NCBI GenBank assembly: GCA_017560905.1
Contig: JAFZEA010000008.1
Location: 1 to 60,489 of the forward strand
Direction of reading: 5' to 3'
Source of the DNA: Clostridia bacterium
GTDB taxonomy: Bacteria > Bacillota > Clostridia > Oscillospirales > QAKW01
Length of the DNA stretch: 60,489 nt
In this document: positions 1 to 60,489 of the stretch, piece after piece
Layout: each line of letters starts with the position of its first letter
Numbering within the stretch: the stretch's first letter is position 1
The notes under the pieces: generated by a model
Databases searched by the model: none
What the model saw: only the letters and a program-made list of their open reading frames with translations
What the model was told of the DNA's origin: nothing
Program-made: the position numbers and the translations under genes

Positions 1-460
1 CAAAGTACTTTTTGCCGACTTCCATAACAACGTCGGAGTACATCTGAATAAATCTTCTGTAGCAGTCCCAAGCCCAACGGGGATTGCCGGACTTAGCGCT
101 CATAACCTCAACAACCTCTTCGTTAAGACCGAGGTTGAGGATGGTATCCATCATACCGGGCATGGAAGCTCGGGCACCGGAACGAACGGAAACCAGCAGG
201 GGGTTCTCCTTGTCGCCGAACTTCTTGCCGGTGATCTCTTCCATCTTGTCGATATTCTCCATGATTTCGGCCTGAATATCATCATTGATCTTTCTGCCGT
301 CATCATAGTACTGTGTGCAAGCCTCAGTAGAAACGGTGAAGCCCTGGGGTACAGGCAGACCCATCTTGGTCATCTCAGCCAAGTTAGCACCCTTACCGCC
401 CAGCAGCTCACGCATGCTTGCGTCGCCTTCTCTGAACAAATAAACAAATTTTTTGCTCAT
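1..460 (-). CDS. ppdK: Pyruvate, phosphate dikinase, N-terminal part
   Basis: Reverse translation from the ATG at 460 gives a protein beginning [19 protein letters not shown], then [25 protein letters not shown] and [16 protein letters not shown]. These are the conserved stretches of the ATP-grasp domain of pyruvate, phosphate dikinase. The enzyme interconverts PEP, AMP and PPi with pyruvate, ATP and Pi, and many fermentative Clostridia use it as a PPi-linked glycolytic or anaplerotic enzyme in the cytoplasm. Only about 153 of the usual 870-880 residues are present because the gene runs off the left edge. A GGAGGG ribosome-binding site lies about 8 bases before the start, and a clear sigma-A promoter sits further upstream (534-562). 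Identity is secure from the motifs. Confidence 0.95.
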
Positions 461-506
461 TGGTTTTTCCCTCCATATAAAAAATATTTTTAAACATAGC
501 AAAATT

Positions 507-562
507 GAGGTCGTCGACCTCTTTATCCGTAGTATTATATCACACAAAAATCGGATTGTAAA
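507..562 (-). promoter_or_regulatory. ppdK promoter and 5'UTR hairpin
   Basis: On the minus strand TTTACA (557-562) and TATAAT (534-539) are separated by exactly 17 bases, a near-consensus sigma-A promoter. The predicted transcript begins with a short palindrome, GAGGTC-gac-GACCTC (507-521), in the untranslated leader of ppdK. The hairpin has no U-run, so it is not an obvious terminator. It could stabilise the transcript or be an operator. The promoter is confident and the hairpin role is unknown. Confidence 0.8.
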
Positions 563-580
563 CCATTTTTGTAAAATTTA

Positions 581-1699
581 CTATTTTTTGAAAATATAAA
601 CACGTGGAACACGAATACCGATGCCACAGATCAGTTCATAATGCAGGCGGTCGGAAAGACGGGCAACCGTTTCGGTATCCACGCCCTCTCCCATCACGAT
701 AACCTCATCTCCACGTTTTACATCGGGAATATCTGTCACATCCACCATCAACTGATCCATACAGACCCGACCCAACACAGGGGCTTTTTGTCCGTGGATC
801 ATCATAAAGCCTTTGCCGGAGAGTGATCTGGGATAGCCGTCCGCATAGCCGATGGGCACCGTGGCGATCACTGTTTCCCGCTCGGTCACAAAGGTGGATC
901 CGTAGCTGACCGTCGTACCCGCAGGCACACGCTTGACAAAGGTGACCTTGGCGTGCAGACTCATAGCAGGCGTCAGTCGGACAGCGCTGCGGTCCACCGC
1001 ATCGGAGGGATACAATCCGTAGGTAGCAATGCCGCAACGCACCATATTAAACCGTGCCTCCGGCAGATCGGTAATGCCTGCGGAATTGCACATATGAAGC
1101 ATCGGGATCTGCACGCCTGCCGCCGCGATATCATCCGCAAAGCGCAAAAACGTTTCCATTTGCTTTTTGGCAAGAGTTTTATCCGCCTCATCGGCGCCGG
1201 CAAAATGAGAGAACAGTCCCTCAATCTCAAGCTGACGAAGCGCAGCGATGCGGCACACCGTTTCCAAACTCTCTTGCTGCGGAAAAAAGCCGATACGACC
1301 CATGCCGGTATCCAGCTTGATATGTACCTTGACGGTCTTGCCCAGACGACAAGCCGTTTCGGACATTATCTGCGCACTTTCATAATCAAACACTGTCAGC
1401 GCCACATCCTGACGGATCAGCGACTCATAGCTGTCGGGAAAAACATAGCCCAGAATCATCATGGGGTTATCAATTCCCTCTTGACGCAAGGCGAGCGCCT
1501 CTTCGCCCGTAGCCACACAAAAGCCATCTACCTGATTTTTAAGCGCTTGCGCCACCTGCAGAGCACCGTGACCGTAGGCATTTGCCTTGATGACGGCATA
1601 GACCGCCACCGCTTCCCCCACGACACGCTGCACCTCGGCTATATTGTTGCAGATCGCGCTCAGATTGATCTTTGCATATACTCTATTGGGATATATCAT
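581..1699 (-). CDS. alr: Alanine racemase
   Basis: A 372-residue fold-type III PLP enzyme that makes D-alanine from L-alanine for peptidoglycan (and teichoic acid, if present). AVIKANAYGHG carries the PLP lysine at about residue 38. VSYGSTF carries the second catalytic tyrosine of the C-terminal beta domain, and GRVCMDQLMVDVTD is a family signature. I chose the ATG at 1699 (protein MIYPNRVYAKINL) because GGAGG lies 6 bases upstream and the protein then starts where the family starts. An upstream in-frame start at 1735 would add 12 unconserved residues. The start lies inside the 3' end of apbE (17-base overlap), so the two are probably translationally coupled. Confidence 0.95.
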   Translation of the reverse strand: MIYPNRVYAKINLSAICNNIAEVQRVVGEAVAVYAVIKANAYGHGALQVAQALKNQVDGFCVATGEEALALRQEGIDNPMMILGYVFPDSYESLIRQDVALTVFDYESAQIMSETACRLGKTVKVHIKLDTGMGRIGFFPQQESLETVCRIAALRQLEIEGLFSHFAGADEADKTLAKKQMETFLRFADDIAAAGVQIPMLHMCNSAGITDLPEARFNMVRCGIATYGLYPSDAVDRSAVRLTPAMSLHAKVTFVKRVPAGTTVSYGSTFVTERETVIATVPIGYADGYPRSLSGKGFMMIHGQKAPVLGRVCMDQLMVDVTDIPDVKRGDEVIVMGEGVDTETVARLSDRLHYELICGIGIRVPRVYIFKK

Positions 1700-2609
1700 C
1701 CTTGTCCTCCCATCTGATCCACACTGTGCCATCACTCTCTCCCGTGATCAAAGCGGCGGTAGAAAACGCATCTGCCCAACCGGCATCACGGTGTACGACG
1801 CTTACCTGTGCTATACCGCTGTCCGCAGGATAGCCGGTAGTAAGATCTGTAATATGATGATATTTTTTCTCTTGATAAACAAAAAAGCGTTGCTCGGTGC
1901 CGCTGGTGGACAATGCCTCGCCGTCTTTCAAATAAACGGTTTCGGCAACACCCCCGACACCGTCACTGAGTCCCACGGCAAAAGGCTCTCCGTTTTTATC
2001 TCCCACAGCCACCACCGAAGAAACGGCGCTGAGCAGACCCTTAAAGCCGGAGGCTCTCAGCGCATCTGCCGTTTTTTGCAAAGCATAGCCCTTGGCAAAG
2101 GCGCCCACGTCGATACGAGCATCGGGGTCGGCAATACGGACACGACCGTTTTCGATTTCCAAAGCATTGATATCTATATGCTGCAAAGCCGAAGCGATCG
2201 CACTTTCGGAGGGTGGTGCTTCGGTATCCTTCCACAGTGCCGTCACCGCGCCCCCCATCACATTGACCGCACCGTCAGTCTGCCGATACATCTCTACGCC
2301 GAAGGTAAGCAGGTCTTGCAACTCTTTGGAAATCTCCACCCATTGTCCCGCCTTTTGATTGACGGTATACACGCCCACAACCCCTTCCCAAGGACGGTAA
2401 GCATCACATAGACGGTGCCAACCGTCCAGCATTTCCTCTGCCTGTTTGCCATAGGTTTCAGCATCGTCTTGCGAGGTGTAGCAAATAATATCGATCAACG
2501 TATCAAATGTATCGGGAACGGTGTAACGATAACTCTGCGCATGAGCGCAACCGCACAGTCCACCGCACAGAGCCAAAATGATAAAAAAGACCGCAAAACG
2601 TCTTTTCAT
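1683..2609 (-). CDS. apbE: FAD:protein FMN transferase, ApbE family lipoprotein
   Basis: 308 residues. The first ~20 residues are a lipoprotein signal with the lipobox LCGC, so the protein should be tethered outside the membrane. ApbE transfers FMN from FAD onto threonine residues of exported flavoproteins such as Rnf and Nqr subunits. Visible family motifs are VMGGAVTALW, DVGAFAKGYALQ, HHITDLTTGYPA and the metal/catalytic-loop segment ADAFSTAALITG. It starts at an ATG after TGGAGTG and overlaps alr. No Rnf genes are present in the window, so the substrate is not shown here. Confidence 0.9.
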   Translation of the reverse strand: MKRRFAVFFIILALCGGLCGCAHAQSYRYTVPDTFDTLIDIICYTSQDDAETYGKQAEEMLDGWHRLCDAYRPWEGVVGVYTVNQKAGQWVEISKELQDLLTFGVEMYRQTDGAVNVMGGAVTALWKDTEAPPSESAIASALQHIDINALEIENGRVRIADPDARIDVGAFAKGYALQKTADALRASGFKGLLSAVSSVVAVGDKNGEPFAVGLSDGVGGVAETVYLKDGEALSTSGTEQRFFVYQEKKYHHITDLTTGYPADSGIAQVSVVHRDAGWADAFSTAALITGESDGTVWIRWEDKDDISQ

Positions 2610-2734
2610 TGTTTACACTCCATTTACACTTTCTTAACACACTCTTTTTTCCGTTGTGTTATACTTAAACCAAGATGAGAAACATCCATCTCATCTGCGG
2701 TTTGAACCTACCGCACTTTTTCATCATTCTCCTA

Positions 2735-2923
2735 TTTTGGACAAGGGCGCTCGAAAGAGCGCTCTTTGTCTTTGTATAGGGTCATTGATCCTATACAAAG
2801 ACAAAGCAACCCCCTACAGGGTTCTTGTCCAAAACATCCTCGAACGATCTATGGCATAGCCATAAGGGAAAGTGAGAGGATATTTTTTGGAGAAATACCA
2901 AAGATTTCGCGAAGCGAAATCTT
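2735..2923. repeat. Intergenic cluster of short hairpins
   Basis: The 394-base gap between the divergent genes apbE and the gene at 3004 holds a set of inverted repeats. Outer arms of 11 bases (2735-2745 and 2824-2834, containing GGACAAG / CTTGTCC) enclose GCGCTC-gaaa-GAGCGC (2747-2762) and a perfect 17-base inverted repeat (2764-2780 / 2790-2806, 9-base loop). Outside them lie TATGGC-ata-GCCATA (2850-2864) and a perfect 10-bp hairpin with loop GAA (2901-2923). The architecture of many tiny hairpins, some nested within complementary joints, resembles the arrays at 8.3, 22.2 and 51.7 kb. No coding potential is convincing. Promoters for both neighbours must lie within or beside it. Confidence 0.7.
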
Positions 2924-3003
2924 CCTTTCTTTTAATTTTACCACGATATTTATTGCAAAGCAAGCCCCGCCGTGATATACTTTGAATACAGAGGTGATAA
3001 AAC

Positions 3004-3465
3004 TTGGCAAAAAGACAAAAAAAGCAAAAATGGGAACGGGAAGACCGACTGCTTGACTACATCACCACCCACAAAGCAGAGATCACCCGTTATCTCGTTG
3101 TGGTACTCATCGGCGAACTATGGAGATGGGTGCTGGATAATATCATATATAATCTGTTTCCGTTTATGCTCACCTATCGCAGCGGTTTTACCTTTATACT
3201 GTGGGCACTGCCCTATTTCCTTGCTTGCAAGCTGTGGGTCTGGCGGCAGACGGAGGATGACAGCTTTACCTGGGGAACACAAGGACTTAAATTTATTATG
3301 TCCATTCTGGTGATCGCCGTCATCAATATAGGCGTCAATATTCTGATGAGCGATATATTGCTGTTGAACAGCTCGCTGGCGGCACTGTTTGGTCATCTTG
3401 CAGAAGAAATCTTGTATTTCATCGCAATGTATTACGTGATATTGCAGCCTCATAAAAAGAATTAA
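3004..3465 (+). CDS. Small polytopic membrane protein, GtrA-like
   Basis: 153 residues starting at TTG (3004), with GAGGTG about 8 bases upstream (2990-2995). No ATG or GTG fits better. After a lysine-rich N-terminus there are about four hydrophobic segments (near residues 28-50, 55-75, 98-117 and 125-147). The segment YLVVVLIGEL and the turn ACKLWVWRQ match the pattern of GtrA-family proteins (YLVVG... and NKLWVF), which are four-helix membrane proteins implicated in moving undecaprenyl-linked sugars. The match is weaker than for the clear GtrA gene at 45191. It could instead be an unrelated small membrane protein. Confidence 0.55.
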   Translation: MAKRQKKQKWEREDRLLDYITTHKAEITRYLVVVLIGELWRWVLDNIIYNLFPFMLTYRSGFTFILWALPYFLACKLWVWRQTEDDSFTWGTQGLKFIMSILVIAVINIGVNILMSDILLLNSSLAALFGHLAEEILYFIAMYYVILQPHKKN

Positions 3466-3480
3466 AAAAATTTGCAAGTA

Positions 3481-3509
3481 TTGAAAAAACAAAAAATACT
3501 TGGTATACT
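3481..3509 (+). promoter_or_regulatory. Sigma-A promoter for the small gene at 3548
   Basis: TTGAAA (3481-3486) and TATACT (3504-3509) are separated by exactly 17 bases, about 40 bases before the ATG at 3548. The small downstream gene therefore has its own promoter rather than depending on readthrough from the gene at 3004. Confidence 0.8.
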
Positions 3510-3547
3510 ATATTTATATAGAAGCAAAAAGAAAGGTGTGTAAGCAC

Positions 3548-3727
3548 ATGAGCAAAAGAGTTGGAACCATTATCGGCATCGTTGTCGGCATTCTGGCTGC
3601 GCTGGCCGCCGTTGGCGCCGTACTGTATTGGCTGGACAAAAAGGGTACCTTGAAGTTAAAGAAAACCGATTTCACCTATTCCGAGGAATTCCCCGATGAA
3701 GAAGAGGAAGCCGTAACAGAAGCATAA
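3548..3727 (+). CDS. 59-residue single-span membrane protein, unknown function
   Basis: Starts at the ATG at 3548 (MSKRVGTIIGIVVGILAAL) with AAGGTGTG upstream. An in-frame start at 3500 would lie before the likely transcription start. One transmembrane helix spans about residues 6-28. It is followed by a lysine-rich stretch and then a very acidic tail (DEEEEAVTEA). I do not recognise a family. Its own strong promoter, good ribosome-binding site and clean membrane-protein composition argue that it is real. The charge layout (basic just after the helix, acidic C-terminus) suggests an N-out/C-in anchored peptide, but this is inference. Confidence 0.6.
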   Translation: MSKRVGTIIGIVVGILAALAAVGAVLYWLDKKGTLKLKKTDFTYSEEFPDEEEEAVTEA

Positions 3728-3822
3728 ACCGGAGGGGCCGGAAAAATAGTCCGAAATGTAAAAGCCGACCCAACAAACTGAAATTTCAGAGAAAGAAAAA
3801 TACCATATTTCGTTTGAAATTG

Positions 3823-3876
3823 AAGTGATATAGTGATGGTAGACACAAAAAAGTGTCTACCATCACTATATCACTT
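3823..3876. repeat. Perfect 24-bp inverted repeat, 6-base A loop
   Basis: Arms 3823-3846 and 3853-3876 are perfectly complementary and separated by AAAAAA. It lies between the convergent ends of the small gene at 3548 and the MATE gene at 3905, so it may serve as a bidirectional terminator. The downstream T-richness is modest on both strands, and 24 perfect pairs is longer than a terminator needs. The outermost bases of the arms (AAGTGATAT / ATATCACTT) contain the same word, ATATCACT, that punctuates the hairpin array at 8.5 kb, which suggests a shared origin. Confidence 0.75.
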
Positions 3877-3904
3877 TAGTTTTGAAAAACTACTGACTTT
3901 TCTT

Positions 3905-5293
3905 TTATTTAAGACCAAAAATTTTGCGTTTGACATGAGGATTTTCCAGATGGAAACGCCGCTTTTTGACAATTACACGATAGACGATCAAGTCCGTTAT
4001 AATAGTAGCAAGCCACGACACCGTGTAGGAGAAGAACAGACATTCCAATGTGTGGAACATCTGAAATACCGTAAAGATCCACACCAAACGGACACCGCAG
4101 ACACCAAGTACCGATACCAGCATCGCCGCCACGGAGCTTCCCATGCCGCGCAGGGTACAACTCATAACCTCCATAATACCGCACAGGAAGTACGGTACGC
4201 CCATCCATAACAGTTTGATCACGCCGTACTTAATGGCCTCGGGAGAATCGGTGATGTACAGGGAGAGAAGCTGAGATCCGAACACATAGCTCAGCACACC
4301 CAACGTCAGTCCCGTCACCGTAACACAGCCAAAGCAGATACCGATGATACGGGATATCCGCTCCTCCTTTTTAGCACCGATATTCTGTCCCACAAAGTTG
4401 AGCGCCGTCTGTCCGAAAGCGGAAAAACTTACATATACATATCCCTCAATATTGCCGGCGGCAGACATGCCGTTTACCACCTCGGCGCCGAAGGAATTGA
4501 CCGCTGCCTGAATGATAACATTGGAAATGTTAAACAGTGTACCCTGAATACCTGCAGGAATACCGATGTTCAGAATTCTGCCCACCGCCTGTCTGTCAAA
4601 GCAAAGCTTTTTGAGTTCCAATTTGCAGGCGTCGTTGCGTCGCATCAATGCGATCACGACCAGTGTTGCCGAAACAAACTGAGAAATAGCGGTAGCCAGT
4701 GCCACACCCGCCACATTCATATGGAAGAAAATTACGAATATCAGATTGAGGCCCACATTGACTACACCTGCAATACTCAGATAGATGAGCGGTCGCACAG
4801 TATCTCCCGCCGCACGCAAAATAGCGGCGCCGAAATTGTAGACCAGATTGCCCAGTACACCGCAAAAATAGATACGCATATATATCGTAGCAAGCCCTAT
4901 GGTCTCCTCGGGGGTTCCCATCCATTCGAGAAAGTAGCGGCTGAAAAGCACACCGACGATTGTCAGCACTATGCCGCCCACCGCCGCCACGGGAAATGCC
5001 GTATGAACCGACTTATGCACGCGTGTATTATGGTTGCCGCCCAAGCCCTGCGCCACAGCAACGCTGACGCCGATAGACAGTCCCATAAACAGATACACAA
5101 TCAACGTAATAATGGATCCGGTAGCTCCGACCGCGCCCACTGAGTCAGCACCGCAGTAACGTCCCACCACCAGCAAGTCCGCCGTATTAAACAGCAACTG
5201 CAATACGCTGGTCGCAATGATTGGCAATGTATACAGCACGATGTTTTTAAACAACCGGCCGTTTACCATATCGATCTGTTTTGATCCTTTCAC
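3905..5293 (-). CDS. MATE family multidrug/solute exporter
   Basis: 462 residues with twelve hydrophobic segments in the two-bundle MATE arrangement. The N-terminus reads IVLYTLPIIATSVLQLLFNTADLLVVGRYCG, and a repeat of the motif is seen mid-protein at NIGIPAGIQGTLFNISNVIIQA. MATE proteins export cationic drugs or metabolites in exchange for Na+ or H+ across the cytoplasmic membrane. The start is GTG at 5293, preceded by GGGGGAG six bases upstream. No ATG is as well placed. It is transcribed alone, with the 24-bp inverted repeat just past its end. The substrate cannot be told from sequence. Confidence 0.9.
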   Translation of the reverse strand: MKGSKQIDMVNGRLFKNIVLYTLPIIATSVLQLLFNTADLLVVGRYCGADSVGAVGATGSIITLIVYLFMGLSIGVSVAVAQGLGGNHNTRVHKSVHTAFPVAAVGGIVLTIVGVLFSRYFLEWMGTPEETIGLATIYMRIYFCGVLGNLVYNFGAAILRAAGDTVRPLIYLSIAGVVNVGLNLIFVIFFHMNVAGVALATAISQFVSATLVVIALMRRNDACKLELKKLCFDRQAVGRILNIGIPAGIQGTLFNISNVIIQAAVNSFGAEVVNGMSAAGNIEGYVYVSFSAFGQTALNFVGQNIGAKKEERISRIIGICFGCVTVTGLTLGVLSYVFGSQLLSLYITDSPEAIKYGVIKLLWMGVPYFLCGIMEVMSCTLRGMGSSVAAMLVSVLGVCGVRLVWIFTVFQMFHTLECLFFSYTVSWLATIITDLIVYRVIVKKRRFHLENPHVKRKIFGLK

Positions 5294-5375
5294 GATCGTC
5301 TCCCCCTTTGCTGCTTACATTATACACCCCTTAAAATAAAAAACAACCCCAAACACCCATTTTTGAAAAATAAAA

Positions 5376-5395
5376 ATGCACGGAAGCCCGTGCAT
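5376..5395 (-). terminator. Rho-independent terminator of the ACT-UPF0210 operon
   Basis: ATGCACGG-aagc-CCGTGCAT, followed on the minus strand by TTTTTATTTTT. It lies just past the stop codon of the esterase pseudogene and ends the minus-strand operon that starts at 7409. Confidence 0.85.
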
Positions 5396-5399
5396 CTTC

Positions 5400-5769
5400 T
5401 TATACTAAGATCTTAATATTTTCTTCTTCGAGGATGATCGGTTCTGCCTTTAGCAGTCTGTCAAAATTACCTGCCAGACGATCGACCATCAGCGCAAAGC
5501 CCTTTTCATTAATATGCTGATTTTTTTAGCCGTAAAAACTGTCGCAGCAGTGATCGTAGGCCGCCTCTGGCGGCGAGACAAACCACGCGCTCTCATCCCT
5601 TTCCGCATAGGTCAGAAAAGAGGCGCAGCTCGGGTCATCATATAGGCGACGCATTTTATGCAAATATTCATAACTGTTGCTCACGGCAATCTCATTTACG
5701 GAAGGCAGCACCGCCGCCCCCCATCATATTGGATTGCCCTGCAAAAACGAACAATTCTCTGTAAGTCAT
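5400..5769 (-). pseudogene. Decayed SGNH/SASA-type acetylesterase
   Basis: The ATG at 5769 overlaps the TAA of the UPF0210 gene (TAATG). It opens a frame reading [19 protein letters not shown], the nucleophile block (GQSNM) of sialate O-acetylesterase-like SGNH hydrolases. After a run of G residues near 5718-5724 the frame shifts. A second frame continues with LPSVNEIAVSNSYEYLH to a stop near 5528. A third segment (about 5400-5520) reads HINEKGFALMVDRLAGN, resembling the C-terminal histidine block of the fold. The middle, usually 200 or more residues, is missing. The remnant is therefore frameshifted and internally deleted, though still coupled to its operon. Confidence 0.8.
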
Positions 5770-7127
5770 TAGTTTTTCAGGCTCTGCAGAGGCGCAGGGA
5801 TGCGGCCGCCGCGATGAATAAATTCATGGGGAGATGCTGTGTTTATATTCATTACCGGGCCCTCGCCCAGCAGTCCGCCGAAGGACAATGTGTCGCCCAC
5901 CTTTTTGCCGATGGCGGGAATAACACGAACAGCCATTGTCTTGGAATTGACCATACCGATGGCCGCTTCGTCGGCGATGAGCGCAGAGATAACCTCAGGG
6001 CTGGTGTCGCCGGGAATGTTGATCATATCAAGACCCACACTGCACACAGCGGTCATCGCCTCAAGCTTTTCCAGTGTCAGGCAACCGGTCGTAGCCGCAT
6101 TGATCATACCCGCATCTTCGGTAACGGGAATAAATGCGCCCGATAAGCCGCCCACGTGACCACTGGCCATAACGCCGCCCTTTTTCACCGCATCATTGAG
6201 CAATGCCAGAGCCGCCGTTGTGCCGCAACCGCCGCACTGCTCCAGACCCATTTCTTCCAAAATATGAGCCACACTGTCACCCACCGCAGGTGTGGGCGCC
6301 AACGAAAGATCTACAATACCAAAGGGTATGCCCAATCTTTCCGAGGCACGGGTGGCCACCAGTTGACCGATTCGTGTGATCTTAAATGCCGTACGCTTGA
6401 TACACTCTGCCACGGCAGAGAGATCCTCGCCTTTGTGCTTGGCCAATGCACTGCGCACCACACCGGGGCCCGAAACGCCCACGTTGATACAGCAGTCCGC
6501 CTCGCCCACACCGTGAAATGCACCCGCCATAAAGGGGTTATCCTCCACCGCATTGCAAAAGACCACCAGCTTGGCGGCGCCGATACAGTTGCGATCGGCG
6601 GTCAGACGTGCCGCTTCTTTCACGATATATCCCATTTTGCATACCGCATCCATATTGATGCCGGCTCTGGTCGAACCGATATTGACGCTGGAACAGATAT
6701 GATCCGTGACACTCAGTGCCTCGGGAATGCTTTCAATCAAGGCCAGATCGCCCGGTGCAAAACCCTTCTGCACCAGTGCGCTGTAACCACCGATAAAGTC
6801 CACGCCCAGTGCTCTTGACGCCTTCTCCAGTGTCAGTGCAAATTTGACGGGACTCTGCCCGTGGCAGGCCGCCGCTAACATAGAAATGGGCGTTACGCTG
6901 ATTCTCTTATTGATGATGGGTACACCCAACTCGCCCTCGATCTCTTCGCAGACCGCCACCTGACGGGCGGCAATACGAGTGATCTTATCATAAACCTTCT
7001 GACAGGCACGATCAATATCCGGGTCAATGCAATCCAAAAGCGAAATGCCGATGGTTACGGTACGGATATCCAGATGCTCCTGCTCGATCATCGAGATGGT
7101 TTCCAAAATATCATTGGTATTGATCAT
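5769..7127 (-). CDS. PFL/UPF0210 (DUF711) family protein
   Basis: 452 residues, full length for the family. Characteristic segments are the N-terminal [47 protein letters not shown] and [12 protein letters not shown]. It belongs to a glycyl-radical-fold-like family without a settled biochemical role, annotated as PFL-like or UPF0210. No glycyl-radical motif (RVxGY) is visible, so pyruvate formate-lyase activity should not be assumed. It lies 12 bases downstream of an ACT-domain gene. This conserved pairing in Firmicutes suggests an amino-acid-sensing partner. It is followed by a one-base stop/start overlap with the esterase pseudogene. Confidence 0.92.
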
Positions 7128-7139
7128 AACAATCGGCTC

Positions 7140-7409
7140 CTATACTTTGTGCATGGTGTCAAAAATTTCTTCGTGCATACAGTGAATGTCCATATTCATC
7201 TCTGCCCCCATTTTTTTGAGATTTTCGGCAAACTGCGAAAAAGAGATTTCCATCTCTCCGATGTCCGCCAGCATAATCATACAGAACATATCCTGCAGTA
7301 CGGACTGAGTGACCTCCACAATATTCAGCCCGTTTTCGGCGCATTTGCCGCTGACCGTCGCCAATATGCCCACGCGGTCTTTTCCAACCACAGTAATAAC
7401 AGCTCTCAT
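7140..7409 (-). CDS. ACT domain protein, UPF0237 family
   Basis: 89 residues forming one or two small ligand-binding ACT folds: MRAVITVVGKDRVGILATVSG is the usual opening, followed by NIVEVTQSVLQDMFCMIML. ACT domains bind amino acids or other small molecules and usually act as sensors. It has the strong ribosome-binding site GGAGGA and is the first gene of the operon with UPF0210. It may regulate its neighbour (inference from conserved pairing). Confidence 0.9.
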   Translation of the reverse strand: MRAVITVVGKDRVGILATVSGKCAENGLNIVEVTQSVLQDMFCMIMLADIGEMEISFSQFAENLKKMGAEMNMDIHCMHEEIFDTMHKV

Positions 7410-7517
7410 TTGTCATTCCTCCGTTTTATGATACATTTTATTATATATAATTTCTAAAACAAAGTCAACTTTTTATGCCTTGCGTTTTACCAAAGAGAAG
7501 AACTTTTTCCGTCAACC

Positions 7518-7546
7518 TTGAAAATCCAAAATTTATATGCTACAAT
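7518..7546 (+). promoter_or_regulatory. yebC promoter
   Basis: TTGAAA and TACAAT are separated by 17 bases, ending about 35 bases before the yebC start. This is a good sigma-A promoter in the divergent gap with the ACT-UPF0210 operon. Confidence 0.75.
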
Positions 7547-7581
7547 AAACTCTGTTATAATTATGATATGGAGTGAATACA

Positions 7582-8316
7582 ATGTCCGGACATTCTAAAT
7601 GGAAAAACATTATGCACAAAAAGGGTAAGACCGACGCACAGCGCGCCAAAGTCTTTACCAAAATGGCCAAAGAAATTATGGTAGTGGTCAAAGAGGGCGG
7701 AGCTGACCCCGCCTCCAACTCCCGTCTGGCCGACGTCATTGCCAAAGCCAAGGCCGCCAACGTTCCCAACGACAACATTGAGCGTGCCATCAAAAAGGGT
7801 GCCGGTGCCGAGGGCGGCGCCGACTATATCAACCTCACCTATGAGGGCTACGGTCCCGGCGGTGTGGCTGTGGTCGTGGAATGTCTGACCGACAACAAAA
7901 ACCGTACCGCAGGCAACATCCGCCACTGGTTTGACAAATTCGGCGGCAATCTGGGCGCCACAGGCAGTGTGGCCTGGCAATTCAAGACCTACGGTCAGCT
8001 CATTATTGAAAAAGCCGACGGCATCGATGAGGACGAGCTGATGATGCTGGCGCTGGACAGCGGTGCCGATGACTTTACCGCTGAGGAAGAAGCATTTGAG
8101 ATCATTTGCGCTCCCGAAAACTTCCACGCCCTGCGTGAAGCACTGGAGGGTGAAGGCTATACCTTCCTGTCTGCCGAAGTCACCCGCATCCCCGACAACG
8201 AGGTCACCCTGACCGACGAAAAGGACATCAAGTTCATGGGCCTGCTCATCGAAAATCTCGAAGACGATGATGACGTTCAGAACATCTATCATAACGCCGC
8301 AAACGAGGATTTGTAG
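7582..8316 (+). CDS. yebC: YebC/PmpR family regulatory protein (TACO1-like)
   Basis: 244 residues, starting MSGHSKWKNIMHKKGKTDAQRAK, the hallmark N-terminus of the family. Later segments include DNIERAIKKGAG, YEGYGPGGVAVVVECLTDNKNRT and RHWFDKFGGNLGATGSVAW. Family members are described as transcriptional regulators and, more recently, as factors that relieve ribosome stalling at proline-rich stretches. I took the ATG at 7582 because it gives the conserved N-terminus and has GGAGTG upstream. An in-frame GTG three codons earlier is less likely. Its stop codon is followed almost at once by the hairpin array. Confidence 0.95.
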   Translation: MSGHSKWKNIMHKKGKTDAQRAKVFTKMAKEIMVVVKEGGADPASNSRLADVIAKAKAANVPNDNIERAIKKGAGAEGGADYINLTYEGYGPGGVAVVVECLTDNKNRTAGNIRHWFDKFGGNLGATGSVAWQFKTYGQLIIEKADGIDEDELMMLALDSGADDFTAEEEAFEIICAPENFHALREALEGEGYTFLSAEVTRIPDNEVTLTDEKDIKFMGLLIENLEDDDDVQNIYHNAANEDL

Positions 8317-8333
8317 AAATCAAAAAATATTTA

Positions 8334-8636
8334 TTGCCCGAGGGCAAACATAAAAAAGAAAAGCGACCGTAAATATTCGTGCAAAGCGAAAGCGTCCCCC
8401 AAGAGGCACACTCCGTAAGGAAGTGTGCCTCAGTTTTATTCGCCAAAGGCGAGTTGTATTGCTTCGCAGTGATATTCGGCTACCGCCGAGTGTTATTCGC
8501 TTCGCGAGTTTAGGGGCGAATAAAATATCACTAAAACCGTCAGGTTTTAATATCACTTTCCTTTTAAAAATATCTCGCCATAGGCGAGGATTTTCAAAAG
8601 AAAATATCACTGTGAGACCTGTCTCACAATATCACT
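8334..8636. repeat. Hairpin array with AATATCACT joints
   Basis: Noncoding string of about ten short hairpins. They include TTGCCC/GGGCAA (8334-8347), a 10-bp stem 8403-8412/8422-8431, CGCC-aaa-GGCG (8441-8451), TCGGC/GCCGA (8476-8489), AAAACC-gtca-GGTTTT (8533-8548), CGCC-ata-GGCG (8577-8586), ATTTTC/GAAAAT (8590-8605) and TGTGAGA-cctg-TCTCACA (8611-8628). The word AATATCACT occurs exactly at 8524, 8549, 8603 and 8628, and its reverse complement AGTGATATT at 8468. The left joints are thus complementary to the right ones. No gene is visible. Function is unknown. Confidence 0.8.
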
Positions 8637-8687
8637 TATTATTTTTTTCTTTGAGATAGGTAAAATTTTAAGGTATGTAACCCACTA

Positions 8688-8893
8688 TGACACTTTCAAA
8701 CAGAAAGTGTCAATTTTTATATAAAAAGAAAATTGGGAGAACACTTCTTTACGAAGTGTCCCCCAAAAAGTAACCATTTATTTTCGGTCAGGGATAGCCT
8801 TTTTTAAAACCATGCCACTTTCAAAAAACAGAAAGTGGCATTTTTTCTTTATAAAAGAGAACGGAGACTGCTTCTTTACGAAGCGTCTCCGTT
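8688..8893. terminator. Tandem two-hairpin terminator modules
   Basis: Two similar modules follow each other. Module 1 has TGACACTTTC/GAAAGTGTCA (8688-8712) then ACACTTC-tttac-GAAGTGT (8741-8759). Module 2 has TGCCACTTTC/GAAAGTGGCA (8813-8840, followed by TTTTTTCTTT) then AACGGAGAC...GTCTCCGTT with GCTTC-tttac-GAAGC inside (8860-8893). The last hairpin, read on the minus strand, is followed by CTCTTTTAT and should terminate ldh. The first hairpins, read on the plus strand, have T-runs and could terminate yebC. Stem changes between the modules (GACAC to GCCAC) are compensated on both arms. Confidence 0.75.
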
Positions 8894-8920
8894 CATATGT
8901 AAAAACAAAATACAAAAGCC

Positions 8921-9865
8921 TTAAATTTTGAGGCTCTTTATAACTTCTTTGAGAGTGTTGGCGCTCTTTTGCAAGGAGATAATTTCTTCATCATTTAAGG
9001 GCGTCAACACCTTGGCAACGGCACCCTCCTTGCCGATCACGTTAAGAGTAGACAGGCACACGTCGTTGATGCCGTACTCGCCGTGCAGCATAGTGGAAAC
9101 CGTCATAGTGGTGTCAATACCGTCCAGAATACATTTGCAGATATGACAAACCGAAGAGCTGACCGCATAATAAGTAGCACCCTTGCGCTCGATCACACTG
9201 GCACCACTGCGGCGGACATATTCCTCGATCTCCGCAAAATTTATTTCGGGATAACTGCGGATCGCTCCGCCCAAAGACTCTCTGTACTGACCGATGGGTA
9301 TATTGGAAATATTGGCCAGCGACCACGGGATAAACGAAGAATCCCCGTGCTCACCCATAACGTAGGCGTGCACATTTTTTTGATTGATATTGTAATATTG
9401 GCTCAGACGAGTGCGCAGTCTGGCGGTATCCAAAATGGTACCGGAACCGATGATCTGATGTTCGGGAAGCCCGGAGTGCTTATAGAAGGTGTAGGTCAGT
9501 ATATCCACGGGATTGCTGACGATGACATAAACCGCCGTGGGGGCGTACTGCAAGATTTTAGGGATGATTTCCCTGGTAATATCGACGTTGGTCTGCGCCA
9601 GATCCAGACGGCTCTGACCGGGCTTACGTGCCATACCGGAGCAGATAACGACAATCTGCGAACCCGTGGCATCCTGATAGCTGCCCGCATTTACTGTGGT
9701 CGATGTACTGAAAGGTGTACCTTGCTCTATGTCCATAGCCTCGCCCTTGGCGCGCTCGGCATTGACATCAATCATAACGAGTTCAGTGGCCAGTCCCGTA
9801 ACAGACATAGTATAAGCGATCGTAGATCCGACGGACCCTGTGCCGATAATGGTGATCTTGGGCAT
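8921..9865 (-). CDS. ldh: L-lactate dehydrogenase
   Basis: 314 residues. It reduces pyruvate to L-lactate with NADH, the last step of lactate fermentation. The NAD-binding GTGSVGS is at the N-terminus. GMARKPGQSRLDL has the glutamine that selects pyruvate; malate dehydrogenases have arginine there. NPVDILTY carries the catalytic-site aspartate-containing loop, and GEHGDSSF the proton-donor histidine. I chose the ATG at 9865 (MPKITIIGTG), which has GAGAGGA upstream. An in-frame start at 9916 would lie close to the promoter. Transcribed alone from the promoter at 9901-9929. Confidence 0.95.
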   Translation of the reverse strand: MPKITIIGTGSVGSTIAYTMSVTGLATELVMIDVNAERAKGEAMDIEQGTPFSTSTTVNAGSYQDATGSQIVVICSGMARKPGQSRLDLAQTNVDITREIIPKILQYAPTAVYVIVSNPVDILTYTFYKHSGLPEHQIIGSGTILDTARLRTRLSQYYNINQKNVHAYVMGEHGDSSFIPWSLANISNIPIGQYRESLGGAIRSYPEINFAEIEEYVRRSGASVIERKGATYYAVSSSVCHICKCILDGIDTTMTVSTMLHGEYGINDVCLSTLNVIGKEGAVAKVLTPLNDEEIISLQKSANTLKEVIKSLKI

Positions 9866-9900
9866 AGTCTTTTTCCTCTCTTTATCAACATTTCTCAACA

Positions 9901-9929
9901 ATTTTACCACAAGCACAACATTGTTGCAA
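9901..9929 (-). promoter_or_regulatory. ldh promoter
   Basis: On the minus strand TTGCAA (9924-9929) and TAAAAT (9901-9906) have a 17-base spacer. The predicted start site lies about 30 bases before the ATG. No catabolite-response element could be recognised with confidence. Confidence 0.75.
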
Positions 9930-10017
9930 TACTTTTTTCAAAAACTGCATTCGTTCACCAAAAATATCTTTTGTGTTTTATACAGAACGCCATTTACTGA
10001 GGACAACGCCGCTATTA

Positions 10018-11382
10018 TTATCTGTCTTTCAGCGGCACGTAGGGATAACGTGCATTGACATTTTCATAGGCGGGACGAATGATCTTGCCGCCGCCGATGA
10101 GTTCCTCCAGTCTGTGCGCACTCCAGCCGGCAATTCTGCTGATGGCAAACAAAGGCGTATACAACTCGCTGGGCAGATCCAGCATTGAATATACAAAACC
10201 GCTGTAAAAATCTACGTTGGCACTGACGCCTTTATAGATTTTACGCTTTTTGGCGATGACGTCAGGCGCCAGACGGGCAACACCGGTGTACAACGCAAAC
10301 TCTTTTTCTCTGCCCTTTTCTCTGGACAGCGCTTCCACGTATTCTCTGAGAATGTCGCTTCGGGGATCGCTCAAGGAATAAACCGCGTGTCCCATACCGT
10401 AGATCAGACCGCTTTTGTCAAAGGCTTCCTTGTTCACGATCTTTTCAAGATAAGCTGCAACCTCTTGCTCATCCTCCCAATCCTTCACATTGGCACGGAT
10501 ATCGTCGAACATCTGCACGACCTTGATATTGGCGCCGCCGTGACGGGGACCCTTAAGAGAACACAAAGAAGCCGCCATACTGGAATAAGTATCGGTACCC
10601 GACGAGGTGACAACGTGGGTGGTAAAGGTAGAGTTATTACCACCGCCGTGCTCGGCATGGAGCACCAGCGCCACATCCAGCAGCTTGGCCTCAAGTTCGG
10701 TATACTGACCGTCGGGACGGAGCAGATACAGAATGTTCTCCGCTGTGGAACGAGCGGGGTCAGGGTTACGGATATACAAATTGCCGCCGGCGATATAGTG
10801 AATGTAGGCGTGATAGGAATACAGCGCAATCATCGGCAACGTGGCAATCAACTGCAAGCACTGGCGCAGTACGTTGGGAATGGAAATGTCCAAGGGGTTG
10901 GTGTCATATCCATAGAGCGTCAGCACACTGCGGGCCAGCGTGTTCATCAGATCGGGTGTGGGCGCTTTGAGAATAACATCACGGACAAAATTGGTAGGCA
11001 GGGTGCGGTAGGATGCCTGCATTTCTTTAAATTCTGCCAGCTCCTTGCTATTAGGCAATTTTCCAAACAACAGCAAATACACCGTTTCCTCAAAGCCAAA
11101 ACGATTTTCTTCCGAAAAGCCGTGTACCAGATCACGAATGGGAATACCCCGATAATACAACTCGCCCTGACAGGGAATCAGCTTATCGTCAACTTTTTTA
11201 TAAGCGTTGATCTCAGAAATTTCCGTCAGGCCCGTCAGAACACCGCGGCCATCCAGATCGCGCAGACCGCGCTTGACCTGCAGAGAGGTATACAAAGAAG
11301 GGTCTATACCGAAATTCTCTATACATTTTTGCGCATAGACCTCAATACATTCAGTAATGTCGGAATAGTGCTTATTGGTCAT
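10018..11382 (-). CDS. Citrate synthase
   Basis: 454 residues. It condenses acetyl-CoA (possibly propionyl-CoA) with oxaloacetate. The three catalytic residues lie in LHAEHGGGNNSTF (first histidine), GMGHAVYSLSDPR (second histidine and substrate arginine region) and ANVDFYSG (aspartate). The length, and an N-terminal extension of about 50 residues before the core, match the longer citrate synthases common in Clostridia. It stands alone, without aconitase or isocitrate dehydrogenase nearby, and probably feeds glutamate synthesis. Start ATG with GAGG upstream, and its own promoter at 11417-11445. Methylcitrate synthase activity cannot be excluded. Confidence 0.92.
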   Translation of the reverse strand: MTNKHYSDITECIEVYAQKCIENFGIDPSLYTSLQVKRGLRDLDGRGVLTGLTEISEINAYKKVDDKLIPCQGELYYRGIPIRDLVHGFSEENRFGFEETVYLLLFGKLPNSKELAEFKEMQASYRTLPTNFVRDVILKAPTPDLMNTLARSVLTLYGYDTNPLDISIPNVLRQCLQLIATLPMIALYSYHAYIHYIAGGNLYIRNPDPARSTAENILYLLRPDGQYTELEAKLLDVALVLHAEHGGGNNSTFTTHVVTSSGTDTYSSMAASLCSLKGPRHGGANIKVVQMFDDIRANVKDWEDEQEVAAYLEKIVNKEAFDKSGLIYGMGHAVYSLSDPRSDILREYVEALSREKGREKEFALYTGVARLAPDVIAKKRKIYKGVSANVDFYSGFVYSMLDLPSELYTPLFAISRIAGWSAHRLEELIGGGKIIRPAYENVNARYPYVPLKDR

Positions 11383-11416
11383 CGATTTTCCTCACTTTTT
11401 GATATTATAATAGAGT

Positions 11417-11445
11417 ATTTTACCACAATTTACGTATTATGGCAA
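11417..11445 (-). promoter_or_regulatory. Citrate synthase promoter
   Basis: Minus-strand TTGCCA (11440-11445) and TAAAAT (11417-11422) with a 17-base spacer. The -35 box overlaps the stop region of the upstream redoxin-like gene. Confidence 0.75.
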
Positions 11446-11976
11446 GACCTCTTTATGGGACTCAATGTATCCGAAATATTTTGCGGCGGCAGAGGGAGTG
11501 AGATTGCTGAGGCTTACGCCTCTGACCGAACCATCGGTAGCAATAAAATACGTGATGGGACAAGTGGTCACATTATAAAGTGCGGCTATTTCGCCCTTTT
11601 TGTCGGGAATGATAATATCCGCTGTCAGCCCCGCCTCGTCAAGATAATCGGTAATGTCCTTCCCACTGTCACCGATGGCTACCAAAACAGTAGTCACCGC
11701 CTTGCCCTCGGCGGCGACCGCAAGATTGGTGAGCAACGCTTTGCCGTCCCCCTGGGTGCGGTCAAAAAAGATCAGTGCCACACCTTTTTCACCGTAAAGC
11801 TTACTGAGGGTCTGCGCCTGTCCTGCGGCGTCTTCGGCGGTAAAGTCAACACTGTCGCCCAGATTTTTGTCACCGCCCATCAAACCGGCCACTGCAAAAA
11901 ACAAAGCGATGATCAAGATGACCGCACCGCAGATGAGCAAAAACGGTTTTAAAAAACCGGTAGAATTTCCTTTCAT
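11437..11976 (-). CDS. Membrane-anchored redoxin-like protein lacking the CxxC pair
   Basis: 179 residues. It has one N-terminal transmembrane anchor (about residues 9-30) and then a thioredoxin/TlpA-like fold: the strand VALIFFDRTQGDGKALL, then YNVTTCPITYFIATDGSVRG, which corresponds to the cis-proline loop and following strand. In active family members the first strand is followed by WCxxC. Here that position reads RTQGD, so both redox cysteines are missing. One cysteine sits just before the cis-proline. It is therefore probably not a standard thiol-disulfide oxidoreductase and may be a scaffold or pseudo-enzyme. RBS AAGGAGGA. It is followed by the citrate synthase promoter. Confidence 0.7.
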   Translation of the reverse strand: MKGNSTGFLKPFLLICGAVILIIALFFAVAGLMGGDKNLGDSVDFTAEDAAGQAQTLSKLYGEKGVALIFFDRTQGDGKALLTNLAVAAEGKAVTTVLVAIGDSGKDITDYLDEAGLTADIIIPDKKGEIAALYNVTTCPITYFIATDGSVRGVSLSNLTPSAAAKYFGYIESHKEVLP

Positions 11977-11988
11977 ATCTTTTCCTCC

Positions 11989-12240
11989 TTATGACTTATC
12001 CGCACCGGGCAATACGGAAAAACACTTACGGTACACTTTTGAAAAATAGGCGGGTGATGCAAAACCGCATTTTTCTGCAGTCTCCGCCACCGAGTGTCCT
12101 TTACGAAGCATACGGCGTGCCTTTTCACAGCGCACCGATTGCCAATAATGAGATGCGGTATTCCCGGTCACGATTTTAAAAATATGGCAAAGATGGTAGC
12201 GACTGATGCCCACCGCCGCAGCCAGTGACTGCGTGATTTT
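11989..12240 (-). pseudogene. Orphan AraC-type DNA-binding domain in frame after aroK
   Basis: Directly after the aroK stop codon, and in the same reading frame, the sequence encodes TQSLAAAVGISRYHLCHIFK, VTGNTASHYWQSVRCEKARRML and VAETAEKCGFASPAYFSKVYR. These are the two helix-turn-helix units of an AraC-family domain, complete except for the first ~12 residues. The only plausible start inside it is a GTG at 12213 without a ribosome-binding site. It may be the tail of a regulator whose front was lost when it became joined to aroK, or it may be made by readthrough of the aroK TAA. An independent tiny regulator is less likely. Confidence 0.65.
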
Positions 12241-12735
12241 TTACTTGGAAATGATTTTAAGTATTTTTTTGAGAAGCTCGTCTTTTGACAGGCCCGAAGC
12301 GTTGACGGTAATGTGGGCATATTTCTCGTAAAGTGCCTTGCGCTCCAGATAGATCTTGGAAAAATGCATGTGCGACAATCCGGCGATTCCGCGGGATTTG
12401 AGATTTTCAATGCGCCCGTAGACCTCTTCCAAGGGAAGCTCCAGATAGATCACGGTGGCGTTACGGCAAATGTGCTCCATGCCGGCCGCGCTGTATACCG
12501 CACTGCCGCCGGTGGAGATCACTGTTTCATCCACGTCCACCGAAAGCAAAGCCTGTTCCTCTATGTTATAAAAGCTTTCAAGACCGTCCTCATCCAGAAT
12601 CTTTTGGATCATCTTTTTTTCTCTGCGCTGCAAAAGAATATCCGTATCCAGAAAATCAAAACAGATCTCCTTTGCCAGCATAACACCCACCGTGCTTTTT
12701 CCGCTGGTCGGCATTCCGATCAATACATAATTCAT
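12241..12735 (-). CDS. aroK: Shikimate kinase
   Basis: 164 residues, the normal length. It phosphorylates shikimate at the 3-hydroxyl in aromatic amino acid synthesis. The P-loop is GMPTSGKSTVG near the N-terminus, FLDTDILL has the substrate/magnesium aspartates, and STGGSAVY is the shikimate-binding glycine motif. The protein starts at an ATG with GGGAGG upstream, overlapping the SLOG gene by 4 bases (ATGA). The stop is followed in frame by an AraC-type domain (11989-12240), an unusual arrangement. No other shikimate-pathway gene is in the window. Confidence 0.9.
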   Translation of the reverse strand: MNYVLIGMPTSGKSTVGVMLAKEICFDFLDTDILLQRREKKMIQKILDEDGLESFYNIEEQALLSVDVDETVISTGGSAVYSAAGMEHICRNATVIYLELPLEEVYGRIENLKSRGIAGLSHMHFSKIYLERKALYEKYAHITVNASGLSKDELLKKILKIISK

Positions 12736-13205
12736 ACTGTTTTTCCTCCCACGTTTATAATTTTAAGACCTTTTTTGCCCGCATAATCCACGGTCATCTG
12801 AGTACCGCCGCCCGGATGGCACTGAAAGCACACACAGTATTCACTGCCATCTACCAATGCGCGGTTGCGAACAAACATACAGCCCCGATAATAGTGCTCT
12901 GCCAAAACGTTGACCTCATCGGCCGCTTGCTTGATGGACTGATATCGCCTACGATCTGCCGCGCCCCAACTTTTGTCCTGGTCGGCGCAAGGCAACATCA
13001 GCACCAGACGGATGTGTGGATATTTTTCCCGCTGCTCCAGCACGGCCAGTGCCGCCACGGTGTCAAAACCAAGCGCACCGCCGGCGCGAAACTCGGTAAC
13101 CCCTTGTGAAATCAGATGTGTAATCGTTTGCTCCAGCCGATCTCTCAGTCCGTCGGCCGCCTCTTGCGGCAACTCACGATGCCCCGTAAAACAACACACA
13201 CTCAT
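12732..13205 (-). CDS. SLOG family protein (DUF1273/YpsA-like)
   Basis: 157 residues. It has the Rossmann-like SLOG fold: MSVCCFTGHRELP at the start, EFRAGGALGFDTVAALAVL in the nucleotide-binding region, and NRALVDGSEYCVCF, where YpsA-like proteins have their distinctive second half. SLOG domains bind nucleotides or nucleotide-derived signals. YpsA itself is linked to cell division in Bacillus, but function here is unproven. I chose the ATG at 13205 because GGAGGTGA is well placed and the conserved protein starts there. Overlaps aroK by four bases. Confidence 0.85.
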   Translation of the reverse strand: MSVCCFTGHRELPQEAADGLRDRLEQTITHLISQGVTEFRAGGALGFDTVAALAVLEQREKYPHIRLVLMLPCADQDKSWGAADRRRYQSIKQAADEVNVLAEHYYRGCMFVRNRALVDGSEYCVCFQCHPGGGTQMTVDYAGKKGLKIINVGGKTV

Positions 13206-13278
13206 TTCCCTCACCTCCGTTGTTTTCATTCTAACACAGCCCATCTTATCTTGCAAGACAGAAAATGTTTGATTTTTG

Positions 13279-13307
13279 TTGTAACTGTCTTCTTTTTATG
13301 ATAGAAT
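13279..13307 (+). promoter_or_regulatory. Promoter of the lipoprotein-tadA operon
   Basis: TTGTAA (13279-13284) and TAGAAT (13302-13307) are separated by 17 bases and lie about 36 bases before the lipoprotein start, which has GGAGG. Confidence 0.7.
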
Positions 13308-13342
13308 ACTTATATTGAGATCGATAAGGAGGTCAATCCTAT

Positions 13343-14710
13343 ATGAAACGATTGCTTTGCTGGTTGCTGGTACTGCTTGTGTTGTGTGCTGTCGGCTGTT
13401 CGCCCATTGACGAAACCCCTTCGACCGAAGCACCCGCCGACGACAATCCCCCCGTCACACAGCCGGAAAATCAAAGCCCGAGTGCCAAAACCGAAAATCT
13501 TTTGCTTGATAAAAATGCCATCGCTAATGAAAAACTGTTGCCCCGCGGCGTTACAAAAAATCACGCCTGGATCAACGAGTTAAAAGATAAAACCCTCACC
13601 CTTTACTACTGCACCGAAAACGATTCCTTTAGCTATACAAGCGGCAAAAACAAAATTTACGAAAGCACGTGGCTTCGCAAAATACAGTCCGAATATAATA
13701 TCAACGTACACGCCGTCCGCAAAAGCGAGAACTCCTCACTTGCCGCACAGCGCATAGCCTTTCTCAGCGGTCAACAACTTGACCTGATGTCTTTTACTCC
13801 CGCACAACTGCCCTTTGCGCTCAATATGACAGTCGATGCCACCACACTGCTGGAGGATTACAAGACGACGGATTTTCTCAATCAGACCATACTGACTTAC
13901 GGTAACGGCAAACGCTTCTTTTCTCCCGCAGGTGTGGCACGCAATCTGTGGTACACCAAGCAAGCCGCCACCTCACCGCTTTCCCTGTCAGAAAACGAGT
14001 TGTGGGACCTGACCGCTTTTGGAAACTTTATCACCGAACGCACCAAGATCAAAGATACTACCGTATCGATCTACGGTTACGAAACACACGACTTTACCGA
14101 TTTTCTGTCGGCGCTGGGTACGCCCGTCATCACCTATGACAACGGCTACACCGCCGCCATCGACAGCGCCAAAAGTAACATTCTTTCCCTGCAGACGCTC
14201 AACAGCACTTACCGTTATCACTACAACGGGCAGAGCAGAGAAAATGCCCCCTCTTTGATCGACGGCACACTGGCGATGCGGTACGGTCAGACCCCCTTTA
14301 TCAAAACCGCAGACAAATACCCCGAAATCGAATGGGCTCCCCTGCCCACCGCCGCACGACATACAGGCAAGGGTGTCGTCAGCGCCTGCGCCCCCGTTTT
14401 TGCACTGCCCAAGGATGGCCCGCAAAACAAAGCGGCGCTGTGTCTGGCACTGCTGTGGACCGCACGTATGGCCGATGCCAACCACGATCTGTTGCGCTTT
14501 ACCTACGGACTTAGCTTTAAAAACTGGACCAAATATTATCACGCCACCAATTCGCAGATGCAGATCGTCCATAGTGCAGGTGCCAATTTCACCGCCGCAC
14601 TGCGACGCCTGATGGCGACCGCCACCTTTGAAGAAAGCGAATACCAAACCTTGCGTCAGGATATCCATAATTGCTGCATCAACGCCAATGCGAGACTGAC
14701 CGATGAATGA
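13343..14710 (+). CDS. Solute-binding-protein-like lipoprotein
   Basis: 455 residues. The signal MKRLLCWLLVLLVLCAVGC has the lipobox AVGC, followed by a Pro/Thr-rich linker (residues ~22-50). The body has the periplasmic-binding-protein look of family 1 extracellular solute-binding proteins: TLTLYYCTENDSF, DLMSFTPAQLPFALN, then ALPKDGPQNKAALCLALLWTARM near the C-terminus. No permease or ATPase gene is adjacent, so transport is unproven and it may act as an orphan receptor. It overlaps tadA by 8 bases, an odd but clear coupling. Start ATG with GGAGG about 11 bases upstream. Confidence 0.7.
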   Translation: MKRLLCWLLVLLVLCAVGCSPIDETPSTEAPADDNPPVTQPENQSPSAKTENLLLDKNAIANEKLLPRGVTKNHAWINELKDKTLTLYYCTENDSFSYTSGKNKIYESTWLRKIQSEYNINVHAVRKSENSSLAAQRIAFLSGQQLDLMSFTPAQLPFALNMTVDATTLLEDYKTTDFLNQTILTYGNGKRFFSPAGVARNLWYTKQAATSPLSLSENELWDLTAFGNFITERTKIKDTTVSIYGYETHDFTDFLSALGTPVITYDNGYTAAIDSAKSNILSLQTLNSTYRYHYNGQSRENAPSLIDGTLAMRYGQTPFIKTADKYPEIEWAPLPTAARHTGKGVVSACAPVFALPKDGPQNKAALCLALLWTARMADANHDLLRFTYGLSFKNWTKYYHATNSQMQIVHSAGANFTAALRRLMATATFEESEYQTLRQDIHNCCINANARLTDE

Positions 14711-15164
14711 CAAAGAATATATGATGCTGGCGCTGGAGCAGGCAAAAATCGCCTATAACCTGGGTGAAGTACCCGTAGGCGCCGTCATTGTACAGAACGG
14801 CAAGGTGATAGCCACGGGCTACAATCGCCGCGAAATTGACAAAAATGCGCTCTCTCACGCCGAGCACACCGCCATTGACAACGCCTGCAAAGCCCTGGGC
14901 GGGTGGCGACTCCCCCGCTGTACACTGTACGTGACACTGGAACCCTGCCTTATGTGCAGCGGTGCCATCCTGCACGCTCGCATCGACCGTGTGGTATTCG
15001 GCACACGCGACGAAAAAAGCGGTGCCTTTGGCTCGGTGCTGGACGTGAACACGCTGCCCCTCAATCACAAGTGTGAGGTCACCGAGGGCATCTGCGCCGA
15101 GGAATGTAAAAATATATTACAGCAGTTTTTTTCTGACCTGCGGCAGCGCAAGAAAAAGAAATGA
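14703..15164 (+). CDS. tadA: tRNA-specific adenosine deaminase
   Basis: 153 residues. It converts A34 to inosine in the wobble position of tRNA-Arg(ACG). Zinc-site motifs of the cytidine-deaminase fold are clear: HAEHTAI (histidine ligand and proton-shuttling glutamate) and EPCLMCSGAI (two cysteine ligands). VTLEPCLMC and ARIDRVVFG are typical of TadA. It starts inside the end of the lipoprotein gene and is followed by a strong terminator at 15216-15240. Confidence 0.95.
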   Translation: MNDKEYMMLALEQAKIAYNLGEVPVGAVIVQNGKVIATGYNRREIDKNALSHAEHTAIDNACKALGGWRLPRCTLYVTLEPCLMCSGAILHARIDRVVFGTRDEKSGAFGSVLDVNTLPLNHKCEVTEGICAEECKNILQQFFSDLRQRKKKK

Positions 15165-15215
15165 TCCTATAATATAATTTGGGATCAACTGTGAATTTTC
15201 CTTTTATATGCAAGA

Positions 15216-15240
15216 CCCCCGCCTCTTTACGAGGCGGGGG
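15216..15240. terminator. Convergent terminator, tadA / LtaS-like gene
   Basis: CCCCCGCCTC-tttac-GAGGCGGGGG, a perfect 10-bp GC-rich stem between convergent genes. T-rich sequence follows on the plus strand (TTCTTATTGGTTT). The minus-strand tail is poorer in T. Confidence 0.85.
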
Positions 15241-15265
15241 TTCTTATTGGTTTGTCTGCAATATA

Positions 15266-17269
15266 CTATTTGGAATAATAGTGTTCGCGGCCTGTGACGG
15301 CGGCGTAATAATTATTCTCCAGCATCTGCGCGCTGACCTTGAATTTGTTGCTGACGATACGTTTAATATTCTCCACGTATTCTTGTTCGTTTTCTACCGT
15401 TTGCCCTGCAAACAGCTCAAACTCTTTTGTTTCCGCATTGTATCTTCCCTTATCGGTGATCCAACTGCGGTTGAGAAACAGCACAAGCGGCTGGGCATCA
15501 GACAAGATATCCTTACCCATCAGCAATCTGGAGTCATACTCAAAGCCGAACAGATTGTTCAGTGTCGGAATGATATCCGACGTACCGCAGACCTTGTCAA
15601 CGGTAATCGGCTCCATAGAGGGACAATATATAATCAGACTGCTCTTGTACAGCTCAAAGTTGGTTTCCACGCTGTGGCCTGCCACCTCGTCAAAGTACAT
15701 ATACGGATTTTCAGCGCTGCTGTCCTCCAGCCCGTAGGGGTAATGGTCGGGGGTGATGACAATGACCGTCTTATCCGCCACACCTGCCGTTTCCAGTGCC
15801 GACAGCAGTTTTTCCATTGCCTTATCAAATTCAATATTACAGGCGTAGTAAGCTCTGACCGCTTCGCTATAGGGCAGATGGGAAACAAGATCTCTGTTTT
15901 TGTACGCCATGGAATTGCCGTCAAAGTTATACTCCATATGGCCGCTGACCGTCATATAGTAGGTCATAAACGGTTGCTCGCCGCCCAGATAATCCTCCAC
16001 AGTGGCCTCGATCATCTCCAGATCGCTCTCCGGCCACACCTTGCCGTTGACCTCGGTTTCCAGACCGTTGCCGATGCCCTTGTAAATATAGCCGAGATTG
16101 GGATGAGATACATCACGGTGATAATACGAATAGCTGTGATTGTGATAGGCGCGTACCGTTTGGGTGCCGCTGTGCAAAAACTGTTGCGGCATGGTAAAGG
16201 GCAAGAGCATATCCTGCTGTCCCGCAAGGTAATAACTCCACACGCCGCTCTTGGGCACAAGTCCCGTGGTGGCGGCATATTCACCGTCAAAAGTGCTGAC
16301 CTCCCAGATGGGGGTGTAAAACTGCGTAAAGTTAAAGCCCTCTGTCTGCATTTTATAAAGGGTGGGTGTCAGTTCCTTGTCAATGGCATAAGGAGAAAAG
16401 CCCTCAGCAGTAATCTGAATCAGATTATATCCCTCAAACATACCGGTATATTCGTTTTGTTGCGTGGGCTGTTGCAGGGCAAAATATTCGTGCAGTTCCT
16501 TTAAGTTTTGATCTGTTTCCGTGGCGGCAAGTGCCTCGAAATCAATACTCATAACATTGTCTGCATACTTGATCTCTTCCGGCTCGGGCGTTTCTGTCAC
16601 CGGTACTTCCGGCTCGATCTCGCCTGTGCCGCCCAGTCCCAACACATTGCAACGGATATCCATCAATTCCGCGCGAAGCAGACCAAACGCTTTGACCGAG
16701 CGTTCTTTATTAAAGGCGTCCAGCTGGATCTCACGTTGCGCGGGGATGCACAGACCGAGCAGCAGGATCAGACAATACGATACTATGCCCAGACCCGCTC
16801 TCCACAGACATCCCTTCCAACCAAGCTGACCCATCGCAAAAGAGCGGGTATAGACCACCACACCTGCCACCGGCAGCGCCAACAGGATAAACGCCCACCA
16901 ACAGCCCAGTATGGCGCCCACGGTATTCTCTATCAATCCCGAAGCGATGACCTGATCGGCGCCGCCCGCCATAATGGAATACAAAATCATAAACTTGCCG
17001 AAAAATGACTGGTAGATGATCTGAACAATATACCACACCGACAGCCCTACCTGCACACCGATCATAATACGGCGGTTCACTTTTTCACTAAAAAAGCTCA
17101 CAAGCGCGGTAAGGATACCACCCAGCACAATACTGTTGAGTATCACAAACAGCAAGCCGACGTCAAAAAAACGTCCGCCGGCGCAGATGCGAATGATGAT
17201 CTCCATAAATATTAAATTAACAGGCAGCACCAACCAACGGTGCCACAAGGTCTGTCTGTTTTCTCTCAT
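15266..17269 (-). CDS. LTA synthase family membrane sulfatase/phosphoglycerol transferase
   Basis: 667 residues. About five N-terminal transmembrane helices (to about residue 190) are followed by an extracellular alkaline-phosphatase-fold domain. Family motifs are NLIQITAEGFSPYAID (metal glutamate), EVSTFDGEYAATTGL (catalytic threonine), HNHSYSYYHRD, VIVITPDHYPYG and VAGHSVETNFELYKSSLIIY. LtaS-type enzymes transfer phosphoglycerol from phosphatidylglycerol to build lipoteichoic acid or to decorate other envelope glycans. I took the ATG at 17269 (MRENRQTLWHRW), with GGAG about 10 bases upstream. It begins one base after the radical SAM gene stop, so the two form an operon. Confidence 0.85.
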   Translation of the reverse strand: MRENRQTLWHRWLVLPVNLIFMEIIIRICAGGRFFDVGLLFVILNSIVLGGILTALVSFFSEKVNRRIMIGVQVGLSVWYIVQIIYQSFFGKFMILYSIMAGGADQVIASGLIENTVGAILGCWWAFILLALPVAGVVVYTRSFAMGQLGWKGCLWRAGLGIVSYCLILLLGLCIPAQREIQLDAFNKERSVKAFGLLRAELMDIRCNVLGLGGTGEIEPEVPVTETPEPEEIKYADNVMSIDFEALAATETDQNLKELHEYFALQQPTQQNEYTGMFEGYNLIQITAEGFSPYAIDKELTPTLYKMQTEGFNFTQFYTPIWEVSTFDGEYAATTGLVPKSGVWSYYLAGQQDMLLPFTMPQQFLHSGTQTVRAYHNHSYSYYHRDVSHPNLGYIYKGIGNGLETEVNGKVWPESDLEMIEATVEDYLGGEQPFMTYYMTVSGHMEYNFDGNSMAYKNRDLVSHLPYSEAVRAYYACNIEFDKAMEKLLSALETAGVADKTVIVITPDHYPYGLEDSSAENPYMYFDEVAGHSVETNFELYKSSLIIYCPSMEPITVDKVCGTSDIIPTLNNLFGFEYDSRLLMGKDILSDAQPLVLFLNRSWITDKGRYNAETKEFELFAGQTVENEQEYVENIKRIVSNKFKVSAQMLENNYYAAVTGREHYYSK

Positions 17270-17270
17270 A

Positions 17271-18149
17271 TCAAATCTCCATTCCGCGCGCTCTGAGCAC
17301 GGCATATAATCCGTTAATGGTTTTCTTTTTATCTGCGCTCCAAAGCGGTGCGATCAGCAAACGCTTATCTCCATCTCCCGTCATACGGTGCACCACCATA
17401 CCCTCGGGCAAGCACTCCAGTGCCTCTGCCACTATATCATAATATTCCTGTGGGGAAAGCACCTTGCACCTTCCCTCATAATACCATTTTTCAAGCTCCG
17501 TGCCTTTAAGCACGTGCAACAGCTGCAGCTTGATACCGTCACCTATGGCAGCGGCCCGCACCGAGCACAGCATTTGCTCCCTGTCCTCTCCGGGCAGACC
17601 CAAAATAACATGGGTAATAATATGGATGGGCAGTGTCCTGAGCTTGCACACAGCCGCCTCATATTCCTCAAAAAGATAACCTCGACGGATCCGTTTGGCC
17701 GTGTCATCGCTCCCGCTTTGCAGACCAAGCTCTACCCACAGCGGCTTGACGGAGGAAAGCTCAGAGAGCATCTCCATCACCTCTGGTCCCAAACAGTCGG
17801 GACGGGTGGCAATACTCAGCGCCGCTATATCCTCCCGCTTTGCCGCGGCAAGATACATTTCTCTTAAATGGGATAACTCCCCGTACGTACCCGTATAGCT
17901 TTGAAAATAAGCAATGTACCGCTGACCGGAATACTTGGCGGACACCTTTCTCTTTGCGTACTCGATCTGGCGGTCTATATCCCATGCCGCAGGCGCGGCA
18001 AACTCCCCCGAGCCGCCCTCGGAGCAAAAAATACAGCCACCCTCCGCCCGTCGGTTGGGACAGTCGGTAGCGGCGCTCAAAGACAGCTTGTAGAGTTGCT
18101 CACCGAAAACGCTACGGCAATATTTATTTGTCGTGATGATCTTTTTCAT
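17271..18149 (-). CDS. Radical SAM protein, TIGR01212/YhcC family
   Basis: 292 residues. The iron-sulfur cysteines fall in the family pattern, with one in ATDCPNR and a CxxC-like pair in GGCIFCSEGG. Later motifs are YFQSYTGTYG, LSIATRPDCL, WVELGLQSG and HVILGLPGEDREQML. YhcC-family proteins are radical SAM enzymes related to the Elp3/HemN group. Their reaction is not settled. It lies directly upstream of the LtaS-like gene with a one-base gap. Confidence 0.88.
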   Translation of the reverse strand: MKKIITTNKYCRSVFGEQLYKLSLSAATDCPNRRAEGGCIFCSEGGSGEFAAPAAWDIDRQIEYAKRKVSAKYSGQRYIAYFQSYTGTYGELSHLREMYLAAAKREDIAALSIATRPDCLGPEVMEMLSELSSVKPLWVELGLQSGSDDTAKRIRRGYLFEEYEAAVCKLRTLPIHIITHVILGLPGEDREQMLCSVRAAAIGDGIKLQLLHVLKGTELEKWYYEGRCKVLSPQEYYDIVAEALECLPEGMVVHRMTGDGDKRLLIAPLWSADKKKTINGLYAVLRARGMEI

Positions 18150-18213
18150 ACCCTTCTATAATAGCACCTTTTATGCCTAAAATCAACAAAATTCACTATA
18201 TCTTTACAAACAG

Positions 18214-18239
18214 AAAGAGAAGGCCGAAACCTTCTCTTT
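18214..18239 (-). terminator. Likely pduL terminator
   Basis: AAAGAGAAGG-ccgaaa-CCTTCTCTTT, 18 bases beyond the pduL stop. T-rich sequence follows on both strands, and the longest T-run is on the plus strand. Confidence 0.65.
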
Positions 18240-18256
18240 TTTTGATTAAAGTAAAC

Positions 18257-18829
18257 TTATTTTACGATGGTGCCTACGGCATCGCGGGGCAAACAAACAG
18301 CGTTGGCCTCGTCGGTGTCGATGTGCATAGCAGCAGCATAAGAGGGGCTGACACGGCAAACAACGTCTTCCAGGATGGCAGAACGCTCGCTCTGGATCTT
18401 AACGCCTACGATCTCCTTGTCCACAACGCCCAATCTCTCGGCATCTTCGGGAGTCAGGTGGATGTGACGCTTAGCGGCGATCACGCCCTTCTCCAGAGTA
18501 ACCTCGCCTGCAGGACCTCTGAGGATGATACCTGCGGTACCCTCAATGTCACCGCTCTCACGGATGGCAGCGGCAACACCCAGTGTACGGGCATCGGTCA
18601 GAGAAACCTCAACCTGTGTTTCAGGACGGCAGGGACCCAGAATGCTGACACCGGGAATGGTCTTCTTGGGGCCGACCAGGTCAACTCTCTCTTCGCAGGC
18701 AAACTGACCGGGCTGGCTGAGATCCTTCTTGGGGGTCAGCTCGTGGCCTTTGCCGAACAGGGTTTCCAGATCTTCCTTGGTAACGTGCAGGTGTCTGGCA
18801 CTCATTTCAACGATAAAAGTCTTGTCCAT
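18257..18829 (-). CDS. pduL: Phosphate propanoyltransferase/phosphotransacetylase, PduL family
   Basis: 190 residues. It exchanges CoA and phosphate on acetyl or propanoyl groups, giving acyl-phosphate for ATP generation. PduL is a two-beta-barrel zinc enzyme unrelated to Pta. Metal-binding histidine motifs are visible in both halves: SARHLHVTKEDLE near the start and AKRHIHLTPEDAERLG mid-protein, with AMHIDTDEANA near the end. There is no obvious N-terminal encapsulation peptide of the kind used for microcompartments, and no shell protein gene nearby, so it probably acts in the cytosol in acetate formation. RBS AAGGAGA. Confidence 0.92.
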   Translation of the reverse strand: MDKTFIVEMSARHLHVTKEDLETLFGKGHELTPKKDLSQPGQFACEERVDLVGPKKTIPGVSILGPCRPETQVEVSLTDARTLGVAAAIRESGDIEGTAGIILRGPAGEVTLEKGVIAAKRHIHLTPEDAERLGVVDKEIVGVKIQSERSAILEDVVCRVSPSYAAAMHIDTDEANAVCLPRDAVGTIVK

Positions 18830-18909
18830 TTTTATATCTCCTTAAAAAATAAAATTCATACACAATTATTGTACAACACTTATTTGTAAAATTCAACCTT
18901 TTTTATGAC

Positions 18910-18949
18910 TTGAAAAATAGCAACAGATATAATATAATGATTATATCTG
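18910..18949 (+). promoter_or_regulatory. metG promoter with palindrome over the -10 box
   Basis: TTGAAA (18910-18915) and TATAAT (18933-18938) are separated by 17 bases. A 10-base inverted repeat (18924-18933 / 18940-18949, CAGATATAAT / ATTATATCTG) straddles the -10 box. This could be an operator or just an AT-rich coincidence. No T-box leader precedes metG. Confidence 0.75.
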
Positions 18950-18972
18950 TATTACAAAGAGGGTAAGAAACT

Positions 18973-20904
18973 ATGAAACCGAAATTTTATCTGTCCACCG
19001 CCATCGCCTATGCCTCGGCAAAGCCGCACATCGGCAACACGTATGAGATCGTGCTGGCCGATGCCATCTGCCGCTTTAAGAGAATGCAGGGCTATGACGT
19101 ATATTTTCAGACAGGCTCGGACGAGCACGGTGAAAAGATCCAGCTCAAGGCCGAAGCCGCAGGCATCACGCCTCAGCAATACGTTGACAAAACGGCAGGT
19201 GTCATTCAGTCCATCTGGGACAAAATGAACACTACCTACGATGCCTTTATCCGCACCACGGACAAGACTCACGAGCGCAAGGTACAGGAGATCTTCACCA
19301 AGCTCTATGAGCAGGGCGATATCTACAAGGGCGCTTATGAGGGTATGTACTGTACCCCCTGCGAGTCCTTCTATACCGAGGGTCAGCTTGTTGACGGCAA
19401 GTGTCCTGATTGCGGCAGAGAGGTCAAGCCTGCCAAAGAAGAGGCCTATTTCTTCAAAATGCAAAAATATGCCGACCGTCTGATGAAGCATATCGAGGAG
19501 CATCCCGAATTCATCCAGCCCGAGAGCCGCAAAAACGAGATGGTCAACAACTTCTTAAAGCCCGGTCTGCAGGATCTGTGTGTATCCCGTACCTCCTTTA
19601 ACTGGGGTGTTCCGGTCGAGTTTGACAAGGGTCACGTGGTCTATGTCTGGATCGATGCGCTGAGCAACTACATCACCTTTCCCGGCTACTCCGTAGACGG
19701 CAACCACGGTGAAATGTACAAAAAATACTGGCCTGCCGACGTTCATCTGATCGGCAAGGATATCTTGCGTTTCCACACCATCTACTGGCCCATTCTGCTG
19801 ATGGCGCTGGGTGAGGAGCTGCCCCATCAGGTCTTTGGTCATCCGTGGCTGATGATGGGCGACGGCAAGATGAGCAAATCCAAGGGTAACGTTATGTACG
19901 CCGATGAACTGGTTGATCTGTTCGGCGTGGATGCGGTACGCTACTTTGTACTGCACGAGATGCCCTTTGGCAACGACGGCACCATCTCCTATGATCTGAT
20001 CATTGAGAGGGTCAACTCCGACCTTGCCAACATTTTGGGCAATCTGGTCAGCCGTACCGTTTCTATGGTAGAGAAATACTTTGACGGCGAGATCAAGGCA
20101 CCTGTCAAAGCCGATGCTCTTGACGACGAGCTTAAGGCCGTATGTCTGGAAGCCGTAGGCAAAATGACCGCCAAGATGGAAACCATGCACGTAGCCGATG
20201 CCATTGACGAGGTCATCACCGTGCTCAGACGCGCCAACAAATATATTGACGAAACCACTCCTTGGGTATTGGGCAAGCCCGACGGTGACCGTGACAGACT
20301 GGCCACCGTACTGTACAATCTGTGCGAAGCCATCCGCTTTGCCGCTGTACTGATCGCACCCTTCCTGCCCGAGACAGCTGACAAAATGCTCCGTCAGATC
20401 GCCTCTGAGGGCGCCACGCTGGATTCACTGACCACCTTCGGCGGTGTTACGGCCGGCAGTCACGTAGGTGAGAGAGAAATTCTCTTTGCCCGCATCGACC
20501 CCAAAGAAATGGAGCAGAAGATCGAGGCCGCCAAGCCCAAAGCCGAGCCCAAAAAGCAAGCAAAGGCCGAGGCTCCTGCAGGACTCATCGGTATTGACGA
20601 GTTTGCCAAGGTTTCGCTGAGCGTAGCCGAGATCAAGGCTTGTGAGAAGCTGGAAAAGAGCAAAAAACTGCTCAAACTCCAAGTGGAAAGTCTGACAGGC
20701 CCCCGTCAGATCGTCAGCGGCATCGCACCGTGGTATGCGCCCGATGATCTGGTCGGCAAAAAGGTGATCATTGTTGACAACCTCAAGCCCGCCAAACTCT
20801 GTGGCGAGATCTCCGAGGGTATGATCCTTGCCGCCGACAATGCCGACGGAAACGTAAAAGTCATTTTTGTAAACGAAATGGATACAGGAGCTAAGATTCA
20901 CTGA
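18973..20904 (+). CDS. metG: Methionyl-tRNA synthetase
   Basis: 643 residues. It charges tRNA-Met. HIGN (residues 19-22) is the HIGH signature, and GKMSKSKGN (about residue 298) is the KMSKS loop. CTPCESFYTEG...CPDCGREV is the zinc knuckle with four cysteines. The last ~110 residues (from IDEFAKVSLSVAEIKACEKLE) form the EMAP/Trbp111-type tRNA-binding domain found in dimeric MetRS. Strong promoter at 18910 and GAGGG ribosome-binding site. The stop overlaps the tatD start (TGATG). Confidence 0.97.
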   Translation: MKPKFYLSTAIAYASAKPHIGNTYEIVLADAICRFKRMQGYDVYFQTGSDEHGEKIQLKAEAAGITPQQYVDKTAGVIQSIWDKMNTTYDAFIRTTDKTHERKVQEIFTKLYEQGDIYKGAYEGMYCTPCESFYTEGQLVDGKCPDCGREVKPAKEEAYFFKMQKYADRLMKHIEEHPEFIQPESRKNEMVNNFLKPGLQDLCVSRTSFNWGVPVEFDKGHVVYVWIDALSNYITFPGYSVDGNHGEMYKKYWPADVHLIGKDILRFHTIYWPILLMALGEELPHQVFGHPWLMMGDGKMSKSKGNVMYADELVDLFGVDAVRYFVLHEMPFGNDGTISYDLIIERVNSDLANILGNLVSRTVSMVEKYFDGEIKAPVKADALDDELKAVCLEAVGKMTAKMETMHVADAIDEVITVLRRANKYIDETTPWVLGKPDGDRDRLATVLYNLCEAIRFAAVLIAPFLPETADKMLRQIASEGATLDSLTTFGGVTAGSHVGEREILFARIDPKEMEQKIEAAKPKAEPKKQAKAEAPAGLIGIDEFAKVSLSVAEIKACEKLEKSKKLLKLQVESLTGPRQIVSGIAPWYAPDDLVGKKVIIVDNLKPAKLCGEISEGMILAADNADGNVKVIFVNEMDTGAKIH

Positions 20905-21692
20905 TGTTTTTTGACACCCACACACATCTGGACGACGAAAAATTTGAAAATATGCGCGGGGAGCTTTTAGCAGAGCTCCCCGCAAACGGTATTGCGCCCA
21001 TTATGGCCATCGCCGCAGACAGAGAAAGTTGCTTTTCTGCCGTCAAGCTGGCAGAGCAGCATCCCTTTGTCCTGGCATCGGTGGGACAGCATCCTGCCGC
21101 TGCGCAGAACATGGATGAGGAGCAGTTTGCAGAACTGGCAGAACTGGCAAAGCATCCCCGTGTCAAGTGCATCGGCGAGATCGGACTGGACTATCACTGG
21201 CCGGAGGATACCGACAAGGAAATGCAAAAGTATTGGTTTATCCGTCAGATGGAGCTGGCCGACAAGCTGTCCCTGCCCGTCAGCATTCATTCCAGAGATG
21301 CGATGGCAGACACACTGGAAATACTGCGTATGTTCCCCCGTGTCACGGGTGTTATGCACTGCTATGCAGGCAGCTACCACACGATGAACGAGCTGGTGAA
21401 AATGGGGTATTATATTGCACTGGGCGGTGTGGTCACCTTTAAAAATGCGCGGGTCAGCCACGAGGTGGCGCAGTATGTACCCATCGATCATCTGCTCATT
21501 GAAACCGACTGTCCCTACCTTGCCCCCGAGCCCCACAGAGGACATCTCAACACACCGCTCTACGTACCGCTGGTGGCCGAGAAAATCGCCGCACTCCGTC
21601 ATACCGACACCGAGCAAATTGCAAAAGCGACCCGTGAAAACGGTATGCGCTTGTTTAATATCACACAAAAGGGAGAATATGAGTATGAATAA
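20904..21692 (+). CDS. tatD: TatD family metal-dependent hydrolase
   Basis: 262 residues forming a metal-dependent TIM-barrel nuclease. Family motifs are FFDTHTHLDD (first metal ligands), GEIGLDYHW, PVSIHSRDA, GVMHCYAGS and LIETDCPYLAPEPHRG. TatD proteins act as 3'-5' DNA or RNA exonucleases or D-aminoacyl-tRNA-deacylase-like enzymes. Here it lies in the conserved metG-tatD order, sharing one base with the metG stop and overlapping the next gene. Confidence 0.95.
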   Translation: MFFDTHTHLDDEKFENMRGELLAELPANGIAPIMAIAADRESCFSAVKLAEQHPFVLASVGQHPAAAQNMDEEQFAELAELAKHPRVKCIGEIGLDYHWPEDTDKEMQKYWFIRQMELADKLSLPVSIHSRDAMADTLEILRMFPRVTGVMHCYAGSYHTMNELVKMGYYIALGGVVTFKNARVSHEVAQYVPIDHLLIETDCPYLAPEPHRGHLNTPLYVPLVAEKIAALRHTDTEQIAKATRENGMRLFNITQKGEYEYE

Positions 21693-22248
21693 GTCAAAAC
21701 TGCGCTATATGGCCAGAACGTATGATTTTGAGCGGGGCTATATTGCCAAAAGCAATAACGCCATTACCTCCAAGGTCATTACTCACCCTCTTTTTAAACA
21801 AGCCAAGACCATATTTTGCTACGTTTCCATGAACGACGAGGTGGACACCCGTTCTATTATCAAGTATGCCCTGCGTGAGGGCAAGAGCGTATGCGTGCCG
21901 CTCTGCGAGGCAGAGGGCAAAATGACACCCTATATCATTTACTCCTTGGGAGAAATGAGCGAGGGCGCCTACGGCACGCCCGAGCCGCCGGTCGGCGCGC
22001 CGATGGGAACGGATATCGATCTGTGTATCGTCCCCTGTATGTGCGCTGACAAAGAGGGCTACCGTGTAGGTCACGGCGGCGGCTACTACGACCGCTATCT
22101 GGCAAGCTTTGAGGGCAAAAGCATGCTGCTCTGTCGTGACGTCTTACTGCACGACAGCGTACCGAGAAAAGAGCACGATATCAAATGTGATATCATCATT
22201 ACCGAGAAACAGACGGTGTTGTGTTCCGAAACACAACACGCGATATAA
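21685..22248 (+). CDS. 5-formyltetrahydrofolate cyclo-ligase
   Basis: 187 residues. It converts 5-formyl-THF to 5,10-methenyl-THF with ATP. Motifs include FCYVSMNDEVDTRSII, VCVPLCEAEGKMTPYII and the C-terminal nucleotide-binding signature VGHGGGYYDRYL. Two starts are possible: ATG 21679, or ATG 21685, which I prefer because GGGAG is then spaced 9 bases away. The last codons (from about 22216) and the stop lie within the first hairpin and first joint of the hairpin array. GCGATATAA encodes Ala-Ile-stop, so the element has replaced the original gene end. Confidence 0.92.
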   Translation: MNKSKLRYMARTYDFERGYIAKSNNAITSKVITHPLFKQAKTIFCYVSMNDEVDTRSIIKYALREGKSVCVPLCEAEGKMTPYIIYSLGEMSEGAYGTPEPPVGAPMGTDIDLCIVPCMCADKEGYRVGHGGGYYDRYLASFEGKSMLLCRDVLLHDSVPRKEHDIKCDIIITEKQTVLCSETQHAI

Positions 22249-22420
22249 ATCCCTTTCGGGATTTGCGATATTCCCTATGGGAGCGATATTTGCCGATGGC
22301 AAGCGAGATGCCCTGCGGGGCGCGAGAGATTTATATCATATCGCATCTTTGCTTTAGCAAGGATATATCGAATTTTCCAAAAGAAAATATATCGCTCTGT
22401 GCCTCGGCACAGAATATCGC
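22216..22420. repeat. Hairpin array with GCGATAT / ATATCGC joints
   Basis: A run of short hairpins: a 10-bp stem 22216-22225/22230-22239, AAATCCC-tttc-GGGATTT (22247-22264), TCCC-tat-GGGA (22272-22282), TTGCC-gat-GGCAA (22290-22302), GCCC-tgc-GGGGC (22310-22321), TTTGC/GCAAG (22348-22361), ATTTTC/GAAAAT (22372-22388) and TCTGTGC/GCACAGA (22396-22413). The joints GCGATAT at 22240, 22265 and 22283 (left half) face the exact reverse complement ATATCGC at 22338, 22389 and 22414, with a near copy at 22365 (right half). The whole can fold as one branched structure. It overlaps the 3' end of the preceding gene and is followed by a terminator. Confidence 0.85.
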
Positions 22421-22432
22421 AAACTTTAATGT

Positions 22433-22458
22433 AAAAAGGCACCGAAAGGTGCCTTTTT
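22433..22458 (+). terminator. Terminator of the metG operon
   Basis: AAAAAGGCACC-gaaa-GGTGCCTTTTT, a classic 11-bp terminator with a GNRA loop and T-run, directly after the hairpin array. Confidence 0.9.
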
Positions 22459-22479
22459 AATTTTAAACTTATTCGTTTT

Positions 22480-22672
22480 TGGAAAAATCAATCAAGCAAA
22501 ATCTCCGCTTGCTTGATTTTGCCGCCAAGCTCGGTCGTGGAATTTGGGGACGCAACCCCTCGCCTTCACACCTGCTCGGCTCAAGGAGCAGTCCCCAAAC
22601 GGCAACTGTGCTCCGTACCTGCCGTGTGCACACCAAACAAGTATGCGGGTGGAGCCATGCAATAAGAAGATG
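22480..22672. other. Structured noncoding stretch after the acyltransferase gene
   Basis: It contains ATCAAGCAA/TTGCTTGAT (about 22492-22516), which on the minus strand has a T-rich tail and can terminate the acyltransferase gene, and TTTGGGGAC/GTCCCCAAA (about 22540-22599). A GC-rich segment holds shorter complementary words such as TGCTCC and GGAGCC. A 75-codon open frame across it on the minus strand is low-complexity in meaning and lacks a ribosome-binding site. I read it as a folded RNA or dispersed repeat rather than a gene. I cannot name it. Confidence 0.45.
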
Positions 22673-22680
22673 TTTCGTTT

Positions 22681-23709
22681 CTACGAACGACGGCACAGTT
22701 TCTCTGCACTATTGCAAAGTAGTTGTCCCAACGGCACCGTCACAAAGCGCAGTAGTCTTGCCAATACATAGGTGGCGGCAAAATTAATTAACAGCACCTG
22801 CCATGCGGGCAGCGGCAGCATCGTATACAGCACGTGGTCGGTAAAATAAGACAGCAGATACATCTCAAAGCTGCAGGTAGATATCTCCCGCGCCACCGTG
22901 CAAAGCGCCTTATTTTTGGGAGCGGCACGGTAAAAGCACAGAAAAACACACAGCACCACCATCAAATGCGGCAGGTCGGAAAATTCAGAAAAGAGATGCC
23001 AGTTGTACTTCCATCCGTGGAGCAGATAAGATACACCCGTTTCTGCCGCCACCACCGCCATTCCGAGCCCCACACAGAGCCATCGATTGACCTGCGGCTG
23101 ATAGCGGGCAATATACGCTCCCAAAAAATAATAGGTAATGACGTACATATCCTTTAAAAAGTCAGGCACGATCTGCAGCCAAACGCCCTCGACCAGCAGA
23201 TTGGCAACAAAGTTTGGCAGTATGGTAATACCGATCAGTATGCCGATTAAGAGTTGAAATTTTTTGCGATCCAGTGCCTCGATGAGCATATTGAAAAACG
23301 GGAGCAGTGCAAACAAGCAAAGATACATCTCCACGTACCAGCCATATCCGTAGGTAAAATCAAATATATTCACTACCGTATGCGCTACTCCGTTGGGCAG
23401 TCCGACGGTCTTTCCTTGGACCACGGCGATCAACGCCGCAATTATAAAGTATGTAACAAGGAGCGGAATTCCGCTCAGATAATGCTTTGTCGACAGCTTT
23501 TTACGATTTTGAAAATATCCCGTCAACAGCAAAAATAACGGCACCGATGCGAGCGATGCGAAGCGGGTGAACGTACCCATCATCCATTTGATATCGGGAA
23601 CATCAGATTTATTGGCACCGGAGATCGCCACCATATGCACACTGAAAACCAAAAATATAGCAATCGCACGGATGATATCCGGCCCTACCAGACGTTGTTT
23701 CTTTTCCAT
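22681..23709 (-). CDS. Acyltransferase 3 (OafA/YrhL-like) family membrane protein
   Basis: 342 residues with about ten transmembrane helices. The opening RLVGPDIIRAIAIFLVFSVHMV contains the R/D-I-R-A-I signature and the catalytic-region histidine. FTRFASLASVPLFLLLTGYF and GYGWYVEMYLCLFALLPF are typical of the family. These enzymes acylate sugars or lipids at the outer face of the membrane (for example O-acetylation of peptidoglycan or exopolysaccharide). It starts three bases after the MFS gene stop, with GAGGA, so the two are cotranscribed. Confidence 0.88.
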   Translation of the reverse strand: MEKKQRLVGPDIIRAIAIFLVFSVHMVAISGANKSDVPDIKWMMGTFTRFASLASVPLFLLLTGYFQNRKKLSTKHYLSGIPLLVTYFIIAALIAVVQGKTVGLPNGVAHTVVNIFDFTYGYGWYVEMYLCLFALLPFFNMLIEALDRKKFQLLIGILIGITILPNFVANLLVEGVWLQIVPDFLKDMYVITYYFLGAYIARYQPQVNRWLCVGLGMAVVAAETGVSYLLHGWKYNWHLFSEFSDLPHLMVVLCVFLCFYRAAPKNKALCTVAREISTCSFEMYLLSYFTDHVLYTMLPLPAWQVLLINFAATYVLARLLRFVTVPLGQLLCNSAEKLCRRS

Positions 23710-23712
23710 TTG

Positions 23713-24996
23713 TCAATCCTCGAAGTTTTCAAGCAGTTGTTTTTTGGGGGGCTTGCTGTCGCCGTGGCGCACCATCAGCATAGTCACAAAGCTCAGCGCC
23801 GAAAAGACGACCGCATAAGGAAACAGCACGTTATAGCCAAAGCCCAGCCTGTCGATCAAAAAGCCTGACAGCAAGGGCGTGGTGATCTGCGCCGCCATAG
23901 AAAACGTATAATAAAATCCCGTATATTTTCCCACGTCACTGCCGCTGCTCATTTCCACCACCATCGGATAGGAATTGACGTTGATGGCCGCCCAGCCGAT
24001 ACCGACCAGACCGAAAATGAGATACATCAAGGGCGTTTCCTGACGGATAAAGATGGCAATCGTATAGCACACCACCATCAGCACAATGCCTGCCAGCACT
24101 GTCTTTTTCCGTCCCAGCTTGCTTGCGGCAAACCCGAGCGGCACAAAAGCGGCGATCGCCGCCACCGTCGCGGTCAACAGATAACTTGATGATGTTCCCA
24201 GATCCACGCCCCATACACTGCCACAGTATCTGGAAAAGGCGGTGGTAACGGCATTATAAGCGGCATACCACAAAAAAACACTCAGCAGTATCAGCACCAA
24301 AGAGCGAAATACCTCCCGCGGCATTTTTTGACCCGTACCCGTAGGGGCTTCTGTCTCGTCGATGACGTGCGGCAATCTGTTTTCCCTGAGAGAAAAAACC
24401 ATAACCAAAACGCTCACCAGCATAAAGGCGGCAATGATCAAAAATACGGGGGCAAAGGATTGATCGGCGGCATACACGCTTTCGCCCGCTTCGTTCTTTT
24501 GACTGCGCAACAAAAACATCATAACCACCGTGGCAAAAATACCGCCGAGATACCCCACCAGATTGATGACGGCATTGCCCTTGGAACGAAGCGGTTTTTC
24601 GGTGACGTCGGGCATATAGGCAACGGCGGGTGTGCGGTAAATTGCCATCACCACCAGCAGTGCCACCAGCGTGATCAGAAAGCCGGAGAAATTATCATTC
24701 TGCACAAATATGCTCAGCAGCATCAGCATCACAACGGCCGCCAACGTACCAAACAAGATATACGGCGTACGTTTTCCCAGTGATGAGCTTGTTTTGTCGG
24801 AAATGGCACCAAACAACGGCAACATAAAAATCGCCAGCACGTTGTCAATAGACATCACAAGGTTGGTGCCAAATGTCGTCAGCCCGAATTTGTATTCCAA
24901 CAAATAGGGTATCACCTGATCGTAAAACTGCCAAAACGCAAGAATGCTCATAAAGGAAAGGCCGATCAGTATAGTGCGTTTATAATTGAGTTTCAT
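23713..24996 (-). CDS. MFS transporter, GPH/SLC45-like
   Basis: 427 residues with twelve hydrophobic segments. LIGLSFMSILAFWQFYDQVIPYLL, then MSIDNVLAIFMLPLFGAISDKTSSSLGKRTPYI, resembles the sugar:cation symporter/SLC45-like group. The loop D-K-T-x-S-x-x-G-K-R-T-P-Y matches their conserved cytoplasmic motif. Substrate unknown, probably a sugar or glycoside. Operon with the acyltransferase downstream and 13 bases from the threonine aldolase gene end. RBS GGGAG. Confidence 0.85.
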   Translation of the reverse strand: MKLNYKRTILIGLSFMSILAFWQFYDQVIPYLLEYKFGLTTFGTNLVMSIDNVLAIFMLPLFGAISDKTSSSLGKRTPYILFGTLAAVVMLMLLSIFVQNDNFSGFLITLVALLVVMAIYRTPAVAYMPDVTEKPLRSKGNAVINLVGYLGGIFATVVMMFLLRSQKNEAGESVYAADQSFAPVFLIIAAFMLVSVLVMVFSLRENRLPHVIDETEAPTGTGQKMPREVFRSLVLILLSVFLWYAAYNAVTTAFSRYCGSVWGVDLGTSSSYLLTATVAAIAAFVPLGFAASKLGRKKTVLAGIVLMVVCYTIAIFIRQETPLMYLIFGLVGIGWAAINVNSYPMVVEMSSGSDVGKYTGFYYTFSMAAQITTPLLSGFLIDRLGFGYNVLFPYAVVFSALSFVTMLMVRHGDSKPPKKQLLENFED

Positions 24997-25009
24997 TTTG
25001 TTCTCCCGA

Positions 25010-26035
25010 CTAAATCAGCGCATCCAGTGCCTCAATATCCTGCGGGGTCGTGGCCCAGGAAGTGCAAAAACGAACCACGGTATGATGCTCGTCCCACGGC
25101 TCCCAGATGCTGCAATATGCTTGTTTTTGTAGTATTTCCAATTTTTCGTTTTCCAGTACGACAAATTGCTGATTGGTGTGCGAATCCATAAAGAACTTAT
25201 ATCCTTTAGCGGCAAAAATTTCCTTTAATTTTTCCGCCATATCAATGGCGTGACGGCTGATGTCAAAATACAAATTATCGGTAAAGAGCGTATCAAACTG
25301 TACACCGAGCAAGCGACCCTTTGCGCTCAATGCGCCCTGCCGCTTGACCAGCGTGAGGAAATGGGGCGGCATATTGTTTTTGGTAAACACCACCGCCTCA
25401 CCGCACAGCGCACCCACCTTGGTACCGCCGATGTAAAACACATCGCAAAGACGTGCAACATCTTCAAGAGTCACATCGGTCTGCCGCGACATCAGTCCGT
25501 ATCCCAGTCTGGCGCCGTCCATAAACAGCGGAATGTCATACTCTTTGCACACCTCGGACAGGGCGGTCAGTTCAGCCTTGCTGTACAGGGTACCGTACTC
25601 GGTGGGATGGGAAATATACACCATTCCGGGAAACACCATATGCTCACACGTACCGTCAGCATAAAAGGCGGTCAGATACTTTCTGACCGTCTGAGCCTCC
25701 AGCTTGCCCTCTTTTTGCGGCAGAGCCAGACACTTGCGACCCGTGGCTTCAATGGCGCCCGACTCGTGGGCGTTGATGTGGCCCGTCAGGGCGCAGATTA
25801 CACCCTCATAAGAGCGGCAAAGGGAATCGATGACCACTTTGTTGCTCTGGGTGCCGCCGTTCAAAAAGAATATCTGCGCCTCGGGACAGCCGCAAGCGGC
25901 GCGGATCTTTTCCTTGGCCGAAGCACAGTACTCGTCCTCACCATAGCCCGGTTGAGGTACCAGATTGGTCTCAACGAATCTCTCTAAAATCTTGGGATGC
26001 GCTCCCTGCATATAATCACAGCTAAATGGTAACAT
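25010..26035 (-). CDS. Threonine aldolase family PLP enzyme
   Basis: 341 residues of the aspartate-aminotransferase fold. It matches low-specificity L-threonine aldolases: SCDYMQGAHPKIL at the start, FLNGGTQSNKVVIDSL, HINAHESGAIEATGRK, PLFMDGARLGYGL and the PLP lysine in FYIGGTKVGALCGEA (about residue 203). The enzyme cleaves threonine or allo-threonine to glycine and acetaldehyde. Other beta-eliminating lyases share the fold, so the exact substrate is inferred. Its start overlaps the end of the CDF gene by 14 bases, with GGAG inside that gene. Confidence 0.88.
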   Translation of the reverse strand: MLPFSCDYMQGAHPKILERFVETNLVPQPGYGEDEYCASAKEKIRAACGCPEAQIFFLNGGTQSNKVVIDSLCRSYEGVICALTGHINAHESGAIEATGRKCLALPQKEGKLEAQTVRKYLTAFYADGTCEHMVFPGMVYISHPTEYGTLYSKAELTALSEVCKEYDIPLFMDGARLGYGLMSRQTDVTLEDVARLCDVFYIGGTKVGALCGEAVVFTKNNMPPHFLTLVKRQGALSAKGRLLGVQFDTLFTDNLYFDISRHAIDMAEKLKEIFAAKGYKFFMDSHTNQQFVVLENEKLEILQKQAYCSIWEPWDEHHTVVRFCTSWATTPQDIEALDALI

Positions 26036-27197
26036 CTATATAACTCCTATCAAATGTAATTACGGTAAAACATTCGGGATGGGTACTGTGCAGCGCCGCA
26101 TCTAATTTTTCTTTCAGTTGCTTATCACTGCCCTTATAATCACTTGGCAGTACGATATCAAATATCAGATTGGTATGGCTTGGACCCACCACCGCGCGGA
26201 AATCATGAAAGCTCAGACCCTCTCCCATTTCCTGCAAAATGCGCGCCACAAGCTCCTTGAGCTTCAGCACGTCGGGGTCATCGGTCACAATGGGGTCGAT
26301 GTGTATTACGGTTTCAATGCCCATCTCTTGTTTGAAATCCCGCTCGACGTTGTCGATCAGATCGTGGCTGGCCAGAATATCCCCCTTTGCGGGAATTTCG
26401 GCGTGAAAGGACATAAATTTTCTGCCCGGACCGTAGTCGTGTACCACCAGATCGTGAATACCGAGTATGCCTTCATAACCCAGCGCACGCTGATAGATCT
26501 CCTGCACCGTTTCTGTGGAGGGGGGCTGACCCAGCAGAGGATCCAGCGTTTCCCTGATAAGACCGATGGCAGAAATAAGGATAAATATACTGACCAAAAG
26601 TCCCGTATAGCCATCGATGTTCAGTTGGGTAAAGGCGTACACCAACGTACTGACCAAAACAGCCAGCGTGCTGATCACGTCGTTACGGCTATCTGCCGAA
26701 GCCGCGCCGAAGGTGGCAGATCCTGTCTTTTTCTGCATTTTTTTGTAAAACACACTCAGCCACAGCTTGCCCGCAATACCCAACACCATAACGCCGATAC
26801 TGATAAACGATACCGTGAGGGTTTCCGGGTTGAGAATTCTTTCAAAAGAACTCTTGAACAATGACAAGCCCAACAGCAACACCACAAACGCCATCACAAG
26901 GCCGCTGATATACTCCATTCGCCCGTGTCCGTAAGGATGGTCACTGTCCGGCTCCTTGCCTGCCAGCTTAAATCCAAACAACGTTATAATGCCGCTGGCG
27001 GCATCGGTGATATTGTTGGCCGCATCTGCCACCAGCGCGATCGAGCCGAACAGCACGCCCGCCGCCGCTTTGGCCACCGCCAGAATGGCATTGACCACAA
27101 TGCCGACGGCACCGCCTACCGTGCCCAGTCGCAACCGCTCTTGCACCCGAGTGCGTTCTTTGTTATAAACAAATAATTTAAGGATCAATTCAGTCAT
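26022..27197 (-). CDS. Cation diffusion facilitator (CDF) transporter
   Basis: 391 residues. Six membrane helices are followed by a cytoplasmic ferredoxin-like domain (from about residue 215) and an extended C-terminus. SIALVADAANNITDAASGI contains the DxxxD-type metal site on helix 2, and HPYGHGRMEYISGL is the conserved loop. CDF proteins export divalent metals (Zn, Mn, Fe, Cd) by proton antiport. Metal specificity cannot be assigned. First gene of the run CDF-threonine aldolase-MFS-acyltransferase. Confidence 0.92.
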   Translation of the reverse strand: MTELILKLFVYNKERTRVQERLRLGTVGGAVGIVVNAILAVAKAAAGVLFGSIALVADAANNITDAASGIITLFGFKLAGKEPDSDHPYGHGRMEYISGLVMAFVVLLLGLSLFKSSFERILNPETLTVSFISIGVMVLGIAGKLWLSVFYKKMQKKTGSATFGAASADSRNDVISTLAVLVSTLVYAFTQLNIDGYTGLLVSIFILISAIGLIRETLDPLLGQPPSTETVQEIYQRALGYEGILGIHDLVVHDYGPGRKFMSFHAEIPAKGDILASHDLIDNVERDFKQEMGIETVIHIDPIVTDDPDVLKLKELVARILQEMGEGLSFHDFRAVVGPSHTNLIFDIVLPSDYKGSDKQLKEKLDAALHSTHPECFTVITFDRSYIDVTI

Positions 27198-27260
27198 TCA
27201 TCTCACTCCTATAAATAAAATCATATCATATATTATGAAATTATTCAATGGTGTAGAAAG

Positions 27261-27298
27261 AAAGGGCTGTAAAAAACAACTGTTTTTTACAGCCCTTT
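27261..27298. terminator. 18-bp stem terminator, M23 / CDF boundary
   Basis: A perfect 18-base inverted repeat (27261-27278 / 27281-27298, containing GGGCTGT / ACAGCCC), just past the stop of the M23 gene. The stem includes the A- and T-runs, so it works on both strands. On the minus strand it ends the peptidase transcript. Confidence 0.85.
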
Positions 27299-27301
27299 AA
27301 G

Positions 27302-29083
27302 TTATACTCTGATAAAGTTCATAGGATTGTACGGCACGCCGTTCTTTCGCACCTCAAAGTGGAGATGGGGACCTGTGGAGTTACCCGTAGAGCCTGCTCT
27401 GCCGATCAGCTGTCCCTTGGACACCTTGTCGCCGACCTGCACGTAACGGGTATTGAGATGCGCATAGTAGGTCACATATCCGTTAGAGTGCTGAATGCGA
27501 ATCATATTGCCGTAGCCGCCTGCCCAACCGGAGAAAATAACGGTACCACCGTCTGCCGCCAATATCGAAGCGTTGAGTGTGCCGCCTCGCAGGCACAGGT
27601 CAACTGCCGTATGACCTGCATAACCGTACCATCCGCAAGAAATATAGCCGCCGGGCAAGGGATTGGTAAAGTTACCGCTGGCCACACCGCTGCCCTGCGA
27701 ATGGTTGCCGGGAACGTAACCGTTGCCGGAAGAAGTGGCACGCTTTTTGGTGCCGACATAGATCACCTTATCCACGGGTTTCTCGATAACCTTGGATGAA
27801 ACCACCTTTTTGCCGGTACGCTGACCGTCCACGTAGGTAACCTCTGCAGTGACCCGCTTGACACCTTTTTTACCGGCGGTCTTAACGCTGGTGGTGCCAA
27901 CGTACATAGAAGCATTGTTTTCACGCTTAACGGAGAATCCGATCTCTTCATTATAGGTTTCGGTTTTTACCGTCTTGATGCGCAAATACAGCTCAGGTGC
28001 CGCAATATTCAGTCGCAGACCTTCATAGATGGCCGTTTCCTTAACATTGGGATTGAGCGCTTTGAGCTGAGAGGTGGTCATATCAAACTTCTCAGCAATG
28101 GTGGACATATAATCGCCCTCTTTACAGGTGTAGTAAGCGGGATTATCACTGTCCGTTTCAAACATGGCGCGCAGTGCCGTTTCATCCTTGAGCACATCAG
28201 AAGAGAACATACCTCTTTTGATAACGACATCTTCTACAAATTCGATGCGGGTGTTTTCCTCGTCATTTTCATACGGTGCCTTAAGCTCGTCTAAAATTTT
28301 GTCAATGATCGTGCGGTCGGAACAAGCGGCCTGCAGCTCGCCGTCGACATACAGACCCCAGTTGGTACCGACCAGCTCGGATACAGCATTGTAGACATCG
28401 CCATACAGGTCTTCCTCTGTAGCAAGATCACTCTTGCGCACAAAGCGCAGCGAATACTCCGCTGTCGTCGTGATAGCATAGCTCTCGCCGTCCAGGTTGA
28501 GGGAAGAAAGCGTAGGCTTGCTGTCATCGTCGTCATCTTTTTGAGTGGCGGAAACCGTCACGTTCAGACTCTGATCGCTCTCCTCTTTGCTGGGGGCGGT
28601 CTGCACTATCGTAGCATCGGTAGAAGCGTTCTGGTCGATCTGCTTTTGAATGTCCGACTCCACCTGGCCGAGAATGGCACGATAGGTGCGCTCGTTGGTA
28701 ACATAGCCAACACTGTTTTCATTGATGCTGACCTCCAGCGCCACGGCAAAGAAATTGCTCACGATGGCAAAGCCAATGATGGCCACCAGCCCAATGCAGG
28801 GGGCCCACCAGGAAAAATCGTTGACAAAGCTGTGTGCCACCACGTGGCCGAAACGGGCAGTACCGTGTGCGATTTTGCCGCCCTTGCCCAGTACCCACTC
28901 ACCGATGTTACAGATGGCTTGAAACCACCCCAGGCTCAAAACCTTCTTTGCCAGACGGAAGAGGGCAAAAAATGCTTTTTCAACATAAAAGCCGCATCCG
29001 TAGATCAGCACCAGCATCACCTTAACGGCAAGCCAGAGACCACGGATTATTTTATTAAATGTAGTTTGCTCAGCAAGCTGCAT
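27302..29083 (-). CDS. M23 peptidoglycan endopeptidase with LysM and G5 domains
   Basis: 593 residues. An N-terminal cytoplasmic/amphipathic region precedes a transmembrane anchor (about residues 94-120). The extracellular part holds a LysM domain (YTCKEGDYMSTIAEKFDM, about residue 318), then a G5-like domain (RIKTVKTETYNEEIGFSV to VDKVIYVGTKK), a short Ser/Gly linker, and an M23 LytM domain (about 495-593). The zinc/catalytic motifs are complete: GHTAVDL (HxxxD) and GPHLHFEV (HxH). It probably cleaves cross-links in peptidoglycan during growth, division or sporulation. Start at 29083 with GAGGTG four bases upstream; an in-frame start at 29095 lacks that spacing. Confidence 0.92.
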   Translation of the reverse strand: MQLAEQTTFNKIIRGLWLAVKVMLVLIYGCGFYVEKAFFALFRLAKKVLSLGWFQAICNIGEWVLGKGGKIAHGTARFGHVVAHSFVNDFSWWAPCIGLVAIIGFAIVSNFFAVALEVSINENSVGYVTNERTYRAILGQVESDIQKQIDQNASTDATIVQTAPSKEESDQSLNVTVSATQKDDDDDSKPTLSSLNLDGESYAITTTAEYSLRFVRKSDLATEEDLYGDVYNAVSELVGTNWGLYVDGELQAACSDRTIIDKILDELKAPYENDEENTRIEFVEDVVIKRGMFSSDVLKDETALRAMFETDSDNPAYYTCKEGDYMSTIAEKFDMTTSQLKALNPNVKETAIYEGLRLNIAAPELYLRIKTVKTETYNEEIGFSVKRENNASMYVGTTSVKTAGKKGVKRVTAEVTYVDGQRTGKKVVSSKVIEKPVDKVIYVGTKKRATSSGNGYVPGNHSQGSGVASGNFTNPLPGGYISCGWYGYAGHTAVDLCLRGGTLNASILAADGGTVIFSGWAGGYGNMIRIQHSNGYVTYYAHLNTRYVQVGDKVSKGQLIGRAGSTGNSTGPHLHFEVRKNGVPYNPMNFIRV

Positions 29084-29123
29084 AAAACACCTCAAAAGTT
29101 ACAATTTGGTTACAGGTGTTTAA

Positions 29124-29152
29124 AGGATACCATTATTTAATATAAAAAGCAA
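29124..29152 (-). promoter_or_regulatory. Promoter of the M23 peptidase gene
   Basis: Minus-strand TTGCTT (29147-29152) and TATCCT (29124-29129), 17-base spacer, about 40 bases before the start codon. Confidence 0.65.
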
Positions 29153-29223
29153 GTGTTTTTTTGAAAAGTTTACAATTCGGATACAAGCTCGCACCCAATA
29201 CTATATTTGAAAGCGGCGAATGT

Positions 29224-29325
29224 TCAGTTCCCACCCTCATACTTGGCATAGGTGGTTCTCCCGATGTCGCAGCCACGGCATAGATTGCCGTCCATATTTT
29301 TGTCTCGTCTGATTTTCTGTTCCAT
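29224..29325 (-). pseudogene. Deletion remnant of an XRE-family regulator
   Basis: A 33-codon frame from the ATG at 29325 reads MEQKIRRDKNMDGN, resembling the N-terminus of small XRE helix-turn-helix regulators. It then passes directly to DIGRTTYAKYEGGN, which looks like recognition-helix and post-helix sequence. The intervening first helices are absent, so a regulator gene seems to have suffered an internal deletion. It lies upstream of an intact but divergent XRE gene. The same region otherwise contains only AT-rich DNA. Confidence 0.55.
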
Positions 29326-29424
29326 ATTATTTCCTACCGTTTTGACCAATATCGGTTGCAATTTTTCTAGATTATATGATATAGTGAAGTCAAATATTGT
29401 CCGCTATACAGGTCAAACAATTTT

Positions 29425-29480
29425 AAAAATAAATACAACATTAAAGCAGGCATTTGTCCGTCTGAACAAATACCTGCTTT
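29425..29480. repeat. Direct repeat with terminator hairpin, copy 1
   Basis: Fifty-six bases, 54 of which match copy 2 at 29982-30037. It contains AAAGCAGG.../...CCTGCTTT around an ATTTGT/ACAAAT inner stem, and directly abuts the stop codon of the XRE gene (29481), for which it acts as terminator. Confidence 0.85.
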
Positions 29481-29723
29481 TTATTTCAATAATAATTCTT
29501 CCAAAGTCACATCAAATACTTTGACAAAAGCGATAATTTCAATATCCGTTACAAATCGTTTACCGCACTCGATGCGTTGAATGGCATTTTTATCAATGTC
29601 GATGCCCACCAACTGCATTTGATTTGCGAGCACTCTTTGGGAAATACCGACATTGGTACGCAAACGAGCGATATTTTTCCCACATACATTGTTGCGCCCA
29701 TCTTTTGTTTTGTTAATAAACAT
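29481..29723 (-). CDS. XRE (Cro/CI)-type helix-turn-helix regulator
   Basis: 80 residues. A single HTH domain: NIARLRTNVGISQRVLANQMQ (helices 1-2), GIDIDKNAIQRIECGKRFV (recognition helix) and DIEIIAFVKVFDVTLEELL. I chose the ATG at 29723 because GAGGGAG lies four bases upstream; the next in-frame ATG upstream, at 29744, lies inside the control region. It is divergent from the 53-residue gene at 29828, with operator-like palindromes between them (29739-29810), suggesting that it controls itself and that gene. Confidence 0.85.
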   Translation of the reverse strand: MFINKTKDGRNNVCGKNIARLRTNVGISQRVLANQMQLVGIDIDKNAIQRIECGKRFVTDIEIIAFVKVFDVTLEELLLK

Positions 29724-29738
29724 AAAACTCCCTCTTTT

Positions 29739-29810
29739 TGACATTCAGTGCTTGTCTTTAAAGAAATTATATGTTATAATCGCAAAAGATATGACATTCA
29801 CCAAATGTCA
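29739..29810 (+). promoter_or_regulatory. Divergent control region with TGACATT operators
   Basis: Promoter for the small plus-strand gene: TTGTCT (29752-29757), 17 bases, TATAAT (29775-29780). Downstream of the -10 lies the palindrome TGACATT-cacca-AATGTCA (29792-29810). Another TGACATT half-site is at 29739-29745, next to the XRE gene start. The layout is that of a small repressor binding two sites that cover both transcription starts. Confidence 0.7.
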
Positions 29811-29827
29811 AATAAGAGAGAAGAATT

Positions 29828-29989
29828 ATGAAACCAAAATACAAGGATATGTATCTGAAATTAATGCACGCTACGGAGGACGCCATCAATCTGTTGATCT
29901 CTGCACAGCAAGAATGCGAAGAGATCTACCTTGAAGATCCTTCTGCCGACATACCGAAAATTATTGATGCAAACGATTTCAAAAAATAA
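29828..29989 (+). CDS. 53-residue helical protein paired with the XRE regulator
   Basis: The ATG at 29828 opens a frame reading MKPKYKDMYLKLMHATEDAI, then NLLISAQQECEEIY and a short acidic tail ending at TAA 29987-29989. The protein is predicted to be mostly helical, with amphipathic spacing. The ribosome-binding site is weak (AGAGAG). It has its own promoter with an operator. Small proteins with this kind of opening are familiar to me from Clostridia accessory regions, but I know of no assigned function. The stop codon lies inside repeat copy 2. Possible roles are an antirepressor, antitoxin-like partner or phage remnant. Confidence 0.7.
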   Translation: MKPKYKDMYLKLMHATEDAINLLISAQQECEEIYLEDPSADIPKIIDANDFKK

Positions 29990-30043
29990 ATACAACATTA
30001 AAGCAGGCATTTGTCCGTTTGAACAAATGCCTGCTTTAATGTT
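29982..30043. repeat. Direct repeat with terminator hairpin, copy 2
   Basis: Positions 29982-30037 match copy 1 (29425-29480) at 54 of 56 bases. Here the hairpin is longer, with 21 perfect pairs (29994-30014 / 30023-30043) and T-rich flanks. It sits between the convergent ends of the 53-residue gene and the deacetylase gene and should terminate both. The two copies bracket the XRE/small-protein module. Confidence 0.85.
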
Positions 30044-30057
30044 TTGAGTGCGGGTCT

Positions 30058-31749
30058 TTATTTTGAAACTTTCAGAAATTGTGAAATATCTGCACCGTAG
30101 TCCACCGTCAGTCGAGGCACTCTTGTCAGATCCAGACAGTCCATATCCAGTGCCTTCCAATCAGTGGTCATCTGCATCACCACATCGTACTCACCTGCTA
30201 TCTTGCAAGTAATATCATTATATCGACCGTAGGGATACGCCAAAATTCGACGATCTTTTTTGAGATTCTTCTCCAAGACGGCATAGGAATCAGCGAAATA
30301 ACTGTGCAGTTGCTTTGTCGACAGTTGCGTATGATCGTCATGCCGCCAGGAATGAGCCTGAATATCCACCAGTCCGCTGTTTTCCATCTCCTGCATCTGC
30401 GCCCAGGTCATACTATTCTCAGACACACCCATAGTGGATACACTGACAAAAATGGTGGCATGTATACCGTATTTCTTTAAAATAGGGAATACCTTAGTAT
30501 AATTACTGAGGTAGCCGTCATCCATTGTGAGAATGACGCTTTTTTCCGGCAGAGCACGCATACCGTTTTGATAATCAATCAGCGCATTTAGGGGGATTAT
30601 GGTATAACCGCTTTGCAAAATATTCTGAATGTCTTTTTTAAATTTGGCGGGAGTGGTAATTACTCCGTAGGACCTTTTCGGCGGAGCGTTATCTGTAAAC
30701 TCGTGATAAAGAAAAATACGGCTGTCCAACGTTTTTTGCCCCTTATAATAGAGCGGTGTGCCGTCAGGCGCATTTTGAAACAGTTGGGCCAAGTAAGCTG
30801 ATTTTTTATATACAGTCGTACCTTGACACTGCACTGTTACCTGCATAGAGGCGGTCAACGTCAGTCCCATATTGTTATAATCAGATGCGTACAGTTTGGC
30901 CGCATTTCCTGTGTATTCCTCAGAATAAGCGCAATCGGAAAACGTCCGACTTTCGGTGGCAACTGTCTGATCTTTTATCTTATAACTGACAGATACCGTG
31001 ATCTTTTCTTGCTGTGGCAGTCCTGCCAGACGAAAATGCAGTTTTTGGTTGTCCAGTCTTGCACCTTGCAAGCTGATGCCATACGGGTTGGACGAGCTCT
31101 TACGGTATTGAGCCATAGATATCCCCCGTACCCATTCATCATAATTCATCATCACCTGTGCCAACTGGGCACGGGTAGCACTTTTTTGAGGCGAAATATG
31201 CAGTGCGTCAGTTCCGTTGATCACACAGTTATTCAGACACCAAGCCACCGCTTTGCGTGCATATTTTCCAGCAGTCCCTCTGTCGGCAAACGAAGCGGGC
31301 ATCTTTGTATGATCGTTGTCTTCTCCGACCATTTTTGCATATCGGTACAGCATAACCATCATATCCTGTCTGGTAAGTGCATCCTCCGCACCGAAAGTAT
31401 CGTTGCCGTAACCGGTCACAATTCCTTTGCGATAGCAGTATTCCACAGCATCAAAATACCATTTTCCCTTGATGTTATCCGCAAAGGATGAAGTGGCATA
31501 TTTTTCGCCGTCACCCGCCAACCGATACAACACCGTAGCCAATGTTCCTCGTGTCAAGACTGTTTGCGGTGCAAACCGACCGCCGCCGACACCCTGCATA
31601 TATCCTTGCTCTTGGGCATAGGTTACGGCTTGGCCGTACCAAGCGGTCGATTTTACGTCAGAATAACCTGCGGCATACCCCGACATTTGCGAAAAAATTA
31701 ATATAACAGTCATAAGACAACAGACTGCAACTTCCGTAATTTTACGCAT
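30058..31749 (-). CDS. SLH-domain polysaccharide deacetylase
   Basis: 563 residues. After a signal peptide (about residues 1-27) come three SLH repeats (about 28-75, 90-135 and 150-195, with GGRFAPQTVLTRGTLATVLYRLAG as a typical unit). A linker beta-domain follows, then a NodB-type deacetylase (about 395-545). Catalytic motifs: LTMDDGY (Asp-Asp), HSWRHDD (metal histidines) and AYPYGRYN. It should be held to the cell wall by the SLH domains and deacetylate peptidoglycan or another cell-surface glycan. RBS AAGGAG. Confidence 0.92.
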   Translation of the reverse strand: MRKITEVAVCCLMTVILIFSQMSGYAAGYSDVKSTAWYGQAVTYAQEQGYMQGVGGGRFAPQTVLTRGTLATVLYRLAGDGEKYATSSFADNIKGKWYFDAVEYCYRKGIVTGYGNDTFGAEDALTRQDMMVMLYRYAKMVGEDNDHTKMPASFADRGTAGKYARKAVAWCLNNCVINGTDALHISPQKSATRAQLAQVMMNYDEWVRGISMAQYRKSSSNPYGISLQGARLDNQKLHFRLAGLPQQEKITVSVSYKIKDQTVATESRTFSDCAYSEEYTGNAAKLYASDYNNMGLTLTASMQVTVQCQGTTVYKKSAYLAQLFQNAPDGTPLYYKGQKTLDSRIFLYHEFTDNAPPKRSYGVITTPAKFKKDIQNILQSGYTIIPLNALIDYQNGMRALPEKSVILTMDDGYLSNYTKVFPILKKYGIHATIFVSVSTMGVSENSMTWAQMQEMENSGLVDIQAHSWRHDDHTQLSTKQLHSYFADSYAVLEKNLKKDRRILAYPYGRYNDITCKIAGEYDVVMQMTTDWKALDMDCLDLTRVPRLTVDYGADISQFLKVSK

Positions 31750-31773
31750 TGCTTAACTCCTTGACAGAAAAAA

Positions 31774-31789
31774 GGGTGTTTTAGCACCC
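31774..31789 (-). terminator. Terminator of the DUF1385-prmC-phosphohexomutase operon
   Basis: CGGGTG/CACCC stem followed on the minus strand by TTTTTTC, just beyond the phosphohexomutase stop codon. Confidence 0.8.
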
Positions 31790-31797
31790 GTTTTTCG

Positions 31798-33240
31798 TTA
31801 TTTTAATTTGTCATAATTTTTAAGAAATTCTCTGAAGTGACCCTCGATGATTGCCACGCCGCCTGCCACGTCACTCTCTATGTTGACAGGCAGTACAGGG
31901 TCGTGTACCGACAGACGCATCAGAATCCAGCCCTCGCCGATCACGGCACGCACACCCTCATAAGAAGGTGTTTCGATTTGACCGAATTTTGCAATGTACG
32001 CCTCAAAGTCTTCCAGCACCTTCTGCCCGTAAGTGCGGAAATCCGGTTCGGTGATATTCAGTCGGATCTCCTTGGTTTCCATCGGCTCTTTGAGGTCAGC
32101 GATCAGATCGCTCAGTTCTTTGCCCTGCGCGGCCAACTGCGCCGCTTTGCAAAGTAACTTGACCACCAGATAGGCACCGTCATCCAGATAATAATTTTCT
32201 TTGAGTGCAGCGTGTCCGCTGGTTTCAATGGCAAGAGGTGCTGAAATGCCCTCGGCTTCCAGACGCTTGGCCTCGTCAATTACATTTTTGTATCCGCGTT
32301 TAAAACGGTGATGATGTCCGCCTTTGGCTTCAATAAACAGCTTAAGTCCTGCACTGGTAACAGAATCGGTCACCACGGTACTGCCGGGGATCTCCTCCAA
32401 TACCACTGCGGAGATCAGTGCGATCAAGGTGCTGGAATTGATGGCCTTACCGTTTTTGTCCACGATGGCGGCACGGTCACAATCGGTATCAAAGCAAATA
32501 CCGAGCGTTGCGCCTGCGGCGACGGTGGCATCAGCAGTTGCCTGCATAGCGGCGGCATTTTCGGGGTTGGGAATATGAGCAGGAAAGGTGCCGTCGGGCG
32601 TCAGATTGACCGAACCCGTCGTATCTGCACCTAAGGGGCGCAGTACCTTTTCTTCAAAAAAGCCACCCATACCGTTGCCTGCATTGACAATGATCTTCTG
32701 TCCTGCAAAAGGTCTTTGTTTGCCCGTGCGGCGGCAAATGAGCTGACAGAGTTCTTCGGAATAGGGGGTGAGAATGTCAAAAGGCTCTACCGCCCCGCTT
32801 TGTTGCGCTTTATAGGGAGTTTCGGCGTGAGAGAGGATCCACTCAATATCCTTGCCCTCCAGACCCCCTTCTTTGGTAAAGAATTTCAGTCCGTTTCTTT
32901 CGGGAGGCAGGTGAGAGGCGGTGATCTCAATGGCGCCGTCACAGTCAGAACCCTCAAATCTTGTGGCGAAAAACATACTCGGTGTGGTGGCATTGCCGCA
33001 GTCCAGTACTTTGATACCTGCTTGGCTCAGGCCTGCCACGGCGGCGGCCGCCAATGCAGGAGAGCTGATACGGGGGTCGTGACCCACCGCCACGCACAGC
33101 GATCTGTCGGGATACTTTTCTTTTAAAAATTCGGCAAAGGCTGCCGCGCAGTCCCCTGCGATCTCGTTGGTCAATGTGATGTTGTCGCCCAGTGCCACAC
33201 CGCGGATGTCGGTGCCGCTTTTAAGATGTTTATATTTCAT
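31798..33240 (-). CDS. Phosphomannomutase/phosphoglucomutase
   Basis: 480 residues of the alpha-D-phosphohexomutase superfamily. TASHLPPERNGLKFF (about residue 107) carries the phosphoserine, FDTDCDRAAIVD the magnesium-binding aspartates, and ETSGHAALKENYYLDDGAY the sugar-recognition loop. The C-terminal phosphate-binding loop is EGWILMRLSVHDP. It interconverts hexose 1- and 6-phosphates for glycan precursors. Mannose versus glucose preference cannot be told. Last gene of the operon, three bases after prmC. Confidence 0.9.
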   Translation of the reverse strand: MKYKHLKSGTDIRGVALGDNITLTNEIAGDCAAAFAEFLKEKYPDRSLCVAVGHDPRISSPALAAAAVAGLSQAGIKVLDCGNATTPSMFFATRFEGSDCDGAIEITASHLPPERNGLKFFTKEGGLEGKDIEWILSHAETPYKAQQSGAVEPFDILTPYSEELCQLICRRTGKQRPFAGQKIIVNAGNGMGGFFEEKVLRPLGADTTGSVNLTPDGTFPAHIPNPENAAAMQATADATVAAGATLGICFDTDCDRAAIVDKNGKAINSSTLIALISAVVLEEIPGSTVVTDSVTSAGLKLFIEAKGGHHHRFKRGYKNVIDEAKRLEAEGISAPLAIETSGHAALKENYYLDDGAYLVVKLLCKAAQLAAQGKELSDLIADLKEPMETKEIRLNITEPDFRTYGQKVLEDFEAYIAKFGQIETPSYEGVRAVIGEGWILMRLSVHDPVLPVNIESDVAGGVAIIEGHFREFLKNYDKLK

Positions 33241-33243
33241 ACG

Positions 33244-34104
33244 TTACTCCTTTATTGCAGTGATCATACGGTCATTCTGTCCCAGGTCCTTATGGGTGGC
33301 AATGTCCTTAAAGGGATACTCCTTCAACAGCTCTGCCACATCTTTTGTAGTATCATAGCCGGCTTCCATTACCAGTCGACCGCCGCTTTTGAGCGGGGTT
33401 TGCCAACCGCTTGCGATCGCTCGGTAGAAGGTCAGCCCGTCCACGCCGCCGTCCAATGCCAGCGCAGGCTCTGCCTGCACCTCGGGTGACAACGCTGCCA
33501 TATCACGGCTCTTGATATAGGGAGGATTGGACAAGATCATATCAAACATATTGTCGGGGAAATAATTGGTGCCCTCCAGCAGTACATCGCCCTGCACGAT
33601 ATGGCAACGCTCCGTCAATCGGTGAAGCTCAGCATTTCGTCGGGTGGCGTCAATGGCGGTAGCGGATACATCAAACAGGGTCACATCAAGATCCGGTACC
33701 AGCTTTGCCAGCGTGAGTCCTATGCAGCCGCTGCCACAGCACAAATCCAATATACGGGGCTTGTCCATTTCTTTAAGGATAGGCAGTGCGTAATCCACAA
33801 GTGTTTCGGTATCTCCACGGGGGATCAATACTCCGGGAAGAGTGATAAACTCCAGCCCGTAAAACTCCCACTTGCCGATCAGATATTGAAGCGGCGCTCC
33901 GTTGACACGCTTGCTGACATCCATCATAAAGCGGTCAATAGCCTCCGGCTCTACTTCTCGCTCCACGCCCAGCAGTATCTCCCCACGGGTGACGGGAATA
34001 TGCGCATTGAGCAGATAAAAGGCCTCGTCACGGGGAGAGGGTATATTCTTTTCGGTGAAGATGATCTCAGCATTCTTGAGAATCTGTTTGAGTTGTACTT
34101 TCAT
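33244..34104 (-). CDS. prmC: Release factor glutamine methyltransferase
   Basis: 286 residues. It methylates the glutamine of the GGQ motif in RF1 and RF2. The N-terminal helical domain is followed by a SAM-binding Rossmann fold: PRILDLCCGSGCIGLTLAK (motif I) and MILSNPPYIKS (NPPY, about residue 193). LIPRGDTETLVDYAL is the family-specific PR-(G/E)T-E segment. The start lies 38 bases inside the 3' end of the DUF1385 gene, unusually deep, and the adjacent ribosome-binding site (GAAGGAA) is also within that gene. prfA is not adjacent, although DUF1385-prmC is a familiar neighbourhood. Confidence 0.93.
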   Translation of the reverse strand: MKVQLKQILKNAEIIFTEKNIPSPRDEAFYLLNAHIPVTRGEILLGVEREVEPEAIDRFMMDVSKRVNGAPLQYLIGKWEFYGLEFITLPGVLIPRGDTETLVDYALPILKEMDKPRILDLCCGSGCIGLTLAKLVPDLDVTLFDVSATAIDATRRNAELHRLTERCHIVQGDVLLEGTNYFPDNMFDMILSNPPYIKSRDMAALSPEVQAEPALALDGGVDGLTFYRAIASGWQTPLKSGGRLVMEAGYDTTKDVAELLKEYPFKDIATHKDLGQNDRMITAIKE

Positions 34105-35110
34105 CGTTTTTTTCCTTCAATTTATAGCTTTCCTCTGTCAGGATCAGATCCTGATCCAAGGGATACTCCTTGAGTACACCGTTCAGTGCGGCAATGGCAA
34201 TCTCCAGCTGACTCTTGTCGGGCTCCTTGGTGGTCAGTCTTTGGAACCACATACCGGGAGCAGACAGAATACGGGTCAAAACGTTGTCATATTTTCCCGC
34301 CAGACGGATACATTCATAAGCCAGTCCCATCATCACCGGCAGCAGACAAATGCGAAGTCCTGCCCTCAGCCATACATTACCCGTGGTAATGAGTGTGGAA
34401 ATGACGATGCTGACCAACAGTGTCAAAAACAAAAAGCTGGTGCCGCAACGGGGATGAAAACGCTTGAACTTCGCCGCGTTTTCGGGGGTAAGTTCCTGTC
34501 CCTTTTCGTGGCAGAAAATACTCTTATGCTCTGCGCCGTGATACTGAAAGACTCTCTTGATGTCCTTCATCTGGGAAATGAGCAACAGATAGCAAAGAAA
34601 TACCACCATCTTGATCACACCCTCACCCAGTGAGGTAATGAGCTGTTGCCACCCGTCACTCAGTTGCGCATAAGCGGGAACCATTCCTGTCACAAAAGAA
34701 ACGATGAGTGTAGGCAGCCCTAAAAACAGACCGATGCCCATCACCGCGCCGATTACCATAGCCAACACACCCAAAACGGCCAGTCCCGTTTTTCCGAAAA
34801 CTTTGGAAAGAAATTTTTCCATCTTGGTTTCCGGCGGTGTTTCCTCCTCGATCTCCTCCATGGCCACGTCGGCGGCATACATCATCGAACTGTAGCTGAG
34901 TTTCATAGAGGCCACAAAGTTCACAAGTCCTCTGATAATGGGAATTTTGGCGATGATCTTATTGGGCTGTTTGTTTTTGCTGACTTTTAAAACAATGTCG
35001 CCCCGCTCACGACGTACAGCGATCGCCGTCTTTTCGGGGGAGCGCATCATCACGCCCTCGATCAGCGCACTGCCGCCGATGGCGGTATAACAGGTTTTTT
35101 CTTTTTTCAT
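34067..35110 (-). CDS. DUF1385 family membrane protein
   Basis: 347 residues. The N-terminus YTAIGGSALIEGVMMRSPEKTAIAVRR is the highly conserved DUF1385 signature. About four or five membrane helices follow (around residues 110-260), with the conserved FQYHGAEHKSIFCHE and HPRCGTSFLFL between them. The conserved histidines, cysteines and glutamates suggest a metal or ligand site, but function is not known. The family is often next to prmC/prfA, as here. The last ~35 residues are charged and overlap prmC. Directly upstream is the long noncoding RNA. Confidence 0.92.
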   Translation of the reverse strand: MKKEKTCYTAIGGSALIEGVMMRSPEKTAIAVRRERGDIVLKVSKNKQPNKIIAKIPIIRGLVNFVASMKLSYSSMMYAADVAMEEIEEETPPETKMEKFLSKVFGKTGLAVLGVLAMVIGAVMGIGLFLGLPTLIVSFVTGMVPAYAQLSDGWQQLITSLGEGVIKMVVFLCYLLLISQMKDIKRVFQYHGAEHKSIFCHEKGQELTPENAAKFKRFHPRCGTSFLFLTLLVSIVISTLITTGNVWLRAGLRICLLPVMMGLAYECIRLAGKYDNVLTRILSAPGMWFQRLTTKEPDKSQLEIAIAALNGVLKEYPLDQDLILTEESYKLKEKNDESTTQTDSQEC

Positions 35111-35204
35111 ATTTTTTCACCTTTATATAAAAATGCATATTCACTATATCACATTTTTCCTCTCGTTACAAGAGGAAAATAGCAACACGCAGTTATTGAC
35201 ACAA

Positions 35205-35687
35205 ATAAAAACAAACGGCGGTGCACCTTTCTCACTACAGGTACACCGCCTTCAATGGGTCAGCATAGTCTTTTTAAGTTACCTTTCATTGTAATTGTCC
35301 ATAGTATGTGCTACGGAACTTTGATTTGTTTTCCACCCAATCTTTTATTCTTTTAACACCGTTTCTCTTCCGGTGTTCCCTTATATACCGTTCTTCTTTC
35401 GGTATATTTTCGCTGTATTGGTTACTTTATTGTGGTACTTACTCAGAATATCGGAAGTTTTTCCTAGTTTAAACTGTACATGGGAGTCATCCTCCATAAT
35501 CATTGGCCCTTAGCGAACGTTGGGTAAAAACTTAACTGTGCATTGGACTGATTTCCTTTTCTGAAATTTGTTGTAAAAGTTAAAACTGCTTAAACCTTTG
35601 GACTCACCTCTTTCGATTTTTTGTGTTCTCACCGCCTGTTCTCCTACGAGATCACCGGGCGGTTTTGTGTGATTATCTCTCTTTTCG
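35205..35687 (-). ncRNA. Candidate ~480-nt structured RNA with own promoter and terminator
   Basis: The 35111-35910 gap has no credible gene. Its minus strand carries a 17-spaced promoter (35693-35721) and a rho-independent terminator. The terminator arms are 35217-35228 and 35239-35250, 12 pairs including one G-U wobble, followed by GTTTGTTTTTATTTG. Between them are clear hairpins such as CGGTGTT/AACACCG and TATACC/GGTATA, and CCGCC...GGCGG near the 5' end. The RNA is A-rich in joints, as large structured RNAs are. It lacks the signatures I would expect of tmRNA, RNase P RNA and 6S RNA. raiA-type or another large RNA class is possible but I cannot assign it. Confidence 0.7.
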
Positions 35688-35692
35688 CTTTT

Positions 35693-35721
35693 ATTGTAAC
35701 AGATATTTTTTTCACTGTAAA
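35693..35721 (-). promoter_or_regulatory. Promoter of the structured RNA
   Basis: Minus-strand TTTACA (35716-35721) and TACAAT (35693-35698) with exactly 17 bases between them. Predicted transcription start near 35686. Confidence 0.8.
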
Positions 35722-35817
35722 TTCGCAGATTATACAAAATAATTATGTAAACTTTGTGCACACTGACACGATTTTTTGTGGTATAATAAATATGTTGGGT
35801 GTCTGCGCCGAAAATAA

Positions 35818-35848
35818 GGGAGATATTCGCAAAATGCGAATATCTCCC
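35818..35848. terminator. Terminator ending the NusA/IF-2/lipoprotein operon
   Basis: GGGAGATATTCGC-aaaat-GCGAATATCTCCC, a perfect 13-bp stem, 63 bases past the last lipoprotein stop. T-rich on both sides. Between it and the gene are two copies of TTGTGAAAAAG(C/T)GCC (35856-35870 and 35898-35912) with a TGTGGATAA between them. Confidence 0.8.
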
Positions 35849-35910
35849 CTTTTATTTGTGAAAAAGCGCCAAATAGCTGTGGATAACTCTGTGGATTTGT
35901 GAAAAAGTGC

Positions 35911-36423
35911 CTAATCGAGCTGACTTTTGATCAGATCGTGCGAATGGAAATAAGAGTAGAGTTTTTTGTTAAATCTTATGTCACCTTCTCCGATGCTGAG
36001 TACGGAAAATATGTACCGTTCTCGGTCTTTTATATAGGGTGAACGCTGGGAGGTCACCGAAGAAGTGCCTCTCTCAAATCCGCCCACATAGACCGCCTTA
36101 CCGTCCAGCATCCATACAAACAGATCGTCACCCGTGGTTTTCAGCAAACTGCTGCCGCCGTGCTCCGAAGTTACCACGCTTACCGAAACTGAGGCCTCGG
36201 ATTTGACAGCAAACATTTGTTGCTCCCAGTCTACCCCGGAAAAATCCTCGCCTCGCAGCGCCAATCTGCCCTCTTGCAGTGCCACCTTGCCAATCTCGGC
36301 ATCCGTCATCGTCTGCTCGTTAACACGCTCTGCAGGCAAAATATAAAGCTCCAGCGTCTGCTCCCCCGTACAACCGCCAAGAACAAGCAGACACAGCAAT
36401 AACAACACCCGAAAACGCTTCAT
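35911..36423 (-). CDS. Small lipoprotein, unknown function
   Basis: 170 residues. The signal MKRFRVLLLLCLLVLGGC has the lipobox LGGC. The remainder is mixed beta/alpha with no recognised domain: ILPAERVNEQTMTDAEIGKVAL, then VWMLDGKAVYVGGFERGTSS and YFHSHDLIKSQLD at the end. It overlaps the preceding lipoprotein gene by 4 bases (ATGA), so the two are made together, apparently as the tail of the ribF operon. Role unknown, outside the membrane. Confidence 0.8.
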   Translation of the reverse strand: MKRFRVLLLLCLLVLGGCTGEQTLELYILPAERVNEQTMTDAEIGKVALQEGRLALRGEDFSGVDWEQQMFAVKSEASVSVSVVTSEHGGSSLLKTTGDDLFVWMLDGKAVYVGGFERGTSSVTSQRSPYIKDRERYIFSVLSIGEGDIRFNKKLYSYFHSHDLIKSQLD

Positions 36424-37424
36424 CGGAGTGTCACCTCCAACAGTTGACCCTCAGCTGTCTGGCGGTAGGCAGAGGTCAATGTCTTGTGTCCGTCATCATA
36501 CGTCAGATAAATAATATTACCGTCGGGCAACACGTAGGCTTCTCTGTATTTAGAGGCGTTGCCCTCAAACCAGGCAGGCTCGCCCAGCGCACGGTACACG
36601 TCTTTGGCAGTAGTGCCTTTTTTAAGCGCCGTCACGGAAGACAGCTCCACACGAGGACGGATAAAGTCTGCCGGCTTACTCTGTACGCTCCAGCTTCCCA
36701 GATACTTTCTGGTCACACCCCCTGCCTCCTGCAAAGCGGCACCACGCAGATTGATGCGGTTATAACCGTAGTCAAGCAACATAATACTGCCGTCATCCAA
36801 CACATAACAATCAATAATATAGGAATCCTTCTGATACGTTCTGCCGCGGTAGTAGTTGGGGAAACCAAAGGTGGACAGTATGGTACTGCGATCAAGATAC
36901 AAGCTCAGTCGTCCCTCAAATTCCGACAACTTATATGTGCGATCAGAGAACAATACGATGCCGCCACTGCCGCCCTGTCCTGTGGGAGGTGTGACCGTTT
37001 CACCCGATCCATCCGCAGGAGGCTCTGTTTCGACATCGGACTGACTGCCCCGCAATACGCCCAACTGTGTCAGCTTGTCAAACAGAGAATAACTCAGTCC
37101 CGTTTCAAATTCCGTATACAGTGTATCCTCCAGAATGCCCTTGGCATCGTAGGTCAGCACCACCTGCGAACCGTCGCTGAGCGTATAGGTGTCACTCTCG
37201 CCCAAAACAAAAAAAGGTGTGCCCAGCATCAAAAGATTATTGTCACGCATCGAGCCGCTCGTTACGGAATAAAAATCGGAAAGTTCCAACACGCTCTTGA
37301 TATCCGTGCCGTATCCCGAGCCGCCGCCATCCTCACTGCCGATACGGATTTCCCGATCTTCTGCGGGCTTACAAGCGGAAAGCAACACCAACAATATCAG
37401 CAACAAAGGCAATACTCTTTTCAT
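36420..37424 (-). CDS. Lipoprotein with three BamE/SmpA-like repeats
   Basis: 334 residues. The signal MKRVLPLLLILLVLLSAC has the lipobox LSAC. Three related segments of roughly 90-100 residues follow, each with a helix, a small-Gly-Pro/Phe turn and a beta hairpin: LMLGTPFFVLGESDTYTLSDGS, STFGFPNYYRGRTYQKDSYI and RALGEPAWFEGNASKYREAY. This resembles the short alpha/beta unit of SmpA/BamE-type lipoproteins, although the organism seems Gram-positive. A Ser/Gly/Thr-rich spacer lies between repeats 1 and 2. Its start is 4 bases beyond the ribF stop, with AGGGGTG, suggesting that it belongs to the same operon. Confidence 0.75.
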   Translation of the reverse strand: MKRVLPLLLILLVLLSACKPAEDREIRIGSEDGGGSGYGTDIKSVLELSDFYSVTSGSMRDNNLLMLGTPFFVLGESDTYTLSDGSQVVLTYDAKGILEDTLYTEFETGLSYSLFDKLTQLGVLRGSQSDVETEPPADGSGETVTPPTGQGGSGGIVLFSDRTYKLSEFEGRLSLYLDRSTILSTFGFPNYYRGRTYQKDSYIIDCYVLDDGSIMLLDYGYNRINLRGAALQEAGGVTRKYLGSWSVQSKPADFIRPRVELSSVTALKKGTTAKDVYRALGEPAWFEGNASKYREAYVLPDGNIIYLTYDDGHKTLTSAYRQTAEGQLLEVTLR

Positions 37425-37428
37425 ACTG

Positions 37429-38301
37429 TCACCCCTTTCGTATTTTTTCTATATCTTTTGCGATCTGCGCCTGCAGAGCCGCCTCATTTTCAAACTTTAT
37501 CTCCTCACGAATAAAGCGGACAAATTCTACTCTGGCCGCCGCAATGCTCTCAAAGCTGCCGTCCAATATGTAGGTTTCCACATTGGGCGTTTTGCCATCA
37601 TCAAAGGTAGGCCGACAGCCCACATTGGTAATACCGTCATACGTCTTGCCGCTGACGGTTACCTGCGTCTGATACACACCGAACTTCGGATATACCAATT
37701 CGGCAGGCAACGGCAAATTAATGGTAGGTGTACCCCATTGATGGGCCAGCCCCTTGCCGTGGCGCACGTCATCCTCAATATAATACGGTCTTCCCAGTGA
37801 TGCCGCAGCAGAGCGCATATCGCCCTTAGATATCATTTTGCGGATATTGCCGGAGGAGATTTTTTTCCCTGCTCCATCCAGCACGAAGGAAACCACCAGC
37901 ACGCTCAGATTTCGACGCGCGCCCAGTGTTTTCAACATTTGGGCATCTCCGATGCCGCCCTTACCGAAACGAAAGTCCGTTCCGCAAACCAGACCCCGAA
38001 CACGATATTTGCTCACCAAAAAGTCCACAAATTCTTCCGGGGAAAAGTTACATACGTCTTCAAAGTTCTCCACAGCCACCACGTCGGCACCTGCCTGCCG
38101 CAACAGTTTGATCCGCTCTTTAAGCGGCACCAACAGACCGACCTTACGACCCGTCAGTTTTTCCAGCGGATGATCGCCGAAGGTAAATACGGCAGTACTG
38201 ATATTCAGTTGTTTTGCTCGCTGAGCGGCCGCACCGATCAGTGCGGCATGCCCCAGATGAACACCGTCAAAGGTACCCAACGCCATAACGCATGTATTCA
38301 T
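37429..38301 (-). CDS. ribF: Bifunctional riboflavin kinase/FAD synthetase
   Basis: 290 residues. It converts riboflavin to FMN and FAD. The N-terminal adenylyltransferase domain has ALGTFDGVHLGHAAL (HxGH-type nucleotidyltransferase motif) and VCGTDFRFGKGG. The C-terminal riboflavin kinase domain has GKGLAHQWGTPTINLPLP and YDGITNVGCRPTF. The ATG at 38301 gives the family start and has GGGAG upstream. An in-frame start at 38394 would run back into truB. It lies 19 bases after truB in the classical order. Confidence 0.95.
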   Translation of the reverse strand: MNTCVMALGTFDGVHLGHAALIGAAAQRAKQLNISTAVFTFGDHPLEKLTGRKVGLLVPLKERIKLLRQAGADVVAVENFEDVCNFSPEEFVDFLVSKYRVRGLVCGTDFRFGKGGIGDAQMLKTLGARRNLSVLVVSFVLDGAGKKISSGNIRKMISKGDMRSAAASLGRPYYIEDDVRHGKGLAHQWGTPTINLPLPAELVYPKFGVYQTQVTVSGKTYDGITNVGCRPTFDDGKTPNVETYILDGSFESIAAARVEFVRFIREEIKFENEAALQAQIAKDIEKIRKG

Positions 38302-38320
38302 ACCGTACTCCCGTAATTGA

Positions 38321-39187
38321 TTATAAGTGTGTAATGATTTTAAAAGTGCCGTCCTGCAGTGTTTTACCGATGCCGAGCAACGACCCTTCATCATATACCC
38401 AGCTTTCCGTTTCCGGACAGCCCTTTAGCTTTTTGACATGCACCGCACAACCGTTTCTAAGCAGCCTTGCAAAAAAGGCAGGCGGCGCATAGCTTTCCAG
38501 CGGCAATGCTTTTTCCGGCGGCATAAGCGCAGAAAAATCGCCGGCCTTTAGCTGTGTTTCGGCCGTTTCGAGTGGCAGAGCATCACCAATCGAAAAGCCG
38601 CAGGTCGCCGTGCGGCGCAAAGAAGCCATACAACCGTACGTCCCCAAGGCTTCGCCGATATCCTTACACAGCGAACGGATATACGTGCCCTTGGAGCAGT
38701 CGATCTCCAACGTGGCCTCTCCATCGGAAAAATCTGTCATTTCCAAGCGGTATATTTCTATTTCTCGGGGCGCAAGCTCTACGCTTTTGCCCTCTCTTGC
38801 CAGTTTATACAGCGCCACCCCGTCCCGCTTGAGCGCAGAAAACATCGGCGGAGTCTGCAACTGACGTCCTACAAAACGTGGCAGGATGTCCCGTATTTCT
38901 TGCTCAGTGGGAATGCGACCGCCCACACTCAGCACTTTACCTGTCGTATCGTAACTGTCGGTGTGGACACCGAAGCGAAGCACGGCAGTATAGGACTTAT
39001 CCCCCTCCAACATATAGGCCGACAGCTTTGTGGCCTTGCCTGTCAGAATGGGCAGCAGTCCCTCGGCCATCGGGTCAAGTGTCCCCGTATGTCCGCAGTG
39101 CTTAACTCCCAGCGCACGGCGCACCACGGCCACCGCTACAAAGGAGGTAATGCCGGCCGGCTTGTCGATCAGTATAAGTCCACCCAT
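38321..39187 (-). CDS. truB: tRNA pseudouridine(55) synthase
   Basis: 288 residues. It makes pseudouridine 55 in the T-loop of tRNAs. The N-terminal ILIDKPAGITSF and HTGTLDPMAEGLLPI (catalytic aspartate at residue 38) are signature sequences, with SKGTYIRSLCKDIG and ALKRDGVALYKLAREG downstream. The length is that of the shorter, PUA-containing bacterial type. It starts immediately after the DHH gene stop. Confidence 0.95.
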   Translation of the reverse strand: MGGLILIDKPAGITSFVAVAVVRRALGVKHCGHTGTLDPMAEGLLPILTGKATKLSAYMLEGDKSYTAVLRFGVHTDSYDTTGKVLSVGGRIPTEQEIRDILPRFVGRQLQTPPMFSALKRDGVALYKLAREGKSVELAPREIEIYRLEMTDFSDGEATLEIDCSKGTYIRSLCKDIGEALGTYGCMASLRRTATCGFSIGDALPLETAETQLKAGDFSALMPPEKALPLESYAPPAFFARLLRNGCAVHVKKLKGCPETESWVYDEGSLLGIGKTLQDGTFKIITHL

Positions 39188-40123
39188 TTACAGTTCCTCG
39201 CCCATAACACGGGCCATCTGCTCTTTACATTCATCAAGCGTACCGCGCAGGGTACAACCTGCCGCCATCGGATGACCACCGCCGCCAAAGTGCGCACAGA
39301 TCTTCGCAGCATTGACACTGCCGTCCGAGCGCACAGACACCTTGTATTCATTCTCAGCCAATTCTCTGAGCGTGGCGGCTGTGTGTACTCCCTCGATCTG
39401 CATACCCACGGCGGCGATATTTTCCATATCATCCTCTGTGGCGCCACACTCGGCGATCATCGACTTGGTCACAAACAGCACCGCCACTCTTCCCTCGTTG
39501 TAGAGCGTAAGAGTATCCAAAAGCTTTGAACCCATCATCAAAGCGGCACGGGTCTTGATGGAAAACAATTTGCGGTTGAGTGCCGTAATATCCAGTCCCG
39601 TTTCCATCAGGTCAGCCGCCACACGGTGTGTGTTGGCAGTGGTGGAGCCGTGACGGAAGCATCCGGTATCGGTAGAAATCGCCGTGTACAGCGCCTGAGC
39701 AATCTCAAGATCAACGGTCGTGAGCGCCTTGACTACTTCATATACAATCTCGCCGGCGGCCGCCGCCTCGGGACAAATCAGGTTGAGTTTGCCGTAACCC
39801 TTATTACTGCCGTGATGGTCAATCACGATATCAGCTCTTTGCACATATTCGCTAAACCGACCACCCATATCGGGGGCGGCAATGTCCACCGCGATCAACG
39901 TGCCGCAGGGTTCGTCAAAATGCGCCTCGCCGCCCACCAACGGTGCATAGCGGGGCGTGATCTCATCCGAGCAGGCATACTGCACCTGTTTGCCCAAACG
40001 GCGCAGGGCAATCCCCAGCGCCGCCGCAGAGCCAACGGTATCCCCATCGGGGCGGTGGTGCATAAATATGGTGCACTGCTCGGTCTGCCGCAAAGCGCAG
40101 ACGATTTGTTCTACCGTACTCAT
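39188..40123 (-). CDS. DHH phosphoesterase, NrnA-like nanoRNase/pAp phosphatase
   Basis: 311 residues. The DHH domain has MHHRPDGDTVGSA (residues 21-33), LIAVDIAAPD and the name-giving IDHHGSN (about residue 101). The DHHA1 domain has FGGGGHPMAAGCTL near the C-terminus. NrnA-type proteins degrade short RNA oligonucleotides and pAp, and c-di-NMP-cleaving relatives exist (GdpP/PgpH-like members have extra domains absent here). It sits between rbfA and truB, a conserved Firmicutes order, and shares four bases with rbfA. Confidence 0.9.
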   Translation of the reverse strand: MSTVEQIVCALRQTEQCTIFMHHRPDGDTVGSAAALGIALRRLGKQVQYACSDEITPRYAPLVGGEAHFDEPCGTLIAVDIAAPDMGGRFSEYVQRADIVIDHHGSNKGYGKLNLICPEAAAAGEIVYEVVKALTTVDLEIAQALYTAISTDTGCFRHGSTTANTHRVAADLMETGLDITALNRKLFSIKTRAALMMGSKLLDTLTLYNEGRVAVLFVTKSMIAECGATEDDMENIAAVGMQIEGVHTAATLRELAENEYKVSVRSDGSVNAAKICAHFGGGGHPMAAGCTLRGTLDECKEQMARVMGEEL

Positions 40124-40467
40124 TTTTCTTCCTCTTTTGTGGCGATGTCCGCCAAAATCTGATTGATCTTGAGTCCCTCTTTAATAGAGGTATCCATAAC
40201 GAATAACAACTCGGGTGTATAGCGAAGCTTCAAAGCCTTGGCCAAAGCGCCGCGCAGATAGCCTGCGCTGCTCTTAAGCCCCTTGAGAACTTCTTTTTCC
40301 TCCCCGGTCATTACGCTGACAAACACCTTTGCCTGCTTGAGGTCGGGCGTAGTCTGCACCTCCGTCACCGAAATAAAGGACGGCACTCTGGGGTCCTTGA
40401 CGGTGGGAAGCAGTTTTGCCAACTCTTTGCGAATCTCTTCGTTTACACGGGCAATTCTGTGTGCCAT
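40120..40467 (-). CDS. rbfA: Ribosome-binding factor A
   Basis: 115 residues, normal size. It is a KH-fold protein needed for late 30S maturation and cold adaptation. The start MAHRIARVNEEIRKELAKLLP and segment PSFISVTEVQTTPDLKQAKVFVSVMT match the family, with RYTPELLFVMDTSIKEG near the C-terminus. Overlaps the DHH gene by 4 bases. A strong hairpin (40510-40545) lies between it and infB. Confidence 0.95.
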   Translation of the reverse strand: MAHRIARVNEEIRKELAKLLPTVKDPRVPSFISVTEVQTTPDLKQAKVFVSVMTGEEKEVLKGLKSSAGYLRGALAKALKLRYTPELLFVMDTSIKEGLKINQILADIATKEEEK

Positions 40468-40509
40468 AAATTAATCACCTAATTTCATTTATTGTTCAGC
40501 CATTTCGAG

Positions 40510-40545
40510 CGTCAAAAAGGCAAGCGATCCGATGCCTTTTTGACG
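40510..40545. terminator. Hairpin between infB and rbfA
   Basis: CGTCAAAAAGGCA and TGCCTTTTTGACG form a perfect 13-bp stem with a 10-base loop, inside an otherwise tightly packed operon. It could be an RNA-processing site, a partial terminator that lowers expression of the distal genes, or a stabilising 3' end for infB mRNA. No extended U-run follows, so complete termination is unlikely. Confidence 0.6.
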
Positions 40546-40552
40546 GTCGGTG

Positions 40553-42898
40553 TTAGTCTTTGATCTCTTGCATTTCGAAGGCTTCGATCATATCGCCTTC
40601 CTTGATGTCGTTGTAGTTTTCAATGGTGATACCGCACTCATAGCCGGTCACCACTTCCTTGGCATCGTCTTTGAAACGCTTGAGAGAGGACAGCTCGCCC
40701 TCAAAAATAACGATATTGTCACGAAGCAGTCTGACAGAAGCAGATCTGACGATTTTACCGCTGCGCACGTAGCAACCCGCAATGGTGCCGACACCGCTGG
40801 CCTTGAAGGTCTGACGGACTTCGGCAGTACCCAGCACAACTTCCTTGAACTTGGGTGCAAGCATACCCTTCATAGCGGCCTCGATCTCCTCGATGCAGTC
40901 ATAGATAACACGGTAGGTGCGAATGTCAACACCGTCACGCTCAGCGCCTGTTTTGGCGTTGCTGTCGGGACGGACGTTGAAGCCGACAATGATGGCGCCC
41001 GAAGCGTTTGCCAGCATAACGTCGCTTTCGTTGATGCCGCCGACACCGCTGTGGATAACGCGAACGCGTACCTCTTCGTTGGTCAGTTTTTCCAAAGAAA
41101 CCTTAACCGCCTCGGCAGTACCCTGTACGTCTGCCTTGACGATGATGCTCAGTTCCTTCATCTCGCCCTCCTGGATTCTGCCGAACAGATCATCCAGAGA
41201 AACGGTGTACTGGCTCTGGCGGGCCTGCTTCTCTTCCTCACGGCGCTGTTCTGCCAGTTCACGGGCCAATCTCTCGTCTTCGACGACAAAGAAAGTATCA
41301 CCCGCCTGAGGCACGTCATTCATACCGATGATCTCAACCGGTACGCTGGGACCGGCATTCTTGACCTTCTGTCCCTTATAATCGGTCATAGCACGGACTT
41401 TACCCACGGCACAGCCCGCGATCAGAATATCACCGTTGTGCAGAGTACCGTTTTGTACCAGCAGGGTAGCAACGGGGCCTCTGCCCTTATCCAGTTTAGC
41501 TTCGATAACGGTACCCTTGGCGGTACGGTTGGGATTGGCCTTAAGCTCACGCATCTCGGCCACCAGATTGACCATCTCCAAAAGGGTGTCGATGTTATCT
41601 CTCTTAACGGCGGAAACGGGTACCATAATGGTCTCGCCGCCCCAATCCTCGCTGACCAGACCGTGTTCGGTCAATTCCTGCATAACACGATCGGGGTTGG
41701 CGCCGGGTTTATCCATTTTATTAATGGCAACGATAATCGGTATCTCAGCGGCCTTGGCATGGTTGATGGCCTCTACGGTCTGGGGCATAACGCCGTCATC
41801 GGCGGCAACCACCAGAATGGCAATATCAGTCGCCATGGCGCCGCGCAGACGCATCTGGGTAAAGGCGGCGTGTCCGGGTGTATCGAGGAAGGTCAGTGTC
41901 TGACCGCTGATCTTAACCTGATAAGCACCGATGTGCTGTGTAATACCGCCTGCTTCGCCGGAGGCAACATCGGCATCACGGATGGCATCCAGCAGAGAGG
42001 TCTTACCGTGGTCAACGTGACCCATAACGACCACAACGGGACTGCGGGGAATCAGATTTTCTTCCGCATCGTCGGTGTCGTCAATCAGTCTGTCCTCAAT
42101 GGTAAGGATGACCTCTTTCTCCACACGGCAGTGGAATTCCTCACCCACCAGATATGCAGTATCAAAGTCGATGGTCTGATTGACGTTGGCCATAACGCCC
42201 ATTTTCATAAGCTTCATAACTACTTCATTGACGTTGACCTTCATACGGGAGGCAAGCTCAGAAACGGTGATCTCATCAGGCACCAGTACCTTGAGCTGAG
42301 TTTTTTTACGCTGTTGCTCGATTCTCTTAAGACGCTCCTGCTCGCTTTCCTTCTTGCGCTTGGGTCCGCCGTACTGCTGCTTAAAGCCATTCTTTTTAAC
42401 GATCTTTTGCTTGTTGCTGGCGTTGGAAAACTTGGTGCTGGAGTGGCTGTCTGCCAACTCGTGCAGTTTTTCGTCATATTTTCCGAGATCTACGCTGCTG
42501 GTACGGGTGTCAACCACACGTACCGTTCTCTCATAGCTCTTCTCGGCAATGGGAGCAGGTGCCTTTTTCTCCTGCGGTTTTTCTTTTTTGGGCGCTTTTT
42601 GAGGTGCGGCGGCAGGAGTGGTGTCCTTTTCCTTCTTGCTCTCTTTCTTTTCTTGCTGAGGCCGGTCGGCGGGAGCAGGTTCTTCCTCCGCCTTCTGGCT
42701 CAAGAATTTGTCAAAGCTGTCCACGGCATACTTTTTGGAATAGTGATTGAGCAAAAAGTCCAGCTCCGGCACAGTAAGCAGTGCCATATGGGTACGCTCC
42801 TTTTTCTCCACCGCATCCAACAGCTTGATGATATCGGTACTTTTGCCACCTACATCCTTGGCAAATTCGTGAATTCTGTATTTCATCTCTAAACTCAT
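40553..42898 (-). CDS. infB: Translation initiation factor IF-2
   Basis: 781 residues. The GTPase domain has GHVDHGKTS (about residue 291), DTPGHAAF and NKMDKPGAN (NKxD). The N-terminus has [13 protein letters not shown] (IF2_N), and a lysine/glutamate/alanine-rich linker (about residues 70-160) follows. Domain C at the end carries initiator-tRNA binding ([14 protein letters not shown]). It positions fMet-tRNA on the 30S subunit. It overlaps ylxQ by four bases. M5 is an alternative start. Confidence 0.97.
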
Positions 42899-43218
42899 AA
42901 CGGTTTACCCCCTATCATTTTTTTCCGTTCTGCCAGCAGCAGGGCAGCAAAGCCCTCCTCGGTTATACTCACAATGCCCACCGGCTTTGTGCCGATGGCT
43001 ACGGAGATCTCCGCCATACTCAGCGGAAGATCGTAACAGGTGACGCCCTTACGGGCGGCCAACTGCATCACAGAATTACGGGTACGGGCAGAAACATCTG
43101 CCGTTAAAAAAATCAGTTGTGCTGTATCCAGTCCCTCGGTGACCATATCAAAGCCGTAGTTCAGCTTACCCGCGCGGCGGGCCAGTCCCAAGGTGGATAA
43201 AAACTTAGTCTGTTGCAT
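42895..43218 (-). CDS. ylxQ: L7Ae family K-turn RNA-binding protein, YlxQ-like
   Basis: 107 residues of the L7Ae/L30e fold: [21 protein letters not shown] at the start and [22 protein letters not shown] mid-protein match the YlxQ ribosomal-protein-like family. Such proteins bind kink-turn RNA. The ATG at 43218 (MQQTKF) is inside the end of ylxR, with GGAGC upstream. An in-frame start at 43245 is less likely. Conserved position between ylxR and infB. Confidence 0.92.
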
Positions 43219-43474
43219 CGGCAAGCTCCTCTCTGAGCTTGACAAAAATCTCCGACGGAATTTCCATAGAGAAAGAACGGCTGAGCTTTTTGTTTTTCTC
43301 CAGTTTATTCAGGCAGTCGGCGTTGTTACAAATATAAGCGCCCCGACCCGACTTTTTGCCGGTAATGTCCACCGAGATGTCACCCTCTTTGGTCTTAACG
43401 ATGCGAATGAGCTGTGACTTGGGACGACCCTCGCCGCAACCCAGACACAGACGCATAGGTACTTTTTTGTTCAA
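43205..43474 (-). CDS. ylxR: YlxR/RnpM family RNA-binding protein
   Basis: 89 residues. MRLCLGCGEGRPKSQLIRIVK and GKKSGRGAYICNNADCLNKL are the YlxR signature, with two cysteine pairs. Family members bind RNA, and the Bacillus homologue has been described as an RNase P modulator. The first few residues (MNKKVP) precede the conserved core. It begins ten bases past nusA, overlaps ylxQ, and keeps the classical nusA-ylxR-ylxQ-infB order. Confidence 0.92.
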   Translation of the reverse strand: MNKKVPMRLCLGCGEGRPKSQLIRIVKTKEGDISVDITGKKSGRGAYICNNADCLNKLEKNKKLSRSFSMEIPSEIFVKLREELADATD

Positions 43475-43484
43475 GCTCTATCAC

Positions 43485-44531
43485 CTATACCTTTGACAGC
43501 GGCTTGATGTCGATCTTATAGCCGGTGAGCTTGGCAGCCAGACGGGCATTCTGTCCCTCTTTGCCGATGGCAAGAGAAAGCTGGTCGTCACTGACCACCA
43601 CGCTACAGGTGTGGCCGTCTACATCGGCGGCTACGGAAATGATATCGGCGGGTGCCAAGGCTTGCGCAATGTAAGTTTCGGGATCCTCGCTATAGCGGAT
43701 GATATCTACCTTTTCGCCCTTGAGCTCGTCACAGATGTGTGCGATTCTCTGTCCCTTGGCACCGATACAGGCACCTACGGGATCTACACTCTCATCCGAG
43801 GAAAATACGGCGATCTTGGTACGGGAGCCTGCCTCTCTGGCAATGCTCTTGATCTCTACGATACCCTCAAAGATTTCGGGAACTTCCAGTTCAAAAAGTC
43901 TTTTGACCAGTCCGCTGTGTGTACGGGAGATGAGAGCCTGCGGACCTCTTTTGGTTTCTCTGACTTCGCTGACGTAGATCTTGATATGGTCACCCTCTTT
44001 GAGCACTTCTCCGGGGATCTGCTCGTTCTTGATAAGCATAGCCTCGCTCTTGCCGATGGTCAGCAGAGCATTTCCGTTGGGCTCGATACGGGAAACCACG
44101 GTCGAGAGGATCTCAAACTCCTTGGAGTTGAGTTCCTGATACAGCAGACCTCTTTCGGCATCGCGGATGCCCTGGATGATAACTTGCTTGGCGGTCTGCG
44201 CAGCAATACGGCCAAACTCCTTGGTCTTCACTTCACAGTTGAGAACGTCGCCAACTTTGGCGCGCTTGCTGTGCTTGGCATGTGCTTCACTGAGGAAGAT
44301 CTGAGCGTTGGGATTTTCCATTGTTTCGCTGTCGTCAATAACGATCTTCTGCAGACAAAGCTTGATGTCCTTTTTGTCACGGTTGATGATCACAACGGCG
44401 TTGTCGGAGGAGCCGTATGCTTTTTTGGCGGCGCTCATAAGTGCGGCCTCGACCTTCTCCAGCATATACTCCTGCGGAATACCCCGCTCTGCTTCAATCA
44501 TTTCAATGGCGGTAAAAAATTCGGTGTTCAT
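43485..44531 (-). CDS. nusA: Transcription termination/antitermination factor NusA
   Basis: 348 residues, the short Firmicutes form without the C-terminal acidic repeats. The N-terminal RNA-polymerase-binding domain ([18 protein letters not shown]), an S1 domain, and two KH domains ([22 protein letters not shown] and [19 protein letters not shown]) are all visible. It modulates pausing, termination and antitermination. RBS GGAGG-like. It follows rimP by 27 bases. Confidence 0.97.
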
Positions 44532-44558
44532 TTTTTGTTATTTCCTCCGTTCTTTATT

Positions 44559-45017
44559 TTAAAACTCAATGTAGGGGCGTATCAATGCCGCTTCCTTCTG
44601 GGAAAAGGTAATTTGTGTTTCCCCTGCTTCTATGGTAAAGTTTCCCTCGGCAAAATCTACCAGCCGCCCGACAAATTCCTTTTGTCCCTCGTGGGCCTTG
44701 TAGAGTCTGACCTCGATCATCTCTCCCATAAAATAATGAAAATCCTTTTCTTTTTTCAAATGTCTGTCCAGTCCCACAGAGCTGACCTCCAGATAGTAGG
44801 CCTCTCGTATCGGGTCTGCCTTGTCCAGCGCAGGATCCAGCGCACGGCTGACCGCCTCACACTGTTCTATATCCACGCCGTCGGGCGCATCGATATAGAT
44901 CCTCAGATATCGGGTGCCGCCCTCCTTGACATATTCCACGTCATAGAGCTCCACACCGATGTCCTCCACGATCGGACGGGCAATCTCGGTTACAACGCTT
45001 TCCACATCTTTCTTCAC
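44559..45017 (-). CDS. rimP: Ribosome maturation factor RimP
   Basis: 152 residues. It acts in 30S subunit maturation. GVELYDVEYVKEGGTRYLRIYID and LEVSSVGLDRHLKKEKDFHYFMGE are family signatures. The start is uncertain: GTG at 45017 lies 8 bases after GGGAGAGG and is my choice. A TTG at 45035 would overlap that ribosome-binding site. First gene of the nusA-infB operon, with a terminator-like hairpin in its leader (45041-45066). Confidence 0.92.
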   Translation of the reverse strand: MKKDVESVVTEIARPIVEDIGVELYDVEYVKEGGTRYLRIYIDAPDGVDIEQCEAVSRALDPALDKADPIREAYYLEVSSVGLDRHLKKEKDFHYFMGEMIEVRLYKAHEGQKEFVGRLVDFAEGNFTIEAGETQITFSQKEAALIRPYIEF

Positions 45018-45040
45018 TTGTTTCACCTCTCCCAAAACAA

Positions 45041-45109
45041 AAGTGGACTGTCCCGACAGTCCACTTAGTATTCTACCAATAAATTAACACATATTTACAC
45101 TTTTGTCAA
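45041..45109 (-). promoter_or_regulatory. rimP-nusA operon promoter and leader attenuator
   Basis: Minus-strand TTGACA (45104-45109), 17 bases, TAATTT (45081-45086). The short leader then forms a perfect 12-bp hairpin (45041-45052 / 45055-45066, containing GTGGACTGTC) followed by TTTTGTTTT and, right after that, the ribosome-binding site. The hairpin plus T-run is a rho-independent terminator in the leader. As the operon encodes NusA, autoregulation by attenuation is plausible. Confidence 0.75.
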
Positions 45110-45132
45110 GAGATTTTACCATTTTACTGTGA

Positions 45133-45161
45133 TTGACTTTTATATAATAATCTAATATAAT
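45133..45161 (+). promoter_or_regulatory. gtrA promoter
   Basis: TTGACT (45133-45138) and TATAAT (45156-45161) with a 17-base spacer, about 30 bases before the gtrA start (AAAGGACGTGAATTATG). Confidence 0.85.
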
Positions 45162-45190
45162 GTAACTATGCAAAAGAAAGGACGTGAATT

Positions 45191-45655
45191 ATGAAACAAC
45201 GCATTATTTCTCTGTGCAAAAAATATCGGGAACTGTTGCTGTATCTTGTTGTCGGCTTTTCCGCTACAGCAATTAATTTTGTTTTATATGTGATGTTCAA
45301 TGCCGTGCTGGGAGATGCATTGTATCAGGTCAGTAACGTCATCGCCTGGCTGGTTTCCACCACTTTCGGCTTTTTTATGTACAAGCTGATTGTATTCCGC
45401 AGTATGAGTATGCACATCACCCGTTTGCTCGTTGAGGGCACGGAGTTTTATCTGGCGCGCATCTTTTCGCTGATTCTGGAAACCGTAGGTCTATACTTGC
45501 TGATCGATGTACTGGATTTCAGCCGTTTCGGTTGTCACCTCATCATACTGATCACGGGTGAAACTATCGCCAAATTTATTATGCTGGTCATTACCACCAT
45601 CAGCAATTATATTTTCAGCAAATTTATCGTTTTCAAAGCCAAGAAAGGGGACTGA
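45191..45655 (+). CDS. GtrA family membrane protein
   Basis: 154 residues with four transmembrane helices. YLVVGFSATAINFVLYVMF and VSNVIAWLVSTTFGFFMYKLIVFRS match GtrA proteins, thought to flip undecaprenyl-phosphate sugars or to work with glycosyltransferases at the membrane. The C-terminal half carries the conserved TISNYIFSKFIVF. The cognate glycosyltransferase is not adjacent. It is cotranscribed with the SLH protein gene, whose start is two bases past its stop codon. Confidence 0.92.
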   Translation: MKQRIISLCKKYRELLLYLVVGFSATAINFVLYVMFNAVLGDALYQVSNVIAWLVSTTFGFFMYKLIVFRSMSMHITRLLVEGTEFYLARIFSLILETVGLYLLIDVLDFSRFGCHLIILITGETIAKFIMLVITTISNYIFSKFIVFKAKKGD

Positions 45656-45657
45656 AT

Positions 45658-47322
45658 ATGAAACTGCGCCGAACCGTAAGCATATTACTGTGTGTACTGC
45701 TCGCATTGAGCATTTGCCCTTTTGCTGTGGCGGATACCGTAATCGAAATCTCTGATGCCGCCGACCTTGACAACATCCGCAACAATTTAAGCGGCAACTA
45801 TATCTTGACCGCCGATATTACACTGACCGAGGACTTTTTCCCCATTGGACTGAAACTGAACAATCAAGGCACGGGATATCAGGCGGTCGCTTTTACCGGC
45901 ACATTGGACGGTAACGGCCACACCATATCCGGTCTTTCCGTTACCGTTGATGAAAATACCGATAAACCTTTCTTCTATATCGGCTTGTTCGCCGACAACG
46001 ACGGTACGATCAAAAACCTGATCATAGACAACGCCACCTTTACCGCAAACGTCAATACCACGGTCAGTGCTGTCAATGTCGGCTTTTTTGCCGCTACTTG
46101 CGCAGGCACCGTACAGAACTGTGCGGTCACCCGTTCTGCGGCGCAAATCAGTGTTGATACCGTTATTTATGCCGGCGGTATCGCAGGCTATCATACCGGC
46201 CGTATCATAGACTGTTATTTTGACGGCACGCTGAGTGCCACCGCCTTGAACGGCAACGTCATTAACGTGGGCGGTATTGCAGGCCGCAGTTACAGCACGG
46301 AGTCTTTGCTGCAGACCTCCTTGTCTGTCGGCACGGTCACGGGCGACATCTGCTCAGACGACGAAAACAAGATTGCCACCAATCAGCGAGTCGGTGATAT
46401 TGCGGGCTATATTTCCGGCAAAGTAAACTACGTTTACGCCAAGAAGAACAACACGCTTGCCGTCGGGCAGAATTCTGCCGGCACCGCCGACCGAAACCAA
46501 AATGTTTTTGCTCAGCTGACCACCCAAGAGCTCAAAACATACGAAAGCTTTGAAACCTTTGATTTTACCAACATCTGGCTGATGAAAGCCGATCATCCCG
46601 CTCTGCAGATCACCCATACACACACCGCAGGCGATTGGCAGATCGTGACACAACCCACCTATCTCAAAAAGGGACTGCGCGAGCAATGCTGCCAAAGTTG
46701 TGGCGCCACGCTGAGTACCAAATCCATTACCAAACTGCAGGGCAAGGACGTCTCCAACGTCTTTACCGATATCAAAAAGAGCGACTGGTACTACAAAAAC
46801 GATTCGATCTACTATGCCTACAATCAAGGGCTGTTCAACGGTACCACCAAAAATACCTTTGCTCCCGAAATGGGAATGGATCGGGCTATGTTTGTCACCG
46901 TGTTGGGACGCCTATACGGCGCAGATACCCGAAAGGGCGGCATTACAAAATTTGAGGACGTCGACCCCGACCACTACTATGCCCCCTACGTCAAATGGGC
47001 AAGCGAGGGCGGCATTGTCAACGGTATTTCCGAAACCGAGTTTAATCCCACCGACAAGATCACCCGTGAGCAAATCTGCGCCATGCTGATCCGCTATTGC
47101 GATTTTGCTGACATCACCTTACAAAAGAGCAATGCAACCATTCCGTTTATCGATCAAAGCAGTGTTTCCCCCTACGCCAAAAAAGCAGTGTCCGCCTGTC
47201 AGCGGGCAGGACTGATAAACGGCGAAAAGGTAGGTCAAGGCTACCGCTTCCACCCCGTCAACAACGCAAGTCGTGCGGAGGTCGCCACCATTATGCTCAA
47301 CTTTGCAAAAAAATATCTCTAA
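45658..47322 (+). CDS. Secreted surface protein, beta-strand repeats plus three SLH domains
   Basis: 554 residues. The signal peptide (about 1-25) is followed by a right-handed beta-helix-like region: FTGTLDGNGHTISGLSVTV, AGGIAGYHTGRIIDCYFDG and VGGIAGRSYSTESLLQTSL, which are GLUG-type repeats. A linker with a CxxC-type pair follows (REQCCQSCGATL, about 340-350). Three SLH domains fill the C-terminal ~190 residues (ending RAEVATIMLNFAKKYL). It would be anchored in the wall by SLH. The C-terminal 16 residues nearly match those of the SLH protein at 59932, showing a shared module. Confidence 0.9.
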   Translation: MKLRRTVSILLCVLLALSICPFAVADTVIEISDAADLDNIRNNLSGNYILTADITLTEDFFPIGLKLNNQGTGYQAVAFTGTLDGNGHTISGLSVTVDENTDKPFFYIGLFADNDGTIKNLIIDNATFTANVNTTVSAVNVGFFAATCAGTVQNCAVTRSAAQISVDTVIYAGGIAGYHTGRIIDCYFDGTLSATALNGNVINVGGIAGRSYSTESLLQTSLSVGTVTGDICSDDENKIATNQRVGDIAGYISGKVNYVYAKKNNTLAVGQNSAGTADRNQNVFAQLTTQELKTYESFETFDFTNIWLMKADHPALQITHTHTAGDWQIVTQPTYLKKGLREQCCQSCGATLSTKSITKLQGKDVSNVFTDIKKSDWYYKNDSIYYAYNQGLFNGTTKNTFAPEMGMDRAMFVTVLGRLYGADTRKGGITKFEDVDPDHYYAPYVKWASEGGIVNGISETEFNPTDKITREQICAMLIRYCDFADITLQKSNATIPFIDQSSVSPYAKKAVSACQRAGLINGEKVGQGYRFHPVNNASRAEVATIMLNFAKKYL

Positions 47323-47328
47323 TACCCA

Positions 47329-47360
47329 AAAAGACGAACAGATATCTCTGTTCGTCTTTT
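47329..47360 (+). terminator. Terminator of the gtrA-SLH operon
   Basis: AAAAGACGAACAGA-tatc-TCTGTTCGTCTTTT, a perfect 14-bp stem followed by T-rich sequence, directly after the SLH gene. Another stem, AAAAAAGGGG/CCCCTTTTTT, overlaps the end of the next (minus-strand) gene at 47375-47399. Confidence 0.9.
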
Positions 47361-47384
47361 TCTTCTATGCATTTAAAAAAGGGG

Positions 47385-47618
47385 TTAGACCCCTTTTTTA
47401 AATTTTCTGTTTTTGTTGATAAGATAGTATACGGGAATGGATGCCATCGGAAACAGCATACCGACCAGCATTCCCATTTTCAGCCCCAACAGCGAATATG
47501 ACGTATCGTAAAGCGTTCTGAACGTAAGAAATAACACGGGCGACAGATTTCCGATAACGGACATCGTAATATTGCCCATATAGCAACCCGGCTTCACTCT
47601 ACGGTATTGCTTTGACAT
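47385..47618 (-). CDS. 77-residue small membrane protein, unknown function
   Basis: The ATG at 47618 follows AAGGAGA. Two hydrophobic segments (about residues 16-35 and 43-65) with a basic N-terminus (MSKQYRRVKPG) and a basic C-terminus (NKNRKFKKGV). I recognise no family. A terminator-like stem overlaps its stop codon. It lies just downstream of the HD protein gene (25-base gap) and may be cotranscribed with it. Confidence 0.6.
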   Translation of the reverse strand: MSKQYRRVKPGCYMGNITMSVIGNLSPVLFLTFRTLYDTSYSLLGLKMGMLVGMLFPMASIPVYYLINKNRKFKKGV

Positions 47619-47642
47619 TGCAGTTCTCCTTGTTTTTGCTTG

Positions 47643-48206
47643 CTATTCTTTAATACCAAGCCCCAACTCATCGGCATATTCCTTCATCGCGCCGATGCAG
47701 ATCTCTGCCACATCTCTGACCTCCATCCCCAGCATCTCACAACCCTTGGTGATGACGGCTCTGTCACAGCCTGCGGCAAATTTTTTATCCTTAAACTTTT
47801 TCATAAAGCTCTTGAGCTCCATATCGGTAATACCGGCAGGACGCATACGAGCAGCGGCCTGAATGATGCCTGTCAGCTCGTCCACTGTATAAAGAGATTT
47901 CTCCATTAACGTCAGCGGCTCGACATCGCACACCAGACCGTAGCCGTGCGCCATAATACCGCGCACTTCCGTTTCGGTCAGGCCTGCCGCCAACAGCGGC
48001 GCCTCCGTGTGCTGCAGATGTTCCTCGGGATACTGCTCATAATCATAATCGTGCAAATAACCGATGGCTTGCCAAAGCGCCTTATCTTCACCGAAATGCT
48101 CGGCCATACCTCCCATTGCCGCCATTACGTTTTTGGCGTGCAAAAACAAATGCTCTTGCGAAGTTGTACTTGCCAATAATTCCTTGGCTCTATCAAGTGT
48201 CAGCAT
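47643..48206 (-). CDS. HD domain protein
   Basis: 187 residues. It has a compact HD-superfamily fold: an early histidine region (FLHAKNVMAAMGGMAEHFGED), LHDYDYEQYPEEHLQHTEAP with the HD pair, then IMAHGYGL with another metal histidine and an aspartate in TVDELTG. These are metal-dependent phosphohydrolases, and small stand-alone members act on nucleotides. The substrate is unknown. Start ATG with AGAGGGG upstream. It sits directly downstream of a pseudogene. Confidence 0.85.
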   Translation of the reverse strand: MLTLDRAKELLASTTSQEHLFLHAKNVMAAMGGMAEHFGEDKALWQAIGYLHDYDYEQYPEEHLQHTEAPLLAAGLTETEVRGIMAHGYGLVCDVEPLTLMEKSLYTVDELTGIIQAAARMRPAGITDMELKSFMKKFKDKKFAAGCDRAVITKGCEMLGMEVRDVAEICIGAMKEYADELGLGIKE

Positions 48207-48224
48207 ATTTTTCCCCTCTGAAAT

Positions 48225-48711
48225 TTATTGTTCTGTTTTCACCCAGTTGAGCTGTACGGGCAAAGAAGTATCCTCCATAAATACGATCTTAAAGCTTGCC
48301 GGTAATTCATCTTCATCTGTCATAAAATACACGTATTTTTCACAGTCGTATTTTTTTGATAAGCGCCACAACTTTATCAAGATATTCCGGCTTATCCCCA
48401 CCCGTCTTGAGGTAAATGTTCACAATGCAGTGGCAGGCAAATTTTTTTGAGAATATCCTCAAAGGTGGGAATCCTCATTCCCGCATACTGCTCGCCACGG
48501 CGGCGCCGAAGGCAGGCAGACTGTTTTCGGGCGCCACGGTATTAAAGCCGCGATGTGCGCACACTCTGGGATAGGGTGTGATCGCATCGGGAGGCACAAT
48601 GATATCCATACTCTCATCACACTGGCCAATAAGCTCCATCTCTTTTTCAAAATATTTATCCGTTTCCGAAAAGTCCACGGAATACGGCGGTTGAATAATA
48701 CAAACTTTCAT
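48225..48711 (-). pseudogene. Chimeric remnant: nitrilase N-terminus fused to glycerophosphodiester phosphodiesterase pieces
   Basis: From the ATG at 48711 the frame reads MKVCIIQPPYS and CDESMDIIVPP, the opening of a carbon-nitrogen hydrolase. It then switches abruptly to PRVCAHRGFN and APENSLPAFGAAVASS, the HRG...PENS opening of a glycerophosphodiester phosphodiesterase. Further on, in shifted frames, come MRIPTFEDILKK and YLKTGGDKPEYLDKVVALIKK, then YDCEKYVYFMTDEDELP. Frame breaks fall at runs of seven A (AAAAAAAT) near 48445 and 48345. At least one large deletion joined two genes, and point decay followed. The final TAA is at 48225. Confidence 0.8.
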
Positions 48712-48750
48712 AATATAACTACTTTATGTCGAACATTTTGGCCAATGAGA

Positions 48751-48808
48751 AAAAAGACAGCGTTTTGCGGTGCTCTTACAAAAAGCGCCGCAACAAACTG
48801 TCTTTTTT
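48751..48808 (-). terminator. Terminator of the DUF4282-like gene
   Basis: AAAAAGACAG...CTGTCTTTTT with an imperfect inner stem (TGCGG/CCGCA). It lies just beyond the stop codon of the gene at 48815, with a T-run on both strands. Confidence 0.75.
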
Positions 48809-48814
48809 ATGTTT

Positions 48815-49303
48815 TTATTCGTTATAGGGTTGGGCTGCAACAGGTGCCTCAACAGGAGCAGGTGCCTCAACAGGAGCCGCAGCCTCTTTATGCTGATCTT
48901 TGAGCTTGTTGTTGATCTGAATAGTATTCTTAACCAGAAGAATAAACATCATACATCCCTCAAAAGCCAGACGGAGTACGATGGGGCCAACGATCAGCAG
49001 CAACAGACCGTAACCGCCGTACCACTGAAAATAACCGCCGTAATAGCCATCATACACAGAGAAGCCAAAGATGGACAGAACGCCGTAGCAAACGCACAGT
49101 ACAGTTAATAATATGTACAGTCCGCGCAAGATCTTCTCAATAAAAAGAGTCTTGAAATCAAAGATATCTGCTACGATCTGACCGATTTTAGGCAACTTTT
49201 CTCTTTTTCTTTCGGGAAGAAGGAAAATGTGCACCAAAACAGTCAATGTAATAGCAGAAAGAATGGCCAACGCCGTAATAATAGGCAGTGTGTTAATGTT
49301 CAT
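48815..49303 (-). CDS. DUF4282-like membrane protein
   Basis: 162 residues starting at the ATG at 49303 with AGGAGG upstream. An in-frame ATG at 49426 would add 41 residues of unrelated sequence. An N-terminal TM segment is followed by a cytoplasmic loop (KIGQIVADIFDFKTLFIEKILRGLYILLTVL), a second and third TM, and a Pro/Ala/Glu tail (AAAPVEAPAPVEAPV). The F-D-F...EKILR pattern is typical of DUF4282 proteins, small membrane proteins of unknown role. Alternative families cannot be excluded. Confidence 0.7.
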   Translation of the reverse strand: MNINTLPIITALAILSAITLTVLVHIFLLPERKREKLPKIGQIVADIFDFKTLFIEKILRGLYILLTVLCVCYGVLSIFGFSVYDGYYGGYFQWYGGYGLLLLIVGPIVLRLAFEGCMMFILLVKNTIQINNKLKDQHKEAAAPVEAPAPVEAPVAAQPYNE

Positions 49304-49454
49304 AATATACCTCCTAAATTTATTAATTATATAATAACAAAACCGCACAAAATTGTCAAAATTTATTTTCCCTTTTTTGCCACGTTGACAACAAAAGTAC
49401 CATAAGTTAAAATGTGTCAACCGCATTTAGTGCAAGGATCGTCAAGTCAAGGGG

Positions 49455-49851
49455 TGAGAATATTAAAAACTTTACTATAAAAACACCCAAAGGACCCGAC
49501 CGTGTCAGACTTCGTCCCGTTGTCATATTCGGCTCTGAGGGAACAGATGGCATCATTTGTATGACAAGGATGTTGCTGGATGCTTTTGTCACCGAAGCGG
49601 CGCTCACTGTCCCGGGGACAAAATGCCGCATCCCCGATGAACAAAGCGGAAAAAGTGACGTCTTTTTCTATCCCAACGGACTTATTAACTATGTCGGCGG
49701 CCAACCCTTTATCAAAGAGATCGAGGCCACGGGGCAAGACAGATACAACAAACGGTCTGCCTTACCGCCCTCAAAGATCCGATCGATTTACTCGCACAGA
49801 TCCTCATTGCGCGGTGCCGCACACTCCGGCGCATCTATACCCAAAGCATAG
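49455..49851 (+). pseudogene. Degenerate GyrB/GHKL-like ATPase fragment
   Basis: In the 606-base gap before the DEAD-box gene, a plus-strand frame reads FTIKTPKGPDRVRLRPVVIFGSEGTDG and then MTRMLLDAFVTEAAL. This resembles the start of GyrB/ParE-like proteins (VRxRPGxxxGSxGxxG... then the ATP-binding helix with a glutamate). The similarity fades after about residue 75 and the frame then runs through low-quality sequence to a stop at 49851. There is no ribosome-binding site of note and the ATP-binding asparagine/glycine motifs are absent. I read it as a remnant. A chance resemblance is possible. Confidence 0.4.
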
Positions 49852-49909
49852 GTAAGCGAAGTGCATATTCCGTCCAAAGAATTTTGATTTAACAGTACAA
49901 ACCTCTTTC

Positions 49910-51070
49910 TTATTTTTTCTCGGAAGCGCGGCATAATACGCCGTCCTCTCCCAGCACCAAAGGCACAATCTCATATTTGGTATACTTTGCAATCTCTTCA
50001 AGCTTTGTCTTTTCGGCAAAGTTGGCCAGCATAGAAAACACTACGCCTTTTTTCTGCGCACGTCCCGTTCGCCCGATGCGATGGATATAGTATTCGATCT
50101 CCTCAGGAATATCGAAATTCAGCACACAATCCACGTCGTCCACATCAATGCCTCTGGAAGCCACATCAGTGGCAACCAACACGGTGATTTTACTGTCACG
50201 GTATTTCTGCATGGTTTTTTCACGCTTGCTTTGCGGGATGTCGCCGTGGAGGCAATCGCAGTTGACTCCGCCCTTTTGAAGCGAGTCGCTCAGACGCTGA
50301 CACATCGCTTTGGTATTACAAAAAACGATCACACGCTCAAAGGGGCCTTCCTTGATCATGGTGAGAGTTGACTCAACTTTTTTAAACGGCGGCACCGTAA
50401 CCGAATATTGATCGATGTCCGGCCGATCCTTCTGCTTGGGCTCAACGGTGATCTCCACCTCGTCGCGCTGGTATTTCCAGGAAACGTCCATAACCTCACG
50501 GCTGATGGTGGCGGAAAACAGACCCAAATTACGGCGATTTTTCACCATATCCAAAATGCGGGTCACGTCTTTGTAAAAGCCCATATCCAGCATCCGATCC
50601 GCCTCGTCCAGCACGACCGTCTGAATGTGATCAAAGCGAAGATTGCGGCGCTTGTGATGATCCATCAGCCGACCGGGAGTCGCCACGATGATCTGCGGCT
50701 TTTTCTCCAGCTGACGAGCCTGTCCCACCAGGCCTGCGCCGCCGTACAGCACTGCCACACGAATGCCCCGATAATAGGTCAACAAACCTCTGAGCTCCTC
50801 CCCGATCTGCATAGCCAGCTCTCTGGTAGGTGCCAGAATCAAGCCTTGTATTTCCTCTCTTTGGGCATCGATATGCTCGATCATCGGAATACCGAAAGCA
50901 AAGGTCTTTCCCGTACCGGTAGGCGCCTTGGCAACGACATCCTTCCACGCCAAAAAGTGCGGAATGGCAAGCTGCTGCACCGTAGTGGGATAGGCATAAC
51001 CCTTATTCTCCAATGCCCCGAGCATTTCTTTTGAAAGTCCGAGATCTTTAAACATCAAATCATTTTCCAT
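49910..51070 (-). CDS. DEAD-box RNA helicase
   Basis: 386 residues. The two RecA lobes carry the standard motifs: VAKAPTGTGKTFAFGIP (I), ILAPTRELAMQIG (Ia), TPGRLMD (Ib), VLDEADRMLDMGF (II), FSATISREV (III), VATDVASRGIDVDDV (V) and HRIGRTGRAQKKG (VI). It unwinds short RNA duplexes in ribosome assembly or mRNA turnover. There is a minimal C-terminal extension and no RNA-binding tail. It starts at an ATG with GGAAG-like upstream sequence and ends 59 bases from the fragment at 49851. Confidence 0.95.
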   Translation of the reverse strand: MENDLMFKDLGLSKEMLGALENKGYAYPTTVQQLAIPHFLAWKDVVAKAPTGTGKTFAFGIPMIEHIDAQREEIQGLILAPTRELAMQIGEELRGLLTYYRGIRVAVLYGGAGLVGQARQLEKKPQIIVATPGRLMDHHKRRNLRFDHIQTVVLDEADRMLDMGFYKDVTRILDMVKNRRNLGLFSATISREVMDVSWKYQRDEVEITVEPKQKDRPDIDQYSVTVPPFKKVESTLTMIKEGPFERVIVFCNTKAMCQRLSDSLQKGGVNCDCLHGDIPQSKREKTMQKYRDSKITVLVATDVASRGIDVDDVDCVLNFDIPEEIEYYIHRIGRTGRAQKKGVVFSMLANFAEKTKLEEIAKYTKYEIVPLVLGEDGVLCRASEKK

Positions 51071-51217
51071 AGTTTTTCTTCCTTTTTTCTCATTGCTTTC
51101 ATTTTAGCACCATTTCGGAGTTAACGCAACCGTTCCGACGAAAAACCTACAATAATCCGCAAAAATTCTCTTCACCCACGACATACATGCGCTCTCTTTC
51201 TTCAACTTCTAAAGAAA

Positions 51218-51240
51218 GCCGCCCTGCAATGCAGGGCGGC
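51218..51240 (-). terminator. Terminator of the four-helix-bundle gene
   Basis: GCCGCCCTGC-aat-GCAGGGCGGC, followed on the minus strand by TTTCTTTAG, 14 bases past the gene end. Confidence 0.8.
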
Positions 51241-51253
51241 CTTTGGCAGCATA

Positions 51254-51607
51254 TCATTTTCTATTTTCTTTTGCAGTTTTAATTGAAGCAATCAGTAAAA
51301 TTCTGATAGTAGAGCAGGTTTTGTTGATTTTCTTATATGTTGATTCATCTATATAGGCGGTTTTATGTAGCATTTCAAGCCATTTGCCCGTTTCACTTGC
51401 TTCTTTTAAAGCGATTTCAAGTTTAGCAATAAAATCAGCACGACTATGACCATATTTGCTCTCGGCAATGTTCGCACAAACGCTTGTGGCACTTCTGCCA
51501 ATTTGATTTGAAATGATAGTTTCTTTTTTATGTCGCAGTTCTTTTACCAAATTCAGAGCATCAACAGATAATTGCATTGACAAATCGGAAAGTTTATCTT
51601 CTTTCAT
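51254..51607 (-). CDS. Four-helix-bundle protein (S23/IVP-type)
   Basis: 117 residues starting at the ATG at 51607 with GAGGTGAT upstream. An in-frame ATG at 51676 would place the start inside the hairpin array. The protein is all helical: LVKELRHKKETIISNQIGRSATSV, ANIAESKYGHSRADFIAKLEIALKEASET and WLEMLHKTAYIDE are the core of the family first seen in 23S rRNA intervening sequences and related to the Avd accessory protein of diversity-generating retroelements. No reverse transcriptase or variable repeat is nearby. Its promoter region is a hairpin array (51657-51819), then two tRNA genes. The combination suggests a small nucleic-acid-binding protein acting on the adjacent structure (inference). 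Confidence 0.9.
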   Translation of the reverse strand: MKEDKLSDLSMQLSVDALNLVKELRHKKETIISNQIGRSATSVCANIAESKYGHSRADFIAKLEIALKEASETGKWLEMLHKTAYIDESTYKKINKTCSTIRILLIASIKTAKENRK

Positions 51608-51656
51608 TTCTATCACCTCAGGCTTGTTATACCATACGTTTGCGTGAAGCACAATA

Positions 51657-51819
51657 ACGTTTGCCGAAGGCAACACTGTTTATGCGAAGCATAACACTGT
51701 TTGCGATTTGTCGCAACTTCGTTTTGTGTCCGCTTGTGCCATCAACGATGTTCTCGCTTTTGCTCGAAATGATGTTTACAACTAAAGTTGCAAAACAATG
51801 TTGTGTCCTGCGGACACAA
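51657..51819. repeat. Hairpin array upstream of the four-helix-bundle gene
   Basis: Hairpins with mostly three- to four-base loops: TTGCC-gaa-GGCAA (51661-51673), TTATGC-gaa-GCATAA (51680-51694), TTGCGA-tttg-TCGCAA (51701-51716), CAACT-aa-AGTTG (51779-51790) and TTGTGTCC-tgc-GGACACAA (51801-51819). A lone half, TTTGTGTCC, is at 51723-51731. CACTGT joins the first three hairpins (51674-51679, 51695-51700), and ATGTT recurs at the joints of the right half. It lies between the four-helix gene start and the tRNA-Tyr gene, within the presumed leader of the four-helix gene. Confidence 0.8.
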
Positions 51820-51822
51820 ACA

Positions 51823-51870
51823 CCACCAAACAAAAAACCGACCCTATTGGGTCGGTTTTTTGTTTGGTGG
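51823..51870. terminator. 22-bp inverted repeat at the tRNA 3' end
   Basis: Arms 51823-51844 and 51849-51870 are perfectly complementary with a TATT loop. The inner part (ACCGACCC/GGGTCGGT plus T-run) is a standard terminator for the tRNAs on the minus strand. The outer part (CCACCAAAC/GTTTGGTGG) mirrors the encoded CCA end of the tRNA itself, making the stem longer than needed and competing with the tRNA acceptor end. Confidence 0.8.
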
Positions 51871-51949
51871 GAGCGGGTGGATTCGAACCACCGAAGTCGT
51901 CGACAACAGATTTACAGTCTGCCCCATTTGGCCACTCTGGAACACTCCC
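51865..51949 (-). tRNA. tRNA-Tyr (GTA)
   Basis: Class II tRNA of 85 nt including an encoded CCA. Acceptor stem GGGAGTG / CGCTCCC, anticodon loop ACTGTAAATCT with GTA, long variable arm (TTGTCGACGAC region) and T-arm GGTGGTTCGAATCCACC. The start is the G at 51949. It lies 4 bases downstream of the tRNA-Thr gene. Confidence 0.97.
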
Positions 51950-51953
51950 ATTT

Positions 51954-52028
51954 TGGAGCTGGTGAACGGAGTCGAACCATCAACCTGCTGATTACAAATC
52001 AGCTGCTCTGCCATTGAGCCACACCAGC
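51954..52028 (-). tRNA. tRNA-Thr (TGT)
   Basis: 75 nt including an encoded CCA. Acceptor GCTGGTG / CACCAGC, D-arm GGCTCAATGGCAGAGC, anticodon loop TTTGTAA with TGT, T-arm GTTCGACTC. First of the two-tRNA transcript. Confidence 0.97.
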
Positions 52029-52101
52029 ACGCGTTCACCATATGTGGAACATATAAGATTATACATAGTTTTTAAGGATTTGTCAAGTGTTTTTTTAAAG
52101 G

Positions 52102-52142
52102 AAAAATCCTCCGAGAAAATAAGCATTTCTCGGAGGATTTTT
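52102..52142. terminator. Terminator after the giant protein/peptide operon
   Basis: A perfect 17-bp stem (52102-52118 / 52126-52142, containing CCTCCGAGAAA / TTTCTCGGAGG). On the minus strand it is followed by TTTTTCC. It lies 14 bases past the stop of the 38-codon gene. Confidence 0.9.
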
Positions 52143-52156
52143 AGGTATTGTTTTGT

Positions 52157-52273
52157 TTAACCGAAAGGATCCTCGATCACAATTGAGTTGACACCTTCAA
52201 TGGTGAGGTTCATTTGTACTTCTGCATCAAGCTCGGTGATCTCAATTTCGGGTGCGGTATATTCTTTCTTCAT
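52157..52273 (-). CDS. 38-residue peptide encoded directly after the giant surface protein
   Basis: The ATG at 52273 comes two bases after the TAA of the 2493-residue gene, with GAGGCTGAG (inside that gene) as ribosome-binding site. Translation is MKKEYTAPEIEITELDAEVQ, then MNLTIEGVNSIVIEDPFG and a stop at 52157. It has no signal peptide or transmembrane helix, is acidic (net negative), and ends in a small aromatic-glycine tail. A terminator follows directly. Coupling and sequence quality support translation. The function is unknown; possibilities are a chaperone-like companion, a regulator, or a secreted/modified peptide. I see no maturase nearby. Confidence 0.75.
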   Translation of the reverse strand: MKKEYTAPEIEITELDAEVQMNLTIEGVNSIVIEDPFG

Positions 52274-52275
52274 AA

Positions 52276-55200
52276 TTACTCAGCCTCAGATACCAGAGTA
52301 ACCACGTCGCTGTATACCGTGTGGCTGACACCGGAAACCTCATAGGTCAGATACATTCTGCCGTAGCGGCTGACACCGTAACCTACGTTGTGCATACGCA
52401 GTGAGTAGATCAGGTTAACGCTGTCCAGACCGGTTGCATTGTTCTCGTAAGATTCTTTCTGTCCGACAGTCTTGCCGCCAATGCTGTAGGTGGCAACCGT
52501 CTTGCTATCGCCGGTAGCTACGTAAGCGGCACAAGCCTCATCGGTAACCGCCTCGGCAGTGTTGCCATAGAACATACCGTAATCGGTGATCTTAAAGTTG
52601 GTCTTGGCGAGCAGATCGGAAATATCGTTGCCGTTGGTGGAAACGATACGTCCCTCCCAATAGGTGGAGAAGGGCTTGGTGTAACCTGCGCCTGTCTCAT
52701 CTTCGACACGGCAATTTTCGTCAAGGATGTCAACACCGATGGGTGCTCTGACAATAGTAACGGTGTAGGTATCGCCGATTACAGTGCCGTCACCCTGTGT
52801 CAGAACAGCGGTAACGGTAGTGGTCTCGCCGGTCAAGGGGAATCCGTTGTAGTAGTAAACTGTATTTTCACCGTCAACCACAGCAGCGCGGATCATCATA
52901 CCCTTAGCAGTATTAAATTTGTAGTAATCGCTCGCAGTGGAGATGTCGGTGATCAGCAGATTCTCAGTATCAGCTACGCTACTGCCGGAGAGAGGAGCAT
53001 CGATGATGGAGAACTGATCACTGTTATCCTCGTTGGCTTTATAAGAAGTGCCGTCGGGATAGATAATGGTACTGGTGACATCACCGTCGGTCAGTACTAC
53101 GGGAACTGCACTTCCGTTTGCACGAACTGCAATGCCGGTACCGTCGTGTTCGGTCAGACCATAGGTCTGACGGAAGCCGTCAAAGATGTTGCCTGCAGCA
53201 ACGATCGCAACATCGGTTTCATTGATAATTGCATACTTGACGGGTGCGGTATCAGTATTGATAAAGGTGTTGCCCAAAATGGTAACAACATCGGCCAGCC
53301 CGGCAATGCGCAGGAAACCGTTAACGGTTTCGCAGCCTTCTGCCGTTTCAAGAGTATTGTTGGTAATGCTGATAACAGAACCTTCCATATTGGTTGCTGC
53401 AACAGTATCAACGATTATGCCGTAAAGGTCGCCTTCGGTTGCAACGATATGGTTGTTATCGATAGAAGCATTGAGGACAACAGGAGTTGTGGTGTTGAGA
53501 TCGGCCAAGTTAACGGCGCCGCCAACGATGGAGTTACCGCTGACAACAACACCGAAATCATTTTCAATGTTGCTCGTACCGTCGGAAGAAGCAGGAGAAA
53601 CATAAACAGCAGATGCAGCTGCGCCAACTTCAACGTAGTTGTTGGTCATAACCATATCTTCGATATGTCTTCCGACAAACATATGTCCTACAGAATCAGC
53701 GGTCATTACCAAATAGTTGTCATGAATCTCGGCTTCGCTTCTGACAGTGGTCTTAAAGCCGAAGGGCTGCCCATTTTCTTCATGCTGTTCGATGGGACGG
53801 GCAAGGTCGGTGGAGCAGTTGATGAGGATAAACTTATCAACAACTCCTGTTCTTGCGGTGCCGGTGTCGGTAACAACGGACTCGCCGGCAAAGGTTACAC
53901 CGTCAATGGTCACACTGTTCTGATAGTCGATATTCAGAGAAACGTTATAGAATACGGTTTCCTTGGACAGATCGGCACGAGCGGGGTTCATAGCATCAGC
54001 AACACCGTCAACATTGGTATCCGCAACGGCACTGATGCCGCTCTGTGCGCCATAGAAGATGTTGTGAATGCCGCTGGAGGTGGAATCGCCGATAGATTCG
54101 GAAACTCCTGCATACTCTTTTGCAAACAGATAGATATGTCTTTCGTTGTCAACAACGGGAACAGCGGCGATCGTTCCGAAGATGTTCTCGCCAACTACGA
54201 AGTTGACCAATGTATCTGCGCCGTTAATATTGACGGTCTTGGCATAGTTCAAGCCATCAAAGTGATTCTTGACAGCAGGATCAAAGAACTGCTTACCTGC
54301 AAGAGGCGTTTCGTTTACGTTTACTGAGCCCCGCAGCTGACCGGCCACACCTACGGTGTAAGTAACCGTACGATTGAGATTCTTGTGAGCAACGACCATC
54401 TTAAAGATATCACCGGGTTGGATGGTTTCGCTAACGACGGAGCCATCCATATTGGCAAAGCTGTAAATATAGGCGTTGTCCGAACCGAATTCGGTTTTTT
54501 CATTGATTTCGGAAACGGTCAGATCGTCGGTATAGTCTATCAATGCAATGTTTCCGTCGGAGATATCGCTGTATACCTCAGTACCGTCATTGTCAAAGGA
54601 CAGCGGATCGGCCGTCACATATTTGATGGGGCGATAGTCACTGGCGCGGATAGAGAAATCGTCGCTCAGGATAACGTCGGACATAGTAACCTTGCCCAGT
54701 TTGGGAGCAATAAAAGTGCCGTCGAGATCCTTATAGATGTTATCGGAAACGTCTACGTTGGCGCTCATACCGCCGAACAGAACGCTCTTAACACCGTAGC
54801 CTACAAATACGTTACCGGAAATATCAACGCTGCGATATTCGCCGGAACCGGCATCGATAACGCCACCGAAATCGGAAGCGGTGGGATAAGAAGACGCGGT
54901 CACCTCGTTGTTGGTAAAGGTGATCTCTGTGATGGCCATATTCTCAGCACCGGCAGAGAAAGAAGAATACAGAGGATCGCGGGTGTTATTGCCGGCTGCA
55001 GGGTCAATACCGCAATCAACAGCCTTGTTGTTGTTAAAGGTGATCTCGATCTTGTTACGGGTCTCAGCGGTAATGTTCTCGGTACCGTCGTGATATACAC
55101 CGTACAGATAGTTGCTGGGCATATTCAGGTAGCTGTTTTCACAGGTATAGCTGATGTCGTGCTTACTGGCATTGTTATAGCCGGTGGTGGGGTTAATATA

Positions 55201-58200
55201 GAAACCAACCAGATCCTCAGTTCTATCATTCTTATTAATAATGATAGCAGAATCGTCAATGTGGATCTCATCAGTGTTTACCTTACCGAGATTTACCCAA
55301 GTGGTATCCGTAGGATCAGCCTGGAGGTAAGTGCTGTTGATGTTCAGGATCATGTGCATCTTAGCAGTGTTCTTGGTAATGTCGGTGCCGACACTGCCGG
55401 ACTGAGCTCTGAAGCTGAACAGACCGTTACTGGCGCTGGCAACCTTGTAATCAACAATCAGACAGTTTTCAAAGGTAAAGGTTGCAGTGTTATTGTTGCT
55501 GTAAACGTAGGAAGCGTTGGTATCGTGGTGAGTACCGAAGTTGACAGCACCGGTACCGGCAATACCGTCGATAATGACCTCGTCATTATCGTCCAAAATA
55601 CCGTTCATGATGTAGAAGCTGATAGAAAATACAGCTTCGTTAGCAGTATCGGTAATGTCACGCAGAGCTGCACCGGTTGCGGTGTCAGCAGCGGCTACAC
55701 CGGCCTGGGGACCCAGAACGACAACCTTATCGGTTGCAACACCGGGACGAGCGATACCGAAGTTAGAGCTGTTACCGCCGGAAGCATACAGACCCTCGTT
55801 GCTATAACCGGTCTTCATATTGTAAACACCGGGGAAGACCAGAACGGTAGATGCACCGGAGGTATTGGCGCGGTACATATTGATGGCGGTTACGCCATAG
55901 GTGAACTTATAAACAATGCCGGTGGTGGGCATTTTAGCATAGAACTTAGTGCCTTCCTGCATTTCGAGGAAATCACCGTCAGCTGTAGGAGCAGTGGCTT
56001 CCATCAGTTCGGGATGGGTGGCGCGGTTGATGGGATCGGTCAGAGCTTCGTCGGTGTAAGCAAACGTTGTCCAGTCGGGAGCCACGGCAACGAATACGCC
56101 TTCATTGGCGTTGGCACGACCCTCATACAGAGCAGAGGTAGTAATGTCGATGTAGGTCTCACCTGCTACATAGCCCAGACCGTTATTCTCCCAAGGATTG
56201 GAGGAATATACGTCAACTGTCCAGGTAACGGTGTAGCCTTTATAGGTTACGGGAACGGTCAATACGTCGCCGGAAACTGCGGAGTAAACACCGTTAGCCA
56301 GAGTACCGCCGTTGGAATCGAGAGTGATCTCACCGATGGTGCCGCCGTTAGCTGCAAAAGCGGTGGCAACATTGTACTGTCTGCCGCCGGCGGCAGTGAT
56401 GGTGGCTTCGAACTCGTCCAGATCGCCGTAGGCTTTATCCAGAACGATCTCTTCAAATTCGCCCTTGCGCAGGTTGAACTTGCTCATATCAATGGTCTCG
56501 GTCCCATTCTCATCCGTCCAGTAGATGGAGGACTTTTCAAAACCGGAACCGTAGAATTCATCATTGGTATTCAGAACATAAAGCTCGTTATTAACGGAAT
56601 AGAAGTTATTGTCTACGTTCACGTTGCTATCGGGCTTGAAGTTCCAGGGCCAGGGGTAGTTGTACAGCTTGTTGCCGCTGACATCCCGAACCTTATGCTT
56701 GGCGCCATTGTTTGCTTCACCGATGACCCATGTGTCGGCGAAGTTTTCACTCTTGACAACGTTGTTCTTGAAGGTAATACCAACGGAGTTATCAGGTGTC
56801 TCCTGATTGGTAGAAGTCTGAATGATGTAAGCACCGTCCCAATTGTTAAAGGTGTTGCCTACAAAGTATAACTGATGGCCCTTGGCCAGCAGATCGCCGT
56901 TGGGAATGTCTTTGTAAGCACCGGTGAACCAAGGCTTTGCGGTGCTGGTGCCGTCAATGTAGCAGCCTTCCATAAACCAACCGATGGTCAGAGAAGGTAC
57001 GGACATACCGGCAGGATCTATGGGATAGTAGGAAACACCACTTTTCTTGGGATTGATGTTTGCAATGGTACAATCCTTAAAGCGGATGTAGGTAGCCTGA
57101 ACGTACATATTATAGTTGACTTTGCTGGAATCGGTAAAGTAGCTGTCGTTTACGTAGATCGGGCAGTTGTTGGCACCATAATCTTTGTACTCCGGGTCGG
57201 TCTTGGGAGCGGATATCAGGTTATGACCGCTGGACTTAATGTACATATCTGCCATATTCAGACGGGAATGTCTTTGATTACCATATCTACCGTCAACAAC
57301 TATAGTGTGTGTGACGCCGCCCTCCTGATTTGCGGTCAGACCACTCAGTGTGAGGAAGGTGTAGGTGGACCACTCAGTATCAAGCACGATTTTGCCGATG
57401 ATAGCTTCTGTAGCAGGATCAACGGAACGATCAGCAGACAGGTCAGCGGAGCCCTCAACGGTGGGATCAACGCCGAACTTGGGACCTACGATAGCAACAC
57501 TGTCCTTAACGTTTAAAGTTGTGGTATGGGTACCGGGCATTAAAAGGATAACTTCCTCCAAAAATGCAGGATCAGTGTCCAGGGCATTTTCAATGTGAGG
57601 AACATCGACGGCTTCATATGCCTTTGCCATACTGACGTAGAAATCAGCGTTATCAGCAGTGTAGGTGTCACCGTTAAAGGTATAGGTACCTACACCGGTG
57701 GGGTCTACAATGAGATATTTGGTGGGCTCGTTGAGGCTGTATACCACGATAGCATGGGTATTTCCGGCCTCATACTGTGCCTTAACGTACAGGGGGCCAT
57801 CTGCGCTGAAGCCCTTTTCGATAGTTGCAACAGAGTCGGTACAGGCAGGATCGCTGAATACACCCAGATACTCAACGCCCTCATCCTTGAAGACAAAGAG
57901 GTCCTCGGTATTGTAGGTCACACCGTCTTCGGGAAGAACGGTGATAGAACCGACAGTTTCAGTACCGAATTTTTCAATGTAGTAGGTGTTATAGCCGTCC
58001 AGTACAGGAACGATCAGAGAGTTGAGTACCAGCAGGTCCTGCGTGGTCTCCTGTACGGTGAACAGATCGAAAACACCCGCATCCTTGTTGTCGGATGCAT
58101 AAACATCATTTAGAACAGAAGGTTTTGAGGTAGGACGAAGGGCAAGCTCGTTTGTGCGAGGCATACGGATCTGGCCGTCGTGCGACATAAACAGGTTGGC

Positions 58201-59757
58201 GGAAAGATCTATCAGCCCGGTGGATCCTACGACCCAAATGTCAAATACAGGTTTTTTATCGGCGGATGCAACAATGGTGTTGCCCGTAATGGTGAGAGGG
58301 GCACCGTCAGCAAAATAGCCGTTGCCAGTATCGACGAAGCCAACCTCTGAGCGAGAGGTAACTTCTACAGCCTCAGCATAGTTGTTCTCAATGTTAACGC
58401 CAACTTTTATAGGATTACTCGCTTTGGAACCTTGCCGATAAGCACAGAAGTAGTATGTATAACCGCGGACAAAGTTGTCCTCAATGGTGATCTGTGCATC
58501 GGAGTAAGCACTGAACTGCGCATTGTGAATACCAAAAACGTTGCTCACAGCCTCATAGTCGAAGGTACAGTTCCGGACTACAGCGTTGAAGTCATTTCTG
58601 TAATCGCCGAGGAATGCAATATCACTCACCGCAGCAGCGGAGGGCGCGAAGTCGAGTTCAAGACCATTAGCACCTGCGCCGATGGAGTTGATGTTGTTAA
58701 TAACAACGTTCTCCATCAGAATATCGTTACCCTGCAGAATGTTCTCGCTAGCGATTTCGGTCTCCTCCACGTTACTACCGTCCATATAAGAGTTGGTCAG
58801 ATGGAACACGGTGACAACGCGGTTTGTATTATTGTTGCCACCGATGCTAAACATTACGTCGTTGTCAATGTTGTCGAGACTGAAATAAACATTATTCATA
58901 TACATGGCGCTAAGGTATGTGTAACTTTTGTTCGTCACAACGTCCTGATGCAGCTTGGCTTCGCCACTCAGAGCAATACCATCCATACGCCATACTCCAT
59001 CCAGCGGGAGCCGGATGGTATCAGTAAATACCATTTCGGTTTCGGGATCGGCACTTCTGTCGTTCATCAGGGTGGTATCACCTACGACACCGGCAGAGGG
59101 GCTTACACCTGCCTGAGGACCAAAGAAGTTTACGTTGGTGCAATCAGCCTGTGTACAATCGGGTGTGTCAACCCCTGCGGGCCAATTATAGTCGGTTTCC
59201 TTAGCACTAGTGCTGGTAGCATGGGTCATCTCGCCGGGGAACAGCAGGACATACCAGTTGTCGGGAGTAGAATGACGGATATCCTCCATCATATCGGCCC
59301 AACCGGTATAAGTGCCGGCGTCGGTCACCACATTACCACCTAAATCGGTGGTGTCAGCGTACTGCTCGGCACCGTGAGCGTTTACACCCCACTGCAAGAG
59401 GTAAACGTCGCCGTTACCCCAAGTCTCGCCGTCGCCGTACTCGGCGAGGAAGTAGTCGCCTTCAGCGTAGCCAAGGTCCTCAGTCCAGTTAAGGTTGAAG
59501 GCCTTGAAATTTTCGCCGGGCAGACGAATGGTCTTGCCGGCATACTCAGATACATCGAATCCTGTTCCATCTTCCAGCTCGATATAGCCGTCTTCAGGAA
59601 CTATAACTGTGGTAGCAGCATTCAGCTCTTCGTATGCTGCTGTTCTGTCAACAGCAGTTTCTGCTGCCGACACGGGAAGAACGATACCGGTAAGCATACC
59701 TACACACATCAGTACGCTCAGCAGCAGGCTCAACCCACGTTTGAAGCTTTGTCTCAT
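52276..59757 (-). CDS. 2493-residue secreted beta-helix repeat protein
   Basis: Signal peptide (about residues 1-31, cleavage likely after VSA). The remainder is four large related units of about 545-590 residues. Each contains a recurring segment near residues 214, 760, 1350 and 1904 (GPQAGVSP, GPKFGVDP, GPQAGVAA, GAQSGISA). Each is preceded by a hydrophobic strand ending in FPG-, MPG- or AKE-type sequence and followed by DGI(A/T)-type strands and Asn-rich turns (NNT, NNKAV, ITNNTL), typical of right-handed parallel beta-helices. No SLH, sortase or peptidase domain is visible, so anchoring is unclear. Strong promoter and GGAG. Probably an adhesin-like or glycan-active surface protein. Confidence 0.88.
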   Translation of the reverse strand: MRQSFKRGLSLLLSVLMCVGMLTGIVLPVSAAETAVDRTAAYEELNAATTVIVPEDGYIELEDGTGFDVSEYAGKTIRLPGENFKAFNLNWTEDLGYAEGDYFLAEYGDGETWGNGDVYLLQWGVNAHGAEQYADTTDLGGNVVTDAGTYTGWADMMEDIRHSTPDNWYVLLFPGEMTHATSTSAKETDYNWPAGVDTPDCTQADCTNVNFFGPQAGVSPSAGVVGDTTLMNDRSADPETEMVFTDTIRLPLDGVWRMDGIALSGEAKLHQDVVTNKSYTYLSAMYMNNVYFSLDNIDNDVMFSIGGNNNTNRVVTVFHLTNSYMDGSNVEETEIASENILQGNDILMENVVINNINSIGAGANGLELDFAPSAAAVSDIAFLGDYRNDFNAVVRNCTFDYEAVSNVFGIHNAQFSAYSDAQITIEDNFVRGYTYYFCAYRQGSKASNPIKVGVNIENNYAEAVEVTSRSEVGFVDTGNGYFADGAPLTITGNTIVASADKKPVFDIWVVGSTGLIDLSANLFMSHDGQIRMPRTNELALRPTSKPSVLNDVYASDNKDAGVFDLFTVQETTQDLLVLNSLIVPVLDGYNTYYIEKFGTETVGSITVLPEDGVTYNTEDLFVFKDEGVEYLGVFSDPACTDSVATIEKGFSADGPLYVKAQYEAGNTHAIVVYSLNEPTKYLIVDPTGVGTYTFNGDTYTADNADFYVSMAKAYEAVDVPHIENALDTDPAFLEEVILLMPGTHTTTLNVKDSVAIVGPKFGVDPTVEGSADLSADRSVDPATEAIIGKIVLDTEWSTYTFLTLSGLTANQEGGVTHTIVVDGRYGNQRHSRLNMADMYIKSSGHNLISAPKTDPEYKDYGANNCPIYVNDSYFTDSSKVNYNMYVQATYIRFKDCTIANINPKKSGVSYYPIDPAGMSVPSLTIGWFMEGCYIDGTSTAKPWFTGAYKDIPNGDLLAKGHQLYFVGNTFNNWDGAYIIQTSTNQETPDNSVGITFKNNVVKSENFADTWVIGEANNGAKHKVRDVSGNKLYNYPWPWNFKPDSNVNVDNNFYSVNNELYVLNTNDEFYGSGFEKSSIYWTDENGTETIDMSKFNLRKGEFEEIVLDKAYGDLDEFEATITAAGGRQYNVATAFAANGGTIGEITLDSNGGTLANGVYSAVSGDVLTVPVTYKGYTVTWTVDVYSSNPWENNGLGYVAGETYIDITTSALYEGRANANEGVFVAVAPDWTTFAYTDEALTDPINRATHPELMEATAPTADGDFLEMQEGTKFYAKMPTTGIVYKFTYGVTAINMYRANTSGASTVLVFPGVYNMKTGYSNEGLYASGGNSSNFGIARPGVATDKVVVLGPQAGVAAADTATGAALRDITDTANEAVFSISFYIMNGILDDNDEVIIDGIAGTGAVNFGTHHDTNASYVYSNNNTATFTFENCLIVDYKVASASNGLFSFRAQSGSVGTDITKNTAKMHMILNINSTYLQADPTDTTWVNLGKVNTDEIHIDDSAIIINKNDRTEDLVGFYINPTTGYNNASKHDISYTCENSYLNMPSNYLYGVYHDGTENITAETRNKIEITFNNNKAVDCGIDPAAGNNTRDPLYSSFSAGAENMAITEITFTNNEVTASSYPTASDFGGVIDAGSGEYRSVDISGNVFVGYGVKSVLFGGMSANVDVSDNIYKDLDGTFIAPKLGKVTMSDVILSDDFSIRASDYRPIKYVTADPLSFDNDGTEVYSDISDGNIALIDYTDDLTVSEINEKTEFGSDNAYIYSFANMDGSVVSETIQPGDIFKMVVAHKNLNRTVTYTVGVAGQLRGSVNVNETPLAGKQFFDPAVKNHFDGLNYAKTVNINGADTLVNFVVGENIFGTIAAVPVVDNERHIYLFAKEYAGVSESIGDSTSSGIHNIFYGAQSGISAVADTNVDGVADAMNPARADLSKETVFYNVSLNIDYQNSVTIDGVTFAGESVVTDTGTARTGVVDKFILINCSTDLARPIEQHEENGQPFGFKTTVRSEAEIHDNYLVMTADSVGHMFVGRHIEDMVMTNNYVEVGAAASAVYVSPASSDGTSNIENDFGVVVSGNSIVGGAVNLADLNTTTPVVLNASIDNNHIVATEGDLYGIIVDTVAATNMEGSVISITNNTLETAEGCETVNGFLRIAGLADVVTILGNTFINTDTAPVKYAIINETDVAIVAAGNIFDGFRQTYGLTEHDGTGIAVRANGSAVPVVLTDGDVTSTIIYPDGTSYKANEDNSDQFSIIDAPLSGSSVADTENLLITDISTASDYYKFNTAKGMMIRAAVVDGENTVYYYNGFPLTGETTTVTAVLTQGDGTVIGDTYTVTIVRAPIGVDILDENCRVEDETGAGYTKPFSTYWEGRIVSTNGNDISDLLAKTNFKITDYGMFYGNTAEAVTDEACAAYVATGDSKTVATYSIGGKTVGQKESYENNATGLDSVNLIYSLRMHNVGYGVSRYGRMYLTYEVSGVSHTVYSDVVTLVSEAE

Positions 59758-59803
59758 TAGTAGTCATCTCCTTTTTATTTTTTTAGACTATGCTACATAG
59801 CGT

Positions 59804-59832
59804 ATTTTAACATAAAAAATTCATAAAATCAA
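59804..59832 (-). promoter_or_regulatory. Promoter of the giant protein gene
   Basis: Minus-strand TTGATT (59827-59832) and TAAAAT (59804-59809), 17-base spacer, about 40 bases before the start codon, with AAGGAG in between. Confidence 0.8.
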
Positions 59833-59885
59833 TAGATTTCAGCACTTTTTACTAATTCATTTACCATTTTCGTCATTTTAAACAA

Positions 59886-59917
59886 AAACCACCGATGGTT
59901 TTTGCCATCGGTGGTTT
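59886..59917 (-). terminator. Terminator between the SLH protein and the giant protein gene
   Basis: AAACCACCGATGG / CCATCGGTGGTTT, 13 perfect pairs with a 6-base loop, followed on the minus strand by TTGTTTAAAA. Hence the two surface protein genes are separate transcripts. Confidence 0.85.
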
Positions 59918-59931
59918 CTTCACATTATATA

Positions 59932-60489
59932 TTAGAGGTACAATTTTGCAAAATTAAGAATGATGGTGGCGACCTCCGCGCGAGTTGCCTGCTTTTTGGG
60001 TTCAAAGCGATAAGTACCGTCACCGTTGGAGATGCCGCTGACAATGCCGCAGACCTGACAATCGGCAACATAGTTTCTGGCCCAGGAGGAGATACTGTTT
60101 TGGTCAGTGAAATCAATGGCCGTGCTAATTACACGGAAATCCACATCGGCATAGTAGCCATACTCCAGAATCATTTTGCTGATCTGTTCACGGGTTACAT
60201 TGGCATCGGGCTCAAAGGTAGTAGCGGAAGTGCCGCTGACAATACCGGCCTTGAAGGCCCAGTTGATATACTTGGTGTAATATTGGTCACCGACATCGGT
60301 AAAGTGTGTTTTGTTGCTGTACTTAGAGGTATCTACACCGTGCAATCTGCCCAGTACCGTAACCATCATTCCGCGAGTCATCGGTGCGTTGGGACCAAAG
60401 GCGGTGTCACTCACACCGACAAAAAACTTGCTGTTGTATACATAATCAATAGCACCGTTTTTGCAGAACCAGTCCGAACGGGAGATATC
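59932..60489 (-). CDS. SLH-domain protein, C-terminal part
   Basis: The gene enters from the right edge; about 185 residues are visible. Nearly three SLH repeats can be read: ISRSDWFCKNGAIDYVYNSKFF...APMTRGMMVTVLGRLHGVD, FTDVGDQYYTKYINWAFKAGIV...NVTREQISKMILEYGYYADV and SSWARNYVADCQVCGIVSG...QATRAEVATIILNFAKLYL. The end is almost identical to that of the SLH protein at 45658. The N-terminal part, probably a surface domain, lies outside the window. It is upstream of the giant protein gene on the same strand. Confidence 0.92.
   Translation of the reverse strand, partial: DISRSDWFCKNGAIDYVYNSKFFVGVSDTAFGPNAPMTRGMMVTVLGRLHGVDTSKYSNKTHFTDVGDQYYTKYINWAFKAGIVSGTSATTFEPDANVTREQISKMILEYGYYADVDFRVISTAIDFTDQNSISSWARNYVADCQVCGIVSGISNGDGTYRFEPKKQATRAEVATIILNFAKLYL

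What the first reader, a model, noticed from the sequence alone, without database searches (positions are those of the whole stretch)
8334..8636. Hairpin array punctuated by AATATCACT, with the reverse complement in the opposite half
About ten tiny hairpins are strung together. The joint AATATCACT is exact at 8524, 8549, 8603 and 8628, and AGTGATATT (its reverse complement) is at 8468. Mini-hairpins therefore hang off a long stem formed by the joints, giving a branched RNA or cruciform. The stems differ in sequence while the joints are conserved, the opposite of ordinary tandem repeats. I know no named class with this design.
Basis: seen in the sequence. Interest (0 to 1): 0.72.

Follow-up and report, generated by a model that had tools for sequence, protein, structure and literature searches.

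The report
Mobile hairpin array of S23-type elements
This stretch is one gene-less copy of a large family of mobile DNA repeats, scattered through gut Clostridia, whose complete copies carry a small helical protein known until now mainly from insertions inside ribosomal RNA genes, which ties an orphan 'Gut-1 RNA' and an orphan protein family into one testable selfish element.

Summary
The array is real: eight 9-nt joints (four AGTKATATT-like, then four AATATCACT) separated by hairpins, far beyond chance. It is a dispersed repeat (18 matches in the 1.0-Mb own assembly) and is absent at the yebC site of relatives. Its left half scores as Rfam Gut-1 RNA: sub-threshold here, above threshold in three sister copies.

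The decisive link came from outside the window's coordinates. In the same order, PF05635 four-helix-bundle (23S-rRNA-IVS / 'S23') genes are almost always bracketed or preceded by the same kind of inverted joint array (101 of 125 genes; 0 of 46 control windows). Thirteen joint classes change only 13 times on the protein tree, host family 65 times. So array plus gene travel as a unit; the window array is a gene-less copy of the AGTKATATT class. Treponema, Bernardetia, cyanobacterial and Chloroflexota copies show the same plan.

A different stem, P1 (8434-8444 with 8515-8525), is: 104 of 107 arrays keep Watson-Crick pairing through three pair types. How the element moves is unknown: reverse transcriptase and Y1 transposase are mostly absent. 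Nearest known kind: S23p-encoding IVS elements of 23S rRNA.

The parts
8403..8431 (+). H0, leading hairpin GAGGCACACTCC..GGAAGTGTGCCTC; the same hairpin is carried by sister copies
8432..8440 (-). left joint J1 (AGTTTTATT)
   Evidence: consensus
8434..8444 (+). P1 5' arm TTTTATTCGCC
   Evidence: inverted repeat I13; covariation; same stem in other joint classes
8441..8451 (+). left hairpin 1 CGCC-AAA-GGCG; shares its 5' arm with P1, so the two pairings compete
8452..8460 (-). left joint J2 (AGTTGTATT)
8461..8467 (+). left mini-hairpin 2 GCTTCGC (GCGAAGC on the other strand)
8468..8476 (-). left joint J3 (AGTGATATT, exact)
8477..8488 (+). left hairpin 3 CGGC-TACC-GCCG
8489..8497 (-). left joint J4 (AGTGTTATT)
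8498..8506 (+). left hairpin 4 CGC-TTC-GCG
8431..8501 (+). stretch matching Rfam Gut-1 RNA (42.2 bits, gathering score 50, E 1.5e-6)
8515..8525 (+). P1 3' arm GGCGAATAAAA, centre of the element
8524..8532 (+). right joint R1 AATATCACT
8533..8548 (+). right hairpin 1 AAAACC-GTCA-GGTTTT (GNNA loop)
8549..8557 (+). right joint R2 AATATCACT
8558..8602 (+). right compound hairpin 2 with nested CTCGCC-ATA-GGCGAG
8603..8611 (+). right joint R3 AATATCACT
8612..8627 (+). right hairpin 3 GTGAGACCTGTCTCAC, near-identical in sister copies
8628..8636 (+). right joint R4 AATATCACT
8637..8775 (+). conserved tail with hairpin 8688-8712 and a hairpin at 8733-8767 that is the reverse complement of H0 type; terminator-like on both strands
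8807..8894 (+). second, partial copy of the tail
51254..51607 (-). separate element in the same window: PF05635 four-helix-bundle (IVP/S23-type) gene
51650..51850 (-). hairpin array of another joint class (ACATCRTTT / AAYGATGT-type) in front of that gene, after two tRNA genes and a terminator

Best explanation
The array is a solo, gene-less copy of a mobile selfish element of the IVS/S23 type. A complete element consists of a left set and a right set of short joint repeats in inverse orientation, usually spaced by hairpins in this order, plus a gene for a PF05635 four-helix-bundle protein. The gene lies either behind the array with its own promoter (layout A) or inside it between the halves (layout B). 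Shown: the association of gene and array; co-inheritance of joint class and protein clade across host families; dispersal; presence/absence at orthologous sites; a paired P1 stem closing the left half at a nearly constant span; a preference for the 3' side of genes and tRNAs on the same strand. Inferred: the protein binds its own joint sequence. In many layout-A copies the last joint overlaps or abuts the -35 box of the protein's promoter, which would give autorepression. Also inferred: the protein serves gene-less arrays such as this one in trans, and the elements persist because they settle just behind transcript ends where they do little harm. The movement step itself is unknown; host replication or recombination acting on hairpin-forming DNA, guided by the protein, is my working guess (about 0.3).
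For: Dispersed copies in own genome and in all 3 genera of its family. Array or bracketing array at 101 of 125 PF05635 genes against 0 of 46 control windows; most of the remainder are visible by eye. Same joint class directly before the gene in L195 and L196, L231, L233, L249. Joint class changes 13 times for 13 classes on the protein tree, host family 65 times. Mantel test between host families rho 0.359, best of 1000 permutations 0.129. P1: A-T 50, T-A 34, C-G 20, other 3; inverted repeat of 10 bp or more in 79 of 82 arrays, against 2 of 82 shuffles. Presence/absence at yebC and between proB and proA. Same-strand upstream neighbour 93 against 25, p 2e-10. Promoter after the last joint in 38 of 69, shuffled 2. 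Same plan in plasmids of other phyla and a gut phage contig. The Coxiella 23S rRNA IVS, called a selfish element, has terminal inverted repeats, an S23p gene and tandem heptamers before it (PMC4990558).
Against: No gene-less array was tied to a matching-class protein gene in its own genome: G000 (61% complete) shows three PF05635 genes, none seen to be of the AGTKATATT class. No transposition event, target-site duplication or clean empty site at the window locus was seen; the gene next to yebC differs in relatives, so synteny is broken there. Co-inheritance of joint and protein does not by itself prove binding. Joint classes were assigned partly by hand and 15 of 111 rows were left unclassed. 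Movement has no identified enzyme.
Confidence: 0.75

Rival explanations
1. It is a functional small noncoding RNA, as Rfam's label for Gut-1 ('Gene; sRNA') implies, and the repeats are sRNA gene copies.
For: Gut-1 matches; covarying P1; strong fold; the original report lists Gut-1 as certainly an RNA from gut metagenomes (PMC2864571).
Against: Gut-1 covers only the left half. Copies vary in number, site and hairpin content. Hairpin loops are strand-polarised: GNA/GNNA on + in the right half and on - in the left half, which no single transcript strand explains. In layout A the array lies between a terminator and the next promoter. No promoter for the array was identified.
Confidence: 0.12
2. 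It is a domesticated bidirectional transcription terminator or 3'-end stabiliser between the convergent genes yebC and ldh.
For: Seven terminator-like sites on both strands against 0.6 expected; convergent genes; preference for gene 3' ends.
Against: Relatives have a plain terminator or none at this site. A terminator needs no conserved joints, no P1 and no link to PF05635 genes. Terminator function may be a side effect that makes the site tolerable.
Confidence: 0.15
3. REP/BIME/REPIN-like repeats moved by a RAYT (Y1, HUH) transposase.
For: Inverse pairs of hairpin units, intergenic, dispersed, dependent on a trans factor in principle.
Against: PF01797 found in only 3 of 12 family genomes, one copy each, and not beside arrays. 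Arrays are abundant in genomes without it (G001, G002). No RAYT-like link, whereas the PF05635 link is strong.
Confidence: 0.04
4. A retroelement moved by reverse transcription, with the PF05635 protein acting like its structural relative Avd of diversity-generating retroelements.
For: PF05635 and Avd are structurally related (PMC10053308). Insertion behind terminators recalls group IIC introns (own knowledge).
Against: PF00078 was not found in many genomes rich in these elements: G138 (9 copies, 97% complete), G146 (8 copies, 90%), G025 (7 copies, 98%).
Confidence: 0.07

Closest known systems
S23p-encoding intervening sequences (IVS) of bacterial 23S rRNA (e.g. Coxiella burnetii IVS, PMC4990558)
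   Same: Short selfish element with terminal inverted repeats, short tandem repeats next to the gene, and a PF05635 four-helix-bundle ORF (in relatives of the window array).
   Different: Here the elements sit outside rRNA, behind protein and tRNA genes and in operon spacers; joints are spaced by hairpins; many copies have no gene; RNase III excision untested.
Rfam RF01706 Gut-1 RNA
   Same: Left half of the array; three sister copies in this genome pass the gathering score (L009, L012, L060).
   Different: Gut-1 models only one half of the element and is labelled an sRNA; the window copy itself is below threshold (42.2 against 50).
REP/BIME/REPIN mosaics of enterobacteria and pseudomonads
   Same: Dispersed intergenic palindromic units in inverse orientation, modular composition.
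   Different: No RAYT; long conserved joints; P1 architecture; linked to PF05635.
MITEs
   Same: Short gene-less copies beside larger gene-bearing relatives; inverse ends.
   Different: No transposase partner known; target-site duplication not shown.
Heptanucleotide STRR repeats of heterocystous cyanobacteria (own recollection, a lead only)
   Same: Nostoc PF05635 genes here are bracketed by inverse tandem heptamers (L368, L370).
   Different: Whether published STRRs are generally tied to PF05635 was not tested.

Membership tests
23S rRNA IVS / S23p element | lies within a 23S rRNA gene | tested here: not met
   window copy is intergenic between yebC and ldh; most relatives follow protein or tRNA genes
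23S rRNA IVS / S23p element | encodes a PF05635 protein | tested here: not met
   not in the window copy; met in relatives of the same joint class, e.g. L195, L196, L231, L233, L249
23S rRNA IVS / S23p element | inverse repeats that can pair | tested here: met
   inverse joint halves and P1 with covariation
23S rRNA IVS / S23p element | excised from the transcript by RNase III | not testable with these tools
   needs RNA work
Gut-1 RNA (RF01706) | score at or above gathering threshold | tested here: not met
   window 42.2 against 50; met by sister copies L009 53.6, L012 60.5, L060 55.9
Gut-1 RNA (RF01706) | expressed as an independent RNA | not testable with these tools
   no transcriptome
REPIN/RAYT | partner Y1 transposase in the genome and next to repeats | tested here: not met
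   PF01797 in 3 of 12 family genomes, no linkage to arrays
Retroelement (group II intron, DGR) | reverse transcriptase present where elements are abundant | tested here: not met
   PF00078 in 8 of 31 genomes; not found in G138, G146, G025
MITE | target-site duplication | tested here: inconclusive
   presence/absence shown but no base-exact empty site for the window copy
CRISPR-like array | identical direct repeats with unrelated spacers | tested here: not met
   gaps are palindromes, halves are in inverse orientation

The most novel reading that the evidence does not exclude
PF05635 four-helix-bundle proteins as a whole are sequence-specific factors of a bacteria-wide class of mobile elements built from inverse short repeats. 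Each protein clade reads its own joint, and in Oscillospirales the joints became spaced by hairpins and spread as gene-less arrays, of which Gut-1 RNA is a fragment. Movement uses no known recombinase or reverse transcriptase.
Probability: 0.35. Interest if true: 0.9.

Novelty: new variant of a known kind. Interest (0 to 1): 0.75.

Why it matters
The function and origin of 23S rRNA IVSs and of their S23 protein have been open for decades, and Gut-1 has been an orphan RNA since 2010. The link found here makes both testable: more than a dozen natural protein-joint pairs are on hand, so binding specificity, autoregulation and mobilisation in trans can be assayed. It would also re-label a curated 'sRNA' family as half of a mobile element, and it offers a reason why IVP genes turn up in screens for repeat-array-associated genes (lead only, PMC10910872).

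Tried and rejected
1) Long joint-joint stem: tested by covariation of the variable joint base in 62 arrays; no signal. 2) RAYT/Y1: 3 of 12 genomes, unlinked. 3) Reverse transcriptase: not found in several element-rich genomes. 4) Clean empty site at the window locus: the array is absent in relatives, but the gene on the far side differs, so no base-exact junction. 5) A strict exact-7-mer test of arrays found only 71 of 125 because it misses gene-in-loop and degenerate arrays; replaced by a one-mismatch test on both sides. 6) Joint-class clustering by single linkage merged 64 rows into one class, so regex classes were used instead; this is a hand choice. 7) Viral scans: two IMG/VR contigs hold the Gut-1 core, not followed; a protein scan of viral contigs gave nothing. 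8) Literature searches for an earlier description of PF05635 with inverse repeats outside rRNA found none in the held library, which lacks most subscription journals.

Full report
1. Observation. The window array at 8403-8636 holds four left joints (AGTTTTATT, AGTTGTATT, AGTGATATT, AGTGTTATT) and four right joints (AATATCACT, all exact), each gap filled by a hairpin. The nonamer is far above chance and the region folds at z -7.9. Upstream lies yebC (7573-8316, +), downstream a lactate dehydrogenase gene on the other strand (8921-9916, -) (names from sequence knowledge).

2. It is a dispersed repeat. A search of the own assembly (G000, 1.0 Mb, 61% complete) gives 18 matches and 30 + 30 copies of the nonamer against 2 + 2 for the reversed pattern. 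Eleven matched places were laid side by side: they share H0, joints, slot-specific hairpins such as GTGAGACCTGTCTCAC and, in many, a long tail ending in a hairpin of the reverse-complement H0 type.

3. Gut-1. Rfam's Gut-1 RNA (RF01706) matches the left half: 42.2 bits here, threshold 50, above threshold in L009, L012, L060 of this genome and in relatives. Gut-1 was described from gut metagenomes as a certain RNA, probably not cis-regulatory (PMC2864571). The sequence evidence here says it is one half of a larger repeat.

4. Structure. The single variable base of P1 pairs as A-T in 50, T-A in 34 and C-G in 20 of 107 arrays, with three exceptions. This is strong evidence that J1 plus the 5' arm of hairpin 1 pairs with the centre. 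P1 competes with the local hairpin for the same 5' arm. In other joint classes the same element recurs: a perfect inverted repeat of 10 bp or more in 79 of 82 arrays, against 2 of 82 shuffles, and many of them span about 90-96 nt although the sequences differ. In joint-only classes the 5' arm is the arm of the preceding terminator. Hairpin loops are polarised: GNA/GNNA on the + strand in the right half and on the - strand in the left half, in this class and over 43 arrays of other classes (Fisher p 1.6e-9). Stem mismatches lean the same way (right G-T 19, A-C 6; left 2 and 5), though numbers are small. The unit is thus hairpin plus joint, read outward from the centre on opposite strands, which fits a DNA-level or unit-level process better than one folded transcript. 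This remains inference.

5. The protein link. A scan of family genomes for PF05635 (23S_rRNA_IVP) gave 20 genes; nearly all have a hairpin or inverse-repeat array directly in front. At order level 76 of 147 genomes have such genes, up to nine each. Of 125 testable genes, 83 have an array upstream and 18 more have one when the downstream side is included, each beating 20 of 20 shuffles; 0 of 46 control windows do. Many of the 24 negatives are clear by eye. Two layouts exist: array then promoter then gene, and gene between the two halves (L193, L217, L220, L292 and others). In layout A a promoter follows the last joint in 38 of 69 (shuffled 2; 4 inside the array), with the -35 box often beginning 6-8 nt after the start of that joint.

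6. Co-inheritance. Joint similarity follows protein identity even between host families (Mantel rho 0.359, best permutation 0.129). On a tree of 111 proteins, 13 joint classes over 96 rows need 13 changes; host family needs 65. The tree is short (120 columns) with many open forks, classes were set by regex, and unclassed rows were left out, so the number is a strong indication rather than an exact count. The AGTKATATT clade has 99% SH-aLRT support (and includes two TCATAAC rows). Array and gene thus move together between lineages.

7. Mobility. The array is present at yebC only in G000; the closest relative, G001 (84% protein identity), has a plain terminator there, and the other family genomes that could be read have none. 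Between proB and proA, G029 carries a complete gene-in-loop element, its congener G138 does not, and G175 carries a gene-less array of another class in the same spacer; G160 has one right behind proB. L195 and L196 carry near-identical elements behind different genes. Arrays of the Gut-1 core class follow a gene or tRNA on the same strand in 93 of 118 cases.

8. Beyond the order. PF05635 genes on plasmids of Treponema, Bernardetia, Monoglobus, Euhalothece, Chlorohelix and Nostoc, and on a gut phage contig, are also bracketed or preceded by inverse short repeats by eye. A simple 7-mer count supports L364, L366, L367, L368 and L370; L363, L365 and L369 do not stand out in that count (L369 has both halves upstream, so the up/down test does not suit it). 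The Coxiella IVS likewise has terminal inverse repeats and tandem heptamers GACAGAT before its S23p gene (PMC4990558).

9. Mechanism. Shown: composition, P1, association, co-inheritance, presence/absence, site preference. Inferred: protein reads joint; last joint as operator; trans service to gene-less arrays. Unknown: the movement step. Reverse transcriptase and Y1 transposase are not generally present.

10. Membership. It works like, and is built like, an S23/IVS element, but the window copy fails two defining features (inside 23S rRNA; encodes the protein). I therefore file it as a new variant of that kind, not as an IVS.

Noticed in passing
window 51254-51860 (-): A gene-bearing element of another joint class (ACATCRTTT) follows two tRNA genes and their terminator in the same window; its protein matches PF05635 (5.6e-25) and solved structure 2rld.
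   Followed up: yes
window 8807-8894: Partial second copy of the element's tail behind the first, giving terminator-like hairpins toward ldh.
   Followed up: partly
L060 and L066: Arrays in G000 and G004 whose joints have all changed in concert (AGTGAAGTT/AACTTCACT; GCGATAT/ATATCGC), as if an array must keep one joint.
   Followed up: partly
L018 (G000 C6) and L058 (G002 C39): Both genera carry an array directly behind the ribosomal gene rplQ, with different hairpins.
   Followed up: no
right-half hairpins, e.g. window 8533-8548: Loops are GNA or GNNA with the third base not limited to purine (17 of 36), as in stable DNA mini-hairpins rather than RNA GNRA loops (own knowledge); the invariant GCTTCGC is GCGAAGC on the other strand.
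   Followed up: partly
L188, L189 (IMG/VR) and L369 (phage record MT835590): Two viral contigs hold the Gut-1 core and one gut phage contig a PF05635 gene with array; whether these are true phage or host DNA was not checked.
   Followed up: no
L204, L308, L312, L314 upstream of the gene: The centre of the element is complementary to the terminator arm of the particular tRNA in front, in one case including the CCA end, so it is locus-specific; possible trace of the insertion step.
   Followed up: no
L368, L370 (Nostoc plasmids): PF05635 genes bracketed by inverse heptamers (GAAGTCG, AATTCGT), possibly related to cyanobacterial STRR repeats.
   Followed up: no
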